Shown here piece after piece: positions 1-41,856 of a DNA stretch of 41,856 bases. Below the pieces are notes generated by a model. The model saw only the letters and a list, made by a program, of their open reading frames with translations. It had not been told where the DNA came from and ran no database searches. Both the position numbers and the translations under genes were made by a program. The DNA lies in IMG/VR virus record IMGVR_UViG_3300049825_000474, positions 1 through 41,856 of that record. One strand, written 5' to 3'. Source of the DNA: a virus. Every line of letters starts with the position of its first letter. Position 1 is the first letter of the stretch.

Positions 1-360
1 GCGAACCTGGAGGGCGCGAACCTGGATAGCGCGAACCTGTATAGCGCGAACCTGCATGGCGCGAACCTGAAGGGCGCGAACCTGGAGGGCGCGAACCTGT
101 ATGGCGCGAACCTGGATGGCGCGAACCTGGAGGGCGCGAACCTGGATAGCGCGAACCTGGAGGGCGCGAACCTGGATAGCGCGAACCTGTATAGCGCGAA
201 CCTGCATGGCGCGAACCTGAAGGGCGCGAACCTGGAGGGCGCGAACCTGGAGGGCGCGAACCTGGATAGCGCGAACCTGAAGGGCGCGAACCTGAAGGGC
301 GCGATCCTGGATGGCGCGCACCTGTATGGCGCGAACCTGGAGGGCGCGATCCTGGATGAC
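1..360 (+). repeat. Tandem 15-bp repeat (24 units) within the pentapeptide gene
   Basis: There are 24 consecutive 15-bp units with an almost invariant GCGAACCTG core and two variable codons. Codon identity between units is near perfect, which suggests recent expansion by slippage or recombination. Bases 151-263 are identical to the last 113 bases of the window (41744-41856), and bases 1-23 equal the last 23. The array is therefore where an assembler would break or collapse a circular molecule. Confidence 0.93.
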
Positions 361-630
361 AACACGATCTTAGAGACCGGCGAAAGCTTCGATGTTTATT
401 GCAAAGAAGTAGTCCCGGCCCTGCTTATCGCGGGCGGCAGGACGCTCTCGGATATCCTTACCGCTCAACACTGGGATTGCCGCTCTTGGGATAACTGCCC
501 GATGGCCGCCGCATTCGGGGTGAAGTCAAACGCTGAAGTACCCGCGCTGCTTCGACCTCGATCTGAGCAGTTTATCCGCTATTTCGATTCAAGACTACTG
601 CCAATGGAAAAGATTGGGAGAAAGGTATAA
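1..630 (+). CDS. Pentapeptide-repeat protein, 3' part (gene cut by the window start)
   Basis: The reading frame is open from base 1 to the TAA at 628-630, with no start codon because the gene begins at the other end of the window (41513). Bases 1-360 are 24 tandem 15-bp units, mostly GCGAACCTG plus two variable codons, coding A-N-L-x-G/S. This is the A(D/N)LxX signature of pentapeptide-repeat proteins, which fold as a right-handed quadrilateral beta-helix. The last units degenerate (AILDG, AHLYG, AILDD) and are followed by about 85 non-repeat residues with a Cys/Trp-containing stretch (HWDCRSWDNCP). Some family members mimic DNA and inhibit gyrase, but nothing here shows the target. Joined to the 5' part through a 23-nt terminal identity the protein would be about 316 residues. 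The true repeat number is uncertain. Confidence 0.88.
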   Translation, partial: ANLEGANLDSANLYSANLHGANLKGANLEGANLYGANLDGANLEGANLDSANLEGANLDSANLYSANLHGANLKGANLEGANLEGANLDSANLKGANLKGAILDGAHLYGANLEGAILDDNTILETGESFDVYCKEVVPALLIAGGRTLSDILTAQHWDCRSWDNCPMAAAFGVKSNAEVPALLRPRSEQFIRYFDSRLLPMEKIGRKV

Positions 631-633
631 ACC

Positions 634-1452
634 ATGACTAAATCGTTTGAACCGGTAACGGCAATGACCGTGCCAGTCGAAGAGAAGAACGCCCTCGCCA
701 AGCAGGCCGAAAAGTACGTCAAGTCCGCCGCTGAGTTTGAATGCGCCACGGTTGACGACTTCGAGATGTTGGGGGCTATCATGTCGCGCATTAGCGCGGC
801 GAAGAAGGCCGCCGAGGGCGTTTACGAACGCCCTCGCGCAGCAGCCCATGCCGCCTGGAAAGCCGTTACCGAGGAACTGGCCAGCGTCATCAAGCCGCTT
901 GATGATGCCCGCGCCGCACTAAACTCCAAGGGGTTGGCTTGGACAAACGAGCAAAAGCGCATTGCGCAGGCCGAGGAGCAGCGCCAGCAGGCCGAGTACC
1001 GCCGCCAGGTGCAGGCCGCCGAAGATGAGCGCCGCCGCCTGCAGGCCGAGGAAGACGAACTGCGCGCCTCCGAGGTGACCAAGGCCCAGGCCGAAGCTGC
1101 GGCAAAGGGAGCCGACGCCGCCGAGCTCGCTAAAATCGAGGAAACCGCCCCGGTAGTAGAGATCGAGGTTTTCGTACCACCACCGCCCGCGCCAGTGGCC
1201 CCGGCTCTGACTGCCAGCGCGGGCGCCGCGCGCCGGCAAAAATGGACTGCCACTGTAGACGACCTGGACAAGCTGCTGAAAGCCGCAGTGGAAGGCCACG
1301 GGATGGCCGCCGCGATTGTCAAACACCCCGACGTAGCCGAGGAAATCCGCAAGGTAGCCTCCAGACTTGCCGCGACAATGAAGGACAGCCTGAAGGCCCC
1401 CGGCGTCACCGCGAAGGACGAGGGTACTTTGGCGACGATGAGGCGCGCATGA
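634..1452 (+). CDS. Coiled-coil phage protein upstream of the recombination genes
   Basis: This is a 272-residue protein, with its ATG 3 bases after the pentapeptide gene stop. Residues from about 10 to 105 are helical, with conserved-looking aliphatic and basic positions. A long Glu/Gln/Arg/Ala coiled coil follows at about 105-180, then a Pro-rich hinge (VPPPPAPVAP) and a C-terminal globular segment that begins RRQKWTATVDDLDKLL. I recall proteins of this layout next to RecT/RecE-type genes in phages, but I do not recognise a function. It probably belongs to the early DNA-metabolism operon. The start is the first in-frame ATG and has an AGAAAGG-like sequence upstream. Confidence 0.82.
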   Translation: MTKSFEPVTAMTVPVEEKNALAKQAEKYVKSAAEFECATVDDFEMLGAIMSRISAAKKAAEGVYERPRAAAHAAWKAVTEELASVIKPLDDARAALNSKGLAWTNEQKRIAQAEEQRQQAEYRRQVQAAEDERRRLQAEEDELRASEVTKAQAEAAAKGADAAELAKIEETAPVVEIEVFVPPPPAPVAPALTASAGAARRQKWTATVDDLDKLLKAAVEGHGMAAAIVKHPDVAEEIRKVASRLAATMKDSLKAPGVTAKDEGTLATMRRA

Positions 1453-1643
1453 GGCAGATGGGCCCGCCCGAATATGAATACTTTGACCAGGGGTGCTATT
1501 TCTGCGGTCTGCATGAGTGCCAGCAAGATTGCATCGACCCAAAAACCGGGGAGTTTTGGCCCAAGCCAGAGCCACTGCTTGCTTATGGACCATGGCCAGA
1601 TAAGTGGGAGTCCCCCTCCACAGAGGATGACTGCCCGTTTTGA
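1449..1643 (+). CDS. Small cysteine-rich (zinc-binding-like) protein
   Basis: This 64-residue protein starts at an ATG that overlaps the preceding stop (ATGA), so translation is probably coupled. Near residues 16-28 it has C-x2-C-x4-C-x3-C (CYFCGLHECQQDC), a plausible zinc knuckle, and the rest is rich in Pro, Glu and Trp. It is too short to assign to a family. It lies between the coiled-coil protein and RecT. An internal ATG at 1458 is an alternative start. Confidence 0.7.
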   Translation: MRQMGPPEYEYFDQGCYFCGLHECQQDCIDPKTGEFWPKPEPLLAYGPWPDKWESPSTEDDCPF

Positions 1644-1686
1644 AAGATTTCCAGTTTCAGCGCTAGCTTAATTTGTTTTTTAAAGG

Positions 1687-1698
1687 TAAAATGCCGAC
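1687..1698 (+). promoter_or_regulatory. Putative -10 box of a leaderless promoter for recT
   Basis: TAAAAT at 1687-1692 is followed by exactly 6 bases and then the ATG at 1699. This is the same spacing seen at 38757, 40741, 31554 and, on the minus strand, 38653. No good -35 box lies 16-18 bases upstream; the upstream DNA is T-rich. There is no Shine-Dalgarno sequence between the box and the ATG, so the mRNA would begin at or next to the start codon. Confidence 0.45.
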
Positions 1699-2841
1699 AT
1701 GACGCCGACCACTGAAATACCCCAACAAGACCAAGCCGCACTAGTGCGCGCGCAGAGCGAAATGGCCCGCGTGCAGGCAGACCGCCAGCAGCTTGCCAAC
1801 GAGCGCGATTTGGCGCTTGCGCAAATCAGTCCGGAGTACGCCAGTATTCTCGCGCAGGAAAAGCGGTTTCAAACCCTGCAGCGGTACGCCGAGCTCATGG
1901 CCACGTCTGGCATGTTTGAAGAGAAAGTCCGCGTAAAGAACGGCGATGACTGGGACGACGTTGTAATCAGCGGAAACCAGGCGGTTGCCCGCGTGGCCGT
2001 GCGGATTATGCTGGGCGATTCGATGGGCTTTAGCGCCGTCGAATCCATGCAGGCGATTCACATTATAGAGAACCAGCCCTCTATCAGCGCCGCCGCCCGC
2101 GCTGCTCGCGTTGAAATGAAATACGGATTTGGTTGGGACATTGACTGGCATGAGCGCGACGGCGTTTGTGTCGGGTGTTCGCTCCACCTGAAGCACATCT
2201 CGAACAACAAGCCACTCCTGGATCCAAGCGGAAACCCTGTGGTGGTGAGCTTCCTGGAGTCGGACGCGAAAAAGCTCAAAACCAAGATTTGGGAGTATGA
2301 CAAGATCCTGAAAAAGCGTGTTCCGCGGGAAGGCTCGGCGCTCGACAAAGACAATTGGAAGAACACGCCGCGCAATATGTATTTCAGCCGCGCGGTTTCT
2401 AATGCCCAGCGCTGGTACGCGCCGGCCGCGTTGAACGGCGCCCCGATTCCAAGCCGCGAAGAAGCGATGGACGCGACCTATGAGGACTTGACCAACGAGC
2501 CAGAGGCACCGAAGAAACTACAAGAGCCGCGCCGCATGGCGACCGCCGCGCCCCAGGCCGAGACGAAGCAGCCAGAAGTTGAAACGAAACAGCCCAAACC
2601 AGAGACGGAACCCGCCGCCCCCGAGATGCAGGAACCAGCCAAGGAGACGCCCACCGACCCCAACGCGCGGATAGACACCAAGCAGGCAACTGCCATCCGT
2701 AACGCCTTTTTAAACCAAGGCTGGAACCAGCGAGCCTCCTTGGAGGTTTTGAAATCCTTCGGCGCAAAGGCCGTGATGGACGTCCGCGCTGACAAGTTCG
2801 AGGCCATCATGGCCGAATTGACCAAAGGAGATAGCCAGTGA
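1699..2841 (+). CDS. recT: RecT-family single-strand annealing protein
   Basis: This 380-residue protein would pair complementary single strands during phage recombination. The central region matches the RecT pattern. A motif around residues 114-145 (GFSAVESMQAIHIIENQPSI) resembles the family's G-x-s-x-x-A-...-I-x-V-I-x-G-K-P block. Near residues 220-240, WKNTPRNMYFSRAVSNAQRW matches the family's W-x-x-x-P-R-x-M-x-x-x-R-A segment. Residues 1-60 are coiled-coil-like. After a Pro/Glu/Lys-rich linker (about 265-330) comes a small helical C-terminal domain. The partner nuclease is probably the PD-(D/E)XK protein at 39910, in the same arm across the window join. The next gene overlaps by GTGA. Confidence 0.85.
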   Translation: MTPTTEIPQQDQAALVRAQSEMARVQADRQQLANERDLALAQISPEYASILAQEKRFQTLQRYAELMATSGMFEEKVRVKNGDDWDDVVISGNQAVARVAVRIMLGDSMGFSAVESMQAIHIIENQPSISAAARAARVEMKYGFGWDIDWHERDGVCVGCSLHLKHISNNKPLLDPSGNPVVVSFLESDAKKLKTKIWEYDKILKKRVPREGSALDKDNWKNTPRNMYFSRAVSNAQRWYAPAALNGAPIPSREEAMDATYEDLTNEPEAPKKLQEPRRMATAAPQAETKQPEVETKQPKPETEPAAPEMQEPAKETPTDPNARIDTKQATAIRNAFLNQGWNQRASLEVLKSFGAKAVMDVRADKFEAIMAELTKGDSQ

Positions 2842-3377
2842 TCGATTTTGAGGGATTTGAGAAGATACCCAGATTGCGGCGCGGTTGCGTCATTACTGAA
2901 AAAATAGACGGCACTAACGCGCAAATCCACATCACCGAGGATGGCGAGTTTATGGCGGGGAGCCGAACGCGATACATCACTGTCCAGGATGACAACTACG
3001 GCTTTGCACAGTGGTCCCAGGCCAACAAGGATGAGCTAATGAAATTGGGCCCCGGTCGCCACTTCGGCGAGTGGTGGGGATCTGGCTGTCAGCGCGGTTA
3101 TGGCTTGCAAAACGGAGAGAAGCGGTTCTCTTTGTTCGACGTGGGCCAGTGGAAAGATGCCGAACTCCCCCCGTGTGTGTCGCTTGTCCCCGTCCTGTAC
3201 GAAGGCGACTTCAGTATGTACGCAGTGGAAGCCGCGCTTGAGCAACTACGCAAAAGTGGTTCTGTTGCTTCGCCTGGGTTTATGAAGCCAGAAGGCATCA
3301 TTATCTACCACGCGGCTGCCCGGTGCATGTTCAAAGTGACGATTGAAAAAGATGAAGAACCGAAAGGCGGCAAGTAA
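2838..3377 (+). CDS. RNA ligase / nucleotidyltransferase family protein
   Basis: This 179-residue protein starts at a GTG overlapping the recT stop, with AAAGGAG upstream. It carries the covalent nucleotidyltransferase signatures: motif I E-K-I-D-G-T-N with the candidate adenylated lysine at residue 22, an S-R-T-R segment shortly after, F-G-E-W-W-G near residue 77, R-F-S-L-F-D-V, a late E-G-I-I-I-Y (motif IV) and F-K-V-T-I (motif V, lysine present). The size and order fit the RNA_ligase fold without an added C-terminal domain. Known relatives seal or repair RNA, and some act on DNA. The operon position between recT and an unknown protein suggests repair of host-damaged RNA or a role in recombination, which cannot be decided from sequence. 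Confidence 0.78.
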   Translation: MIDFEGFEKIPRLRRGCVITEKIDGTNAQIHITEDGEFMAGSRTRYITVQDDNYGFAQWSQANKDELMKLGPGRHFGEWWGSGCQRGYGLQNGEKRFSLFDVGQWKDAELPPCVSLVPVLYEGDFSMYAVEAALEQLRKSGSVASPGFMKPEGIIIYHAAARCMFKVTIEKDEEPKGGK

Positions 3378-4024
3378 TGACCGAGACGAAAACCCTACTC
3401 CTGCGCAACACACAGGTGCACAACTACAAAGGGGTCACCCAAGAGAAAGATCAGAAATGGGTCCTTCGTGTGGACCTATCATGCGATGCGACCGAAAATG
3501 TTCTTGACGAGCTAAGCGCCGGCATTTTGCCGCCCTATCTGGCATCCGGCCCGATTCGGCAAAGCAAGCTGATGGCTTCGCACCTAGTTCTGACGCCAAA
3601 TGAAGGCGTAGCCCAAATGGCCAAATATGAAATCCAGTTAGACGTCGACAGCATTGGCCCGTTTGAGTTCACTCGAACCAAAGATGAGAACGGCTCCGAA
3701 GTAGTGCCCCTAACCTTCCAAGCCATCACCCACGCCCAGGGATCCAGCGCCAAGCTTGAGATGTACTGCGCTGCCCTTGGGCGCCACGGTGGCCAGATGA
3801 AAATCAGCTACAGCGGAACATCGGTGGACGCCGCACAGATGACCATCGGCGAAGCTGCCGAAGCAGGAGCCGCAGTCCACGTCCTAGATGCGTCCGAAGC
3901 AGCCGACGAAGGCAGCGACGAATCCGAAGATGCGCCGATGGTCGACGAAGACAATGCCGTTTCCGACATCCAAGCCATGCAGGAACGCCGCAAGGGCCGC
4001 CGAGGGTTGGCCAAAGTCAACTAG
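3377..4024 (+). CDS. Uncharacterised early protein with acidic C-terminal region
   Basis: This 215-residue protein starts in a TAATG overlap with the ligase stop. Residues 1-145 alternate short beta-strands (KWVLRVDLSC, YEIQLDVDSIGPFEFTR). Residues about 160-200 are very acidic (EAADEGSDESEDAP), and the end is basic (RRKGRRGLAK). A beta-rich body with an acidic tail beside recT could suggest a single-strand DNA-binding protein, but I see no clear OB-fold signature and the extreme C-terminus is basic, not acidic. The function is not assigned. It is expected to be co-expressed with RecT and the ligase. Confidence 0.78.
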   Translation: MTETKTLLLRNTQVHNYKGVTQEKDQKWVLRVDLSCDATENVLDELSAGILPPYLASGPIRQSKLMASHLVLTPNEGVAQMAKYEIQLDVDSIGPFEFTRTKDENGSEVVPLTFQAITHAQGSSAKLEMYCAALGRHGGQMKISYSGTSVDAAQMTIGEAAEAGAAVHVLDASEAADEGSDESEDAPMVDEDNAVSDIQAMQERRKGRRGLAKVN

Positions 4025-4033
4025 CAAAGAGAT

Positions 4034-4045
4034 CCCCGCAAGGGG
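4034..4045 (+). other. CCCC-GCAA-GGGG hairpin in the 4025-4137 gap
   Basis: A 4-bp G/C stem is capped by a GCAA (GNRA) tetraloop, 10 bases after the stop of the preceding gene. No T-run follows, so it is not a classical terminator. It may slow RNA decay or be incidental. The rest of the 113-base gap shows no gene that I can support. Confidence 0.35.
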
Positions 4046-4137
4046 CTAGGCAGGACAAGGGGAAACTCTTGGCTCCTTTCCACTCGCCAGCGGTGGGCCG
4101 AAAGCTGGCACTTTTCAGGAAGGCCAAAGGGGGAGAA

Positions 4138-4332
4138 ATGCACAACCAGCTAACCGCCACTCCAGGCGAGCCGCAGCCGACATTGCAGCAGGAGCGCCGC
4201 GCGGCGTGCGGAGTCTACGGCATAACCTTGCCCGAGTCGGCCGAGGTTACCAGCCTTCGCCGAGCGAGGGATACCGGCGGGCAAACTAAGATCATGATTT
4301 CTATCCGGTTTCGGAAGGGAAAGAACAGATAG
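4138..4332 (+). CDS. Small basic protein of unknown function
   Basis: This 64-residue protein starts at the ATG at 4138, chosen because AAAGGGGGAG lies a few bases upstream; the longer frame from a TTG at 4069 has no such site. The N-terminal third is polar, and the C-terminal third is a basic beta-like stretch (GQTKIMISIRFRKGKNR). No family is recognised. It lies between the 215-residue unknown protein and the RusA-like resolvase in the same operon direction. Confidence 0.55.
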   Translation: MHNQLTATPGEPQPTLQQERRAACGVYGITLPESAEVTSLRRARDTGGQTKIMISIRFRKGKNR

Positions 4333-4379
4333 TCTTTGCGTGAAGTCTCACCCCGGACGAGCAGACGCCGGGAACGAAT

Positions 4380-4400
4380 GGGCCATCCTGGGGGTGGCCC
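4380..4400 (+). other. 9-bp hairpin upstream of the RusA-like gene
   Basis: GGGCCATCC and GGGTGGCCC pair over 9 bp (one G-U) around a TGG loop. No T-run follows, so it is unlikely to be a rho-independent terminator. It ends 25 bases before the RusA-like ATG, just ahead of an AAGGAGG ribosome-binding site. It could insulate that gene from upstream translation or stabilise a processed mRNA. Confidence 0.4.
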
Positions 4401-4424
4401 TCCAACCATAGAAGGAGGCGGTCC

Positions 4425-4895
4425 ATGCCTAATACCCTGACATTTACCATTGATGCTGTAAAGCGCGACGGGGAGCGCGTTCCGCCACGAACCAAGAAGA
4501 ACAGCCCCTGCATCATTCCCGGCATGATGCGCGCAGGAAAGGACGGGGTGCGCCGCCCGGTCCCCGTCCTGGTTCCTTCGCCCGCCTATACGGAATGGCA
4601 CCGCGCCGCCGTTTATTCGCTGAAAATACCAGTTTTCAACCTGTTCAACAATGAGGGGTTTCAGACGATCAACTACCCAGTGAACTGTCGGGCGATGATC
4701 TACAGGCACGCGCTAATCGGTGACGCCCTGGGGTATTACCAAGGTCTGGCTGATTTCCTGGAACACAATTTCGGAACGGAAGAAAACCCGCGGCAGATCA
4801 TCACGAACGACCGCTATATCGTTTCCTGGGACGGGTCCAGGATGCTGAAAGACGCGGATCGCCCCCGCATTGAATTGACGTTGGAACCCGTATGA
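4425..4895 (+). CDS. rusA: RusA-like Holliday junction resolvase
   Basis: This 156-residue protein is preceded by a strong AAGGAGG site. The N-terminus has the substrate-entry motif PPRTKKNS typical of RusA-like proteins. Later segments, IGDALGYYQGLADFL and ITNDRYIVSWDGSRML, align with the phage subgroup pattern D-x-x-N-L-L-E-A-x-x-D-x-L and DDxxI...DGSRVL, ending in a strand R-I-E-L-T-L-E-P. RusA dimers cut Holliday junctions using clustered aspartates. Here the GD, AD and ND acidic positions remain, but the usual Asn of the first motif is Gly and the DD pair is ND, so catalysis may be altered. It fits with RecT and the exonuclease as a recombination set. Confidence 0.72.
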   Translation: MPNTLTFTIDAVKRDGERVPPRTKKNSPCIIPGMMRAGKDGVRRPVPVLVPSPAYTEWHRAAVYSLKIPVFNLFNNEGFQTINYPVNCRAMIYRHALIGDALGYYQGLADFLEHNFGTEENPRQIITNDRYIVSWDGSRMLKDADRPRIELTLEPV

Positions 4896-4943
4896 TCCAA
4901 CCCCTATCAAAACAGCCAACCACCGCTCAGGAGGACTTGTCAA

Positions 4944-5168
4944 ATGCCGAATAATCCTAAGCCGATGACCGTGGGGGAATTGATCGAGTTTCTCAAAACC
5001 GTCCCGCCTGAATGGCTGGTGGCGCACCAGATTTACAGTGAACAGGAGTTGCTTGTTAAAGACGACATTCTCAAGATGAAAGCGTGCGCGCCCAGACCTG
5101 ATGGCTGGATTCAATCTTTCAGGACCGATAAGCCAGAACAGATGTACTTGCTGTTCCCGGGAAACTGA
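4944..5168 (+). CDS. Small conserved-looking phage protein
   Basis: This 74-residue protein has CAGGAGGA upstream of its ATG. The opening KPMTVGELIEFLKTVPPEWLV resembles the small phage proteins that begin T-V-x-E-L-I-x-x-L-x-x-x-P, often found in early operons, but no function is known to me. The C-terminus ends in a hydrophobic strand (QMYLLFPGN). The next gene starts on the last base of its stop codon. Confidence 0.68.
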   Translation: MPNNPKPMTVGELIEFLKTVPPEWLVAHQIYSEQELLVKDDILKMKACAPRPDGWIQSFRTDKPEQMYLLFPGN

Positions 5169-5350
5169 TGGCAAAGATAATCCAATTCCCCCTGCGTCCC
5201 TTGCCCGATCCACCCAGCGAACTTTATGCCCTGGTTGGGATCATCGACCGGATGTTAGACGAAACTCCTGAAATCATCTTCGCCGCCGCCGCTATGGACG
5301 CCTGCGAAGCTCGTCGAGCGCAAGTTGCTGAAGGTGGTTCGAGTTCCTGA
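5168..5350 (+). CDS. Small protein at the end of the rightward arm
   Basis: This 60-residue protein starts in a TGATG overlap with the preceding stop. It is a mixed hydrophobic and acidic helix-like protein with a Ser-rich end. Its 3' part overlaps, tail to tail, the last 59 bases of the leftward membrane-protein gene (stop at 5292). No terminator is visible at this convergence, so the two arms may read into each other. No family is recognised. Confidence 0.55.
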   Translation: MAKIIQFPLRPLPDPPSELYALVGIIDRMLDETPEIIFAAAAMDACEARRAQVAEGGSSS

Positions 5351-5657
5351 GGGTGTCCCCCAGGTCGCGAGCCAGTTGCCGGTGCCTCTCCTCTGACGCC
5401 TCCAGATAAGCGCGGGCCGCCTCGCGCTCTTCTTTATCCTCCATCACTTTGGCCGCTGCTACCTCGTCAGCAATTCTCATGCGCCAGGCCATGACCATAG
5501 CCACAATGCCGGCCGATCCGAGATTGGTCAAAGTTCCGTAGATGTCGAACGGAACTGGCGCCGGGTTAGTCGCTTGAATGTAGGCCAAAACCGGCATCGG
5601 CATAAAGCAAGCCGCGATGAACGCATAAATCCACTGCATTGGGAAGCGTGACAGCAT
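5292..5657 (-). CDS. Small membrane protein with coiled-coil tail (holin/spanin-like)
   Basis: This protein has 121 residues when started at the ATG 2 bases after the upstream stop; the longer open frame overlaps the neighbour and is not used. Two hydrophobic segments, near residues 8-28 (WIYAFIAACFMPMPVLAYI) and 40-58 (LTNLGSAGIVAMVMAWR), are followed by a charged coiled coil rich in Glu, Arg and Ala to the C-terminus. Last in the leftward operon and paired with another membrane protein, it may serve in lysis, but the class (holin, antiholin or spanin partner) cannot be set from sequence. Confidence 0.68.
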   Translation of the reverse strand: MLSRFPMQWIYAFIAACFMPMPVLAYIQATNPAPVPFDIYGTLTNLGSAGIVAMVMAWRMRIADEVAAAKVMEDKEEREAARAYLEASEERHRQLARDLGDTLRNSNHLQQLALDELRRRP

Positions 5658-5659
5658 CC

Positions 5660-5983
5660 CTACGCCTTTGGCTCCGTGGTGGTGGTCACCGTTTGCGATT
5701 CCACCGTGGACACGGCCCCAGGCGAAGAAACCCGCGCGCTCATCGTGGTGACCTCCTCTGTGGTAACAAAGTCCCCGAAATTCTTCATGGCCGCAAAGAT
5801 CGTTTTCAGGGAAATAAAGCAGATCGCCAGGGCTAGTCCAGCCCACAACTTGCGGTCAAACAGACTGTGATAGTCAGCAATGCCAATTCCTCCCGCCATG
5901 CTCAAAGCGTTGAGGCCCGCATCCCCCAGGCCAATAACGACCGTAGTGCCCCAGCCGAGCGCGTCAAAGTGCTTGCGTATCAT
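5660..5983 (-). CDS. Small membrane protein (holin candidate)
   Basis: This 107-residue protein starts at the ATG preceded by GGGGGA. Residues 12-40 are Gly/Ala-rich and hydrophobic (WGTTVVIGLGDAGLNALSM), and a clear transmembrane helix lies at about 48-70 (LWAGLALAICFISLKTIFAA). The C-terminal tail is Thr/Ser/Val-rich and hydrophilic. Position and size suit a holin working with the distant GH108-type endolysin at 17470, but the call rests on topology only. It is separated by 110 bases from the upstream ejection-protein gene. Confidence 0.65.
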   Translation of the reverse strand: MIRKHFDALGWGTTVVIGLGDAGLNALSMAGGIGIADYHSLFDRKLWAGLALAICFISLKTIFAAMKNFGDFVTTEEVTTMSARVSSPGAVSTVESQTVTTTTEPKA

Positions 5984-6093
5984 ACGTCCCCCTTCGCAAA
6001 ACCCTACCATAACACGGCGAGAATTCCCGCTTAATTGGCCCCTGTTTCTTGGAGAATGCGGCCGGAAACGCATCACTCTGGGTGGGCGGATAT

Positions 6094-8070
6094 CTATTTG
6101 CTGGCGTTGGTGGATTTCTTCGCCGCTTTGGGGAATCTCGGGCTAGCTTCCCATTCGGCCAGGCTCTTGAACCCTGCGGCCTTCAGTTGGCTGGGGGTGG
6201 GGCCCACGCCCCCCGCGTTGATACCTCCTGGAACTGTGCCGGCTGGAGCTGTCCGTGATCGCCATCGAGCCTCAAATATTTCCTCGGGATCGGCTTTCCA
6301 CGCCTCGAACTCATCCGCCGCGCTAGGGGGCCTCCTGGCCGGTGGCGCGGTCTTGAGTTCCTCCATAATGCGCCCGAAGGATTCCTTCGACGGTAACCGC
6401 GCTTCGCCCATCCCGTCACCCTCCACGGCCTGCGTAAGCTTTCGGAGGGCCGGAATCGCCGGGTGATCGCGTCCCAGCCAGTTTTCAGCCTGCTTCAGCG
6501 TGGCGTACTTTTTCGCGCTCAATTCTTCGACCACAGAGGCCAACGCCTCCAAGTCGGCGGCCTCCACCTTCCCCTTGAGCGCGGCCGTGTACCGTTTCAC
6601 CTTCATATTCCGCTGAATGCCCTTGAAGTACGCCCCGGTTTCGGCGGTTTCACTGACCACGGGGATATCATCCACAGGGGCACTGGCCAGCTTTGAAGTG
6701 GTCGGCCCCGGCTTCGGCGTGCTCACGGGAAAATCGACATCCGTAACGGTTTCCTGAATGCGCGGGCGAACCGGCCTTGGCGCGGGCGCTTCGGGATCGA
6801 GAGCCGCCGGGGTCTTCCTCACAGCCGCCCGCCGCTCCCGAAACTCATCTACAGCCGTCCGCTTTGGCGCAGGCGTGGCCGTGGCTGCGTTTTCAGGGGC
6901 GGTGGTAGGGGCAGACGCCGCTCTCGCGTCACGAAGCTCCTGGAGCTGCCGCAGCGCCCCGCCTTTGACGGGGTCCGGCGTGATCGGGTTGGCTTCCCGG
7001 TAGGCTCGAATGGTTTCCTGGCTGGGGGCCTGGCTCACCTGGGGGGTAATGCGATTTTCGGACAAGGGGACAGGCGGTGCAGTTTCGCCCATCTTGGCTA
7101 GCGCCGTCGCTTCCGGAGCTTCCTGTATCCACTTGGCCAGCGCCGCATCGTTCGCGGACTTCACCCCGACGAGCCGCGCGTCCATCGCTTCTACCAATGA
7201 CGGGGGGACATCAACAGGGACGCCCGCCTCTTGGCTCGCCGCCATGCCGCGCCGAACGCGCCGAATTCCGTCGATAACAGCGCCCGCCCCGTAGGCAGGA
7301 TGGCCAGCAACTACAGTTCCAGCCCCGCCAAGAGCTTCCGCGCCGCCGGCGAGAACATCCAGAGCCCCCGGCTTCGTCGACGCAGCCTTGAGCGCCCGCA
7401 GCGCTCCCGGTAGCGTGTCTTGGACCGCCTGCCCGCCCTTGGCCGCATAGCCGCCGCCAACAATTCCAGCTACATCGCCCGCCAAATCCGACACGCCGGG
7501 CCCAGCCCCCGCGAATTCTGCCGCCGCACTGCCAGCCTTAGCCGCCGCCATTCCGGCCGGAATCGCCGCAAGCGTGGCCACCGGGGCAGCTACGAGAGCC
7601 GCAGGGAGAGCGATTGGGGCCGCTGCGCTGCCGAGCCCACGAACGATCCGAGAAGCCGCCCCCGCCTTGGCATCCACTCCCGGCCGCGTTAGCGCTGCAA
7701 CGCCTTGCCCTGCCTCATCAAGCCCGCCTGCCATTTGCTCCGCTGCCATTGCGGGAATGCCCATCAGGGTTTTTCCGAAATGCGCCGCCATTTGAGAGAG
7801 TGCCGATTCTTTATAGTGGTTCTGTGTGCGTGGGTCCTTCGGGTTGCCCCGGAAGCTCATTGCGCGTCCACCGTCACCGCCAAGCCCTGGGGGAAGCGGG
7901 ACAAGACCCAATTCCCCAGCAGTCTTTGGACCACCCCCCTGCTGCGCCGGTTGCGCCAGGAACGAGGAAACAGCGTCGATGATATCGTCATTGGTTGCGC
8001 CGTCGGGAATGTCTGCTTTGATCTTGCGGACCTTCCCGTCAATTTCTGCGGTGATGGTACGCAAGGGCAT
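6094..8070 (-). CDS. Large internal virion / DNA ejection protein
   Basis: This 658-residue protein begins with a compact domain (MPLRTITAEIDGKVRKIKAD, then IPDGATNDDIIDAV) of the kind that opens many podovirus ejection proteins. A long Ala/Gly-rich hydrophobic region at about residues 125-260 resembles membrane-inserting segments, followed by Pro/Ala/Arg-rich low-complexity sequence and a helical end. In P22 the equivalent late genes encode gp7, gp20 and gp16, which leave the capsid with the DNA and form a channel through the envelope. Order and composition support the gp16-like position, but no residue-level homology is claimed. Confidence 0.68.
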   Translation of the reverse strand: MPLRTITAEIDGKVRKIKADIPDGATNDDIIDAVSSFLAQPAQQGGGPKTAGELGLVPLPPGLGGDGGRAMSFRGNPKDPRTQNHYKESALSQMAAHFGKTLMGIPAMAAEQMAGGLDEAGQGVAALTRPGVDAKAGAASRIVRGLGSAAAPIALPAALVAAPVATLAAIPAGMAAAKAGSAAAEFAGAGPGVSDLAGDVAGIVGGGYAAKGGQAVQDTLPGALRALKAASTKPGALDVLAGGAEALGGAGTVVAGHPAYGAGAVIDGIRRVRRGMAASQEAGVPVDVPPSLVEAMDARLVGVKSANDAALAKWIQEAPEATALAKMGETAPPVPLSENRITPQVSQAPSQETIRAYREANPITPDPVKGGALRQLQELRDARAASAPTTAPENAATATPAPKRTAVDEFRERRAAVRKTPAALDPEAPAPRPVRPRIQETVTDVDFPVSTPKPGPTTSKLASAPVDDIPVVSETAETGAYFKGIQRNMKVKRYTAALKGKVEAADLEALASVVEELSAKKYATLKQAENWLGRDHPAIPALRKLTQAVEGDGMGEARLPSKESFGRIMEELKTAPPARRPPSAADEFEAWKADPEEIFEARWRSRTAPAGTVPGGINAGGVGPTPSQLKAAGFKSLAEWEASPRFPKAAKKSTNASK

Positions 8071-8074
8071 ACGG

Positions 8075-9463
8075 CTATTCTACGCTGTGAATTATGATTT
8101 CTGGCTTGCCTGTCGCGCCGCCTTCTGCCTTGCGCCGGTGCTTATTGGCCGCCGCGTTGATTCCGTCTCGTGTGCTGGCGGCACTCAACTCCTCAAGCGC
8201 ATCATTTGCGGATTTCAGGGCCGCGCCATGCTCGTCCGCCGCCGCATCCAAGATCTTGACAAATTCTTGGACCTGCCCATCGGATAATCGCCCCATGCCG
8301 AGAGCGCCACGGACGGCACCTTTCATTCCGCCAATGATCCCTCGCGCGTTCTCCAGCCGCTTGATCTCCGCTTCCGTCATGCGGAGCCCCGAGCCTTGGC
8401 CGCCCACGAGCGCCGATAGCGCCTTCGGGATACCCGCCGCTTGACCTTCAGGACCGCCCATCAGTAACGCCTTAGCGTCCTGAATCTTGGCCAAGTGGTC
8501 AGCAGCGGCCGCCGATTTTTTCTCAAACGGGGTTGCCGCCGCCTTGAATTCTCGATCCAGGCTTGCCGGGGTGTTTACATTCGTGACCGCGCGTCCCGCC
8601 TGCTTTTGCCTGGTCAGTAGGCTCAGCGCATCCGTTGCCGCCTTGCGATCGGCGGCCGAGGCGTTTGGATCTGCCGCCCGCGTAGCAAGATCGGTTTCGC
8701 TTACCGCCTGGTCGGGCTTCGCCGACACTGCCGCCCAGGCTTGCATTTCAGAGGCAGCGTTACGCGGAATATTCGGACGCGCCGCGAAATACGCATCGAG
8801 CGCCGCTTTCTTCTGCGCCTTGGCTTCGTCCTTGTCTGCCTGGGTGGCTTCGGCCGTTTTGAGGGTTTGCGCATGGGTGGCGAGCGCGGCCTGGTCGGTA
8901 TCGTGCTTGTCGATTTCCGCCTGGGTCATGTTGTGCGCCATGCCCGCCCGCGCCGTAGTTTTCCACTTGTCCGGAGGCAGCGCCGCGAATTCTTCGTGTT
9001 CCTCCGGTTTCAGGTCCCCTTGCGCGAGGAGCGCATCGAGCGTTTCCCGTGTTGGGGCAGCGTGCAGCGCAGCGAAGGCCGCGCCGTGCCGTGTCCGATC
9101 CGCCTTTGCTAAGGCATCGTTTGCCGCCTCGCGCTCCTTGACGGCCGTCAGTTGTTCGGTGCGCAGCTTGTCGGCCCGGTTCGCCTCATCGTCCCGGATA
9201 CGGTTTCGCTCTTGCGCTTGCCGTTCGGCCATCTGCGAAAGCACGCCAGCCACCTGGGGGTTCGTGGTCGCCAGTTGCCCGAGCTCGCCGCCCGATGGGT
9301 TGGCCCGGTACGCATCAAGCGCCGCATCGTTCTTTTGTTGACGCGCGACGGCCGCCTTGTTCGCCGCGAGGGAAAGGTACGATTGCTGAAGCTCAACGGG
9401 GTCGATGCCCTGGACATAGTTCCCGCCAAGGAGCGCGTGCATCAGTTGCGGATCAACGGGCAT
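8075..9463 (-). CDS. Internal virion / DNA ejection protein, helical
   Basis: This 462-residue protein starts at the ATG at 9463 because GGAGGG precedes it and it forms a TAATG overlap with the upstream gene; the upstream extension is rejected. Residues 35-320 are almost entirely Ala/Glu/Lys/Asp/Gln-rich helices with coiled-coil character (many AxADKxxAxxx-like stretches). The C-terminal third has a Gly-rich patch and another helix (LSDGQVQEFVKILDAAADEH). Placed between two other candidate ejection genes, it fits a P22 gp20-like internal protein. It is assigned by position and composition, not by a catalytic motif. Confidence 0.65.
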   Translation of the reverse strand: MPVDPQLMHALLGGNYVQGIDPVELQQSYLSLAANKAAVARQQKNDAALDAYRANPSGGELGQLATTNPQVAGVLSQMAERQAQERNRIRDDEANRADKLRTEQLTAVKEREAANDALAKADRTRHGAAFAALHAAPTRETLDALLAQGDLKPEEHEEFAALPPDKWKTTARAGMAHNMTQAEIDKHDTDQAALATHAQTLKTAEATQADKDEAKAQKKAALDAYFAARPNIPRNAASEMQAWAAVSAKPDQAVSETDLATRAADPNASAADRKAATDALSLLTRQKQAGRAVTNVNTPASLDREFKAAATPFEKKSAAAADHLAKIQDAKALLMGGPEGQAAGIPKALSALVGGQGSGLRMTEAEIKRLENARGIIGGMKGAVRGALGMGRLSDGQVQEFVKILDAAADEHGAALKSANDALEELSAASTRDGINAAANKHRRKAEGGATGKPEIIIHSVE

Positions 9464-10365
9464 TATGCGGTCCCTCCGGGATTGTACGGGGCGGGCGAAG
9501 TCCAGCCGATAGGCGCCTTCGGCTTCAGCCAATCCGCCGCCGTCGAAAGCACGCCTGGTACAGCCCTGCCCGCCCCGTTGAGCATATTTGCAAAGGCGGA
9601 AGCGGTCCCAAGCTGGCTACCCGCCGTAGCTGACGCCGCCCCGTTCCATTGCTCAACGGCGCCGCCCATGGCCCGTTCCCGCTCGGCATTGGCCGCGGCT
9701 GTGCCGCCCATGGTGTAGTCGGCAATGTCGCCCGCGCCGCGGTAGTCCAGTTGGGCAATGTCGCGCGCCCCGTTCCCGCGGATTCCGTTAGCCTGGTCGA
9801 CCGCGCTACGCCCCTGAGTAACCAGCTTCAATTGATCGTTGAGCCAGTTAGATCGGTACTGAGCTGCGGCGCCGGTGGTGTAATCCGCGATGGCCTTGGC
9901 CGTGTTGCCGCCGATCAGCCCGCGCTGCGCCGTATTGTTGTTGATCGCGCCAACACCCTGATTCAGGAGGAAGGACAGCCCTCCGTCATTAACGTCGAAA
10001 CCCTCATTGATTGCGTTGGTACCCTTTGTGCCCAGCGCCATGTATGGATTGAGCAGCGGCAAGGACTGATCGACAGATCCCTGGATTTCCCCCCGGCCGA
10101 AATCGACCGAATCACTAATACGGCCCTTGGCTTCTGTCGTCGCGCCGAGGGTGGCATCGGCCGAGCGGTCACCCACGCCGATAATCCTGCCCGCGTTGGT
10201 GTTAAATTGGTCGGCGAGCGTGGTCCCCGCCTTCTTTGCCGCGTTGCGTTGCGCCGCGCCGCCAATAATGCCAAGGCCAGCGCCAACCAGTGCGCCGTAC
10301 GGCCCACCGCTTGCGCCACCAGCCACGCCGCCCGCCGCATCACGTAGGAAGCTGAGGAAACCCAT
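9463..10365 (-). CDS. Internal virion protein / DNA ejection protein (gp7-like position)
   Basis: This 300-residue protein opens with a Gly/Ala-rich amphipathic and hydrophobic segment (MGFLSFLRDAAGGVAGGASG, then LVGAGLGIIGGAA) typical of DNA transfer proteins that enter membranes. The middle is Asn/Gln/Asp-rich and the C-terminus is Ala/Gly-rich with AERERAMGGAVEQWNG. Similar N-termini occur in podovirus ejection proteins. It is the first of three overlapping ejection-type genes, and its stop overlaps the next start (TAATG). The functional inference is from context. Confidence 0.7.
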   Translation of the reverse strand: MGFLSFLRDAAGGVAGGASGGPYGALVGAGLGIIGGAAQRNAAKKAGTTLADQFNTNAGRIIGVGDRSADATLGATTEAKGRISDSVDFGRGEIQGSVDQSLPLLNPYMALGTKGTNAINEGFDVNDGGLSFLLNQGVGAINNNTAQRGLIGGNTAKAIADYTTGAAAQYRSNWLNDQLKLVTQGRSAVDQANGIRGNGARDIAQLDYRGAGDIADYTMGGTAAANAERERAMGGAVEQWNGAASATAGSQLGTASAFANMLNGAGRAVPGVLSTAADWLKPKAPIGWTSPAPYNPGGTA

Positions 10366-10393
10366 GGGCTAAGGATACACCGCGAGGGAAGCC

Positions 10394-10840
10394 CTACGCC
10401 TGCGGCTTGGTTTTCCGCGCCTCTTCGATCAATCCCCAGCCGATACCAGCGACCACCGAAAACAGCCCGTCTTTCGCCCGCTCCACGAATGGCAGTTCAT
10501 CATAGGGGACCAGCGAGGGGTGAGTCTTTGTCGCCACGTCCTTAATCGGACCATAGGTCCAGCCCTCGGCGAGCTTCGCGTCCATCCAGTGCTGGTGCAG
10601 GTCGGCCGCCCGGTAAAACACCGTTGCCTCGAATTGTTTGCGCACGCCAAGCCGCGCCCACTGCTTGCCCGCGCTATCAAGATCGGCCCAGCGGGGAACA
10701 TCTAACCCGTAGTGCGCCCGGCAATACCCCGCATAGGCTTCGTGCGCCGGTTCCGCGATCAAATCCACCTCGGCGTCAGTCAGAGGCTTGTACTTCGTAG
10801 GGTCCAGTATTCTGCGCGGCATCAGCATGATTCCAAGCAT
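10394..10840 (-). CDS. RyR-domain protein
   Basis: This protein has 148 residues from the ATG at 10840; ATGs at 10828 (weak GGA upstream) and 10822 are alternatives. The core matches the RyR (ryanodine receptor repeat) domain found in many phage proteins: A-H-E-A-Y-x-x-Y-C near the start, W-M-D-A-K-x-x-E-G-W-T-Y-G-P-I-K-D, then K-T-H-P-S-L-V-P-Y-D-E-L-P and a closing E-R-A-K-D helix. Phage copies are conserved, but their role is not established. It is divergent from the rightward gene at 10860, so both are driven from a shared 20-base region. Downstream lie the ejection proteins. Confidence 0.75.
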   Translation of the reverse strand: MLGIMLMPRRILDPTKYKPLTDAEVDLIAEPAHEAYAGYCRAHYGLDVPRWADLDSAGKQWARLGVRKQFEATVFYRAADLHQHWMDAKLAEGWTYGPIKDVATKTHPSLVPYDELPFVERAKDGLFSVVAGIGWGLIEEARKTKPQA

Positions 10841-10844
10841 ACGG

Positions 10845-10859
10845 TAAAATATCAGGAAT
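10845..10859 (+). promoter_or_regulatory. Putative -10 box for the 10860 gene
   Basis: TAAAAT at 10845-10850 lies 9 bases before the ATG at 10860, identical to the box upstream of recT at 1687. No convincing -35 box is present. On the opposite strand ATATTT/TATTTT sits 5-6 bases before the RyR ATG at 10840, so the site may fire both ways. The leader would be only a few bases. Confidence 0.38.
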
Positions 10860-11198
10860 ATGAAACAACTCAACCTCACCGAGCGGCAGCGCATCCACCT
10901 AGAAGCCTTCCTGAACGTGGGCCGCGTGGGAGACACGCTTGGCATTATGCGAAAGCTGTTGAAGCTGGCAGCCGTCATTGCTATTTCGGATGAGCGAAAG
11001 CGGGAAATCAGCCTTGTGGTAACCGGCGAAGGCATGCCGATATGGAACAACGCCGCCGAGCTCTCCTCAGAGCTCGTGCCTATCGAGATTGAGGACATGG
11101 ACACTCTGAAAGAGCGCCTGACCAATCAGCCGTTTTACACTCCCATGTTCATCGATAAAACGATGGCGTGGGCTGGTCCGATCCTGGATCAGCTCTAA
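10860..11198 (+). CDS. Rightward orphan gene (moron) of unknown function
   Basis: This 112-residue protein is encoded against the direction of all its neighbours. It opens with a helix (MKQLNLTERQRIHLEAFLN, then VGRVGDTLGIMRKLLKLAAV). A beta-rich middle follows (REISLVVTGEGMPIW) and then another helix. The composition resembles small phage early proteins, but I recognise no family. It has its own -10 box and ends one base before the convergent tailspike stop. Such isolated opposite-strand genes between late genes are typical morons. Confidence 0.75.
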   Translation: MKQLNLTERQRIHLEAFLNVGRVGDTLGIMRKLLKLAAVIAISDERKREISLVVTGEGMPIWNNAAELSSELVPIEIEDMDTLKERLTNQPFYTPMFIDKTMAWAGPILDQL

Positions 11199-11199
11199 C

Positions 11200-14100
11200 C
11201 TAGACCACGAAATTAATAACGATCCCGCCTGCAACGACGCAACGCTGGCCCACCGGCTGCGTCCCTGTGACGCCGAAGCTATAAGCCCCTAGTCCAGTGT
11301 TCCACGTCGCAAATATACCAGCGCCGCAAGCATAGGCGGCGTTTGGCATCGAGATTCCAAAGCCAACGAACTGCCCAAGATTGTTGATCATAACATTGCC
11401 GGCGACCTTGAACCCCTGGGTGAAATTGGCCGAACCAGCTCCGGAGACGTTGCCATTTCCATCTGCTTGGAAATTGGAATTCGTGGTTTGGAAGGCGATA
11501 CTGGCACCACTGGCCCCGGACTGAATCACCCCGCCTGCGTTCGTGGTAACGCTTGTGAATGTGGCATTGCGGCTACCGTCAACGATAGTAACCGCTGCAA
11601 CTTGATACCCTCCAAGATGCACGTTCAAATCGCCGGTTTGGACCCGAACCTCCCCGCTAACGAAGAAACCGAGTTTCGCGTTTCCGCTGGTTTCATCAAT
11701 AATTTGGAGCGCCCCTGAGGCTGCAATCTTCAGGCTCCAATCTCGGGCTGTGGCAGCAGTCCTTTTCAGTGCGAAACTCTGCCCCCCATCGTTACGGACG
11801 CTTGACCAAGAGACAGCCGTCCCACCGCCATTCGGAATATTGACGGCATTCGCTGCGGCCGATGTTGTGTAGTATCCGAGAGTGGCCGACATGAAGCCAT
11901 CTACCTGAACGATCGCGCCGCTACCATTGTCTGCTGGCGCCGTCGCCCCGATATGCCAAGTGCCGGTTTCGTCAATGTTGGTTCGCTCTGCGACCCCAGC
12001 GCTCGATACCCCTGTTTGAAAACTCAACTTCGCGCCAGCGGAAGTTTTAAAGGAGGAAATTATAGCAAGCTGATCGAAGCTCGAACCATTGTGATAGCGG
12101 AATGAAAAGCCGCCTCCCTGCCGCCCGGTCGAGACGGCGGAAGGCGCGGCAAGCGTTCCGTTTGACACTTGGAAGATCACGAAACCGGAATGAGCGGAGC
12201 TGGCCGAGGATGCGACATTGTAGGAGTCGAGGAACCAAGAGCTTTGCTTCGATCGGTATGAGTCGATGTTCCCCGCCGGCTCCAGCGATAAGATATCTAG
12301 CGTGGCCTGTGGCGTGGCGTTATTTATGCCGACTCTGAAATTCACATTGTCGGCCGTGATCGGGAGGATTGAACCGCCCCCACCGACCAAATTGAAGTAG
12401 GCGCCACCGTTCACCGACATCTTGACCACGTGGCCGGTCGAGTCCATGGCCAAGCGCGCCTGCCCAGCTCCGGAGATCCCAGGCAGAACGTCCTCAACCA
12501 AGTTGATCGATTCGGTTGCGATGAGATATTTCCCGGTAACCCCACCCAGCGGCACGTTCACCGCGCTGGTGGCTGTGTTCGGGGAGTAAAACCCTTCCTC
12601 CGATTGGATGTAGGACGTGGCGACTACGAGGCCCGCAGTTCCCGTGTCGCCCGTGAGTGTGAGTTGCTTTGTTGGCGCATCCCATAGGCCGAAGCCAGCG
12701 AAAACGGCCCCGTTCTTATATTGCACCGAATGATTGACGCCGCCAGGAGTGCCCGTGCCACCAGTCTGCCAAACCGTGTCCTGTTCGTTGTAGACCACCG
12801 AAGCGCTGGAAGCATCTTTCGCAAACTCGCCCAGGTTGCCTACGCCGCGGATGTGGTTGTCGTACACCCGGTTGTCGGTGGTCGCATCGAACCCGCCGCC
12901 AATTTCCGCAATGCAGTAGTTGGCGCCTTCATAGAAAATGATGTTTCCGCGAACAATGGTTCCCTTGGTCCGCATGTCGAGCGAATAGAGCGCCACTGGG
13001 ACACCCGACGCGGTAGCCGGGTGGGTGATCAAAACCCCCAGCATGGAGCAATTTTCGGACTGGTTCAAGACGACAGCAGATGTCGTTTGGTCCGCAATGG
13101 AGCCGCCTAAGATGTCGATCCCGTACCCGCCGCCGTTCGCGTTGGTGTCGCCGGGCTGGATGCCCTTGGAGATAGTCCGGTTCGGCCCGCTGATTTGCGG
13201 CCCCAACACGGTACAGTTTCGCGCGCCGTCCAGGTCGACGGCAGCCACGCAATCGATCGTAGTCGGCTTGTACCGCACCTTTTCCGCATACCCGGCAGTG
13301 TCGAACGCCACCGAATAGGCCGCGATCAGGATGGCCTCAACCGGGGCATCTATGTCGGTTTGTGTGGTCATGCCGCCATCGCGCATCACGCCGGAGAATT
13401 CCCCGCCGAGGACATTGCCGATCATGAACACATCGAGCGCGAAATATTGCGCCTGGAAGTCGACCGCCTGCACGTCTTCATGGTGATTGGTCAAGCTAGT
13501 GGAGTGGAACCAGAAGCCATTGCCAGAAACCCGGTAGAAGCTGCAGCCGTTCGCCCGAATCTTCTTACACCCAATGTTTCCATTGTGGAAAATACAGCCC
13601 GTCCAGAAACCATAGTTCATATCGAGAGAGGAGGTCCCGACGTAGTTGGGTCGGCAATTCTCGCACCGTACTCTCTCATAGGTGATGTCGTTGCAGTCTT
13701 TGTGCCAGATCGAGTACCCGGCTGTGTGCCGAAAAACGATGTTCCTGAAGGTAATTCCGGTGATGCCTTCGCCGCCGATGCTGCTATCGCTGGTCAGCTT
13801 GGAATCTTCGGGCGAGTTGTCGAACAGCTCAGTAGACACGCCAGCGCCATAGAGCAGACGCACCGGAACCGTCCGGTTGCCTTCGATGTAGGCAACGCCG
13901 CCGTTGCAGACCACTGCTACATTGTCACCGCTGAACTTGATGCGGCGATCGCTTGCCACCGTGGCCCGCAGGTCCAAGGTTGTGCCCGCTTCGAGTTCCC
14001 AGGTAACCCCGCCCTTGAAATCGATTTGCGAGACGTCGACCACGTACACGCCAAATGGAAAGAACAGGGTGCCGCCGCCGAGAGAGTTAACCGCATCTGT

Positions 14101-14322
14101 GCCAGCCTGAATGGCCGCCGCGTCATTGGTGGAGCCGTCGCCCAGCGCCCCGAAGTCCTTGACGCTCAACCGGGCCGAGCCTTGCGTATTGGCCGCATCT
14201 GTGACCTGGGCCATCCAGCGCGCCATCGCCACCGAAGGAAGCGGTTCACCCTTGCCGAGCGCGTTATCGCGCATCTCAGTAATTGCTATGCGTGTGGGTG
14301 GGAGATCAACGCGACGGGCCAT
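11200..14322 (-). CDS. Tailspike with pectate-lyase-type beta-helix
   Basis: This is a 1040-residue protein. After a short N-terminal, probably particle-binding, segment (1-50), residues 52-95 (VKDFGALGDGSTNDAAAIQA, then GGGTLFFPFGVYVV) match the start of the pectate_lyase_3 / right-handed parallel beta-helix domain of tailspike depolymerases. The helix runs to about residue 500, with Asn/Gly turns and GI/NI ladders. The C-terminal half contains fibre-like Gly/Thr/Ala-rich blocks with repeated motifs (FYSPNTATSAVNVP, YYTTSAAANAVNIP). The protein should bind and perhaps cut host surface polysaccharide. No clear self-cleaving chaperone domain is seen at the end. A promoter and tRNA-like element lie just upstream. 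Confidence 0.88.
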   Translation of the reverse strand: MARRVDLPPTRIAITEMRDNALGKGEPLPSVAMARWMAQVTDAANTQGSARLSVKDFGALGDGSTNDAAAIQAGTDAVNSLGGGTLFFPFGVYVVDVSQIDFKGGVTWELEAGTTLDLRATVASDRRIKFSGDNVAVVCNGGVAYIEGNRTVPVRLLYGAGVSTELFDNSPEDSKLTSDSSIGGEGITGITFRNIVFRHTAGYSIWHKDCNDITYERVRCENCRPNYVGTSSLDMNYGFWTGCIFHNGNIGCKKIRANGCSFYRVSGNGFWFHSTSLTNHHEDVQAVDFQAQYFALDVFMIGNVLGGEFSGVMRDGGMTTQTDIDAPVEAILIAAYSVAFDTAGYAEKVRYKPTTIDCVAAVDLDGARNCTVLGPQISGPNRTISKGIQPGDTNANGGGYGIDILGGSIADQTTSAVVLNQSENCSMLGVLITHPATASGVPVALYSLDMRTKGTIVRGNIIFYEGANYCIAEIGGGFDATTDNRVYDNHIRGVGNLGEFAKDASSASVVYNEQDTVWQTGGTGTPGGVNHSVQYKNGAVFAGFGLWDAPTKQLTLTGDTGTAGLVVATSYIQSEEGFYSPNTATSAVNVPLGGVTGKYLIATESINLVEDVLPGISGAGQARLAMDSTGHVVKMSVNGGAYFNLVGGGGSILPITADNVNFRVGINNATPQATLDILSLEPAGNIDSYRSKQSSWFLDSYNVASSASSAHSGFVIFQVSNGTLAAPSAVSTGRQGGGFSFRYHNGSSFDQLAIISSFKTSAGAKLSFQTGVSSAGVAERTNIDETGTWHIGATAPADNGSGAIVQVDGFMSATLGYYTTSAAANAVNIPNGGGTAVSWSSVRNDGGQSFALKRTAATARDWSLKIAASGALQIIDETSGNAKLGFFVSGEVRVQTGDLNVHLGGYQVAAVTIVDGSRNATFTSVTTNAGGVIQSGASGASIAFQTTNSNFQADGNGNVSGAGSANFTQGFKVAGNVMINNLGQFVGFGISMPNAAYACGAGIFATWNTGLGAYSFGVTGTQPVGQRCVVAGGIVINFVV

Positions 14323-14347
14323 GTAGAGAGTTTAGCGGTATTGGGCA

Positions 14348-14419
14348 GGCCGACGGGATGGGATTCGAACCCATGAACCTCGAAGCTGTGGCGCTCACCG
14401 TTTTCGCCACCCATCGGCC
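14348..14419 (-). ncRNA. tRNA-like element (degenerate tRNA)
   Basis: Read on the minus strand, 72 bases fold as an outer 10-bp stem (GGCCGATGGG with CCCGTCGGCC, one G-U), a D-like arm (GGCG, 11-base loop with GG, CGCC) and a perfect T-arm (ATGGG, TTCGAAT loop, CCCAT). Between the two arms lies only ACAGCTTCGAGGTTC. The 5' side of an anticodon stem and a loop-like TTCGAGG are visible, but the 3' side and variable loop are missing. The 5' half resembles tRNA-Leu/Ser sequences. It is therefore not a functional standard tRNA as it stands: a decayed tRNA, an attachment-site relic or a structured leader. Confidence 0.6.
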
Positions 14420-14437
14420 CACCTGCAATTATTGGGA

Positions 14438-14466
14438 ATTATATACATGAGTCCCGACCCTCTTAA
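14438..14466 (-). promoter_or_regulatory. Sigma70-like promoter reading into the tRNA-like element and tailspike
   Basis: On the minus strand TTAAGA (14466-14461) and a perfect TATAAT (14443-14438) are 17 bases apart. The predicted start near 14431 is about 12 bases before the tRNA-like element and about 110 bases before the tailspike ATG. The box overlaps the end of the 45-residue gene. Confidence 0.55.
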
Positions 14467-14600
14467 CTCTTGCCACGTTTCGCCTTTTTCTTTTTACGGG
14501 GCCGCGCCTTCTTCTGCTTATCCTTTGGGCGATAAGACAGAACCATATCCGCGATCTGATCCAAGACGGGCGGCGTCCCATTCATCGGGTTATTATGCAT
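14463..14600 (-). CDS. 45-residue lysine-rich protein overlapping the gp10-like gene
   Basis: The ATG lies inside the last codons of the gp10-like gene (8-base overlap) and the stop is at 14463. Residues 1-25 (MHNNPMNGTPPVLDQIADMV and on) look like a short folded helix, and residues 26-45 are almost all Lys/Arg with KARPRKKKKAKRGK. The basic tail suggests nucleic-acid or acidic-protein binding. It is shorter than usual gene-calling cutoffs, but overlap coupling and composition support it. Function unknown. A second ATG at codon 6 is possible. Confidence 0.62.
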   Translation of the reverse strand: MHNNPMNGTPPVLDQIADMVLSYRPKDKQKKARPRKKKKAKRGKS

Positions 14601-16068
14601 CCTGGCGGATTTTCAGGTTAGCCCCGTTCACCGTGAGCGAGGCTCCCGCAGGGGACCAAAGAACATCAACGGCGAAGCCAGTTTGACCCGCTTGCCCAAG
14701 CTGCCGCCATTCGACCGTTCCATCAACCGGATTTGCTGCTTGCGTGTCGTAGGCAGCATCCCAGTTATTGCCGCCGTCGTAGCTCATCTTGAGCCCAGCC
14801 CCGAGAGGCCCGGAGCTGTCCCCAATTTGCTGATCGAGGCGGAATCTGTTGATACTGAAGCGGTCCCCTAAGTGGTACATCACGGGAGCAATACGGCGAC
14901 ATGTAAAGTTCGAGCCCTCATCGGCTGTTACTGTGGGATCGAGCTTGAAGATTTTCCCGTCACTGTAGCGCATGGCATAGTTTCTGCCCTGCCCAGCTCC
15001 AGATCCAGCGTCGACGCCCACCGAAACAAAGAAGGCCGGGGCCTCTCCCGCCGTGGCGTTGGTGACGACTTCGAGCCAGCACTTATATCGGAAGCTGTAC
15101 CAAAGATTGAAATTCCCGGTGCGGCTGTAGAGGCTGTAGAAGTTATGGCCGCCAATTTGGAACTTGGCCCCGAGTAGGTCATACATCGAGCTCGCCCGTT
15201 GAATTTTGAATTCAATCGCATGGGTGCTAATCCGATCTACCGTGCCAGTTCGCGCAACCATCACCTGCCCGAAACCCTCTTGACCGCGGGTGGCCATAAC
15301 CGAGCCAAGCTTGTTCTTGGCGATAGAGAACGGCGCGCCGATGCCTTCTTCGATGAATGCGTGCTGAATCTTTGCCAGCGCAAAGCCAGCCACGCCGGCG
15401 TTATAGAAAAAGCTGGTGGTCTCGCGCCCAGCCGCCATCAAAGTATCATCGTGCGCGGAAAGCGTCTGGATAACGTCCGGCGCATCCTCACGAGATGCGT
15501 AGTCCAGCGCCGCCCATGTGGTGAAGTCGTTCAGCCCCGATTGATGGATAACGTTTCCACCGCCAACCGCATAGGCGAATCCATCCAGGTAGCACATGGA
15601 ATAGAACGGAATTGGGGTGGTAACCGCGACTACGGCCGTTCCGTTCCACACATACAACTCTTCTGTCTGGGTATTGAGGATGGCCACCTGGGTCAACTGG
15701 ATGTTGGAGAAAACAATACATGGGGAGATTCCCGCATTGATATCTCCGCGCACTGTTACCGCCCCGCCTGAGCTGACGGTAAAGAACTTCGAGCCGGCGC
15801 AGCCAGCGAGCACATCGTAGGTTTTGACCGTGGCAATGGTCATGTTGAGCGAGAACAGGCCGCGGCCTTGCCCGATTCCAGGCGTTGCGAACGTGACAAA
15901 CCCAGGCCGCGCCACCATGTCTAACGGCTGATCTTTGCCGGTGCCCACTTCGTTCGCCTGGGGGTACAGATTGATCACGCGATCAATGCCGAGTGCGGCC
16001 TGTTGCGGTGTGCAATTGTAGCCGGGCCCGCAGAATCCTGGGTACGGGATTAACTTAGAGTTCTGCAT
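14593..16068 (-). CDS. Packaged DNA stabilisation / tail hub protein (P22 gp10-like)
   Basis: This 491-residue protein starts at the ATG at 16068 (MQNSKLIPYPG), inside the end of the upstream gene; the longer frame is rejected. It has the beta-propeller-like layout of the gp10/tail-hub family: an N-terminal segment with RVINLYPQ, repeated short beta blades, AALDYASREDAPDVIQTLSA, then the hallmark H-D-D-T-L-M-A-A-G-R-E-T-T-S-F-F-Y-N-A-G (family: G-R-x-S-x-E-x-F-x-N-x-G) and H-A-F-I-E-E-G-I-G-A-P. gp10 closes the portal after DNA packaging and supports the tail needle. The length is close to P22 gp10. Confidence 0.8.
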   Translation of the reverse strand: MQNSKLIPYPGFCGPGYNCTPQQAALGIDRVINLYPQANEVGTGKDQPLDMVARPGFVTFATPGIGQGRGLFSLNMTIATVKTYDVLAGCAGSKFFTVSSGGAVTVRGDINAGISPCIVFSNIQLTQVAILNTQTEELYVWNGTAVVAVTTPIPFYSMCYLDGFAYAVGGGNVIHQSGLNDFTTWAALDYASREDAPDVIQTLSAHDDTLMAAGRETTSFFYNAGVAGFALAKIQHAFIEEGIGAPFSIAKNKLGSVMATRGQEGFGQVMVARTGTVDRISTHAIEFKIQRASSMYDLLGAKFQIGGHNFYSLYSRTGNFNLWYSFRYKCWLEVVTNATAGEAPAFFVSVGVDAGSGAGQGRNYAMRYSDGKIFKLDPTVTADEGSNFTCRRIAPVMYHLGDRFSINRFRLDQQIGDSSGPLGAGLKMSYDGGNNWDAAYDTQAANPVDGTVEWRQLGQAGQTGFAVDVLWSPAGASLTVNGANLKIRQDA

Positions 16069-16288
16069 CGACCACCACGATTTTATGCTTAGGGCAAACC
16101 CAGGAAGCTGTCGGACCACTTCCAGCTAGCCCGCCAATGAACTGCCAGTCGCCGGATGGGCGCATAATGAGGGGGTGGGTGCCGATGTATGCCTGAATCT
16201 CCACCGCCCCGCAGTGGGAGCACTTCCAACTCACCCCAGTCGCCATATCCGAAGGGAGCATCATCAATGCCAACGTCTGGGCATCCAT
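16055..16288 (-). CDS. Small zinc-ribbon-like protein in the tail region
   Basis: This 77-residue protein has C-S-H-C near residue 23 and a later C-P-K-H near residue 65, so a CxxC...CxxH zinc site is plausible. The middle contains AYIGTHPLIMRPSGDWQFIG. It starts directly after the upstream gene stop and ends inside the next gene (14-base overlap), so translation is coupled. No family is recognised. Its place between the gp4-like and gp10-like genes suggests a minor tail or assembly component. Confidence 0.68.
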   Translation of the reverse strand: MDAQTLALMMLPSDMATGVSWKCSHCGAVEIQAYIGTHPLIMRPSGDWQFIGGLAGSGPTASWVCPKHKIVVVDAEL

Positions 16289-16669
16289 TTAAGCCGCCTT
16301 CGGCTTGAATGCCGCGATGGTTAGCATTTTGTTTTCGAACATGGCCGCTTGCCCCGCCAAGTCACTCAGCATTTCTCCCGCGCCTTCAGTGCCCGCGATC
16401 TTGAAGGACAAGCGGTACATGATGGCCGCTTCCCAGCCCGATGGATAAGTATTGTCTGTGGCCGGATTGGTCCCAAAAGCCGCAACCGCCGTTACCGTCA
16501 GCACGCGCCCAGCAAGGGTGAACCCTGCCCGGCCCTCCGCTTCGTATTCTGCGCATACCTGATTGAGTAGCAGCAAATAGCGCGCCGCCTGCGAAGCGTT
16601 TGCCGAGGCCCCCGGCTTGAGCGTCTGAAGAATGCCTAGCGCACCGTCTATGAACTGTGTTCCCGTCAT
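16289..16669 (-). CDS. Head-tail connector / gp4-like tail accessory factor (small)
   Basis: This 126-residue mostly helical protein begins with a helix (FIDGALGILQTL), then QAARYLLLLNQVCAEYEAEG and YPSGWEAAIMYRLSFKIAG. This is the helix order of P22 gp4-like connector proteins, in which a four-helix bundle binds under the portal ring. It lies just upstream of the gp10-like gene, as gp4 does in P22. The larger 259-residue neighbour has a similar N-terminal pattern, so the two may form successive adaptor rings. Assigned by pattern and gene order. Confidence 0.62.
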   Translation of the reverse strand: MTGTQFIDGALGILQTLKPGASANASQAARYLLLLNQVCAEYEAEGRAGFTLAGRVLTVTAVAAFGTNPATDNTYPSGWEAAIMYRLSFKIAGTEGAGEMLSDLAGQAAMFENKMLTIAAFKPKAA

Positions 16670-16678
16670 GCGGTCAGT

Positions 16679-17458
16679 TTACCATCGGCGAAGAAGGCCA
16701 GCGCCCGAGCGCAGACCGGGGATGTCCGAGCCACCCGGCCCGCTTCCCATGCTCGGCAGTGCAGGATACACCCGCCTGGTAACGCTGTTGAGCGTGGCAA
16801 GCCATCCCAGGCCATCGTTTGCCGCCGCCTGCAAGTGGCGCGGAATGTCGATGGGCCCTTTGCCGCGCCGTATTCCCGAAGCGCCGGAAACCGCCGTTAC
16901 GTGCATTAGTGTCGAGCGCCACTTTGGAGGAAGGTCGAAGGCATCATCCAGCGCCGCAAACTGTGCCACCTGCTTGGGAAGCAGCATCCCCACGTTGTAG
17001 GCCACCGTCGGCACTCCGTACACGGTGATGTTCGCCAGCGGATAAGCCCCATCATTCACCAGCGCCACGGGCCAGGGATATTTCAGGTTCGGCATGGTGA
17101 GCGAGGCGTATTCCTGGGGGGTCCAGATGCTCAGATGATGACGGGTTTCCTGCTCGCCAGAGCCAACCACGATCCAAGCCGCTTCGATCCCCTTGCCTGG
17201 TTGCGGACCCTCAGGTCTGGCCCAGTTCCAAGTGCCGCCAGTTCCGAAAGTGTAGGTTGCGACGTTCACCTGAAGCGCGAAAACCTTCTGGATATGGGAA
17301 TAGGCGAAGTATCCGTACTTAGCCGTCCAGTCGTCCAGCAGCAAATTCATGCGCCGGAACATCCAGGTCAACTCTTCTGGCTGTGGAGCTTGTCCCGGTT
17401 CAGTGGCGCCGAGCTCCACAAGCATATCGGTGCAGACGGTTCGACAGGTTTCGGCCAT
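16679..17458 (-). CDS. Head-tail adaptor / tail accessory protein
   Basis: This 259-residue protein begins with a helical domain (CTDMLVELGATEPGQAPQPE, then FRRMNLLLDDWTAK). A beta region follows with L-x-V-N-V-A-T-Y-T-F-G and a RP-x-x-I-x-x-A-like turn (RPEGPQPGKGIEAAWIV), then YGVPTVAYNVGMLLPKQVAQF, LPPKWRSTLMH and a Gly/Arg-rich end. This order fits the widespread phage head-tail adaptor family, which contains an N-terminal gp4-like helix bundle and an inserted beta-sandwich. The Gly/Ser/Arg-rich last 40 residues are low complexity. It sits immediately downstream of the endolysin gene. Confidence 0.68.
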   Translation of the reverse strand: MAETCRTVCTDMLVELGATEPGQAPQPEELTWMFRRMNLLLDDWTAKYGYFAYSHIQKVFALQVNVATYTFGTGGTWNWARPEGPQPGKGIEAAWIVVGSGEQETRHHLSIWTPQEYASLTMPNLKYPWPVALVNDGAYPLANITVYGVPTVAYNVGMLLPKQVAQFAALDDAFDLPPKWRSTLMHVTAVSGASGIRRGKGPIDIPRHLQAAANDGLGWLATLNSVTRRVYPALPSMGSGPGGSDIPGLRSGAGLLRRW

Positions 17459-17469
17459 GCCTCAGAATA

Positions 17470-18000
17470 CTACGCGCACAAGCGATTGAGCCGGGCGAGC
17501 CAACCTGGGAGGTCATCCGCGAACAGCGCCGGGTTTCGAGCCGCAATGGTGCGGTAGTAGGCTTCCGCCACGGTTTTCAAGTCAGCAATCAGAAACTCTG
17601 GGTTGCGTGAGTTCACCGCCGCCGCCGTCTTTGGGCCGAGATTTCCGTCTAGCCGCAGTTCCCTTGATGCCGCCGCCTGCAACCAGCGAATAACGCGAGT
17701 ACCGTCCGGTCCTTCGGTGTTGACCGCCAGGTTCAGCAGCAGATTTGCCAAGCGCTGATTGTCGATCGCGCCCAAGCTCCGCGGGTCCCAATAGCATTGG
17801 CGATACCATGCCTTCGCCTGTTCGGTGGTCAAGTTCTTGACAGTGGAAGGCCAGCCCGCGCGGGACATCGCTGCGTATCCCGAGGCTTCGTAAGTCTTTT
17901 GGGTGATACCGAAGTTGACGGCTCCGCGGCCGTTATCTTCAGGAGCAAACCCGCCTTCGTGCTTCAGGAGCACCTCGGCCGCCTCGCCGAAGGAACTCAT
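17470..18000 (-). CDS. Endolysin, GH108-type muramidase with PG-binding C-terminus
   Basis: This 176-residue enzyme has the GH108 signature near the N-terminus: L-K-H-E-G-G-F with the presumed catalytic Glu at residue 15, then VNFGITQKTYEASG. Residues from about 95 onward (LLNLAVNTEGPDGTRVIRWL, then LRLDGNLGPKTAAAVN) match the PG_binding_3 domain that follows GH108 catalytic domains. It should cleave the MurNAc-GlcNAc glycan of peptidoglycan at lysis. There is no signal peptide, so it needs a holin; candidates lie at 5292-5983. Its ATG overlaps the stop of a small exported protein (TAATG). Confidence 0.85.
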   Translation of the reverse strand: MSSFGEAAEVLLKHEGGFAPEDNGRGAVNFGITQKTYEASGYAAMSRAGWPSTVKNLTTEQAKAWYRQCYWDPRSLGAIDNQRLANLLLNLAVNTEGPDGTRVIRWLQAAASRELRLDGNLGPKTAAAVNSRNPEFLIADLKTVAEAYYRTIAARNPALFADDLPGWLARLNRLCA

Positions 18001-18323
18001 TATCTTCCCTCAACATAGGGCACATCCTCGACGCCGAACGTAATGTTCTTACCGACCGAATAAACATCGATCACAAGATAGGCCCCGGGAGCTGCTGTGA
18101 TGTGTGTGCCATCCGGCAAGCTGCGAATCAACTTCACCCCTTGCGGCAGCGTTACCGGTTGCCCCTCTACATACGGTCCATCCCATACCAGCGGGTGCGC
18201 TAGGTCAACCTTGAGCGTCTTCGTGGTCGGGACCACAACGCCAGATGCTTTCGGAGTCGCAGACATTAGCGTGGCGACGGCCACAGCCGCTATTAGTGCG
18301 CCGATTTTGTTGCTTGCTTTCAT
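18000..18323 (-). CDS. Small exported protein preceding the endolysin
   Basis: This 107-residue protein starts at the ATG preceded by GGAGGGG. Residues 1-30 (MKASNKIGALIAAVAVATLM, then SATPKASG) form a typical Sec signal with an AxA-like site. The mature part is about 80 residues, Pro/Val/Asp-rich and beta-like, with repeated PYVEG motifs (at about 53 and 102) and no Cys. It overlaps the endolysin start by one base, so it may take part in lysis or envelope modification, but no known lysis family is recognised. Confidence 0.68.
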   Translation of the reverse strand: MKASNKIGALIAAVAVATLMSATPKASGVVVPTTKTLKVDLAHPLVWDGPYVEGQPVTLPQGVKLIRSLPDGTHITAAPGAYLVIDVYSVGKNITFGVEDVPYVEGR

Positions 18324-18427
18324 ATTCCCCTCCAATTCAGAAATGGTGACCGAAGCTCCGAGACTCCGGCCACCCGGCCCAGGTCAACAGGTTATCACGT
18401 CATCAAAAAGCAAATCACGGGTCGGAT

Positions 18428-18640
18428 TTATACCTTTTCCCCTGGCCAACCGCGCTCCACCCACCAGTTAACCCAGCCCCGGAGCATGGCAATTTGAATT
18501 CGATCGAAGGCGTCTCGATTATCTTGAGACATCGATTCGCGCGCAACCGTGAAGCTATGGATTATAGCGGACACCATGGCTTCCCCGGGGAGCGTTGCGC
18601 CGATCTCCAGCTTTGGAATTTCGAGCCTCGGTAGATCCAT
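18428..18640 (-). CDS. Small helical protein of unknown function
   Basis: This 70-residue protein starts 6 bases after the upstream stop. The N-terminus reads MDLPRLEIPKLEIGATLPG, followed by a helix (AMVSAIIHSFTVARESM) and a Trp-rich amphipathic end (GWVNWWVERGWPGEKV). No transmembrane segment or known motif is seen. It lies in the late operon between a virion-type gene and the lysis pair. The 104-base gap after it holds no supported gene. Confidence 0.55.
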   Translation of the reverse strand: MDLPRLEIPKLEIGATLPGEAMVSAIIHSFTVARESMSQDNRDAFDRIQIAMLRGWVNWWVERGWPGEKV

Positions 18641-18646
18641 TTTGCT

Positions 18647-19396
18647 TCAGACCTTTACCCACAAAAGCCTGTCGCTACCGGCTCCACCGGCTCCGCCAAA
18701 CATTGACCCCGCTCCGAACGTTGCCACCTTTACCAGCTTGTAGTTTCCATCCGGCCCAGGCTTAATACTACCCACCTCTGGAAGCTGCACGTCGGGGACC
18801 AACTGCCGAACGGTTCCAAGAAACTGGTACTCCGGGGAGGTGAGCATCTGCCCTACATACTGAATGGGCGCATTGGGGGCAGGCGCAGGAGAATAGGTTC
18901 TATGTGGAACATCCGTGCCGAACAGATACTTGGCCACGTCGACGCGCATCGCCGCCGAATCAAACAAAAAGTTGCGAGCATCGGCAGGCCAAACAACGCT
19001 CCCCTTTGTCATGGCAACGGTCCCGACAAGGATCGCTATTGCGCCTGGATTCTCAGAACTTCGGAGCGAGTAGACGACGCTATCGAAAGAAGGCATTCCT
19101 TCGCGCTGCATCCAGTTGAGGATTTTTTCGTACTCTGACGCAGGGGCGGACGCGGGGGAACCTCCCGGCAATGATCCGTAAGGCCAACTCTCTGGTGTAA
19201 CGTCGATGGACGCCGGGGATACCGTGATGGGTGAACTCATTGTAATTTTCTCCTGTCTCGCTTGTAGGTCATAAAGAGAGCGCGCGCGTGGCAGCCGTTG
19301 ATTGACTTGGGAAACGATAATCTCTTCGGCGGATTCCCCGGCGATTTTAAGCAGCCCCCCAGCCAATCGCCGCAACGCATTGTGGACTCTGCTCAT
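18647..19396 (-). CDS. Late protein of unknown function with a possible internal start
   Basis: This protein has 249 residues from the ATG at 19396, 13 bases after the upstream stop. An in-frame ATG at 19240 (MSSPITVSP) has a much better ribosome-binding site (CAGGAGA), so a 197-residue form is likely, alone or in addition. The short form has Pro/Ser-rich linkers (GGSPASAPASEYEKILNW), a helix-strand region with DVAKYLFGTDVPHRTY, and a Gly-rich end (FGAGSMFGGAGGAGSDR). It looks like a virion or fibre-associated protein because it lies between the secreted/fibre genes and the lysis genes, but no family is recognised. Confidence 0.6.
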   Translation of the reverse strand: MSRVHNALRRLAGGLLKIAGESAEEIIVSQVNQRLPRARSLYDLQARQEKITMSSPITVSPASIDVTPESWPYGSLPGGSPASAPASEYEKILNWMQREGMPSFDSVVYSLRSSENPGAIAILVGTVAMTKGSVVWPADARNFLFDSAAMRVDVAKYLFGTDVPHRTYSPAPAPNAPIQYVGQMLTSPEYQFLGTVRQLVPDVQLPEVGSIKPGPDGNYKLVKVATFGAGSMFGGAGGAGSDRLLWVKV

Positions 19397-19409
19397 GGCA
19401 CCCAGTGTA

Positions 19410-21716
19410 TTACGGGGCAACCATGACGGGGAAGTTCGCATTGCTGGCGACAACAGCCGCCCCTATTTTCCATTCGATCGAGACCCGCACATCTCCACGA
19501 TTGCGGTCGACCGAGAAAGCGCATACCCCACTCGTGCATGTGGTGGAAGAGATGCTGCCATTTGAACCTGTGACGGTGATAACCATCGACGTGCTCGATC
19601 GCAACGAAAGGTAGGGGATTGTGTAGTTGGTAGAGTTCACCACAGCCGGCCCGCCCAACCTGGCGGCCGTCCAGTGGAATACGTTTCCGACCCCACAACA
19701 AAAGCCGAAATCCCTGTGCTTGTTTGGGTTCCCTACTTGGTCGAAGAGCTCGCGCGCGTCCTCGCCGTCCACATTTGGCCCAGAGTATCCAGTCTTCCCG
19801 AACATCGCCCCAGCCCATTCATCCAGGGCGTTTTTAGTGGCCGTAAGTTGGCTTGGCAAATACCCGCGAGACGGGCCGGAGAGGCCCTCCAGGCTATCGA
19901 AGCGCGAAGCCCATACCTCTGACTGTGTGGCCGAATTGAAGCGGCACATACCGCCTATCGTCGGAGCGGTCCCGATGGGCGAGCATGGCTCGTTCAGCCG
20001 CATGTAGTACATGCCCTTCGTCGCAGAGTCGAAGGCGTTGGCTAGGTTCCACGTGTTCATCGTGTCGGCGATCGATTGGAACCCGGCGATCGTTGTTGAG
20101 TTCGTTGCCGCCCCGACAACGATAGACAGGTTGCGCGCGGTCAAGCTCATGATGAACGGCTGCACGCCGTACCCGCCATAGTATGGGGCGTTCGCTTCGT
20201 AGCCGGTCATAGTGTAGAGGAGCCCAGAGGTCCCAGCACCGTCGAACGCCGTTGCTAAGGTAATGTGTGTGGAATCCACCCAGGTGCAAGCGGCTTTGGT
20301 TCCGTTGGCGCGGTATGTGTCGGTGGTAAATCCAAGCTGGATTAGCGAGACAAAGTAGCCGGCGGGGCGCGAGCAGACAGTCGAAGAGAAAGTTCCGCCC
20401 GTTAGCGTCACGTTCACTCCACCCGCAATCGAAACAGTCCCCGCTGATATTGGAGGATTGAACGAATTTCCCCACACCCCCGTGTATTGCAAGTTCTGCC
20501 ATGCCGTCAGGGCGCTGTTGAGGTATCCCTGATAGGTAGCTGCGCGCGAGGCGTCTGGATCGGTCAAGGCCGCGGTTGCGCAATTTTGCGTCAGATACCC
20601 CATCTCTCGCGTGTCATTGTTGGAGCCGATAGTAGGGCAAGCCGTGTCCAAATATGCCCGCATGGGCGTCCAGAATTCATTGTCGGAGCGCCCTTGGTCA
20701 TAGGCCCATTCCATCATCCCCAAATTCGCCCGCACTCGCGGAGGCAATTGCAAGTTCCCGTTCACGTTGGTATTGCGATCAAGATACGGGTTTCTCCACC
20801 ACTGATCGGCCAAGCGAAGCCATTCGGTCTTGAACCGGGTGAGGCCAGTCCGCAGATATGCCAGCCTGAATCCGGCAACGTTGTCGTAGTAGTTCACGTT
20901 GTCACTGCCGCCCGACCATCCACCGCCGCAATAGGACCACTGCGCACCAGTCACCGTCCCGATCGGCAAGGGAAAAGTTGGCAACAGGAGAGTCACTGAG
21001 GTTTCGGATGAACACGCAAGCACGCTGGAAGCTCTTTTCCCGGAAACGCCAGTAGCTTGGGTGTACCAAACAACAAGGTCGGTCGTTGGGGTCGTCCCCC
21101 CCCCACAGAGGCGCGTCTGCAGTAGCGTCCCTCCGCTGCCGGTGACAACCGGGTTTGTCCCTGCTCCGCCTGGCTGAGTTATCGTGATCGTGCCGGTTTG
21201 CGCGGTGTCCCAGTCCGAGCCGTTAAATAGTGGGTTCGCTGCGTTCTCCGTGAGGAATGCGTCCGCTATGGCTGGAAGGATATCGTCCTGATAGTTCCAT
21301 ACGCTGCTGCCGTGCCTTGTCTGGAATCCTAATAGCGTTTGAGCCATGGCCGGCATTGTGACCACACCATTGGCATCGGTCCCAACGGCGCCCACTATGA
21401 GGTCGGCGGTGTTAGTTGCTCCACCGGTAATGGCCGTGACTCTGAGCCGGATGATGTATTCCCCAAACACCGCATTCGTGACCGTTGGCTGGGATGCCGT
21501 TCGATTCGACCAGAGCAGCGTCGATGGGCCAGCCGCCTGGGTCCAGAAATACTGGCAACCACCAGCGCACGTCGAAGCCGTGCCGTCGAATTGATTTGTC
21601 GCCCCGGCCCGCATGGAAGTTGGAATTCTGATCATGGCGTCCTGCCCAAATCGCTTAGGCACGGCGGTTTGGGCAACCAGGGAAGAAGCGATGAGAAACG
21701 AGATTATGGCTTTCAT
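19410..21716 (-). CDS. Large secreted multi-domain protein (PKD-like domain)
   Basis: This 768-residue protein has a Sec signal (MKAIISFLIASSLVAQ). Residues about 35-110 are PKD-like: FDGTASTCAGGCQYFWTQAA, GPSTLLW, then GEYIIRLRVTA. A long helical region at about 130-400 contains W/Y/R-rich helices (FRLAYLRTGLTRFKTEWLRL, LADQWWRNPYLDRN) recalling alpha/alpha-barrel carbohydrate-active enzymes. It is interrupted by Thr/Gly-rich beta segments, and a small Ig-like C-terminal domain ends the protein. Several Cys pairs suggest disulfides, consistent with export. No catalytic motif is certain. It is encoded in the virion gene block, so it is either an appendage or an exported host-modifying protein. 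Confidence 0.72.
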   Translation of the reverse strand: MKAIISFLIASSLVAQTAVPKRFGQDAMIRIPTSMRAGATNQFDGTASTCAGGCQYFWTQAAGPSTLLWSNRTASQPTVTNAVFGEYIIRLRVTAITGGATNTADLIVGAVGTDANGVVTMPAMAQTLLGFQTRHGSSVWNYQDDILPAIADAFLTENAANPLFNGSDWDTAQTGTITITQPGGAGTNPVVTGSGGTLLQTRLCGGGTTPTTDLVVWYTQATGVSGKRASSVLACSSETSVTLLLPTFPLPIGTVTGAQWSYCGGGWSGGSDNVNYYDNVAGFRLAYLRTGLTRFKTEWLRLADQWWRNPYLDRNTNVNGNLQLPPRVRANLGMMEWAYDQGRSDNEFWTPMRAYLDTACPTIGSNNDTREMGYLTQNCATAALTDPDASRAATYQGYLNSALTAWQNLQYTGVWGNSFNPPISAGTVSIAGGVNVTLTGGTFSSTVCSRPAGYFVSLIQLGFTTDTYRANGTKAACTWVDSTHITLATAFDGAGTSGLLYTMTGYEANAPYYGGYGVQPFIMSLTARNLSIVVGAATNSTTIAGFQSIADTMNTWNLANAFDSATKGMYYMRLNEPCSPIGTAPTIGGMCRFNSATQSEVWASRFDSLEGLSGPSRGYLPSQLTATKNALDEWAGAMFGKTGYSGPNVDGEDARELFDQVGNPNKHRDFGFCCGVGNVFHWTAARLGGPAVVNSTNYTIPYLSLRSSTSMVITVTGSNGSISSTTCTSGVCAFSVDRNRGDVRVSIEWKIGAAVVASNANFPVMVAP

Positions 21717-21720
21717 GGAT

Positions 21721-23490
21721 TTACGGGAATAACAGGAAGGACTCTATGTAGCTGGCAGTTATCGCTGTCCGAGCTCCGCATGACGCCGGCATCGCGAGCG
21801 TGCCATTGGCTCCGGTTGCGGAAGTGGCGCCAGTGAAAAACCGCGCATTGCCGGTTTGTGCGTTGAAAATTGACTGATAGACCGTATTGTCCAGTGCTCC
21901 ATACCAAGCGAGGGCTGTCCCATCGGTGCTCCACCCGAGATAGTAGACGCCAGCAGGTATCGTTGTTGCCGCCGTGGCGGTCAAATAGAACGCCCCTGCG
22001 GCCGTTAACGCAGTCGAGGTTGTGAGATCGGTTCCGCTCACCTTATTGCAGGAGATGTCATAGATTGCCGCCGCAAACCCGCACGTTGCGCCGCATGAGC
22101 CAACTGCGGTTTGGACATACCCGGCCAATCCTGTGAATTTAAATGAACCGGTTGCGACGAATTGCTGATACCGAGGAACCTTTGAAGATGGAGCGGACGA
22201 TACCGCGCCAGTAGTCGAATCGACGGCGCAACTCGGCAGGCAGATGAACCCAGCGCCAGTGGTTGTCATATTGGGCCCGCCGCCCGCCGAACCAGCGCAA
22301 GGAAGCCGAAATGCCGTGCCGTCGTAGGCGAGGATGTATGTCTGCGCGGCCGCAACGTCACCACCGGAAAGGGCCCCTCCAGCGCAAGACAGAACGGACT
22401 TTGCTCCAAGCGCATCCACGTTTACGGTCTGCGTGGTGGTGTTTGTATTGCCTGGCTTGTAGTTCAAGACCATGCCCGACGTGTAGGCGGTCAGGGCAGG
22501 TGTTGCGCCGCACGTTTGTGCCCCAGCAGAACCGGCCCCAGCGCAAAAGACGGCGGATCCGGCCTGCACCGTGGCCTGCGTCGGACAAATCGCGGTATTC
22601 GCGGTGAGTTGCGCCGCAGTGGTCCCGTTGACAACATTCAGGCAAGCGTCCGTGGACGTGATCGAAGTCACCGTTCCCGCGCCGCCACTGCCGCCTTGCA
22701 CGGTCCAGGTGTTGGCGGCCGTACACCCGTACCAGTTTGATCCGGCCGCCGCGTCGGTAGTGAAAAACTTGTCGCCCACGGTGCACGGTTGGCCGGCACG
22801 CGCCGCCGCCGTCCCGCGATAGTTGGCATAGCCAGATGTTTCGGTTACCGCAAGCGTTCCGGCTCCAATGATCGGGGACCCGCTTACGGAAAGCGCAGGC
22901 GGGACGCTGAGGTCCACCGAGGTGACGGTTCCAGCGCCACCGGCCGCACCGCCACGCTTAGCCACGGTGTCTTTTACCAGCGTCACCTTGATTACGATGG
23001 CTGCGGAGTTGACGGAGTTCCCCGTGATGGTAATCAGCACGTTTCCAAATAACGGGTGAGGGTTGGCCGGGTAACATAGTTGCGCCGTGTTTGCTGATCG
23101 GTTGATGCAGCCTGCACCCAGGATGTCGGCGCCTGCGACGTCAAGCAAAGCCAGGTCCCAGTTTACGGTTGGGTTGGGTGAGCCTGGAATAGTTTCCACG
23201 CTGATGATGCTGTAGCCGTCGGTGTTGCCGAGGTTCCCGCCGAGGTCACCCACGGGAGTGCTGGAATACCGCCGCAGGATCGCTTGGTTGCCGGTGGCCG
23301 GATAGCTGCCGTCGGCAGCGTCTGCGGTTGCCGTTATTGTGATGGCGTGATTAACGCTGAATCCAAGTTGATCCATGCGTTGGGCTAGTGTTCCGGCGCC
23401 GTAGAGCGCTGGCAAGCAGAAGACGAGGATGGAAAGTCGCGCGGCAAGCCCGAAGGATGCCGCGCGGTTGAAGCGGGAAAGGGGCGTCAT
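21721..23490 (-). CDS. Secreted-type fibre protein
   Basis: This 589-residue protein has a long signal-like N-terminus (FGLAARLSILVFCLPALYGA, then GTLAQ). It contains two copies of a common tail/head-fibre motif: GTVTSVDLSVPPALSVSG at about 192 and GTVTSITSTDACLNVV at about 275. A chitin-binding-like or collar motif also occurs (GDKFFTTDAAAGSNWYGC). The rest is Ala/Gly/Thr-rich beta sequence, and the last 140 residues form a distinct beta domain with paired Cys. The fibre motif argues for a virion appendage while the N-terminus argues for export; both cannot be judged from sequence. Five bases separate it from the 768-residue gene. Confidence 0.7.
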   Translation of the reverse strand: MTPLSRFNRAASFGLAARLSILVFCLPALYGAGTLAQRMDQLGFSVNHAITITATADAADGSYPATGNQAILRRYSSTPVGDLGGNLGNTDGYSIISVETIPGSPNPTVNWDLALLDVAGADILGAGCINRSANTAQLCYPANPHPLFGNVLITITGNSVNSAAIVIKVTLVKDTVAKRGGAAGGAGTVTSVDLSVPPALSVSGSPIIGAGTLAVTETSGYANYRGTAAARAGQPCTVGDKFFTTDAAAGSNWYGCTAANTWTVQGGSGGAGTVTSITSTDACLNVVNGTTAAQLTANTAICPTQATVQAGSAVFCAGAGSAGAQTCGATPALTAYTSGMVLNYKPGNTNTTTQTVNVDALGAKSVLSCAGGALSGGDVAAAQTYILAYDGTAFRLPCAGSAGGGPNMTTTGAGFICLPSCAVDSTTGAVSSAPSSKVPRYQQFVATGSFKFTGLAGYVQTAVGSCGATCGFAAAIYDISCNKVSGTDLTTSTALTAAGAFYLTATAATTIPAGVYYLGWSTDGTALAWYGALDNTVYQSIFNAQTGNARFFTGATSATGANGTLAMPASCGARTAITASYIESFLLFP

Positions 23491-23508
23491 GCCCCGAAGT
23501 TTACCAAA

Positions 23509-24054
23509 CTAGGCCGAGGCGGCGGTGGAATCCTTCCGGGGCCGCCCAGGGCCGCGCTTGGCCATTTGCTGGGTGTCGGATTTAGTTTCCGGGGTGTCCG
23601 GGCCGCTGCCCACCGGCTGGAGATCGTCGTCAATGCTGATTGGGGCGTCATATGAATCTAAGGCATCCTGCAGTGCGGCGTTTTCCGCGTCCGTAACGGT
23701 CGGAACCGGAACGCTGCGAGCTTCAGCCAGCGCTTCCAGGTTGGACTTTGACCGCATCGCAAGTTCGGCACGGAGGAGGTTGCTTTCATCGAGCAATCCT
23801 TGGATCGTCACGCCGCGCTTGTCGAACGCCTTCCGCAGCCGTTCCAATTCCTCCCGCATATTCGACGCGAGGCCAGCCGATTTACGCTCAGGCTCAACAG
23901 GCACAGGGCCCAGTTCGGGTTGTTCCAGGTTCCAGCCTTGCTCTAGGTGCCGTTCCAGTTCGGCGACGTCGCCCACCTCTTTGTACTTGTCGGGACCTTG
24001 GCCGTGGACGTTGACGCAATCGGGAGCATAGATCAATCGGGGGAACTGGCTCAT
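23509..24054 (-). CDS. Late protein with coiled coil and C-terminal AT-hook-like motif
   Basis: This 181-residue protein begins MSQFPRLIYAPD, with an aspartate-cysteine pair (PDCVNVHG) and ELERHLEQGW, as in short phage proteins located next to coat genes. Residues 65-125 form a coiled coil (MREELERLRKAFDKRGVTIQ and on). The last 15 residues contain K-R-G-P-G-R-P-R-K, an AT-hook core (GRP flanked by basic residues) that binds the minor groove of AT-rich DNA in other proteins. It follows a terminator downstream of the coat and decoration genes. Role unknown. Confidence 0.68.
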   Translation of the reverse strand: MSQFPRLIYAPDCVNVHGQGPDKYKEVGDVAELERHLEQGWNLEQPELGPVPVEPERKSAGLASNMREELERLRKAFDKRGVTIQGLLDESNLLRAELAMRSKSNLEALAEARSVPVPTVTDAENAALQDALDSYDAPISIDDDLQPVGSGPDTPETKSDTQQMAKRGPGRPRKDSTAASA

Positions 24055-24070
24055 GGGTAAATTCTACACC

Positions 24071-24112
24071 AAAACGAAAAATCCGCCCAAGGTCGTGAGC
24101 CTTAGGCGGATT
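24071..24112 (-). terminator. Rho-independent terminator after the coat/decoration genes
   Basis: On the minus strand AATCCGCCTAAGG pairs with CCTTGGGCGGATT (13 bp, one mismatch) around a 7-base loop at 24080-24112. It is followed by a T-rich tail (TTTTCGTTTT, 24080-24071). It lies in the 123-base gap after the 250-residue gene and would separate high-level coat expression from the fibre genes. No T-run follows on the plus strand. Confidence 0.75.
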
Positions 24113-24177
24113 GAAGAAGGCGGCCCCAGCCGCCCTTCGATTATTCCCTCACCCGGTGCTGGTGGAGTTCCAGTCTA

Positions 24178-24930
24178 TTACGGAGTCGGATTACAGGTCA
24201 ACGTCGATGGGTACCACTTCGCCTGGCCGACCTCGTAGGTGAAAGTGACACGACAGCCCGCCGTCATGGCCTCAAGGGAAGCATTGGAGATATTCCCCGC
24301 CGCCGTCCAGGTGGCCGCGCCGTCGAAGATGGCCGTCACTGTTCCACCGTGGAAACCCACGGGAAGCGTGAGCCCGGTAATAGCCGCGGTGCCCGTGACG
24401 TGAAATAGCGGCCCGCTTGGAGTGATGGACCCCGCCGCGGAAGCAACCGCCGCCGTAGCCCCAAGCTCGAAGCCGGAACTAAAGCCGCGAACATAGGTGC
24501 CGGTAACACTGGAACACAAGGTTTGCACCCCAGTGTTGACGTTGACCAGCGGGGTATAGCCGGTGTTGGCCGCCGTGCAGGCGCCGTTTCGGTCGGTGTT
24601 GACGAACGCCGCTCGAGTCGGAGCGATGACAACCACGGCGCCCAAAGCGTGTGCGACAGGGTTCTGATCGCGCCGCACGGTAATAGCCGTGCCATTCACG
24701 GCCACAACGCGGGAGACAAACTCCCCCGCCATAGTGCCGTAGTCGAAGATCATCAGCGAGCCGGCGGTGGTAATGCCGGTGGCTGACGCCACGTTGATTA
24801 CCTGGTCGGTGAGGCCAATAGCCACCGATGCCGTGGTCTGAGTGAGCGCCGTTTGTGCCTGCAGCGCGGTAACGCCGGAGAGCGCAAGAGCGAGTGCGAA
24901 GCACGCGAAAGCCTTTTTCATGGTGTTCAT
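24178..24930 (-). CDS. Exported protein adjacent to the coat gene
   Basis: This 250-residue protein has a clear Sec signal (MKKAFACFALALALSGVTAL, then QAQ); the ATG at 24930 or 24921 may start it. The mature part is Thr/Ala/Gly-rich beta sequence. It includes GLTDQVINVASATGITTAG, then MIFDYGTMAGEFVSRVVAV, a strand arrangement seen in capsid-decorating or fibre domains. Cys residues occur near 122, 143, 230 and 247. It directly follows the major coat gene (37 bases) and precedes a strong terminator, so expression should be high. It could be a capsid decoration protein that carries a signal, or an exported protein. Confidence 0.68.
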   Translation of the reverse strand: MNTMKKAFACFALALALSGVTALQAQTALTQTTASVAIGLTDQVINVASATGITTAGSLMIFDYGTMAGEFVSRVVAVNGTAITVRRDQNPVAHALGAVVVIAPTRAAFVNTDRNGACTAANTGYTPLVNVNTGVQTLCSSVTGTYVRGFSSGFELGATAAVASAAGSITPSGPLFHVTGTAAITGLTLPVGFHGGTVTAIFDGAATWTAAGNISNASLEAMTAGCRVTFTYEVGQAKWYPSTLTCNPTP

Positions 24931-24967
24931 ACTGTTCTATGTCCTTTCAGTTCATCCCCGAAGGGAA

Positions 24968-26218
24968 TTAGCCCAGCGCCACGATGGTGGCCGCGTTTTC
25001 CGCGAGTGCCGCGCCAAACCCAATCGCGCAATCAATGCGGATCAGGCTCTTGCGGTTCCGGATCTCGTACCCCTTCACGATAGAGAGTTCGATACCGGTC
25101 TTCTGCGATTTGGCGTTGCTGATTTCCACGCCAGGGGCCTGGTCGGGCCACTTTGCGGAAACCATGAAAAACGCCTCGGGAGCCGCGGCGATACCGAGCG
25201 CGCCGTTTTTCCCGATACCGGGGGTGGTAGTGCCGGGCCAGATAGTCAGAGCCGCACCGGCAGCCGGCAAGGTGTCGATGTTCTGATACGGATCGCCGGG
25301 GCCGACGATTTCAAATCCGGGAGGCATGGTCAGCGTCCCCACGCCGCCCGCGATAGTGACATCGGAGAGGGTCTGGAACGTGTAGGCATCGGTGCCAGGA
25401 GCCGCCCGCGTGGCCGGGTTTACGAACTTAGTGCCAGCAATGCTAACAACAGTGCCCGCCTTGATGATATCGCCATTAGTGCCGGTGATGCCCAGCGTGT
25501 TACCAGATTGGCCGGCCGCGCCCACTGCGAAGGCGCCCGCGAAGACGCCCGCGGTGAACCGCGGTATACAAACGGATTCGTTCCATTTGATCCCCGCAGC
25601 TTGGCCAAGGTAGCCCTGCCGAAAGAAGTCCGACTGATCCGAGCCGGGGTTGAACGTCAAGCGCTCACCCGCGCGGATCGATCGCATAGCCGAGGGGGTG
25701 AAATAGGCGTTTGTTTGCCCTTCACGATACCCGCCCTGGTTCATCAGCTTGACGCGGATATCGTCAGCGATGGTCGAGTCGTTGGGGTCCGTGCCCAACT
25801 TACCGACGACGTTTGGCGTGTTGGCAACCGCAAAGTTGAATGCCGCCACTTCCACCTGTGTGGCGATATAGTCAATCGAGGGCTCCATGTACTCGGCAGC
25901 CTGCTCGCGGGGCATCTTGAGCATTTTTTCCCAGTCATCCCACGCCAAATCAACGCCGAACGGCTGATTCATTTGGATCGTGATTTTCTTATTGGAAATG
26001 TTCTGCTCTACCATGGTCATCCCGGTTCGGCCGACAGGGCGGAATTTCTTCCGAACTGTCATGCTTTCACCAATCGGGAAATCCATGTCCATGAATTCGC
26101 GGGTGTACCGCTTATCCATCGACATGGCGAAGCTAAGCTTCGTCATGATCATTGAGAGCGACTTTTTAGCAATCCAGCCGGAATCCGCCTGGATTGCCGA
26201 TCCGAAGTCATTAGGCAT
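24968..26218 (-). CDS. Major capsid protein (P22 coat-like)
   Basis: This 416-residue protein matches the P22 coat family (HK97 fold): an N-terminal helix region (WIAKKSLSMIMTKLSFAMS), the motif D-M-D-F-P-I-G-E-S-M-T-V-R near residue 45, FRPVGRTGM, and a central Gly/Thr-rich insertion domain (about 230-330). The C-terminal strand region ends in a helix (NRKSLIRIDCAIGFGAALAE). The length is close to P22 gp5 (430). It follows the scaffold gene directly, as in P22. It forms the procapsid shell with the scaffold. Confidence 0.85.
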   Translation of the reverse strand: MPNDFGSAIQADSGWIAKKSLSMIMTKLSFAMSMDKRYTREFMDMDFPIGESMTVRKKFRPVGRTGMTMVEQNISNKKITIQMNQPFGVDLAWDDWEKMLKMPREQAAEYMEPSIDYIATQVEVAAFNFAVANTPNVVGKLGTDPNDSTIADDIRVKLMNQGGYREGQTNAYFTPSAMRSIRAGERLTFNPGSDQSDFFRQGYLGQAAGIKWNESVCIPRFTAGVFAGAFAVGAAGQSGNTLGITGTNGDIIKAGTVVSIAGTKFVNPATRAAPGTDAYTFQTLSDVTIAGGVGTLTMPPGFEIVGPGDPYQNIDTLPAAGAALTIWPGTTTPGIGKNGALGIAAAPEAFFMVSAKWPDQAPGVEISNAKSQKTGIELSIVKGYEIRNRKSLIRIDCAIGFGAALAENAATIVALG

Positions 26219-26243
26219 GGGTTAGACCCCCTCTTTCTTTCAG

Positions 26244-27296
26244 TTAGGTCCGGAAGGCCATTCTGGCCGCCGCCTTAGCGTTGCGATCCGCCTCGAAAAT
26301 GGCGTCCGCGTCCATATCGTTAACTCCAACGGACGGCTTGGCGCCGTTGGGCACATTGGCCGGTGGTGGCGATGCTACACGGGTTGGCCTGGAAGGTGTC
26401 ACCACCTCCGGGGGCTTCGTTGCTGCCCGCTTTTGCGCCTTCCCCAGCGTGGTTATTACCGCTACTTGCTCATCAAACGGGAGTTCCACAAACTCCGCTT
26501 GCTCCGCTTCTGACGACTTCGCCAGCGCATAGAACCCGCGAAACGCAATGTCTCCCTTACGGTCTGCCCACTCGGTCAGGTCGCCCGGCCGGATATCCAA
26601 TCGCTCGAATATTCCAGGGGTTTCCTCCGTTCCGATCACCGTTTCCCGCCAGTCGCCGAGTTCCGTATCGAGCGAAGAAGCCAGAGTTGCTTGTTCCGTC
26701 GCATGATCGATTGCCGCCGCCTGGGTTTCCTTGGTGGTGGCCTTCGCCTCGACCGCCTTCAGAACATCGTCCTTTGCTTGGTCGATTTGTGCCTTTGTCC
26801 ACTTGGCTACCGCCTTTTGGTAGTCCTTGACCTCCGCGAAGTCGTAGATATCAGGGATTTCCTCAGGCACCGCACTTGCAGCCGGTTTTTCGGTGGGCTT
26901 GTCTCCGGTGGCCGGGGCCGGGGTGTTTGGCGGCGGGGTGGCCAGCTTCGCGCGTAATTCCCGGTTTTCGCGGGCTAATCGCTCGATTCGCTTTTGCGCA
27001 AAATCGGCCGGTTTTACGTGGGGCTTGCCTTTGTCGTCCGGTGCCGATCCCGGTTTGGCTTCGGCCGGTTTCCCGTCCTTGCCTTCGGCTGGTTTGTCGC
27101 CGTCCTTGGCTGGTGCAGGTTCCGCGTCTGCCTTTTTCGGTGCGACTCCCCGCGCTTCTAAGCGCTTGGCTTGTTCCGCTTCGTGAACTTGCTCGAAGGT
27201 CGGTTCGGCCGGGTTTGCCGGTGTTTCTGTTACTGCTGGTGCTACTACTTCGGTTGCTGCAGTGGCCGGGGCTGCAATTGTTTCGGCTGGATCCAT
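26244..27296 (-). CDS. Capsid scaffolding protein
   Basis: This 350-residue, highly charged protein is rich in Ala, Glu, Lys and Pro. Residues 1-140 are disordered low complexity (EPAPAKDGDKPAEGKDGKPA and similar), then comes a coiled-coil-like region (IERLARENRELRAKL). A helical core at about 150-270 is followed by a short C-terminal helix with basic residues (DADAIFEADRNAKAAARMAF), the element that binds coat in P22-type scaffolds. Its position between portal and coat genes, size and composition all fit the scaffold role. It should be absent from mature virions. Confidence 0.8.
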   Translation of the reverse strand: MDPAETIAAPATAATEVVAPAVTETPANPAEPTFEQVHEAEQAKRLEARGVAPKKADAEPAPAKDGDKPAEGKDGKPAEAKPGSAPDDKGKPHVKPADFAQKRIERLARENRELRAKLATPPPNTPAPATGDKPTEKPAASAVPEEIPDIYDFAEVKDYQKAVAKWTKAQIDQAKDDVLKAVEAKATTKETQAAAIDHATEQATLASSLDTELGDWRETVIGTEETPGIFERLDIRPGDLTEWADRKGDIAFRGFYALAKSSEAEQAEFVELPFDEQVAVITTLGKAQKRAATKPPEVVTPSRPTRVASPPPANVPNGAKPSVGVNDMDADAIFEADRNAKAAARMAFRT

Positions 27297-27376
27297 GATT
27301 AGCCTCTTTCGGTTCCGTTGTCAAACATTCCCTTGCGGGTTTGTTTCAATCACATGGTAACCGAAAGCGGAAAACC

Positions 27377-27958
27377 CTACTCCTCCGCCCAACACCAGGA
27401 AGCCGTAAGCGTGAGCCCGGCAGGGAGCGCGGCCCCGTTGAAATTAAGGTGAAGCTCTTGGGCCGTTCCGCGCAGAACCACGCCAGGCAGTAGCCCGCGC
27501 ATCGTGAAGTCCACCATCATGGGGTAGCGAGGATCGGCAGTAACCGCGAGCGGAACACTAACGCGGATGATCGAGACATTTCCGACCAATGTGCCGAGCG
27601 TGGGGTTTGCCGTCCAGCTCTTGGCAATGGCGGTTGCGGCTGCAAATGCAGAGTCCGACGGTACGATGGTGGCCGCCGCGCTGGTGCCGGCCGTGTCAGC
27701 CGTCGAGCGCCGCACCAGGAAGAATGTCTGGGTGGCCGCCGTGGTCTGTGACGGTGTAATCGTCATGTTGAGAACGCGCACCGTCTTAGTAGCGCTGCCA
27801 GTGATCGACCACATGTCGGTAGGGGCTGCTGGGATTGTCCAGGCGTTGGCGGTGGCGCAGAACGTGGGCTTGTTAGTTGGTTCTAGGTTCACCCGATTGC
27901 CGGAATTGTTGGACTGCGCCCAGCACGCCAGGGGCAGCAATAGGGCGATAAAGCGCAT
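27377..27958 (-). CDS. Exported protein between portal and scaffold genes
   Basis: This 193-residue protein has a short Sec signal (MRFIALLLPLACWAQ). The mature part is a beta-rich Thr/Ala sequence with VRVLNMTITPSQTTAATQTF, FLVRRSTADTAG and a Cys near each end. It follows the 243-residue exported protein by 3 bases. Its strand pattern is like phage decoration or fibre domains. There is no recognisable family. The 80-base gap downstream, before the scaffold gene, holds no supported gene. Confidence 0.66.
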   Translation of the reverse strand: MRFIALLLPLACWAQSNNSGNRVNLEPTNKPTFCATANAWTIPAAPTDMWSITGSATKTVRVLNMTITPSQTTAATQTFFLVRRSTADTAGTSAAATIVPSDSAFAAATAIAKSWTANPTLGTLVGNVSIIRVSVPLAVTADPRYPMMVDFTMRGLLPGVVLRGTAQELHLNFNGAALPAGLTLTASWCWAEE

Positions 27959-27961
27959 GGA

Positions 27962-28693
27962 TTACTGGAGCCCAGTTACCGCCAAGTTCAACGCCGAAGC
28001 GGTTCCCGCTATGGCCGTCATCCCGGCATTGAATGTGATGCCTTCCAGGTGAATCGTCCCCGATCCGTTTGCCCCAATTGTGAAGTCGGCATTGCCGCCG
28101 AGCCAGATAATCGGGGTGCCTGTCTTGTCCTGAAGCCTGAGCGTGACGGGCGCGTTGGTGATGTTGTTGACGTACAGATTGGTGAGGCATGTACTGGTTG
28201 ACGTGATCGAAGTTCCGGCCCCCGTGGCCACGCCAACGGTCTGGCTTGTAAAGAGCGTAACTTGGGCCGCGCTACAACCGGCCGGCGAGGCAAGCACGCG
28301 AAATGGCGTGTTGTCAGAAGCGATAGCCATCCGTTCGACGCCAGCGCCGACCACGCCATTTGAGGTTGCAATTGCGGTGGCCCCGATTGTACTCATCGAA
28401 ATTGCATTCGTTGCCCCTGGAGTCGTTTGATCGATTCCGAACTTGCCGATGAGATTCGCCCCGGCTGGGAGTGCGGCATTGATCTGGACTCCATTGGTGG
28501 TCCCTGGCGTGGTCTGGTCAATGCCAAACTTGCCAGCAATCGCCGTTCCGGCTGTGAGGACAACAGAAGATCCTCCACTTGAGTTGATCTGAGCGACGCT
28601 GAGCCCCGCCCAGATGACCATCAGCCCGATGGATGCCCACACGATAGAGCGCGTCTTCGTCCGATCCTTTGTCCAAACCATTCGTACTTTCAT
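27962..28693 (-). CDS. Exported protein with phage structural repeats (GKFGIDQTTPG)
   Basis: This protein has 243 residues from the ATG at 28693, chosen for the GGGGG upstream and the ATGA overlap with the 42-residue membrane gene. The N-terminus is basic then hydrophobic (TRSIVWASIGLMVIWAGLSV, then AQ), a Sec signal or anchor. Next come two copies of I-x-G-K-F-G-I-D-Q-T-T-P-G and GVVGAGVERMAIASDNTPFR, motifs common in phage structural and tail proteins. The C-terminal domain has a jelly-roll-like strand order. A structural repeat behind an export signal is unusual. Lies between portal and scaffold genes. Confidence 0.68.
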   Translation of the reverse strand: MKVRMVWTKDRTKTRSIVWASIGLMVIWAGLSVAQINSSGGSSVVLTAGTAIAGKFGIDQTTPGTTNGVQINAALPAGANLIGKFGIDQTTPGATNAISMSTIGATAIATSNGVVGAGVERMAIASDNTPFRVLASPAGCSAAQVTLFTSQTVGVATGAGTSITSTSTCLTNLYVNNITNAPVTLRLQDKTGTPIIWLGGNADFTIGANGSGTIHLEGITFNAGMTAIAGTASALNLAVTGLQ

Positions 28694-28818
28694 CGAGTCC
28701 CCCAAATTACCAAGCAAATTATGATTGCCGAGCCCCATATTGAAGCCACGATCAGATAGCAGTCCAAATGCTGCGCCGCGTGGCCTTTTTCCCGGAGGTC
28801 TTTTACGTTTAGGCTCAT
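28690..28818 (-). CDS. 42-residue single-pass membrane protein (hidden small gene)
   Basis: The ATG overlaps the stop of the 109-residue gene (ATGA), and its TGA overlaps the ATG of the 243-residue gene, so three genes are chained. The N-terminus is polar (MSLNVKDLREKGHAAQHLDC). Residues about 21-40 are a transmembrane helix (YLIVASIWGSAIIICLVIWG), followed by TR. It replaces the apparent N-terminal extension of the downstream open frame. Function unknown; it may be a small accessory for the exported proteins that follow. Confidence 0.7.
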   Translation of the reverse strand: MSLNVKDLREKGHAAQHLDCYLIVASIWGSAIIICLVIWGTR

Positions 28819-29144
28819 ACTCTGCCATTCAACATAGCATGTAGGCCGGGCCCGCTCGCTTGCCAATACAAACCGCCAGGGAAAGCGCGCCCATAGTGGA
28901 ATATCTGCGAAAAACTCCCGCCAGGTGGGATCGGCACCGCGTCAGCCATGAATATCGGGGGGGATTGTCCATCGCGGATCGTAATCGCCACCGTTGCGCC
29001 ACTCTTGTTTATTCCGCCAACCTCAAGCAGCACATAGTTGCCTACGTAGACCTGGGTCAACACGGCTGGAATCTCTTGCGGCATCAGCCGAGTAAACGAA
29101 AACCCCCCTTGGTCCCTCCCGCTCAGCATGTCTTGGTCTGTCAT
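28815..29144 (-). CDS. Late protein after portal, beta-sandwich-like
   Basis: This 109-residue protein has an ATG that overlaps the portal stop (ATGA). The body is beta-rich (AVLTQVYVGNYVLLEVGGIN, ATVAITIRDGQ) with a Gly/Pro-rich turn (VPIPPGGSFSQIFHYGRAFP) and a final GGLYWQASGPGLHAML. The pattern resembles small jelly-roll decoration or spike proteins, but no family is recognised. It is co-translated with portal, so a minor virion component is likely. Confidence 0.7.
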   Translation of the reverse strand: MTDQDMLSGRDQGGFSFTRLMPQEIPAVLTQVYVGNYVLLEVGGINKSGATVAITIRDGQSPPIFMADAVPIPPGGSFSQIFHYGRAFPGGLYWQASGPGLHAMLNGRV

Positions 29145-31348
29145 TGCGCCACCGGTTCAGGCTGCAAACGCGCCTGGTGCGATGCGAGATCGAGTTGCCG
29201 GTTATGCGCGAGTTCGGCCGAGATTTCATCCAGCCGCTTCGTAATCATCGCCATGGATGAAGACTGGTTCGCCGCAAATTCCGCCAAGAGCAGCTTGGTT
29301 TGCTCCTGGAGCATCACTCGCTCTTTGGCACCTTCGTTGGCTAACGCCTGCTTGTCGACGCCCGCCGACAACCGAGTAACGTCGGCCTGGAGCTTCTGCA
29401 CCACAACTTCGGCTTGCTTGAGTTGTTCGGCCTGCTGTGCTGCAATCTGGCTCACCTTGGCGAGCTTGCCCTTGCCGGATTCTTCATCTTGCGGATCGAT
29501 CACATCGGCGATAGCGTCCATGGCGGGCCCGCCGTCCCGGCTTCGAATCGCGGCGCCAACGAGCTCAGGCGCAATTGCCGGGTTGGATTGGATGGCCGCC
29601 GCGAGCGCTCCATTCTCCATGATTTGTTCGAGGAACCCGTCCGCGTCGTCCTTCAGTGAGTCCGCAGCCTTGCCCACGCTGATCGTTACGCTATGGTCTT
29701 CGGAGTATCCCAGGTCGATAGTGCGGGTTTCCTTGTTGCGTGGGTCTATGGCTTCGCGCCCGATGGTGAGGACGTGTTCCTTCTTGTCCGGGGTGATGGC
29801 CAGGAAGTCGCGCGGGTTTTCCTTGCTCACAAGATAGTCAAGTTGGTCATTCACGATTTTGTAGCCGCGCAACCGGCTCTTTTCGTAGGTGTCCACGAAG
29901 TGGGAGCCGCCCTGGTCGACGACATCTTGCATCTCTTCGAGCGCCTTGCCGGATTTGCTCTTATCGTGGAACAGCGCCGTGTTGATCATAGCCATGCCCA
30001 TCGCCGTTCCCACGTCACGGATCAGCGATTGCGCCATCATCTCCAGGGATTGAATAGCGCCAGGGTCGAACGAATCGCGAGACGGGGGCGGCAGCACGAT
30101 GTAGGAGCCGTCTGGGTTGCGCAGGTGTTCCAGTGTGGCCGAGTATTCCAGTACGTCGACGAATTTGCGGTGCGAGTTGCCCCAGTTTTCCTTCTGTTCC
30201 AGGGTTAGCTGGCCCACCACGGCCCGCGGCGCCGATACCGGAGCCATGCCGGCGAGGAGTAGTTGCTTGGACCGCACGTAGCAGAGCGCCAGGTACGCTT
30301 GCCGCGCGAGCCGGATCAGAGAGAGAATCTCGCGCCGGGTTTGGCCGCCGCGCTCGACAAAGCGCTGTTTTCCGAGCATGAGAATCAGCGGAATTTGCCG
30401 GGTGTCCCACGGCGTGGTCTCTAGAATTTCGTATCCGTTGGTAATGTACTGCGTCACCTTCGGGATGATTTCAAAGCGGTCGCCTGTGATATCGCCAACA
30501 AGGCCCATGCCGGGGCCGTTAGCCATGGGTGCCCAGAGCTGCTTGTTTACTATCTCCATTCCCTGGGATTTGATTTGAGAAGCGGGGACGTCGAGATCAT
30601 GCCCATGGATTGGCCGGCCGTCAGGCCCAACAAGTCCAGGAGTCTTTACAAACAGGAGCTTTTCTTTGGCCTTTTCGATGTTCCAGTATTCGCACTTGAC
30701 GACGTATTCGATGCCCTCTTGAGTCTGAAACCAATTCAGCGCATTAGTTGCTTCGGCGAGGTCAAATCCGATATGGGCTGAGCGTGCGCCGGTGAATTCA
30801 CGCTCGAATTCCTTTCGCGGTTGCAGGTACTCCACAAACGCATAGTTGGCGTCTGAGCCATCGACCTCAACAATGGATGGATCGAAGAGGACCTGCTTGC
30901 GGTTGGCAAATGAGCGGTATTTGATGTCCTGCTGCCGCGAGCCTGGCCGGTATTCCTTGGTGAGGCCGTAGACGCCGATGCCGGTTTCGATCATCGACGT
31001 ATAGGCGAGCAACGTGGCCGCTTGCGCGTTGCCCATGTAGTCGATGCCGCACATGATATCGCCGCGTGCAGCGGCGGAGAGCGCCGAGCCGGTGGCCGAA
31101 GCCTGGGACACCTTCGGCCCGCGCGGCTTGGAGAGCACCTGGTTGGAAATGCGGTTGACGTGCGAGCCTAGCTGGTCGACAGCAATCGGATCGTGCCCGT
31201 ACATGTCATTCCACGCCCGCTTGTCCTGCGGAGTGAAGGGGTCGCCATTAATGTAGCGCTGGTCAATGTCGCCCTGGTCGAAGTTCCACTTCCATTCGAG
31301 TTCGGCGAAACGCTTGCGTTGACGGAGTTCTTCGAGATCGACAGCCAT
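29141..31348 (-). CDS. Portal protein (P22-like)
   Basis: This 735-residue protein is close in size to the P22 portal (725). The N-terminus reads ELEWKWNFDQGDIDQRYING, then the family-like DHVxRIxNQ segment (GSHVNRISNQVL). Next comes GIDYMGNAQAATLLAYTSMI, then GVYGLTKEYRPGS and FDPSIVEVDGSDANYAFV. Long helices toward the C-terminus (about 590-735) form the barrel-like region (AQQAEQLKQAEVVVQKLQAD). Twelve copies form the DNA entry ring and dock terminase. It is located downstream of the terminase genes, though separated from them by a rightward island. Confidence 0.87.
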   Translation of the reverse strand: MAVDLEELRQRKRFAELEWKWNFDQGDIDQRYINGDPFTPQDKRAWNDMYGHDPIAVDQLGSHVNRISNQVLSKPRGPKVSQASATGSALSAAARGDIMCGIDYMGNAQAATLLAYTSMIETGIGVYGLTKEYRPGSRQQDIKYRSFANRKQVLFDPSIVEVDGSDANYAFVEYLQPRKEFEREFTGARSAHIGFDLAEATNALNWFQTQEGIEYVVKCEYWNIEKAKEKLLFVKTPGLVGPDGRPIHGHDLDVPASQIKSQGMEIVNKQLWAPMANGPGMGLVGDITGDRFEIIPKVTQYITNGYEILETTPWDTRQIPLILMLGKQRFVERGGQTRREILSLIRLARQAYLALCYVRSKQLLLAGMAPVSAPRAVVGQLTLEQKENWGNSHRKFVDVLEYSATLEHLRNPDGSYIVLPPPSRDSFDPGAIQSLEMMAQSLIRDVGTAMGMAMINTALFHDKSKSGKALEEMQDVVDQGGSHFVDTYEKSRLRGYKIVNDQLDYLVSKENPRDFLAITPDKKEHVLTIGREAIDPRNKETRTIDLGYSEDHSVTISVGKAADSLKDDADGFLEQIMENGALAAAIQSNPAIAPELVGAAIRSRDGGPAMDAIADVIDPQDEESGKGKLAKVSQIAAQQAEQLKQAEVVVQKLQADVTRLSAGVDKQALANEGAKERVMLQEQTKLLLAEFAANQSSSMAMITKRLDEISAELAHNRQLDLASHQARLQPEPVAQ

Positions 31349-31553
31349 GCGGGAAGTTTAGCGCATGATGGGAAGGTTAGGGCCGGAGCACTTGCGCAAT
31401 ATACCGGCTTAGCGGCAGCGGGATTTTTGCGATTTTGGCCGATGCGGCCTTGCGGGCTGGGCTCTTGGATGACGTGGCCGCTGACAGGTTCCCTTTGCCA
31501 TCGCTCCACCTTTTTCTCTTGCAATTGGTGCGGGACTCATGCACTATTAGGCC
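31349..31553. other. 205-base intergenic region between portal and the rightward island
   Basis: It holds the rightward promoter at 31519-31547. On the minus strand there is a 55-codon open frame from a GTG at 31544 to a TAA at 31377 (basic, with RWSDGKGNL). It has no ribosome-binding site and overlaps the promoter, so I do not call it a gene. No terminator is seen and no leftward portal promoter is obvious. Confidence 0.4.
31519..31547 (+). promoter_or_regulatory. Promoter of the rightward island (leaderless type)
   Basis: TTGCAA (31519-31524), a 17-base spacer and CACTAT (31542-31547) are followed by 6 bases and the ATG at 31554. The CACTATTAGGCCATG end resembles TACTATTAGCTCATG at 40729, and a T-rich stretch lies upstream. 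No Shine-Dalgarno sequence fits. Confidence 0.55.
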
Positions 31554-31898
31554 ATGGAAAACAACAAACCAAACAACATTGAAGAAGTTAAACAGCGTTA
31601 CGTAGAAACCATGCTTGCCGTGCCGACCTCAAGCCGCAACTACTGCCGGTTGGTAGCGGTACAATCTCGCAAGCTAATGGATACCCTGCTAGGCGTGGGG
31701 TATTCACAGACCGACGCCGAAGCGGCACTGTATGAGGCGCACCGAGAGCTATCCACGGGACGGGCGCTGGCCTCGCTCCTAGTGTGCCAATGCGCAGGTT
31801 ACTGCGCTGGCGTTCAATGCGCAAAACACCTCGGTAAAATGTCGTGCGGGGCTCCTTCGGTTGCCGGAAAGTCTGTTTGCGCGGAGTGTGCGGCATGA
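31554..31898 (+). CDS. Island protein 1, helical with Cys-rich C-terminus
   Basis: This 114-residue protein is the first gene of the rightward island. Residues 1-80 are helical (NIEEVKQRYVETMLAVPTSS, LGVGYSQTDAEAALYEAHRE). The last 40 residues have six Cys in a CQC...C...QCAKH...C...VCAEC order, which may bind zinc. No family is recognised. The gene lacks a ribosome-binding site and its promoter predicts a leaderless mRNA. Its stop overlaps the next start (ATGA). Confidence 0.75.
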   Translation: MENNKPNNIEEVKQRYVETMLAVPTSSRNYCRLVAVQSRKLMDTLLGVGYSQTDAEAALYEAHRELSTGRALASLLVCQCAGYCAGVQCAKHLGKMSCGAPSVAGKSVCAECAA

Positions 31899-32395
31899 GC
31901 AGCTACTACAACGGCGCACAAGAGAGAGAATCGGACCCGAACGATACCGGGCCGCTGCAATTGCCGTCAAAACGCGAATTGCTTGAAGAGTGGCTGGAAA
32001 AACGCTTTGCTAGAGACAATACTGCATCTTGGCTAACAATAGCGGAGGCCGTTGAGGAGAGAACGCGCGCAGAAATGGCCGCATTGGCGGAAGGGTCGAA
32101 TGTTGATGTAGTGGGCCGACTCATGCAAAAAGTCGCAGATGAGACCGAATGCCGAATGCGGAGCTCCATCGACCGTGAATCAGAATTACGCCTCGCCGCT
32201 GAGCGCCGTATTGCCGAATGGCAGCAAGCGAACATGCGGATAAAGGAACAACTCTCTCGCTCATTGAGCCTACTTTCTCGATGTGAAGTTGGATATCGCA
32301 ATCTTGTGGATTTCCATCTGATACCGGACACGCACATCCCCGACGCCATGGTGGAAGTTGAGTTGATTGCGCAGACAATCCGGGAGATTGAGTAA
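31895..32395 (+). CDS. Island protein 2, coiled-coil
   Basis: This 166-residue protein starts in an ATGA overlap. The first 25 residues are polar and flexible. The rest is helical and rich in Glu/Arg (KRELLEEWLEKRFARD, RRIAEWQQANMRIKEQL), with a Leu-rich region SLSLLSRCEVGYRNLVDF and an end of VEVELIAQTIREIE. It may form a dimeric coiled coil. Function unknown. It is followed, in a TAATG overlap, by the transposase-type zinc-ribbon fragment. Confidence 0.72.
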   Translation: MSSYYNGAQERESDPNDTGPLQLPSKRELLEEWLEKRFARDNTASWLTIAEAVEERTRAEMAALAEGSNVDVVGRLMQKVADETECRMRSSIDRESELRLAAERRIAEWQQANMRIKEQLSRSLSLLSRCEVGYRNLVDFHLIPDTHIPDAMVEVELIAQTIREIE

Positions 32396-32562
32396 TGAGC
32401 AAATCCACTATTAGCACCTTCCAACTGTTCGAGTTGTTCCCCGATGAGACGACGGCGCGGCTTTATCTGGAGGGTCGCCTTTGGCCGAACGGCGTCACCT
32501 GCCCAAGCTGCAAAATGGGGGAGCGGATCACAACCCGTGCCCGCGCCGGGTTCTATCGATGA
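32395..32562 (+). pseudogene. Orphan zinc-ribbon domain of an IS1595-type transposase
   Basis: This 55-residue open frame reads like the N-terminus of IS1595/ISXO2-type transposases: F-Q-L-F-E-L-F-P-D-E-T-T-A-R-L-Y-L-E-G-R-L-W-P-N-G-V, then C-P-S-C and E-R-I-T-T-R-x-x-x-G-F-Y-R. In full-length members the sequence continues with a second Cys pair and the DDE-type catalytic domain. Here a TGA follows and the downstream 60 bases show no continuation in any frame that I can support. No inverted repeats were seen. It is either a deletion relic or a domesticated DNA-binding domain kept in frame after the island genes. Confidence 0.72.
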
Positions 32563-32622
32563 GTACGGCGCGTACAAGGCGAGTTTCCTGTCTTACTCCG
32601 GGCCCGCCTGGTCTGCAAATCC

Positions 32623-32895
32623 CTAATCGCCATCGTCCGAGCCGGTTTCGTCTTCGGCGCCGCCCACCTTATCGGCCAAGTACTTAAGCATTTCCGAAGC
32701 CGAGCCGAACACGTAGCGCTCTGTGACGCCGGGGTCATAGTCGCCCGCCTTCGGCTTCTTGGCGCTGGCGTGGTCGCATTCGACTTCGAAGCCATTTTCC
32801 GCTGGTTCAATCGATATGCGCCGCAGTTCGCCGAGCTTGCCGCCGCCGCTCCCTTCGGATGCTGCGCGCGAGAGTATGCCGGCCGGTGCGTTCAT
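32623..32895 (-). CDS. Small acidic protein downstream of terminase
   Basis: This 90-residue protein starts 9 bases after the terminase large-subunit stop. The middle is a beta-like stretch (RRISIEPAENGFEVECDHAS), then YVFGSASEMLKYLADKVGG and an acidic tail (AEDETGSDDGD). Many phages carry a similar short protein near portal or terminase, with unknown function. Its stop faces the rightward island across 60 bases with no visible terminator. Confidence 0.7.
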   Translation of the reverse strand: MNAPAGILSRAASEGSGGGKLGELRRISIEPAENGFEVECDHASAKKPKAGDYDPGVTERYVFGSASEMLKYLADKVGGAEDETGSDDGD

Positions 32896-32904
32896 GGGGT
32901 GATT

Positions 32905-34407
32905 CTACACCATGCTGCCAGGGTTGGCGATGCGAGGCCGCACCACAGGAGCCGCAGGCCCAGGCCGACAGATAGCCACGCCGTACGGAGCCCGCACCCG
33001 GTACCGCGTTGCGTCCATCAGATGGTCGTATTCCTTGACCACACGCCCCTTTTCGTCGCGCCGGTACAGCCGGAATTCTGAGCGCCAGTTGCCCAGCGAG
33101 TTGAACACTTTCAGCGAACCAGCTTGCATCATGGTCAGCACGTCGAGCAATCCCGCTTCAACCGCATTATCCGCCGCCGTGAGCTTCAGCCCTTGCCGCC
33201 GATACAGTTCCATGAGTTGCTGGCCATCGGCCTGCCCGCGCCCGAAGCTGGCCGGGTCGATTACGCCCGGTATCCACTCGCCGCGCGCCTTGATCGCCGA
33301 AGCGTGTTCCGCGACGCCAGCCTCGGATCGGTAGTGCTCTGCGTAGAGGTAGAGCGTTTGCGCCTCGCGATCGAGCGCGCCCCACACCGCCGCAGTACGG
33401 TTCCAGCCCACGTCCAACCCGTAGCAGCGCGGCCAATGGTCGGGGATGGCGAAGTCGGGGACAACGATATCGGTCTCGGGGATCGGATAGATTGCGCCCG
33501 CGCCCAGGGTCGGCACGCCGCGCCGCCGCGCATCCCGTTCGTGCGGGGCCCACCGCTTGTACATTTCCTCCTTGTCAGCTTCGGTGAGGTGGGGCACGTC
33601 GTCTTGCGAAACAAACGTGACGTGCTTGCCTTCATTGCGTTGCCCGTCCGGGGTGCCGTCGGGCAGAAACTGCTTTACTAGCGGAGTGATGCCCTTTAGC
33701 GGCGTAAAGGTCAGGTACACAATGCCGCCGGCGAAGTCCGAGCCGGTCGCCTGGGTTCGGGTCAGGCACTCAGAGTACACGTCTTCGGGGCATTCCTCGT
33801 CGAGCCAGGCGAAGTGCTTTGAAGTGCCCTCGAACGAGGCGCGGCCTTCGGTGAAGGATTTGAAAATCAGCATCGATTGGCCGCCCGAGACGTGGCGCAC
33901 GAAGATGGCTTCGAAGGCGTCAGGAACGCCCGATTTACGGATGGATCGAATCAGCGTATGCGCCGGCAGAGTGCCCGTGCCCAATGCCGAGATCGGCCCG
34001 AGCAGCTTGGTTTGGATAATCTCCGTTGTCTTGGCGGAAGTGGTGCCCGCGGCGTACCCCGTGGTGGCCCCGGTGAAGCGCCGCCCTTGCCACCAGTCGG
34101 GGTACAGGCCGGTGAGATGCAGCGCCGTTTCGTAGGCGCCCGCTTCAGTCTTACCGGATCGATTTCCGCCGAGAAGAATCCGCTCCCGCTCGACGGCGCC
34201 GGCCGCGAAGAAGTCCAGTTGCTTGCGGTAGAGCTCCCGACGGTACGGCCCGGTTGCCGGAAACATGCGCTCCAGCCCCGAGCGTCTCCGCAGGAGCTCG
34301 GCCCTAGCCGCGGTCAAGAGCGCTTGCGCCTGGTCCTTCGTCTTGATGTTCAAGAGCGCGCCCGAGGATGGCTGCGAGTTGCTCGATTTGTTCGGTAGAG
34401 AGTCCAC
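32905..34407 (-). CDS. terL: Terminase large subunit
   Basis: This 500-residue packaging motor carries a Walker A G-N-R-S-G-K-T-E at about 81-88, then the ALHLTGLYPDWWQGRRF segment typical of P22-like and related TerL. Walker B is F-A-W-L-D-E-E at about 199-205, with a threonine motif region near FTPLKG. The nuclease part starts with GIxTLGAGAIYPIPE-like sequence at about 298-311 and Y-G-L-D-V-G-W (Asp 332), with a late D-H-L-M-D-A-T-R. The start is a GTG lying 104 bases inside terS with no clear ribosome-binding site; TTG codons and an ATG (34264 region) are later choices. Confidence 0.9.
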   Translation of the reverse strand: MDSLPNKSSNSQPSSGALLNIKTKDQAQALLTAARAELLRRRSGLERMFPATGPYRRELYRKQLDFFAAGAVERERILLGGNRSGKTEAGAYETALHLTGLYPDWWQGRRFTGATTGYAAGTTSAKTTEIIQTKLLGPISALGTGTLPAHTLIRSIRKSGVPDAFEAIFVRHVSGGQSMLIFKSFTEGRASFEGTSKHFAWLDEECPEDVYSECLTRTQATGSDFAGGIVYLTFTPLKGITPLVKQFLPDGTPDGQRNEGKHVTFVSQDDVPHLTEADKEEMYKRWAPHERDARRRGVPTLGAGAIYPIPETDIVVPDFAIPDHWPRCYGLDVGWNRTAAVWGALDREAQTLYLYAEHYRSEAGVAEHASAIKARGEWIPGVIDPASFGRGQADGQQLMELYRRQGLKLTAADNAVEAGLLDVLTMMQAGSLKVFNSLGNWRSEFRLYRRDEKGRVVKEYDHLMDATRYRVRAPYGVAICRPGPAAPVVRPRIANPGSMV

Positions 34408-34774
34408 TGAGATTCAGGTTACCCGGTAACGGGCCGCCATCGTGGCCCGCGAGCAGCAGCTTGTCGGGTGTTTTGTTGTCGGTTCGGTCCAGAATGGAAT
34501 CACAGGCCCGCAAGCGCACATGCTCATTCTTCGCCGATTTGGCCAGCCGCACGAGTTCAGCAGCGGCCGGATCAGCAGCCGCAAGCAAGCGCATCGCGGC
34601 CGCGTTCCGCGCGTTGGGCGCCATGCCGCCGTGCTTGCAGCAGACCTTTTGCCCGTTCATGGCGTAAGCCCGGCATTGGCGCCCGCTCCCGTCGGAGGCG
34701 TGGGCATGGCAGCGTTGCGCTTGGCGCCCACTGGTGACGTTCTTTTTCTTCGGCTTTTTAGGTTCGCTTGCCAT
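34304..34774 (-). CDS. terS: Terminase small subunit (candidate)
   Basis: This protein has 156 residues from the ATG at 34774; the longer open frame upstream overlaps two small genes and is rejected. A Lys-rich start (KKPKKKN) is followed by the cluster RCHAHASDGSGRQC-R-A-Y-A-M-N-G-x-x-V-C-x-K-H-G-G, a Cys/His motif common in phage small-terminase-like proteins. A helical region comes next (NARNAAAMRLLAAADPAAAE) and then a Leu/Gln-rich end. It sits directly before terL and overlaps it by 104 bases. The DNA-recognition role follows from position and motif. Confidence 0.68.
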   Translation of the reverse strand: MASEPKKPKKKNVTSGRQAQRCHAHASDGSGRQCRAYAMNGQKVCCKHGGMAPNARNAAAMRLLAAADPAAAELVRLAKSAKNEHVRLRACDSILDRTDNKTPDKLLLAGHDGGPLPGNLNLSGLSTEQIEQLAAILGRALEHQDEGPGASALDRG

Positions 34775-34785
34775 CGGACACCCGA

Positions 34786-35073
34786 TCATACTCCCGGTTG
34801 GTTTCCGCCGGGCGACGGGCGATACAGCTTGACACGCATAGTCTCCCCTACACGGAACGTTAAGTCCAGGCTGCGTGCGTCTTTGAAGCGCTTCCTGATT
34901 GCCTCCCCCTCGGCAAGCCGTGCACGCAAGAGCCTCATTGTTTCGTTGTGCAAAAACTGAATCGACTCCGGCGGATAGACCAGCCGAGGCACCGAGGCAG
35001 CGCAGGGCAGCAACTTCGCCTGGACCGCAATCACGCCGCCCAGTAGCGCTCCGAGTAGGCCGCGCCGCGTCAT
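34786..35073 (-). CDS. Small protein with twin-arginine-like N-terminus
   Basis: This protein has 95 residues from the ATG at 35073, which overlaps the stop of the 31-residue gene (ATGA). It opens MTRRGLLGALLGGVIAVQAK, an R-R-G-L-L motif and hydrophobic stretch like a Tat or Sec signal. The mature part has two helices with many Arg/Glu (FLHNETMRLLRARLAEGEAI, RKRFKDARSLD) and ends LTFRVGETMRVKLYRPSPGG, a short beta segment. No family is recognised. Expressed in the packaging operon, 12 bases before terS. Confidence 0.66.
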   Translation of the reverse strand: MTRRGLLGALLGGVIAVQAKLLPCAASVPRLVYPPESIQFLHNETMRLLRARLAEGEAIRKRFKDARSLDLTFRVGETMRVKLYRPSPGGNQPGV

Positions 35074-35165
35074 GGCTTGCACCCCCAATCCGGCCCGCCA
35101 TCGTAGAACACAATCACGACAATCGCGAAGATGATCCCCGAGATAAACCCCGCCACAAAGTTCAT
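35070..35165 (-). CDS. 31-residue single-pass membrane protein
   Basis: This small gene is chained by ATGA overlaps on both sides (stop of the 239-residue gene; start of the 95-residue gene). Residues 1-22 are a transmembrane helix (MNFVAGFISGIIFAIVVIVF), followed by the short tail YDGGPDWGCKP. It is the open frame's own ATG rather than the longer upstream extension. Function unknown. Together with the following RR-signal protein it may act at the membrane. Confidence 0.66.
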   Translation of the reverse strand: MNFVAGFISGIIFAIVVIVFYDGGPDWGCKP

Positions 35166-35881
35166 TTTTTGCCGCCTATTTCCGCCACTGCGAGCTCTGC
35201 TTGTTCTTTGGCCATGCGCAAGCAGGCGCCGGCCTCCGCTTCGTGGCCTTCGAGCTTCACGAACCGTTCGGCCGCCTCCAACTGGCACATCACGAGGCCA
35301 AATCGCCGTTTCAGCTTGTCTAGAGATTGCAGGGTCATGGCTGGATTGTCGCACGGGTTCGGCCCGATCGCCCATGACCAATATAAGCGCGCAGACCCAG
35401 CCTCATAAAAGTGCGAGCCTGGATGGCCTTCTGGTAGCGAGCAGCGCATTTTGAGCGTGCCCGACGACCTTAGCGCCCCACATTGTTCGCGCGTAGGCTC
35501 AACCTCGGTAGTCTCGTCGGATAACCCCCCTGCCCCCTTTACCTGTTCGGTAGTGTTGGGATTTTCCGATTGTACACGTGGAGGGCAAAATCGATTTTCT
35601 TCAGTTGTCGGAACATCACACCGCAGACCGCAGGAAGTGCAAACCGGAACGCCGTCTTGCGCGTGGCCTGGGACTAACCATGCATGCTGTTGCTGTCGGT
35701 AAAGCCTTAATGGCGGACGTTTCGCTCCTAGACCTGCAGCGAACAGCCCCTCCGTCAGCAGCCGCGCCTGTTCGGCAGTTTCTTTGGTGTTTTGCGCCCA
35801 AAGATTGAGAAGTTTATCCCGATCGGCATAGATCTGGACTGTTTTCATTAGCAACTCTCGAAATTCTAGCGATAGCGACAT
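35162..35881 (-). CDS. Uncharacterised protein with Cys motifs
   Basis: This 239-residue protein has AGGAGAAACC before its ATG. Helical ends flank two Cys-containing parts: C-T-S-C-G-L-R-C near residue 80 and C-G-A-L-x-x-S-G-T-L-x-M-R-C-S-L-P-E-G-H-P-G-S-H-F near residue 135. The latter is a short Cys/His pattern seen in many phage proteins of unknown role. The C-terminal helix (GLVMCQLEAAERFVKLEGHE) is amphipathic. It sits between DnaB and the packaging genes in a translationally coupled series. Confidence 0.72.
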   Translation of the reverse strand: MSLSLEFRELLMKTVQIYADRDKLLNLWAQNTKETAEQARLLTEGLFAAGLGAKRPPLRLYRQQQHAWLVPGHAQDGVPVCTSCGLRCDVPTTEENRFCPPRVQSENPNTTEQVKGAGGLSDETTEVEPTREQCGALRSSGTLKMRCSLPEGHPGSHFYEAGSARLYWSWAIGPNPCDNPAMTLQSLDKLKRRFGLVMCQLEAAERFVKLEGHEAEAGACLRMAKEQAELAVAEIGGKK

Positions 35882-35889
35882 GGTTTCTC

Positions 35890-37242
35890 CTACAAGCTGA
35901 GTTGTGCCAATTGTTCCGGTTGGCCCGGTTCGGTCATGCGCATGTAGCGCCCGTCGAATTCGATTTCACACTGCCCCGTTACGCCGCCGCGCTGCTTACG
36001 TAGGAACACCGTTAGCGGTACTGGCAGTTTGTTCTTGCGGCACTCTGCCAAGGTGGCCGATCGGCAGAACAGCATCAGCACGTTGTCTGCATTTTCCTCG
36101 ATACCGCCGCAGTCTTTGATGTCCGCAAATTGGGGCTCTCGATCCTCTTTCACGTGCTCCCGCGAAAGTTGCGCCATAATCACGATTGCAACGCCCAGTT
36201 TGCCCGCTAGTTGCTTGAGCTCTTGCATGATCGTGTCAAGTTTCTCGATGGTGGTTTTCCCTGGACCGCGCATCAATTTCAAGTAGTCGATTATCAACAT
36301 TTCAGGCCGCTTGCCAGCCAGCGCCGCGCGGTTATATTCCGCCTCTACCTTGCGGATGGTGACGCCCTTCGTGGTCGAAATCCAGAGCGGCATCGCGTCG
36401 AGATCCGAAATGGAGCGCATCAGCGCCCGTCTTTCGGCTTGGCTGACGTTGCCCGCACGTAAGCGTGCGTGGTTCACGTCAGCCAGATCAGCGAGCAACC
36501 GTTTGATGTATTCTTCCCCGCGCATTTCAAGCGGCCAAATGGCAACAGGCACGCCCGCCGCAGCAGCCCGTTGGCCTAGTATGCCGGCGAGTGCAGATTT
36601 GCCCATGCCTGGCCGAGCCGCAACCACCGTTACCGAACCGTAAGTCAGCACGGGGAAAATTTTAGCCAGCGGTTCCCACGGGGTAGGTATGCCCGATTGG
36701 GCAGCGAAGAAAGCATCGGCCCCGCCAGCTTCGGCTAAGATTTCCCCTGCCGTCTGCCATGGGTGGCCGATTCCTGCCACGGAAACGGACCCTAGCGCGT
36801 CTATTCGCTCCTGGACGGTGCCAAGGGTGCCCGAGTCAGACATCGCGGCCTCCAAGAGCTCCTGAGAGGCAAAAATGATTCGGCGCAAGTGCGACTTTTC
36901 GCGGAGAATGCGGACGTAGGCACCGAGATTATAGATTTTCGGGAGGTGGTCATCCATCGACACGAGGTAGCTAAACCCATCAACCGATTCGAGTTGCCCT
37001 CGGTTTCGCAGTTCGTGGGCGAGGGTAATCCGGTCGATTGTCCCGCCATTGAGCGCGATCGCTTGCATGGCCGCGAAGATGCGCCGATGTTTTTCCAGAC
37101 TAAAATCGGCCGAGTCCAAGTCGGAGATTGCGTCCCAATTCGCCCCGTCGAGTTGGACCGATCCAAGCACCAGTTGCTCGCATTCGAGGCTTGCCGGCAG
37201 TGGCCTTGATTCTGGTTCGGAGATCGCGATAGGCGCCTTCAC
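35890..37242 (-). CDS. dnaB: Replicative DNA helicase (DnaB-like)
   Basis: This 450-residue protein has the DnaB N-terminal domain (SLECEQLVLGSVQLDG, LEKHRRIFAAMQAIA) and a RecA-like domain. Walker A is A-R-P-G-M-G-K-S-A at about 206-214, Walker B is M-L-I-I-D-Y-L-K-L-M, and Q-L-S-R-E precedes F-A-D-I-K-D-C-G-G-I-E-E-N-A-D, the DnaB motif 4 region. It unwinds DNA 5' to 3' at the phage fork as a hexamer. It starts in an ATGA overlap with the initiator gene, the usual initiator/helicase pair of phages that lack their own polymerase and recruit the host replisome. Confidence 0.93.
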   Translation of the reverse strand: MKAPIAISEPESRPLPASLECEQLVLGSVQLDGANWDAISDLDSADFSLEKHRRIFAAMQAIALNGGTIDRITLAHELRNRGQLESVDGFSYLVSMDDHLPKIYNLGAYVRILREKSHLRRIIFASQELLEAAMSDSGTLGTVQERIDALGSVSVAGIGHPWQTAGEILAEAGGADAFFAAQSGIPTPWEPLAKIFPVLTYGSVTVVAARPGMGKSALAGILGQRAAAAGVPVAIWPLEMRGEEYIKRLLADLADVNHARLRAGNVSQAERRALMRSISDLDAMPLWISTTKGVTIRKVEAEYNRAALAGKRPEMLIIDYLKLMRGPGKTTIEKLDTIMQELKQLAGKLGVAIVIMAQLSREHVKEDREPQFADIKDCGGIEENADNVLMLFCRSATLAECRKNKLPVPLTVFLRKQRGGVTGQCEIEFDGRYMRMTEPGQPEQLAQLSL

Positions 37243-38180
37243 GCCGTTTTCGCCTTCACTGGCAGCGGGTCACCAAAGGCGTTGAACCCAGCCGCCAGGC
37301 GCCTCCGCAGTTCGTCGACGGTGATATCGGCTTCGTAGGCGTCCGCGGCCTCCTGCTCCAACCGAAAGCGCTCCCGCCGTTCGGCTGTGGTTTCTTCGCG
37401 TGGCTTTTCCGGCTTCGAGGACTTCGGCGGAAGATCGATCCATTTGGCCAGCTTGTCGCCACCCGGAGAAATCCAGTTCGTGAGCAGGGGAATGAATTTT
37501 TCCTCCGTGCCTTCGCGCCGCCAGTACTCCAACCAGCCTGCATGAGCCTCCCGCACACGAAATTCAGAGAAATTCGGATTCCTGGATTCCCTCACGAGCG
37601 CTTGCCCTATAGCTTGAACCGATACCCCGCCCTTGCCCTTGGGGTGAGCTTGGGAAAGGAACAAGGCCAAGTCATCCAGCGGCGTGGGCTCGTGCTGTGA
37701 GATAGCAGGCTGTGGTGACGACTTCGACTCCGACTTCGACTCCGACTTCGACTTCGACTCCGACTCCGACTCCGTTCGCGTGCGCGACGCGCGTAGCGGA
37801 ATATTTCCGTGGATTACGGAATTCTCCGGTGGATTTCCGTGGATTGGGGGAGCTGGGCACTTTGGCTTAGTCTGTTGACGCTGGCCAAACTGTTGAATCT
37901 CAAGGTAATCCTTACCATCGACAGTGTAAGAAACCACCAGTGGACGCGACCCATTTTCGCATTCCTCCAGAAATCCACGGATTTCCACCGTGGAATACGG
38001 TGGGTCACGGTGAGGCCACAGTTTTCCACGGAGAACTACGGGAGACCATTCTACCCGGCCAAAATCATCGACCACGCAGAATAGGGAGAGGTAAAAACGA
38101 AAGGCCGCATCGGATAGCGCGGCAACGCGCTCGCTCGAAATCAGCCCGTCACGTAATAGTCTGGTTGGCAATTTAGCCAC
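37239..38180 (-). CDS. Replication initiator / helicase loader-like protein
   Basis: This protein has 313 residues from a GTG at 38180. A TTG three codons later has better spacing from AGGAGG and may be the true start. The N-terminus (PTRLLRDGLISSERVAALSD, then AAFRFYLSLFCVVDDFGRVE) resembles winged-helix N-terminal domains of phage replication initiators. It contains DYLEIQQFGQRQQTKPKCPA-like joining sequence, then a striking Ser/Glu/Lys tract (residues 135-155). The C-terminal part (EFRVREAHAGWLEYWRREGT) is helical, ending in a basic/acidic region. It precedes dnaB with an ATGA overlap, so binding origin DNA and loading DnaB is likely. Confidence 0.72.
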   Translation of the reverse strand: MAKLPTRLLRDGLISSERVAALSDAAFRFYLSLFCVVDDFGRVEWSPVVLRGKLWPHRDPPYSTVEIRGFLEECENGSRPLVVSYTVDGKDYLEIQQFGQRQQTKPKCPAPPIHGNPPENSVIHGNIPLRASRTRTESESESKSKSESKSESKSSPQPAISQHEPTPLDDLALFLSQAHPKGKGGVSVQAIGQALVRESRNPNFSEFRVREAHAGWLEYWRREGTEEKFIPLLTNWISPGGDKLAKWIDLPPKSSKPEKPREETTAERRERFRLEQEAADAYEADITVDELRRRLAAGFNAFGDPLPVKAKTA

Positions 38181-38326
38181 CTCCTCTAAGGTGTGCCGGG
38201 GGACGGGTGTAGAGGCACCCGCCCGGGACCGGCGTTCGGTATCGGGAGCTACCCGACATCGAAAGTCTACGCCGCTTCCGGCGAATTTGCAATGCAGGAC
38301 CGCTCAAGATCGGCGAAAATCAGGTT
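38181..38326 (-). other. 146-base gap with three hairpins before the replication genes
   Basis: Three inverted repeats follow each other. CCGGG+CGGGTG pairs with CACCCG+CCCGG (38196-38226, 3-base bulge), TCGGG with CCCGA (38242-38256), and CGCCG-CTTC-CGGCG (38270-38283). On the minus strand they lie in the leader of the replication operon. They could be an attenuator, an origin element or RNA-stabilising hairpins. No T-run terminator is seen. Confidence 0.45.
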
Positions 38327-38653
38327 TCACGCTTGCACCGCCCGCGGCCGCCCGCGCTTGTCCTCTACTATTTCAACGCCGGCGCCCTTTGCATTAAGTG
38401 CGTTTACTAGCCGGTCGAATCTGGACACGGACGGCGTGTCCTGTTTTTTCTCCGCGCCAGCCCGCGGCCGCCCGCGCTTGTCCTTAACGACTTTGGCGAG
38501 GTCTTTCGGGTTGATCATTTGGTAGTTCCCGACCTGATGCGCCCGCAGCTTGCCCGTCGAGATCCAAGCGTAGATTGTATTCCGCGAAACGTTCAGTTGT
38601 TCCGCCGCCTGCTTGCCTGTAATCAGATTTGTCATTGTAATCAGCTTCGCCAT
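38327..38653 (-). CDS. HTH regulator (excisionase-like) with two AT-hook motifs
   Basis: This protein has 108 residues from the ATG at 38653. Residues about 7-56 (NLITGKQAAEQLNVSRNTIY, AWISTGKLRAHQVG) form the helix-turn-helix of the MerR/excisionase type, which binds operators. Two copies of D-K-R-G-R-P-R-A follow, at about 66-73 and 99-106; R-G-R-P is an AT-hook core. Both lie in a perfect 24-bp DNA repeat, so the tail arose by duplication. It is the first leftward gene and faces a divergent promoter, so it probably controls the early switch. No Shine-Dalgarno precedes the ATG; the TTG at 38689 is within the -35 region. Confidence 0.78.
   Translation of the reverse strand: MAKLITMTNLITGKQAAEQLNVSRNTIYAWISTGKLRAHQVGNYQMINPKDLAKVVKDKRGRPRAGAEKKQDTPSVSRFDRLVNALNAKGAGVEIVEDKRGRPRAVQA
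38341..38484. repeat. 24-bp direct repeat pair
   Basis: The same 24 bases, beginning CCCGCGGCCGCCCGCG and ending CTTGTCCT, occur at 38341-38364 and 38461-38484, exactly 120 bp apart. They encode the two AT-hook motifs (minus strand) of the HTH protein. The identity at DNA level, silent positions included, suggests recent duplication or selection on DNA. Confidence 0.85.
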
Positions 38654-38659
38654 GCTGAC

Positions 38660-38689
38660 AGCGTACAGCAAACCGGTATTAGTGGTCAA
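38660..38689 (-). promoter_or_regulatory. Leftward promoter of the HTH regulator (leaderless type)
   Basis: On the minus strand TTGACC (38689-38684), an 18-base spacer and TACGCT (38665-38660) are followed by 6 bases and the ATG at 38653. T-rich sequence precedes the -35 box. The box spacing to the ATG equals that of the rightward promoters. Confidence 0.55.
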
Positions 38690-38730
38690 GAAATAAAAAT
38701 GAGGGTAGCGCTATTTTGTTCTTGACTACC
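38682..38730. promoter_or_regulatory. Inverted-repeat operator between divergent promoters
   Basis: GTGGTCAAGAA (38682-38692) and TTCTTGACTACC (38719-38730) are imperfect inverted repeats, each containing the -35 box of one divergent promoter. The right arm shares TATTTTGTTCTTGAC with TTATTTTGTCTTGAC at 40696. A dimeric regulator such as the HTH protein could bind both arms and repress both genes. Confidence 0.5.
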
Positions 38731-38750
38731 TAAAAACGGCATGGCACGAT
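38722..38750 (+). promoter_or_regulatory. Rightward early promoter (leaderless type)
   Basis: TTGACT (38722-38727), a 17-base spacer and CACGAT (38745-38750) are followed by 6 bases and the ATG at 38757. There is no ribosome-binding site. It should drive the rightward early genes to at least 40709. Confidence 0.55.
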
Positions 38751-38756
38751 GTGGAC

Positions 38757-38957
38757 ATGGGAAAACACTACATCATCTCAAGCGGCGGTTACCTGCTACC
38801 ACTTCCGGATGGAGGTATCCCCAGGTTTGAAATCAAGGCAAGCGCAGAGAAAGTTGCACGAGATCTGAACGCAAGGCGCGGCTATGAGTACTACCGTGTG
38901 GGCGAATATGAGAGCGGTTTACTTGGGCCAACGTGGAACAAGAAGGAGGACAAATAG
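38757..38957 (+). CDS. Early small protein 1
   Basis: This protein has 66 residues from the ATG at 38757; a GTG at 38751 is the other option but overlaps the predicted start of transcription. It begins MGKHYIISSGGYLLPLPDGG, then helix KASAEKVARDLNARRGYEYY and ends in a basic stretch (GPTWNKKEDK). The composition is like small phage proteins that may act on host functions. No family is recognised. First gene of the rightward arm. Confidence 0.65.
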   Translation: MGKHYIISSGGYLLPLPDGGIPRFEIKASAEKVARDLNARRGYEYYRVGEYESGLLGPTWNKKEDK

Positions 38958-38959
38958 CC

Positions 38960-39181
38960 ATGGTGCTGCTACAAACAATTATTTTCAGTGCCGGCGACAA
39001 CGTAGAAATACCGTGCCGGGCCGACAAGGACGTAGCCGGTGAAGATGTCCAAGTGTGGCTTACAGTGGGGCGCAAACCGCGGGTCAATGTGGTTATTTTT
39101 GCACCCAATCGCGCCGCCGCTGACGCCCTTGTTTTGGCGTTTAAAAACTGCATTCCTAAGCGAGAAGAGAAGAAGCCATGA
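38960..39181 (+). CDS. Early small protein 2
   Basis: This 73-residue protein starts 2 bases after the preceding stop, with AAGGAGG upstream. It is a beta-type small protein: MVLLQTIIFSAGDNVEIPCR, DVQVWLTVGRKPRVNVVIF, ending in a basic CIPKREEKKP tail with one Cys. No motif is recognised. The next gene starts on its stop (ATGA), so the genes are translated together. Confidence 0.66.
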   Translation: MVLLQTIIFSAGDNVEIPCRADKDVAGEDVQVWLTVGRKPRVNVVIFAPNRAAADALVLAFKNCIPKREEKKP

Positions 39182-39669
39182 AATACCACCTGACCACGAC
39201 ACTTGCCCGGCTGAAAGCCGCTGATCTGTGCGCGGAAGGCTACCGCAAGCTGGTCAAGTCCCTTCCGCCCAACTTCGACAAGGATGCGCCAATCAACCTT
39301 CTATCTATCCTGGAATCCAACGGGGCGAAAGATCTGGGATGGTGCCTTAACGCCAGGGTGACCATTCAGGACTCGGCCCCAGCGTGGGCGGAATACCAGC
39401 GGGTGCGCAACCCGGCGTTGGCTAACTTCGAGCGGGTGAAGGCCCCGGCGTGGGCGGAATACGAGCTGGTGAAGGCCACGGCGTGGGCGGAATACGAGCT
39501 GGTGCGCAAAACGGCGTGGGCGGAATACCAGCGGGTGCGCAAAACGGCGTTGGCTAACTTCGAGCGGGTGATGTACACGGCGTGGGCGGAATACGGGCTG
39601 GTGAAGGCCCCGGCGTTGGCGTCCATTCTGATGACCGAGGAGGATGCTTCTCTTGCCGCCACCGAATAG
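39178..39669 (+). CDS. 11-residue tandem-repeat protein
   Basis: This 163-residue protein has a helical N-terminal domain (LARLKAADLCAEGYRKLVKS, SILESNGAKDLGWCLNAR) like small phage proteins that end in L-W-C-L-R-A. Residues about 68-148 are seven and a half 11-residue units, (P/T)-A-W-A-E-Y-x-x-V-(R/K)-x with variant PALANFERVKx. The 33-bp units are nearly identical in DNA. An 11-residue period with spaced aromatic and aliphatic residues suggests right-handed or straight amphipathic coiled helices. It may bind lipids, membrane or itself. It is followed by an overlapping gene at 39644. Confidence 0.8.
   Translation: MKYHLTTTLARLKAADLCAEGYRKLVKSLPPNFDKDAPINLLSILESNGAKDLGWCLNARVTIQDSAPAWAEYQRVRNPALANFERVKAPAWAEYELVKATAWAEYELVRKTAWAEYQRVRKTALANFERVMYTAWAEYGLVKAPALASILMTEEDASLAATE
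39379..39620 (+). repeat. 33-bp tandem repeats in the 11-residue repeat gene
   Basis: There are about seven and a half units of 33 bp. Most contain GCGTGGGCGGAATAC; variants with GCGTTGGCTAACTTC encode the ANF form. Two unit types alternate in blocks, indicating duplication of multi-unit segments. Confidence 0.82.
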
Positions 39670-39913
39670 TGAGCCACTGGCCGCAACTCAAGGGATTAAC
39701 GGGCGATTATCCAAAGTGGCCGAAAAGCTGGAGCGAGGCGCGGTAATGGACGTTGCCCTTACTTGGGGTATCAACGAAACCGAACGCCGAAGGTTGCAGC
39801 CCGACATGGCCGCGGTGAAGCTGCGAACCCAGATTAGGGCGGAGTGTGCCGTGCTGTTGGAATTTGAATTGATTGACCTGGTGGAGTGCAGCGAGGCCGA
39901 GCAAGACGTATGA
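39644..39913 (+). CDS. Early small protein overlapping the repeat gene
   Basis: This 89-residue protein has its ATG inside the last 26 bases of the repeat gene, next to GAGGAGG. It has a helical body (INGRLSKVAEKLERGAVMDV, ALTWGINETERRRLQPD, MAAVKLRTQIRAECAVLLEF) and an acidic end (LVECSEAEQDV). It could be a small regulator or nuclease cofactor. The next gene, a nuclease, starts in an ATGA overlap, so the two may work together. No family is recognised. Confidence 0.66.
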   Translation: MLLLPPPNSEPLAATQGINGRLSKVAEKLERGAVMDVALTWGINETERRRLQPDMAAVKLRTQIRAECAVLLEFELIDLVECSEAEQDV

Positions 39914-40587
39914 CCCACGCTGCATCCCTCACGATGGACGCCGAACACATCTACCGCTACGCCGGCCGGATCGTTGCCGGCGTGACATCTGCGCTCACCG
40001 AAGCCAAGCTAGCCGATTATTCGATGATCCACCGCACCGTGCTGGAAGCCGCAGGCGAGCGCGGCCGCGTGGTTCACCAGATTGCGGAAATGGTCATCAC
40101 CGAGCCCATTCTAGGCCCAGTCGACCCCAAGAGCATCGCCCCGCAATTGCAGGGGTACGCCGCCGCCGTGCGCCGGTTCGTGGCTGAGACAGGTTTCGCC
40201 GTTGAAGTCGATGAGGCCGGCCCCGTCGTTGAGCGCCGCGTATTTTGCCAGCAATACCGCTACGCCGGTACTCTCGACACCATTGGCCGCATTAATGGCC
40301 GCCGGGTGTTGCTCGATTGGAAAAGCGGCGCCAAGTCCCCCGCGCATGTCGCACAGGTGTGCCTATACAGACACGGGGTTGAATTGTCGCCCTCTGATTG
40401 CGACGTGTTGCCGGTGTACCTGTCTGCCGAAGGCTCCTATAGCTTGGACCCAAAGAGCAGAGCGGAGCATCTGGCGTTGCTGTATGACGGGCTGGCTGCC
40501 GTGCGGTGCCTGAATTTCCGCATCGATCGCGGCATGTGGCCCAAGGGTAGAGACTTAGAGGCGGAAGCCGCCATGAAAGGATTATGA
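39910..40587 (+). CDS. PD-(D/E)XK exonuclease (RecB/Cas4-like)
   Basis: This protein has 225 residues from the ATG overlapping the preceding stop. Nuclease motifs in order are R-G-R-V-V-H near residue 51-56, V-E-R near 108, Y-A-G-T-L-D at about 118-123, L-L-D-W-K-S-G at about 134-140 with the D...DxK metal site (Asp 123, Asp 136, Lys 138), and Q-V-C-L-Y at 149-153 (the QxxxY motif of RecB-type nucleases). These are the hallmarks of phage exonucleases that chew DNA ends for a RecT partner, and recT lies further along the same arm. The C-terminus is helical and basic. Confidence 0.83.
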   Translation: MTHAASLTMDAEHIYRYAGRIVAGVTSALTEAKLADYSMIHRTVLEAAGERGRVVHQIAEMVITEPILGPVDPKSIAPQLQGYAAAVRRFVAETGFAVEVDEAGPVVERRVFCQQYRYAGTLDTIGRINGRRVLLDWKSGAKSPAHVAQVCLYRHGVELSPSDCDVLPVYLSAEGSYSLDPKSRAEHLALLYDGLAAVRCLNFRIDRGMWPKGRDLEAEAAMKGL

Positions 40588-40709
40588 GCCAAAAAACAGC
40601 GATCCAATGGACGGATAAGACCTGGAACCCGTGGCACGGTTGCCATAAGATTTCGCCAGGCTGGCCGGAAGATTTGCGCGTGCGAGAACTCCCTGTTATT
40701 TTGTCTTGA
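40584..40709 (+). pseudogene. Truncated DUF5131 (phage Gp37/Gp68) remnant
   Basis: This 41-codon open frame begins in an ATGA overlap. MSQKTAIQWTDKTWNPWHGC and HKISPG are the N-terminal signature of DUF5131/Gp37-Gp68 proteins, which normally continue C-x-x-C-Y with a radical-SAM-like domain of 200-plus residues. Here WPEDLRVREL follows at once, a sequence that I recall from the end of some members, so an internal deletion may have joined the two ends. The stop lies inside the next promoter. Probably not a working enzyme. Confidence 0.62.
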
Positions 40710-40734
40710 CAAACAAAAATAACAAGCCTACTAT
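40694..40734 (+). promoter_or_regulatory. Strong early promoter with palindromic operator
   Basis: TTGACA (40706-40711), a 17-base spacer and TACTAT (40729-40734) are followed by 6 bases and the ATG at 40741. It overlaps an imperfect palindrome, TGTTATTTTGT with ACAAAAATAACA (40694-40724), that could bind a regulator. It is the best sigma70-type match of the window and should drive the genes from 40741 into the pentapeptide gene and beyond. Confidence 0.68.
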
Positions 40735-40740
40735 TAGCTC

Positions 40741-41190
40741 ATGAGCAACCAAAACATTCAGACGATCGGCACCAAGGATGCGCGCTCCACTACGGCCCCG
40801 CGCTGCGCCTGTGACAATGGCCCAGCCTACGCTATTCTCGACGTGGACGGCGTTTTTTGCTGTGAAGATTGCGCCGCCGCTTGCATTCACGAGGATTCAG
40901 ACTTCCGCGCCGCTTTCGTGGCCGAAATGGACGCCAAGTTTGCCAGCGCCCGCCGCCCGCAATACGCCACAGCTTGCGTCTCGACCGAGCACGGCGAATT
41001 CCCCAACTACTTCTATGTCGAGATCGACGCCGAGCAGTGGGCCGCCATCAAGCGACAATTGACCAACCTGGACGACAACGCCAAATCGGCGGCATACGAT
41101 CGCCAATTGAGCGACTACTACGGCGGGGACGGCCCATTAAGCCTGGGCGAGCAATGCCGCCGCTCCCACGCTGTCAAGCGGGGAAGGTGA
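40741..41190 (+). CDS. Cys-rich early protein
   Basis: This 149-residue protein has no ribosome-binding site; its promoter predicts a leaderless transcript. Residues about 22-49 have C-A-C-D-N-G...F-C-C-E-D-C-A-A-A-C, a zinc-binding-like cluster. A helical region (EDSDFRAAFVAEMDAKFASA) follows, then a beta-like stretch (FPNYFYVEIDAEQWAAIKRQ) and the basic end HAVKRGR. No family is recognised. It is the first gene of the transcription unit that includes the pentapeptide gene. Confidence 0.72.
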   Translation: MSNQNIQTIGTKDARSTTAPRCACDNGPAYAILDVDGVFCCEDCAAACIHEDSDFRAAFVAEMDAKFASARRPQYATACVSTEHGEFPNYFYVEIDAEQWAAIKRQLTNLDDNAKSAAYDRQLSDYYGGDGPLSLGEQCRRSHAVKRGR

Positions 41191-41192
41191 CC

Positions 41193-41516
41193 ATGCGCGC
41201 CATTGAGGCTGTCGGGCGTGCCCTGGTGCTTTGTGGTTTTGGAAGGAAAGAAATGGAAAAACGCCAGCAGCGCGAGGCCGACTACGAGAACATAGCCCGA
41301 TTTAAGAAGGCGTGCGCACTTGCCGCCGTGCTGCGCGCTGCCGGCGTTGCTTCAGAGGAAGTGCCGCGTATGACCGCCGAGCAATGGGAACTCGCCAGCT
41401 CCGCCGCCAAACACAAAGACCCCACCAAGCCGCACAGCGACAAGACGCGCGCAATGGTGGCCCAGATATTACAGCCGGTTGACACAGACCTATGGGGAAG
41501 GATGAGCGACGAATGA
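41193..41516 (+). CDS. Small helical early protein
   Basis: This protein has 107 residues from the ATG at 41193, with GGGAAGGTGA upstream. Helices rich in Arg/Glu/Ala ([40 protein letters not shown]) are followed by [20 protein letters not shown] and an acidic end. It has one Cys in the N-terminal region. Function unknown. Its stop overlaps the pentapeptide start (ATGA). Confidence 0.7.
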
Positions 41517-41856
41517 AAATGGAAATCAAAAACATCAACGGGGCTGTGCTGTATTCAGCCGGGGCCGGCACAGTGCTAGAACTCCTGAATCTAGCTGTCA
41601 AGGATTCAGTCCCGCTGGATAGCGCGAACCTGTATAGCGCGAACCTGAAGGGCGCGAACCTGAAGGGCGCGAACCTGAAGGGCGCGAACCTGTATGGCGC
41701 GAACCTGTATGGCGCGCACCTGAAGGGCGCGAACCTGAAGGGCGCGAACCTGGAGGGCGCGAACCTGGATAGCGCGAACCTGTATAGCGCGAACCTGCAT
41801 GGCGCGAACCTGAAGGGCGCGAACCTGGAGGGCGCGAACCTGGAGGGCGCGAACCT
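41513..41856 (+). CDS. Pentapeptide-repeat protein, 5' part (cut by the window end)
   Basis: The ATG overlaps the preceding stop (ATGA). About 37 non-repeat residues ([35 protein letters not shown]) precede the array. From 41624 there are at least 15 pentapeptide units ([15 protein letters not shown] and others) to the last base, ending two bases into a codon. The frame continues at base 1 if the 23-nt terminal identity is used as overlap. Simple abutment of the ends would shift the frame. Start, N-cap and overall design match a typical beta-helix cap plus coils. Confidence 0.88.
41624..41856 (+). repeat. Tandem 15-bp repeat at the right end
   Basis: About 15 and a half units of 15 bp continue the pentapeptide array. 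The last 113 bases (41744-41856) equal 151-263, and the last 23 equal 1-23. The overlap needed to close the circle is therefore ambiguous. Confidence 0.9.

Follow-up and report, generated by a model that had tools for sequence, protein, structure and literature searches.

On its minus strand, between a head-closure gene and a tailspike-like gene, the virus record analysed here (the window, a whole record of 41,856 bases) carries a genuine tRNA-derived sequence, its likeness to tRNA being beyond chance. All of its arms are intact except the anticodon arm, which lacks its 3' side. On balance, this element is probably a worn-out ordinary phage tRNA that has become a young tRNA pseudogene. Such decay is the simplest account, and a maintained tRNA mimic is its main rival.

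The record is probably nearly complete, since the same 15-bp tandem repeat stands at both contig ends (7-458 and 41510-41856), and its late genes (portal, coat, head closure and tailspike) are P22-like. A gene for a RyR domain protein (PF02026; 10394-11125, minus strand) lies immediately downstream of the tailspike gene. Elsewhere in the window, an Rnl2-type RNA ligase (PF09414) is encoded at 2838-3377 on the plus strand, with 65% identity to the homologue of Rhizobium phage RHph_Y1_10 and 60% to those of Caulobacter jumbo phages, and a 33-bp tandem repeat array runs within a gene at 39349-39654.

A tRNA core with a shortened anticodon arm

The element occupies a 140-base gap between the stop codon of a 45-aa ORF (14463) and the ATG of the next gene (14322), which is tailspike-like, as the original prediction had it. 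The features of this region, all on the minus strand, are as follows.

11200-14322, minus: tailspike-like gene, 1040 aa, N-terminal stretch pectate-lyase-like
14329-14334, minus: -10 box of leaderless type (TAAACT), 6 nt ahead of the tailspike ATG
14348-14419, minus: entire tRNA-like element with its 10-bp closing stem (acceptor plus a 3-bp extension), from sequence and fold
14350-14416, minus: tRNA core, Rfam tRNA match (RF00005) of 34.1 bits
14358-14374, minus: T-arm, ATGGG-TTCGAAT-CCCAT, intact
14375-14390, minus: truncated anticodon/variable region, CACAGCTTCGAGGTTC, 16 nt
14391-14409, minus: D-arm region, TGGCGAAAACGGTGAGCGC, of the Leu/Ile type among phage tRNAs
14438-14466, minus: sigma70-like promoter match, TTAAGA-17-TATAAT, with a -35 box that overlaps the 45-aa ORF's stop codon
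14463-14600, minus: basic ORF of 45 aa that shares 8 bases with the end of the head-closure gene
14593-16119, minus: head closure Hc3 gene, P22 gp10-like

When the covariance-model check proposed with the original prediction was run at relaxed settings, RF00005 matched positions 14416-14350 with 34.1 bits, above the curated cut-off of 29 bits for that family (E 3.8e-7 per 41.9-kb record; the runner-up reached 15.5 bits), and the scan found no other tRNA-like element in this genome. The element was also the top match when all 4227 Rfam families were compared with the window (E 0.0016). Neither ARAGORN nor the default (filtered) Rfam cmscan called it.

The perfect T-arm, D-like arm and 10-bp closing stem described beforehand are all present. 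In the T-arm (14374-14358) the stem has 5/5 pairs and encloses a tRNA-typical 7-nt TTCGAAT loop, while the D-stem has 3/3 pairs and is accompanied by U8, A14, G18G19 and A21 as in tRNAs. The closing stem pairs GGCCGATGGG with CCCGTCGGCC (14419-14348), with one G-U among its 10 bp; within it the 7-bp acceptor CGATGGG/CCCGTCG is paired at 7/7 positions, or 10/10 counting the flanks. At its 3' end the core has a discriminator G followed by CCT, instead of CCA.

The 3' side of the anticodon arm is missing, again as claimed: just 16 nt separate the D-arm from the T-arm, compared with about 23 in phage tRNAs that share the same D-arm. Since the gap between the D- and T-arm anchor motifs is 19 here, and 26 is the commonest value among the same-D-arm matches listed, some 7 nt appear to have been lost. 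That this D-arm pattern marks real phage tRNAs follows from the 88 ARAGORN calls among the matches listed, 41 of them Leu and 17 Ile. A 5-bp anticodon stem with a 7-nt loop holding an anticodon is absent from the element; with that arm reduced to its 5' half, it cannot decode. The remnant could form a weak 4-bp mini hairpin (AGCU-UCGA-GGUU). A D-armless tRNA, with the present D-arm taken for the anticodon arm, was considered and dismissed, since the loop of that arm measures 11 nt. One point against a broken tRNA is that the predicted lowest-energy fold is a long hairpin of -35.1 kcal/mol, versus -30.6 for the cloverleaf, in a prediction that leaves modifications and tertiary contacts outside its scope.

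Compared with the phage tRNA genes gathered in RF00005, the element is alike in its acceptor stem, D-arm, TTCGAAT T-arm, own promoter, intergenic position and score over the cut-off. It differs in its truncated anticodon arm and loop without a usable anticodon, in ending on GCCT rather than NCCA, and in being a single gene outside any cluster. Acceptor, D- and T-arms combined with a shrunken anticodon arm also recall mascRNA/menRNA (RF01684), which are made from a long RNA by RNase P/Z cutting; those RNAs are mammalian, however, and the match of the window to that family (14 bits) is at chance level, so that the likeness is an analogy of shape alone.

Among the three origins originally proposed, the evidence most favours a broken phage-borne tRNA, through the RF00005 match together with the 7-nt deficit. 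A clean deficit of this size in an otherwise intact tRNA is also what a small local error in assembly or sequencing would give, had some bases of a complete gene dropped out of this metagenomic contig. But it is unlikely a priori that an error should fall exactly within one short hairpin, and we give this explanation very little weight.

Promoters of the element and of the tailspike gene

The promoter that the original prediction placed about 12 bases upstream was borne out as a sequence match at 14466-14438. TTAAGA-17-TATAAT is one of four matches in the genome at 10/12 positions, where about 0.7 would be expected per strand; its -10 box ends approximately 18 nt ahead of the closing stem, and the predicted start lies approximately 12 nt ahead of it. 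Such a placement suits a tRNA gene that stands by itself and has a short 5' leader, and the element is presumably transcribed.

The tailspike gene has a -10 box of its own. Across the genome, a TANNNT motif stands 5-8 nt (usually 6) ahead of the start codon in 11/38 genes, against 2.6-2.9% at random start codons, the count being approximate as the 38 gene starts are our own ORF choices. Examples of such leaderless-type starts on the minus strand are those at 31348, 23490, 16669 and 14322, and TAAACT recurs in four late genes. The frequency of the pattern suggests a host from a phylum rich in leaderless mRNAs, such as Deinococcota, Actinobacteria or similar: in Deinococcus-Thermus the same motif is found 6-7 bp ahead of the ORF in nearly one-third of D. 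radiodurans genes (PMC12340547), and the same leaderless arrangement is common in Actinobacteria (PMC3160421).

Because TAAACT-N6-ATG follows this genome's leaderless pattern, the tailspike mRNA probably starts at its own ATG, with the tRNA-like element upstream and outside any leader. The suggestion that the element forms a structured leader at the 5' end of the tailspike mRNA is thus disfavoured for the main transcript, as the TAAACT box lies between element and gene, although transcription reading through from the upstream promoter could still join the two. A related explanation is that RNase P/Z cutting at the element sets the level of tailspike mRNA, which would suit its position: a promoter precedes it, the gene follows, and nothing terminator-like intervenes. 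Against this stands the downstream box, of a kind found 5-8 nt ahead of the start in 11/38 genes versus a background of about 3%, and we consider such a processing or regulatory role improbable.

The attachment-site question and relatives of the phage

Integration is known to leave tRNA gene fragments, and partial tRNA copies are often left by mobile elements (PMC9897764). Such a copy of a host tRNA gene, persisting as an attachment-site relic, is one conceivable origin of the element. A six-frame search of the genome gave no match to tyrosine integrase (PF00589) or serine recombinase (PF00239), with another recombinase type conceivable, and PHROG scans found no integrase. The exact 3' match to host tRNA genes, a check named beforehand, did not materialize: a 24-mer of the T-arm plus acceptor (3' end) had 0 exact matches in about 85,000 GTDB genomes, a set outside which the true host may lie, and no exact 3' match was found in viral contigs. 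What the element shares with integration fragments is that an incomplete tRNA gene resides in a virus or mobile element. Those are end pieces, and an attP 3' fragment normally comes without the 5' half; the window element retains both ends, with acceptor and D-arm present, and lacks the middle. The missing integrase and missing 24-nt match make an attachment-site relic highly unlikely. We regard the evidence against it as strong but not final.

Close relatives of the phage were not found when viral contigs were searched with the head-closure, tailspike and coat proteins, nor were relatives carrying the element region. A terminase search of these contigs returned 80 loci, only three of which (L002, L014 and L044) share a recognisable portal and none of which extends to the tailspike region. 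The head-closure gene was not found, at the sensitivity used, in 25 terminase-locus records searched whole, and the head-closure alignment was too divergent for scanning. The fetched regions of named P22-like phages (L083-L091) contained no tRNA; phiAX1 alone among these phages has one anywhere, an intact tRNA-Val.

Shortened tRNAs in other phages and the fate of the element

A scan of all IMG/VR contigs with a pattern that joins this D-arm to a shortened middle gave six matches (L112-L117), as against more than 120 for the normal-length pattern, and anticodon-shortened forms thus appear to be rare overall. The T-arm looks intact in each of L112, L113, L115 and L117. In the last of these (L117:2793-2862) a perfect 5-bp anticodon stem bears a 4-nt loop, as if the anticodon triplet alone had been deleted. 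An anticodon-shortened tRNA with a similar D-arm was also found in an Acetobacteraceae genome contig (L119). A covariance model built from nine shortened tRNAs, among them the window element, whose own score there is no evidence, also recovers L113 and L119. Two further genome matches were rejected as chance: L118, whose stems do not match in sequence, and L120, which shares that fault and has a poor model score (16.3 bits).

The remaining two IMG/VR matches, L114 (Erwinia phage Y2) and L116, are homologous to one another, and the shortened element is carried by 14 Erwinia phage records. In the alignment of the Erwinia Loessnervirus (Chaseviridae) elements, 98.8% of cells are paired and 5/17 pairs are changed on both sides; none of 500 shuffles scored as high, and sliding the partners destroys the pairing. 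The shortened middle retains GCTGAAATGC in all of them, and the element is the only tRNA match in each genome. GJ1, a deeper member of the Chaseviridae, carries a tRNA-Arg; nothing in it matched the shortened form strongly. The Erwinia element (Y2, Berlingot, Calisson, Fifi44) has the same type of D-arm as that of the window, likewise keeps its acceptor and T-arms intact with the anticodon region shortened, and is also the sole tRNA match of its genome. The Erwinia element belongs to another phage family, shares sequence with the window at tRNA core positions only, and lies, conserved, in a 1.1-1.5-kb gene-poor stretch upstream of thymidylate synthase instead of standing upstream of a tailspike gene.

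That stretch, between the spanin and thymidylate synthase genes of Erwinia and coli Chaseviridae (L121-L126, L116, L269), has few or no annotated genes and many T-arm-like pieces, with weak alpha-tmRNA matches nearby. The Erwinia-type and coli versions are partly similar by eye; in Erwinia phages the stretch contains the shortened tRNA, and it could be a large structured RNA.

Conservation of the Erwinia element with compensated pairs indicates that phages can maintain a tRNA with a shortened anticodon arm; it makes a functional window copy more likely, without proving one. The open-licence papers searched gave no account of conserved phage tRNAs without an anticodon. A possible, if rather unlikely, explanation is a functional non-decoding mimic that would occupy or bait a tRNA-binding enzyme, for instance a synthetase, a processing enzyme or a tRNase of a defence system. 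Every arm but the anticodon arm is intact, the element has its own promoter match and is the only one of its kind in the genome, and shortened tRNAs with similar D-arms occur in L112, L113, L115, L117 and L119, besides the conserved Erwinia case. On the other hand, truncated forms are rare overall, and relatives of the window phage were not found. The broader proposal, that unrelated phage families keep an anticodon-stripped, tRNA-shaped RNA by selection as an enzyme mimic or bait, the window being one of several independent cases, we offer tentatively and consider rather unlikely.

The pseudogene that we prefer would have begun as an ordinary phage tRNA with a Leu- or Ile-type D-arm, from which about 7 nt were then lost in the 3' half of the anticodon arm. 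Expressed as a free-standing gene from its own sigma70-like promoter, its transcript would still fold an acceptor/T-arm helix and a D-arm and might remain a substrate of RNase P and RNase Z. With no decoding loop it would take no part in translation, and we infer that this young pseudogene, in the space that separates the head-closure operon from the tailspike gene, has no current function. Three observations weigh against decay: all remaining helices are intact, although a neutral pseudogene would soon lose them; tRNAs with a shortened anticodon arm turn up repeatedly in phages unrelated to one another; and Erwinia phages conserve a truncated tRNA of a similar kind, in which paired bases have changed in compensation.

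Even if the element is not functional, it shows that the sole tRNA of a phage may be unable to decode and that standard tools (ARAGORN, the filtered Rfam scan) miss it. If it is functional, phages would possess non-decoding tRNA mimics, and the conserved example in cultured Erwinia phages makes direct testing possible.
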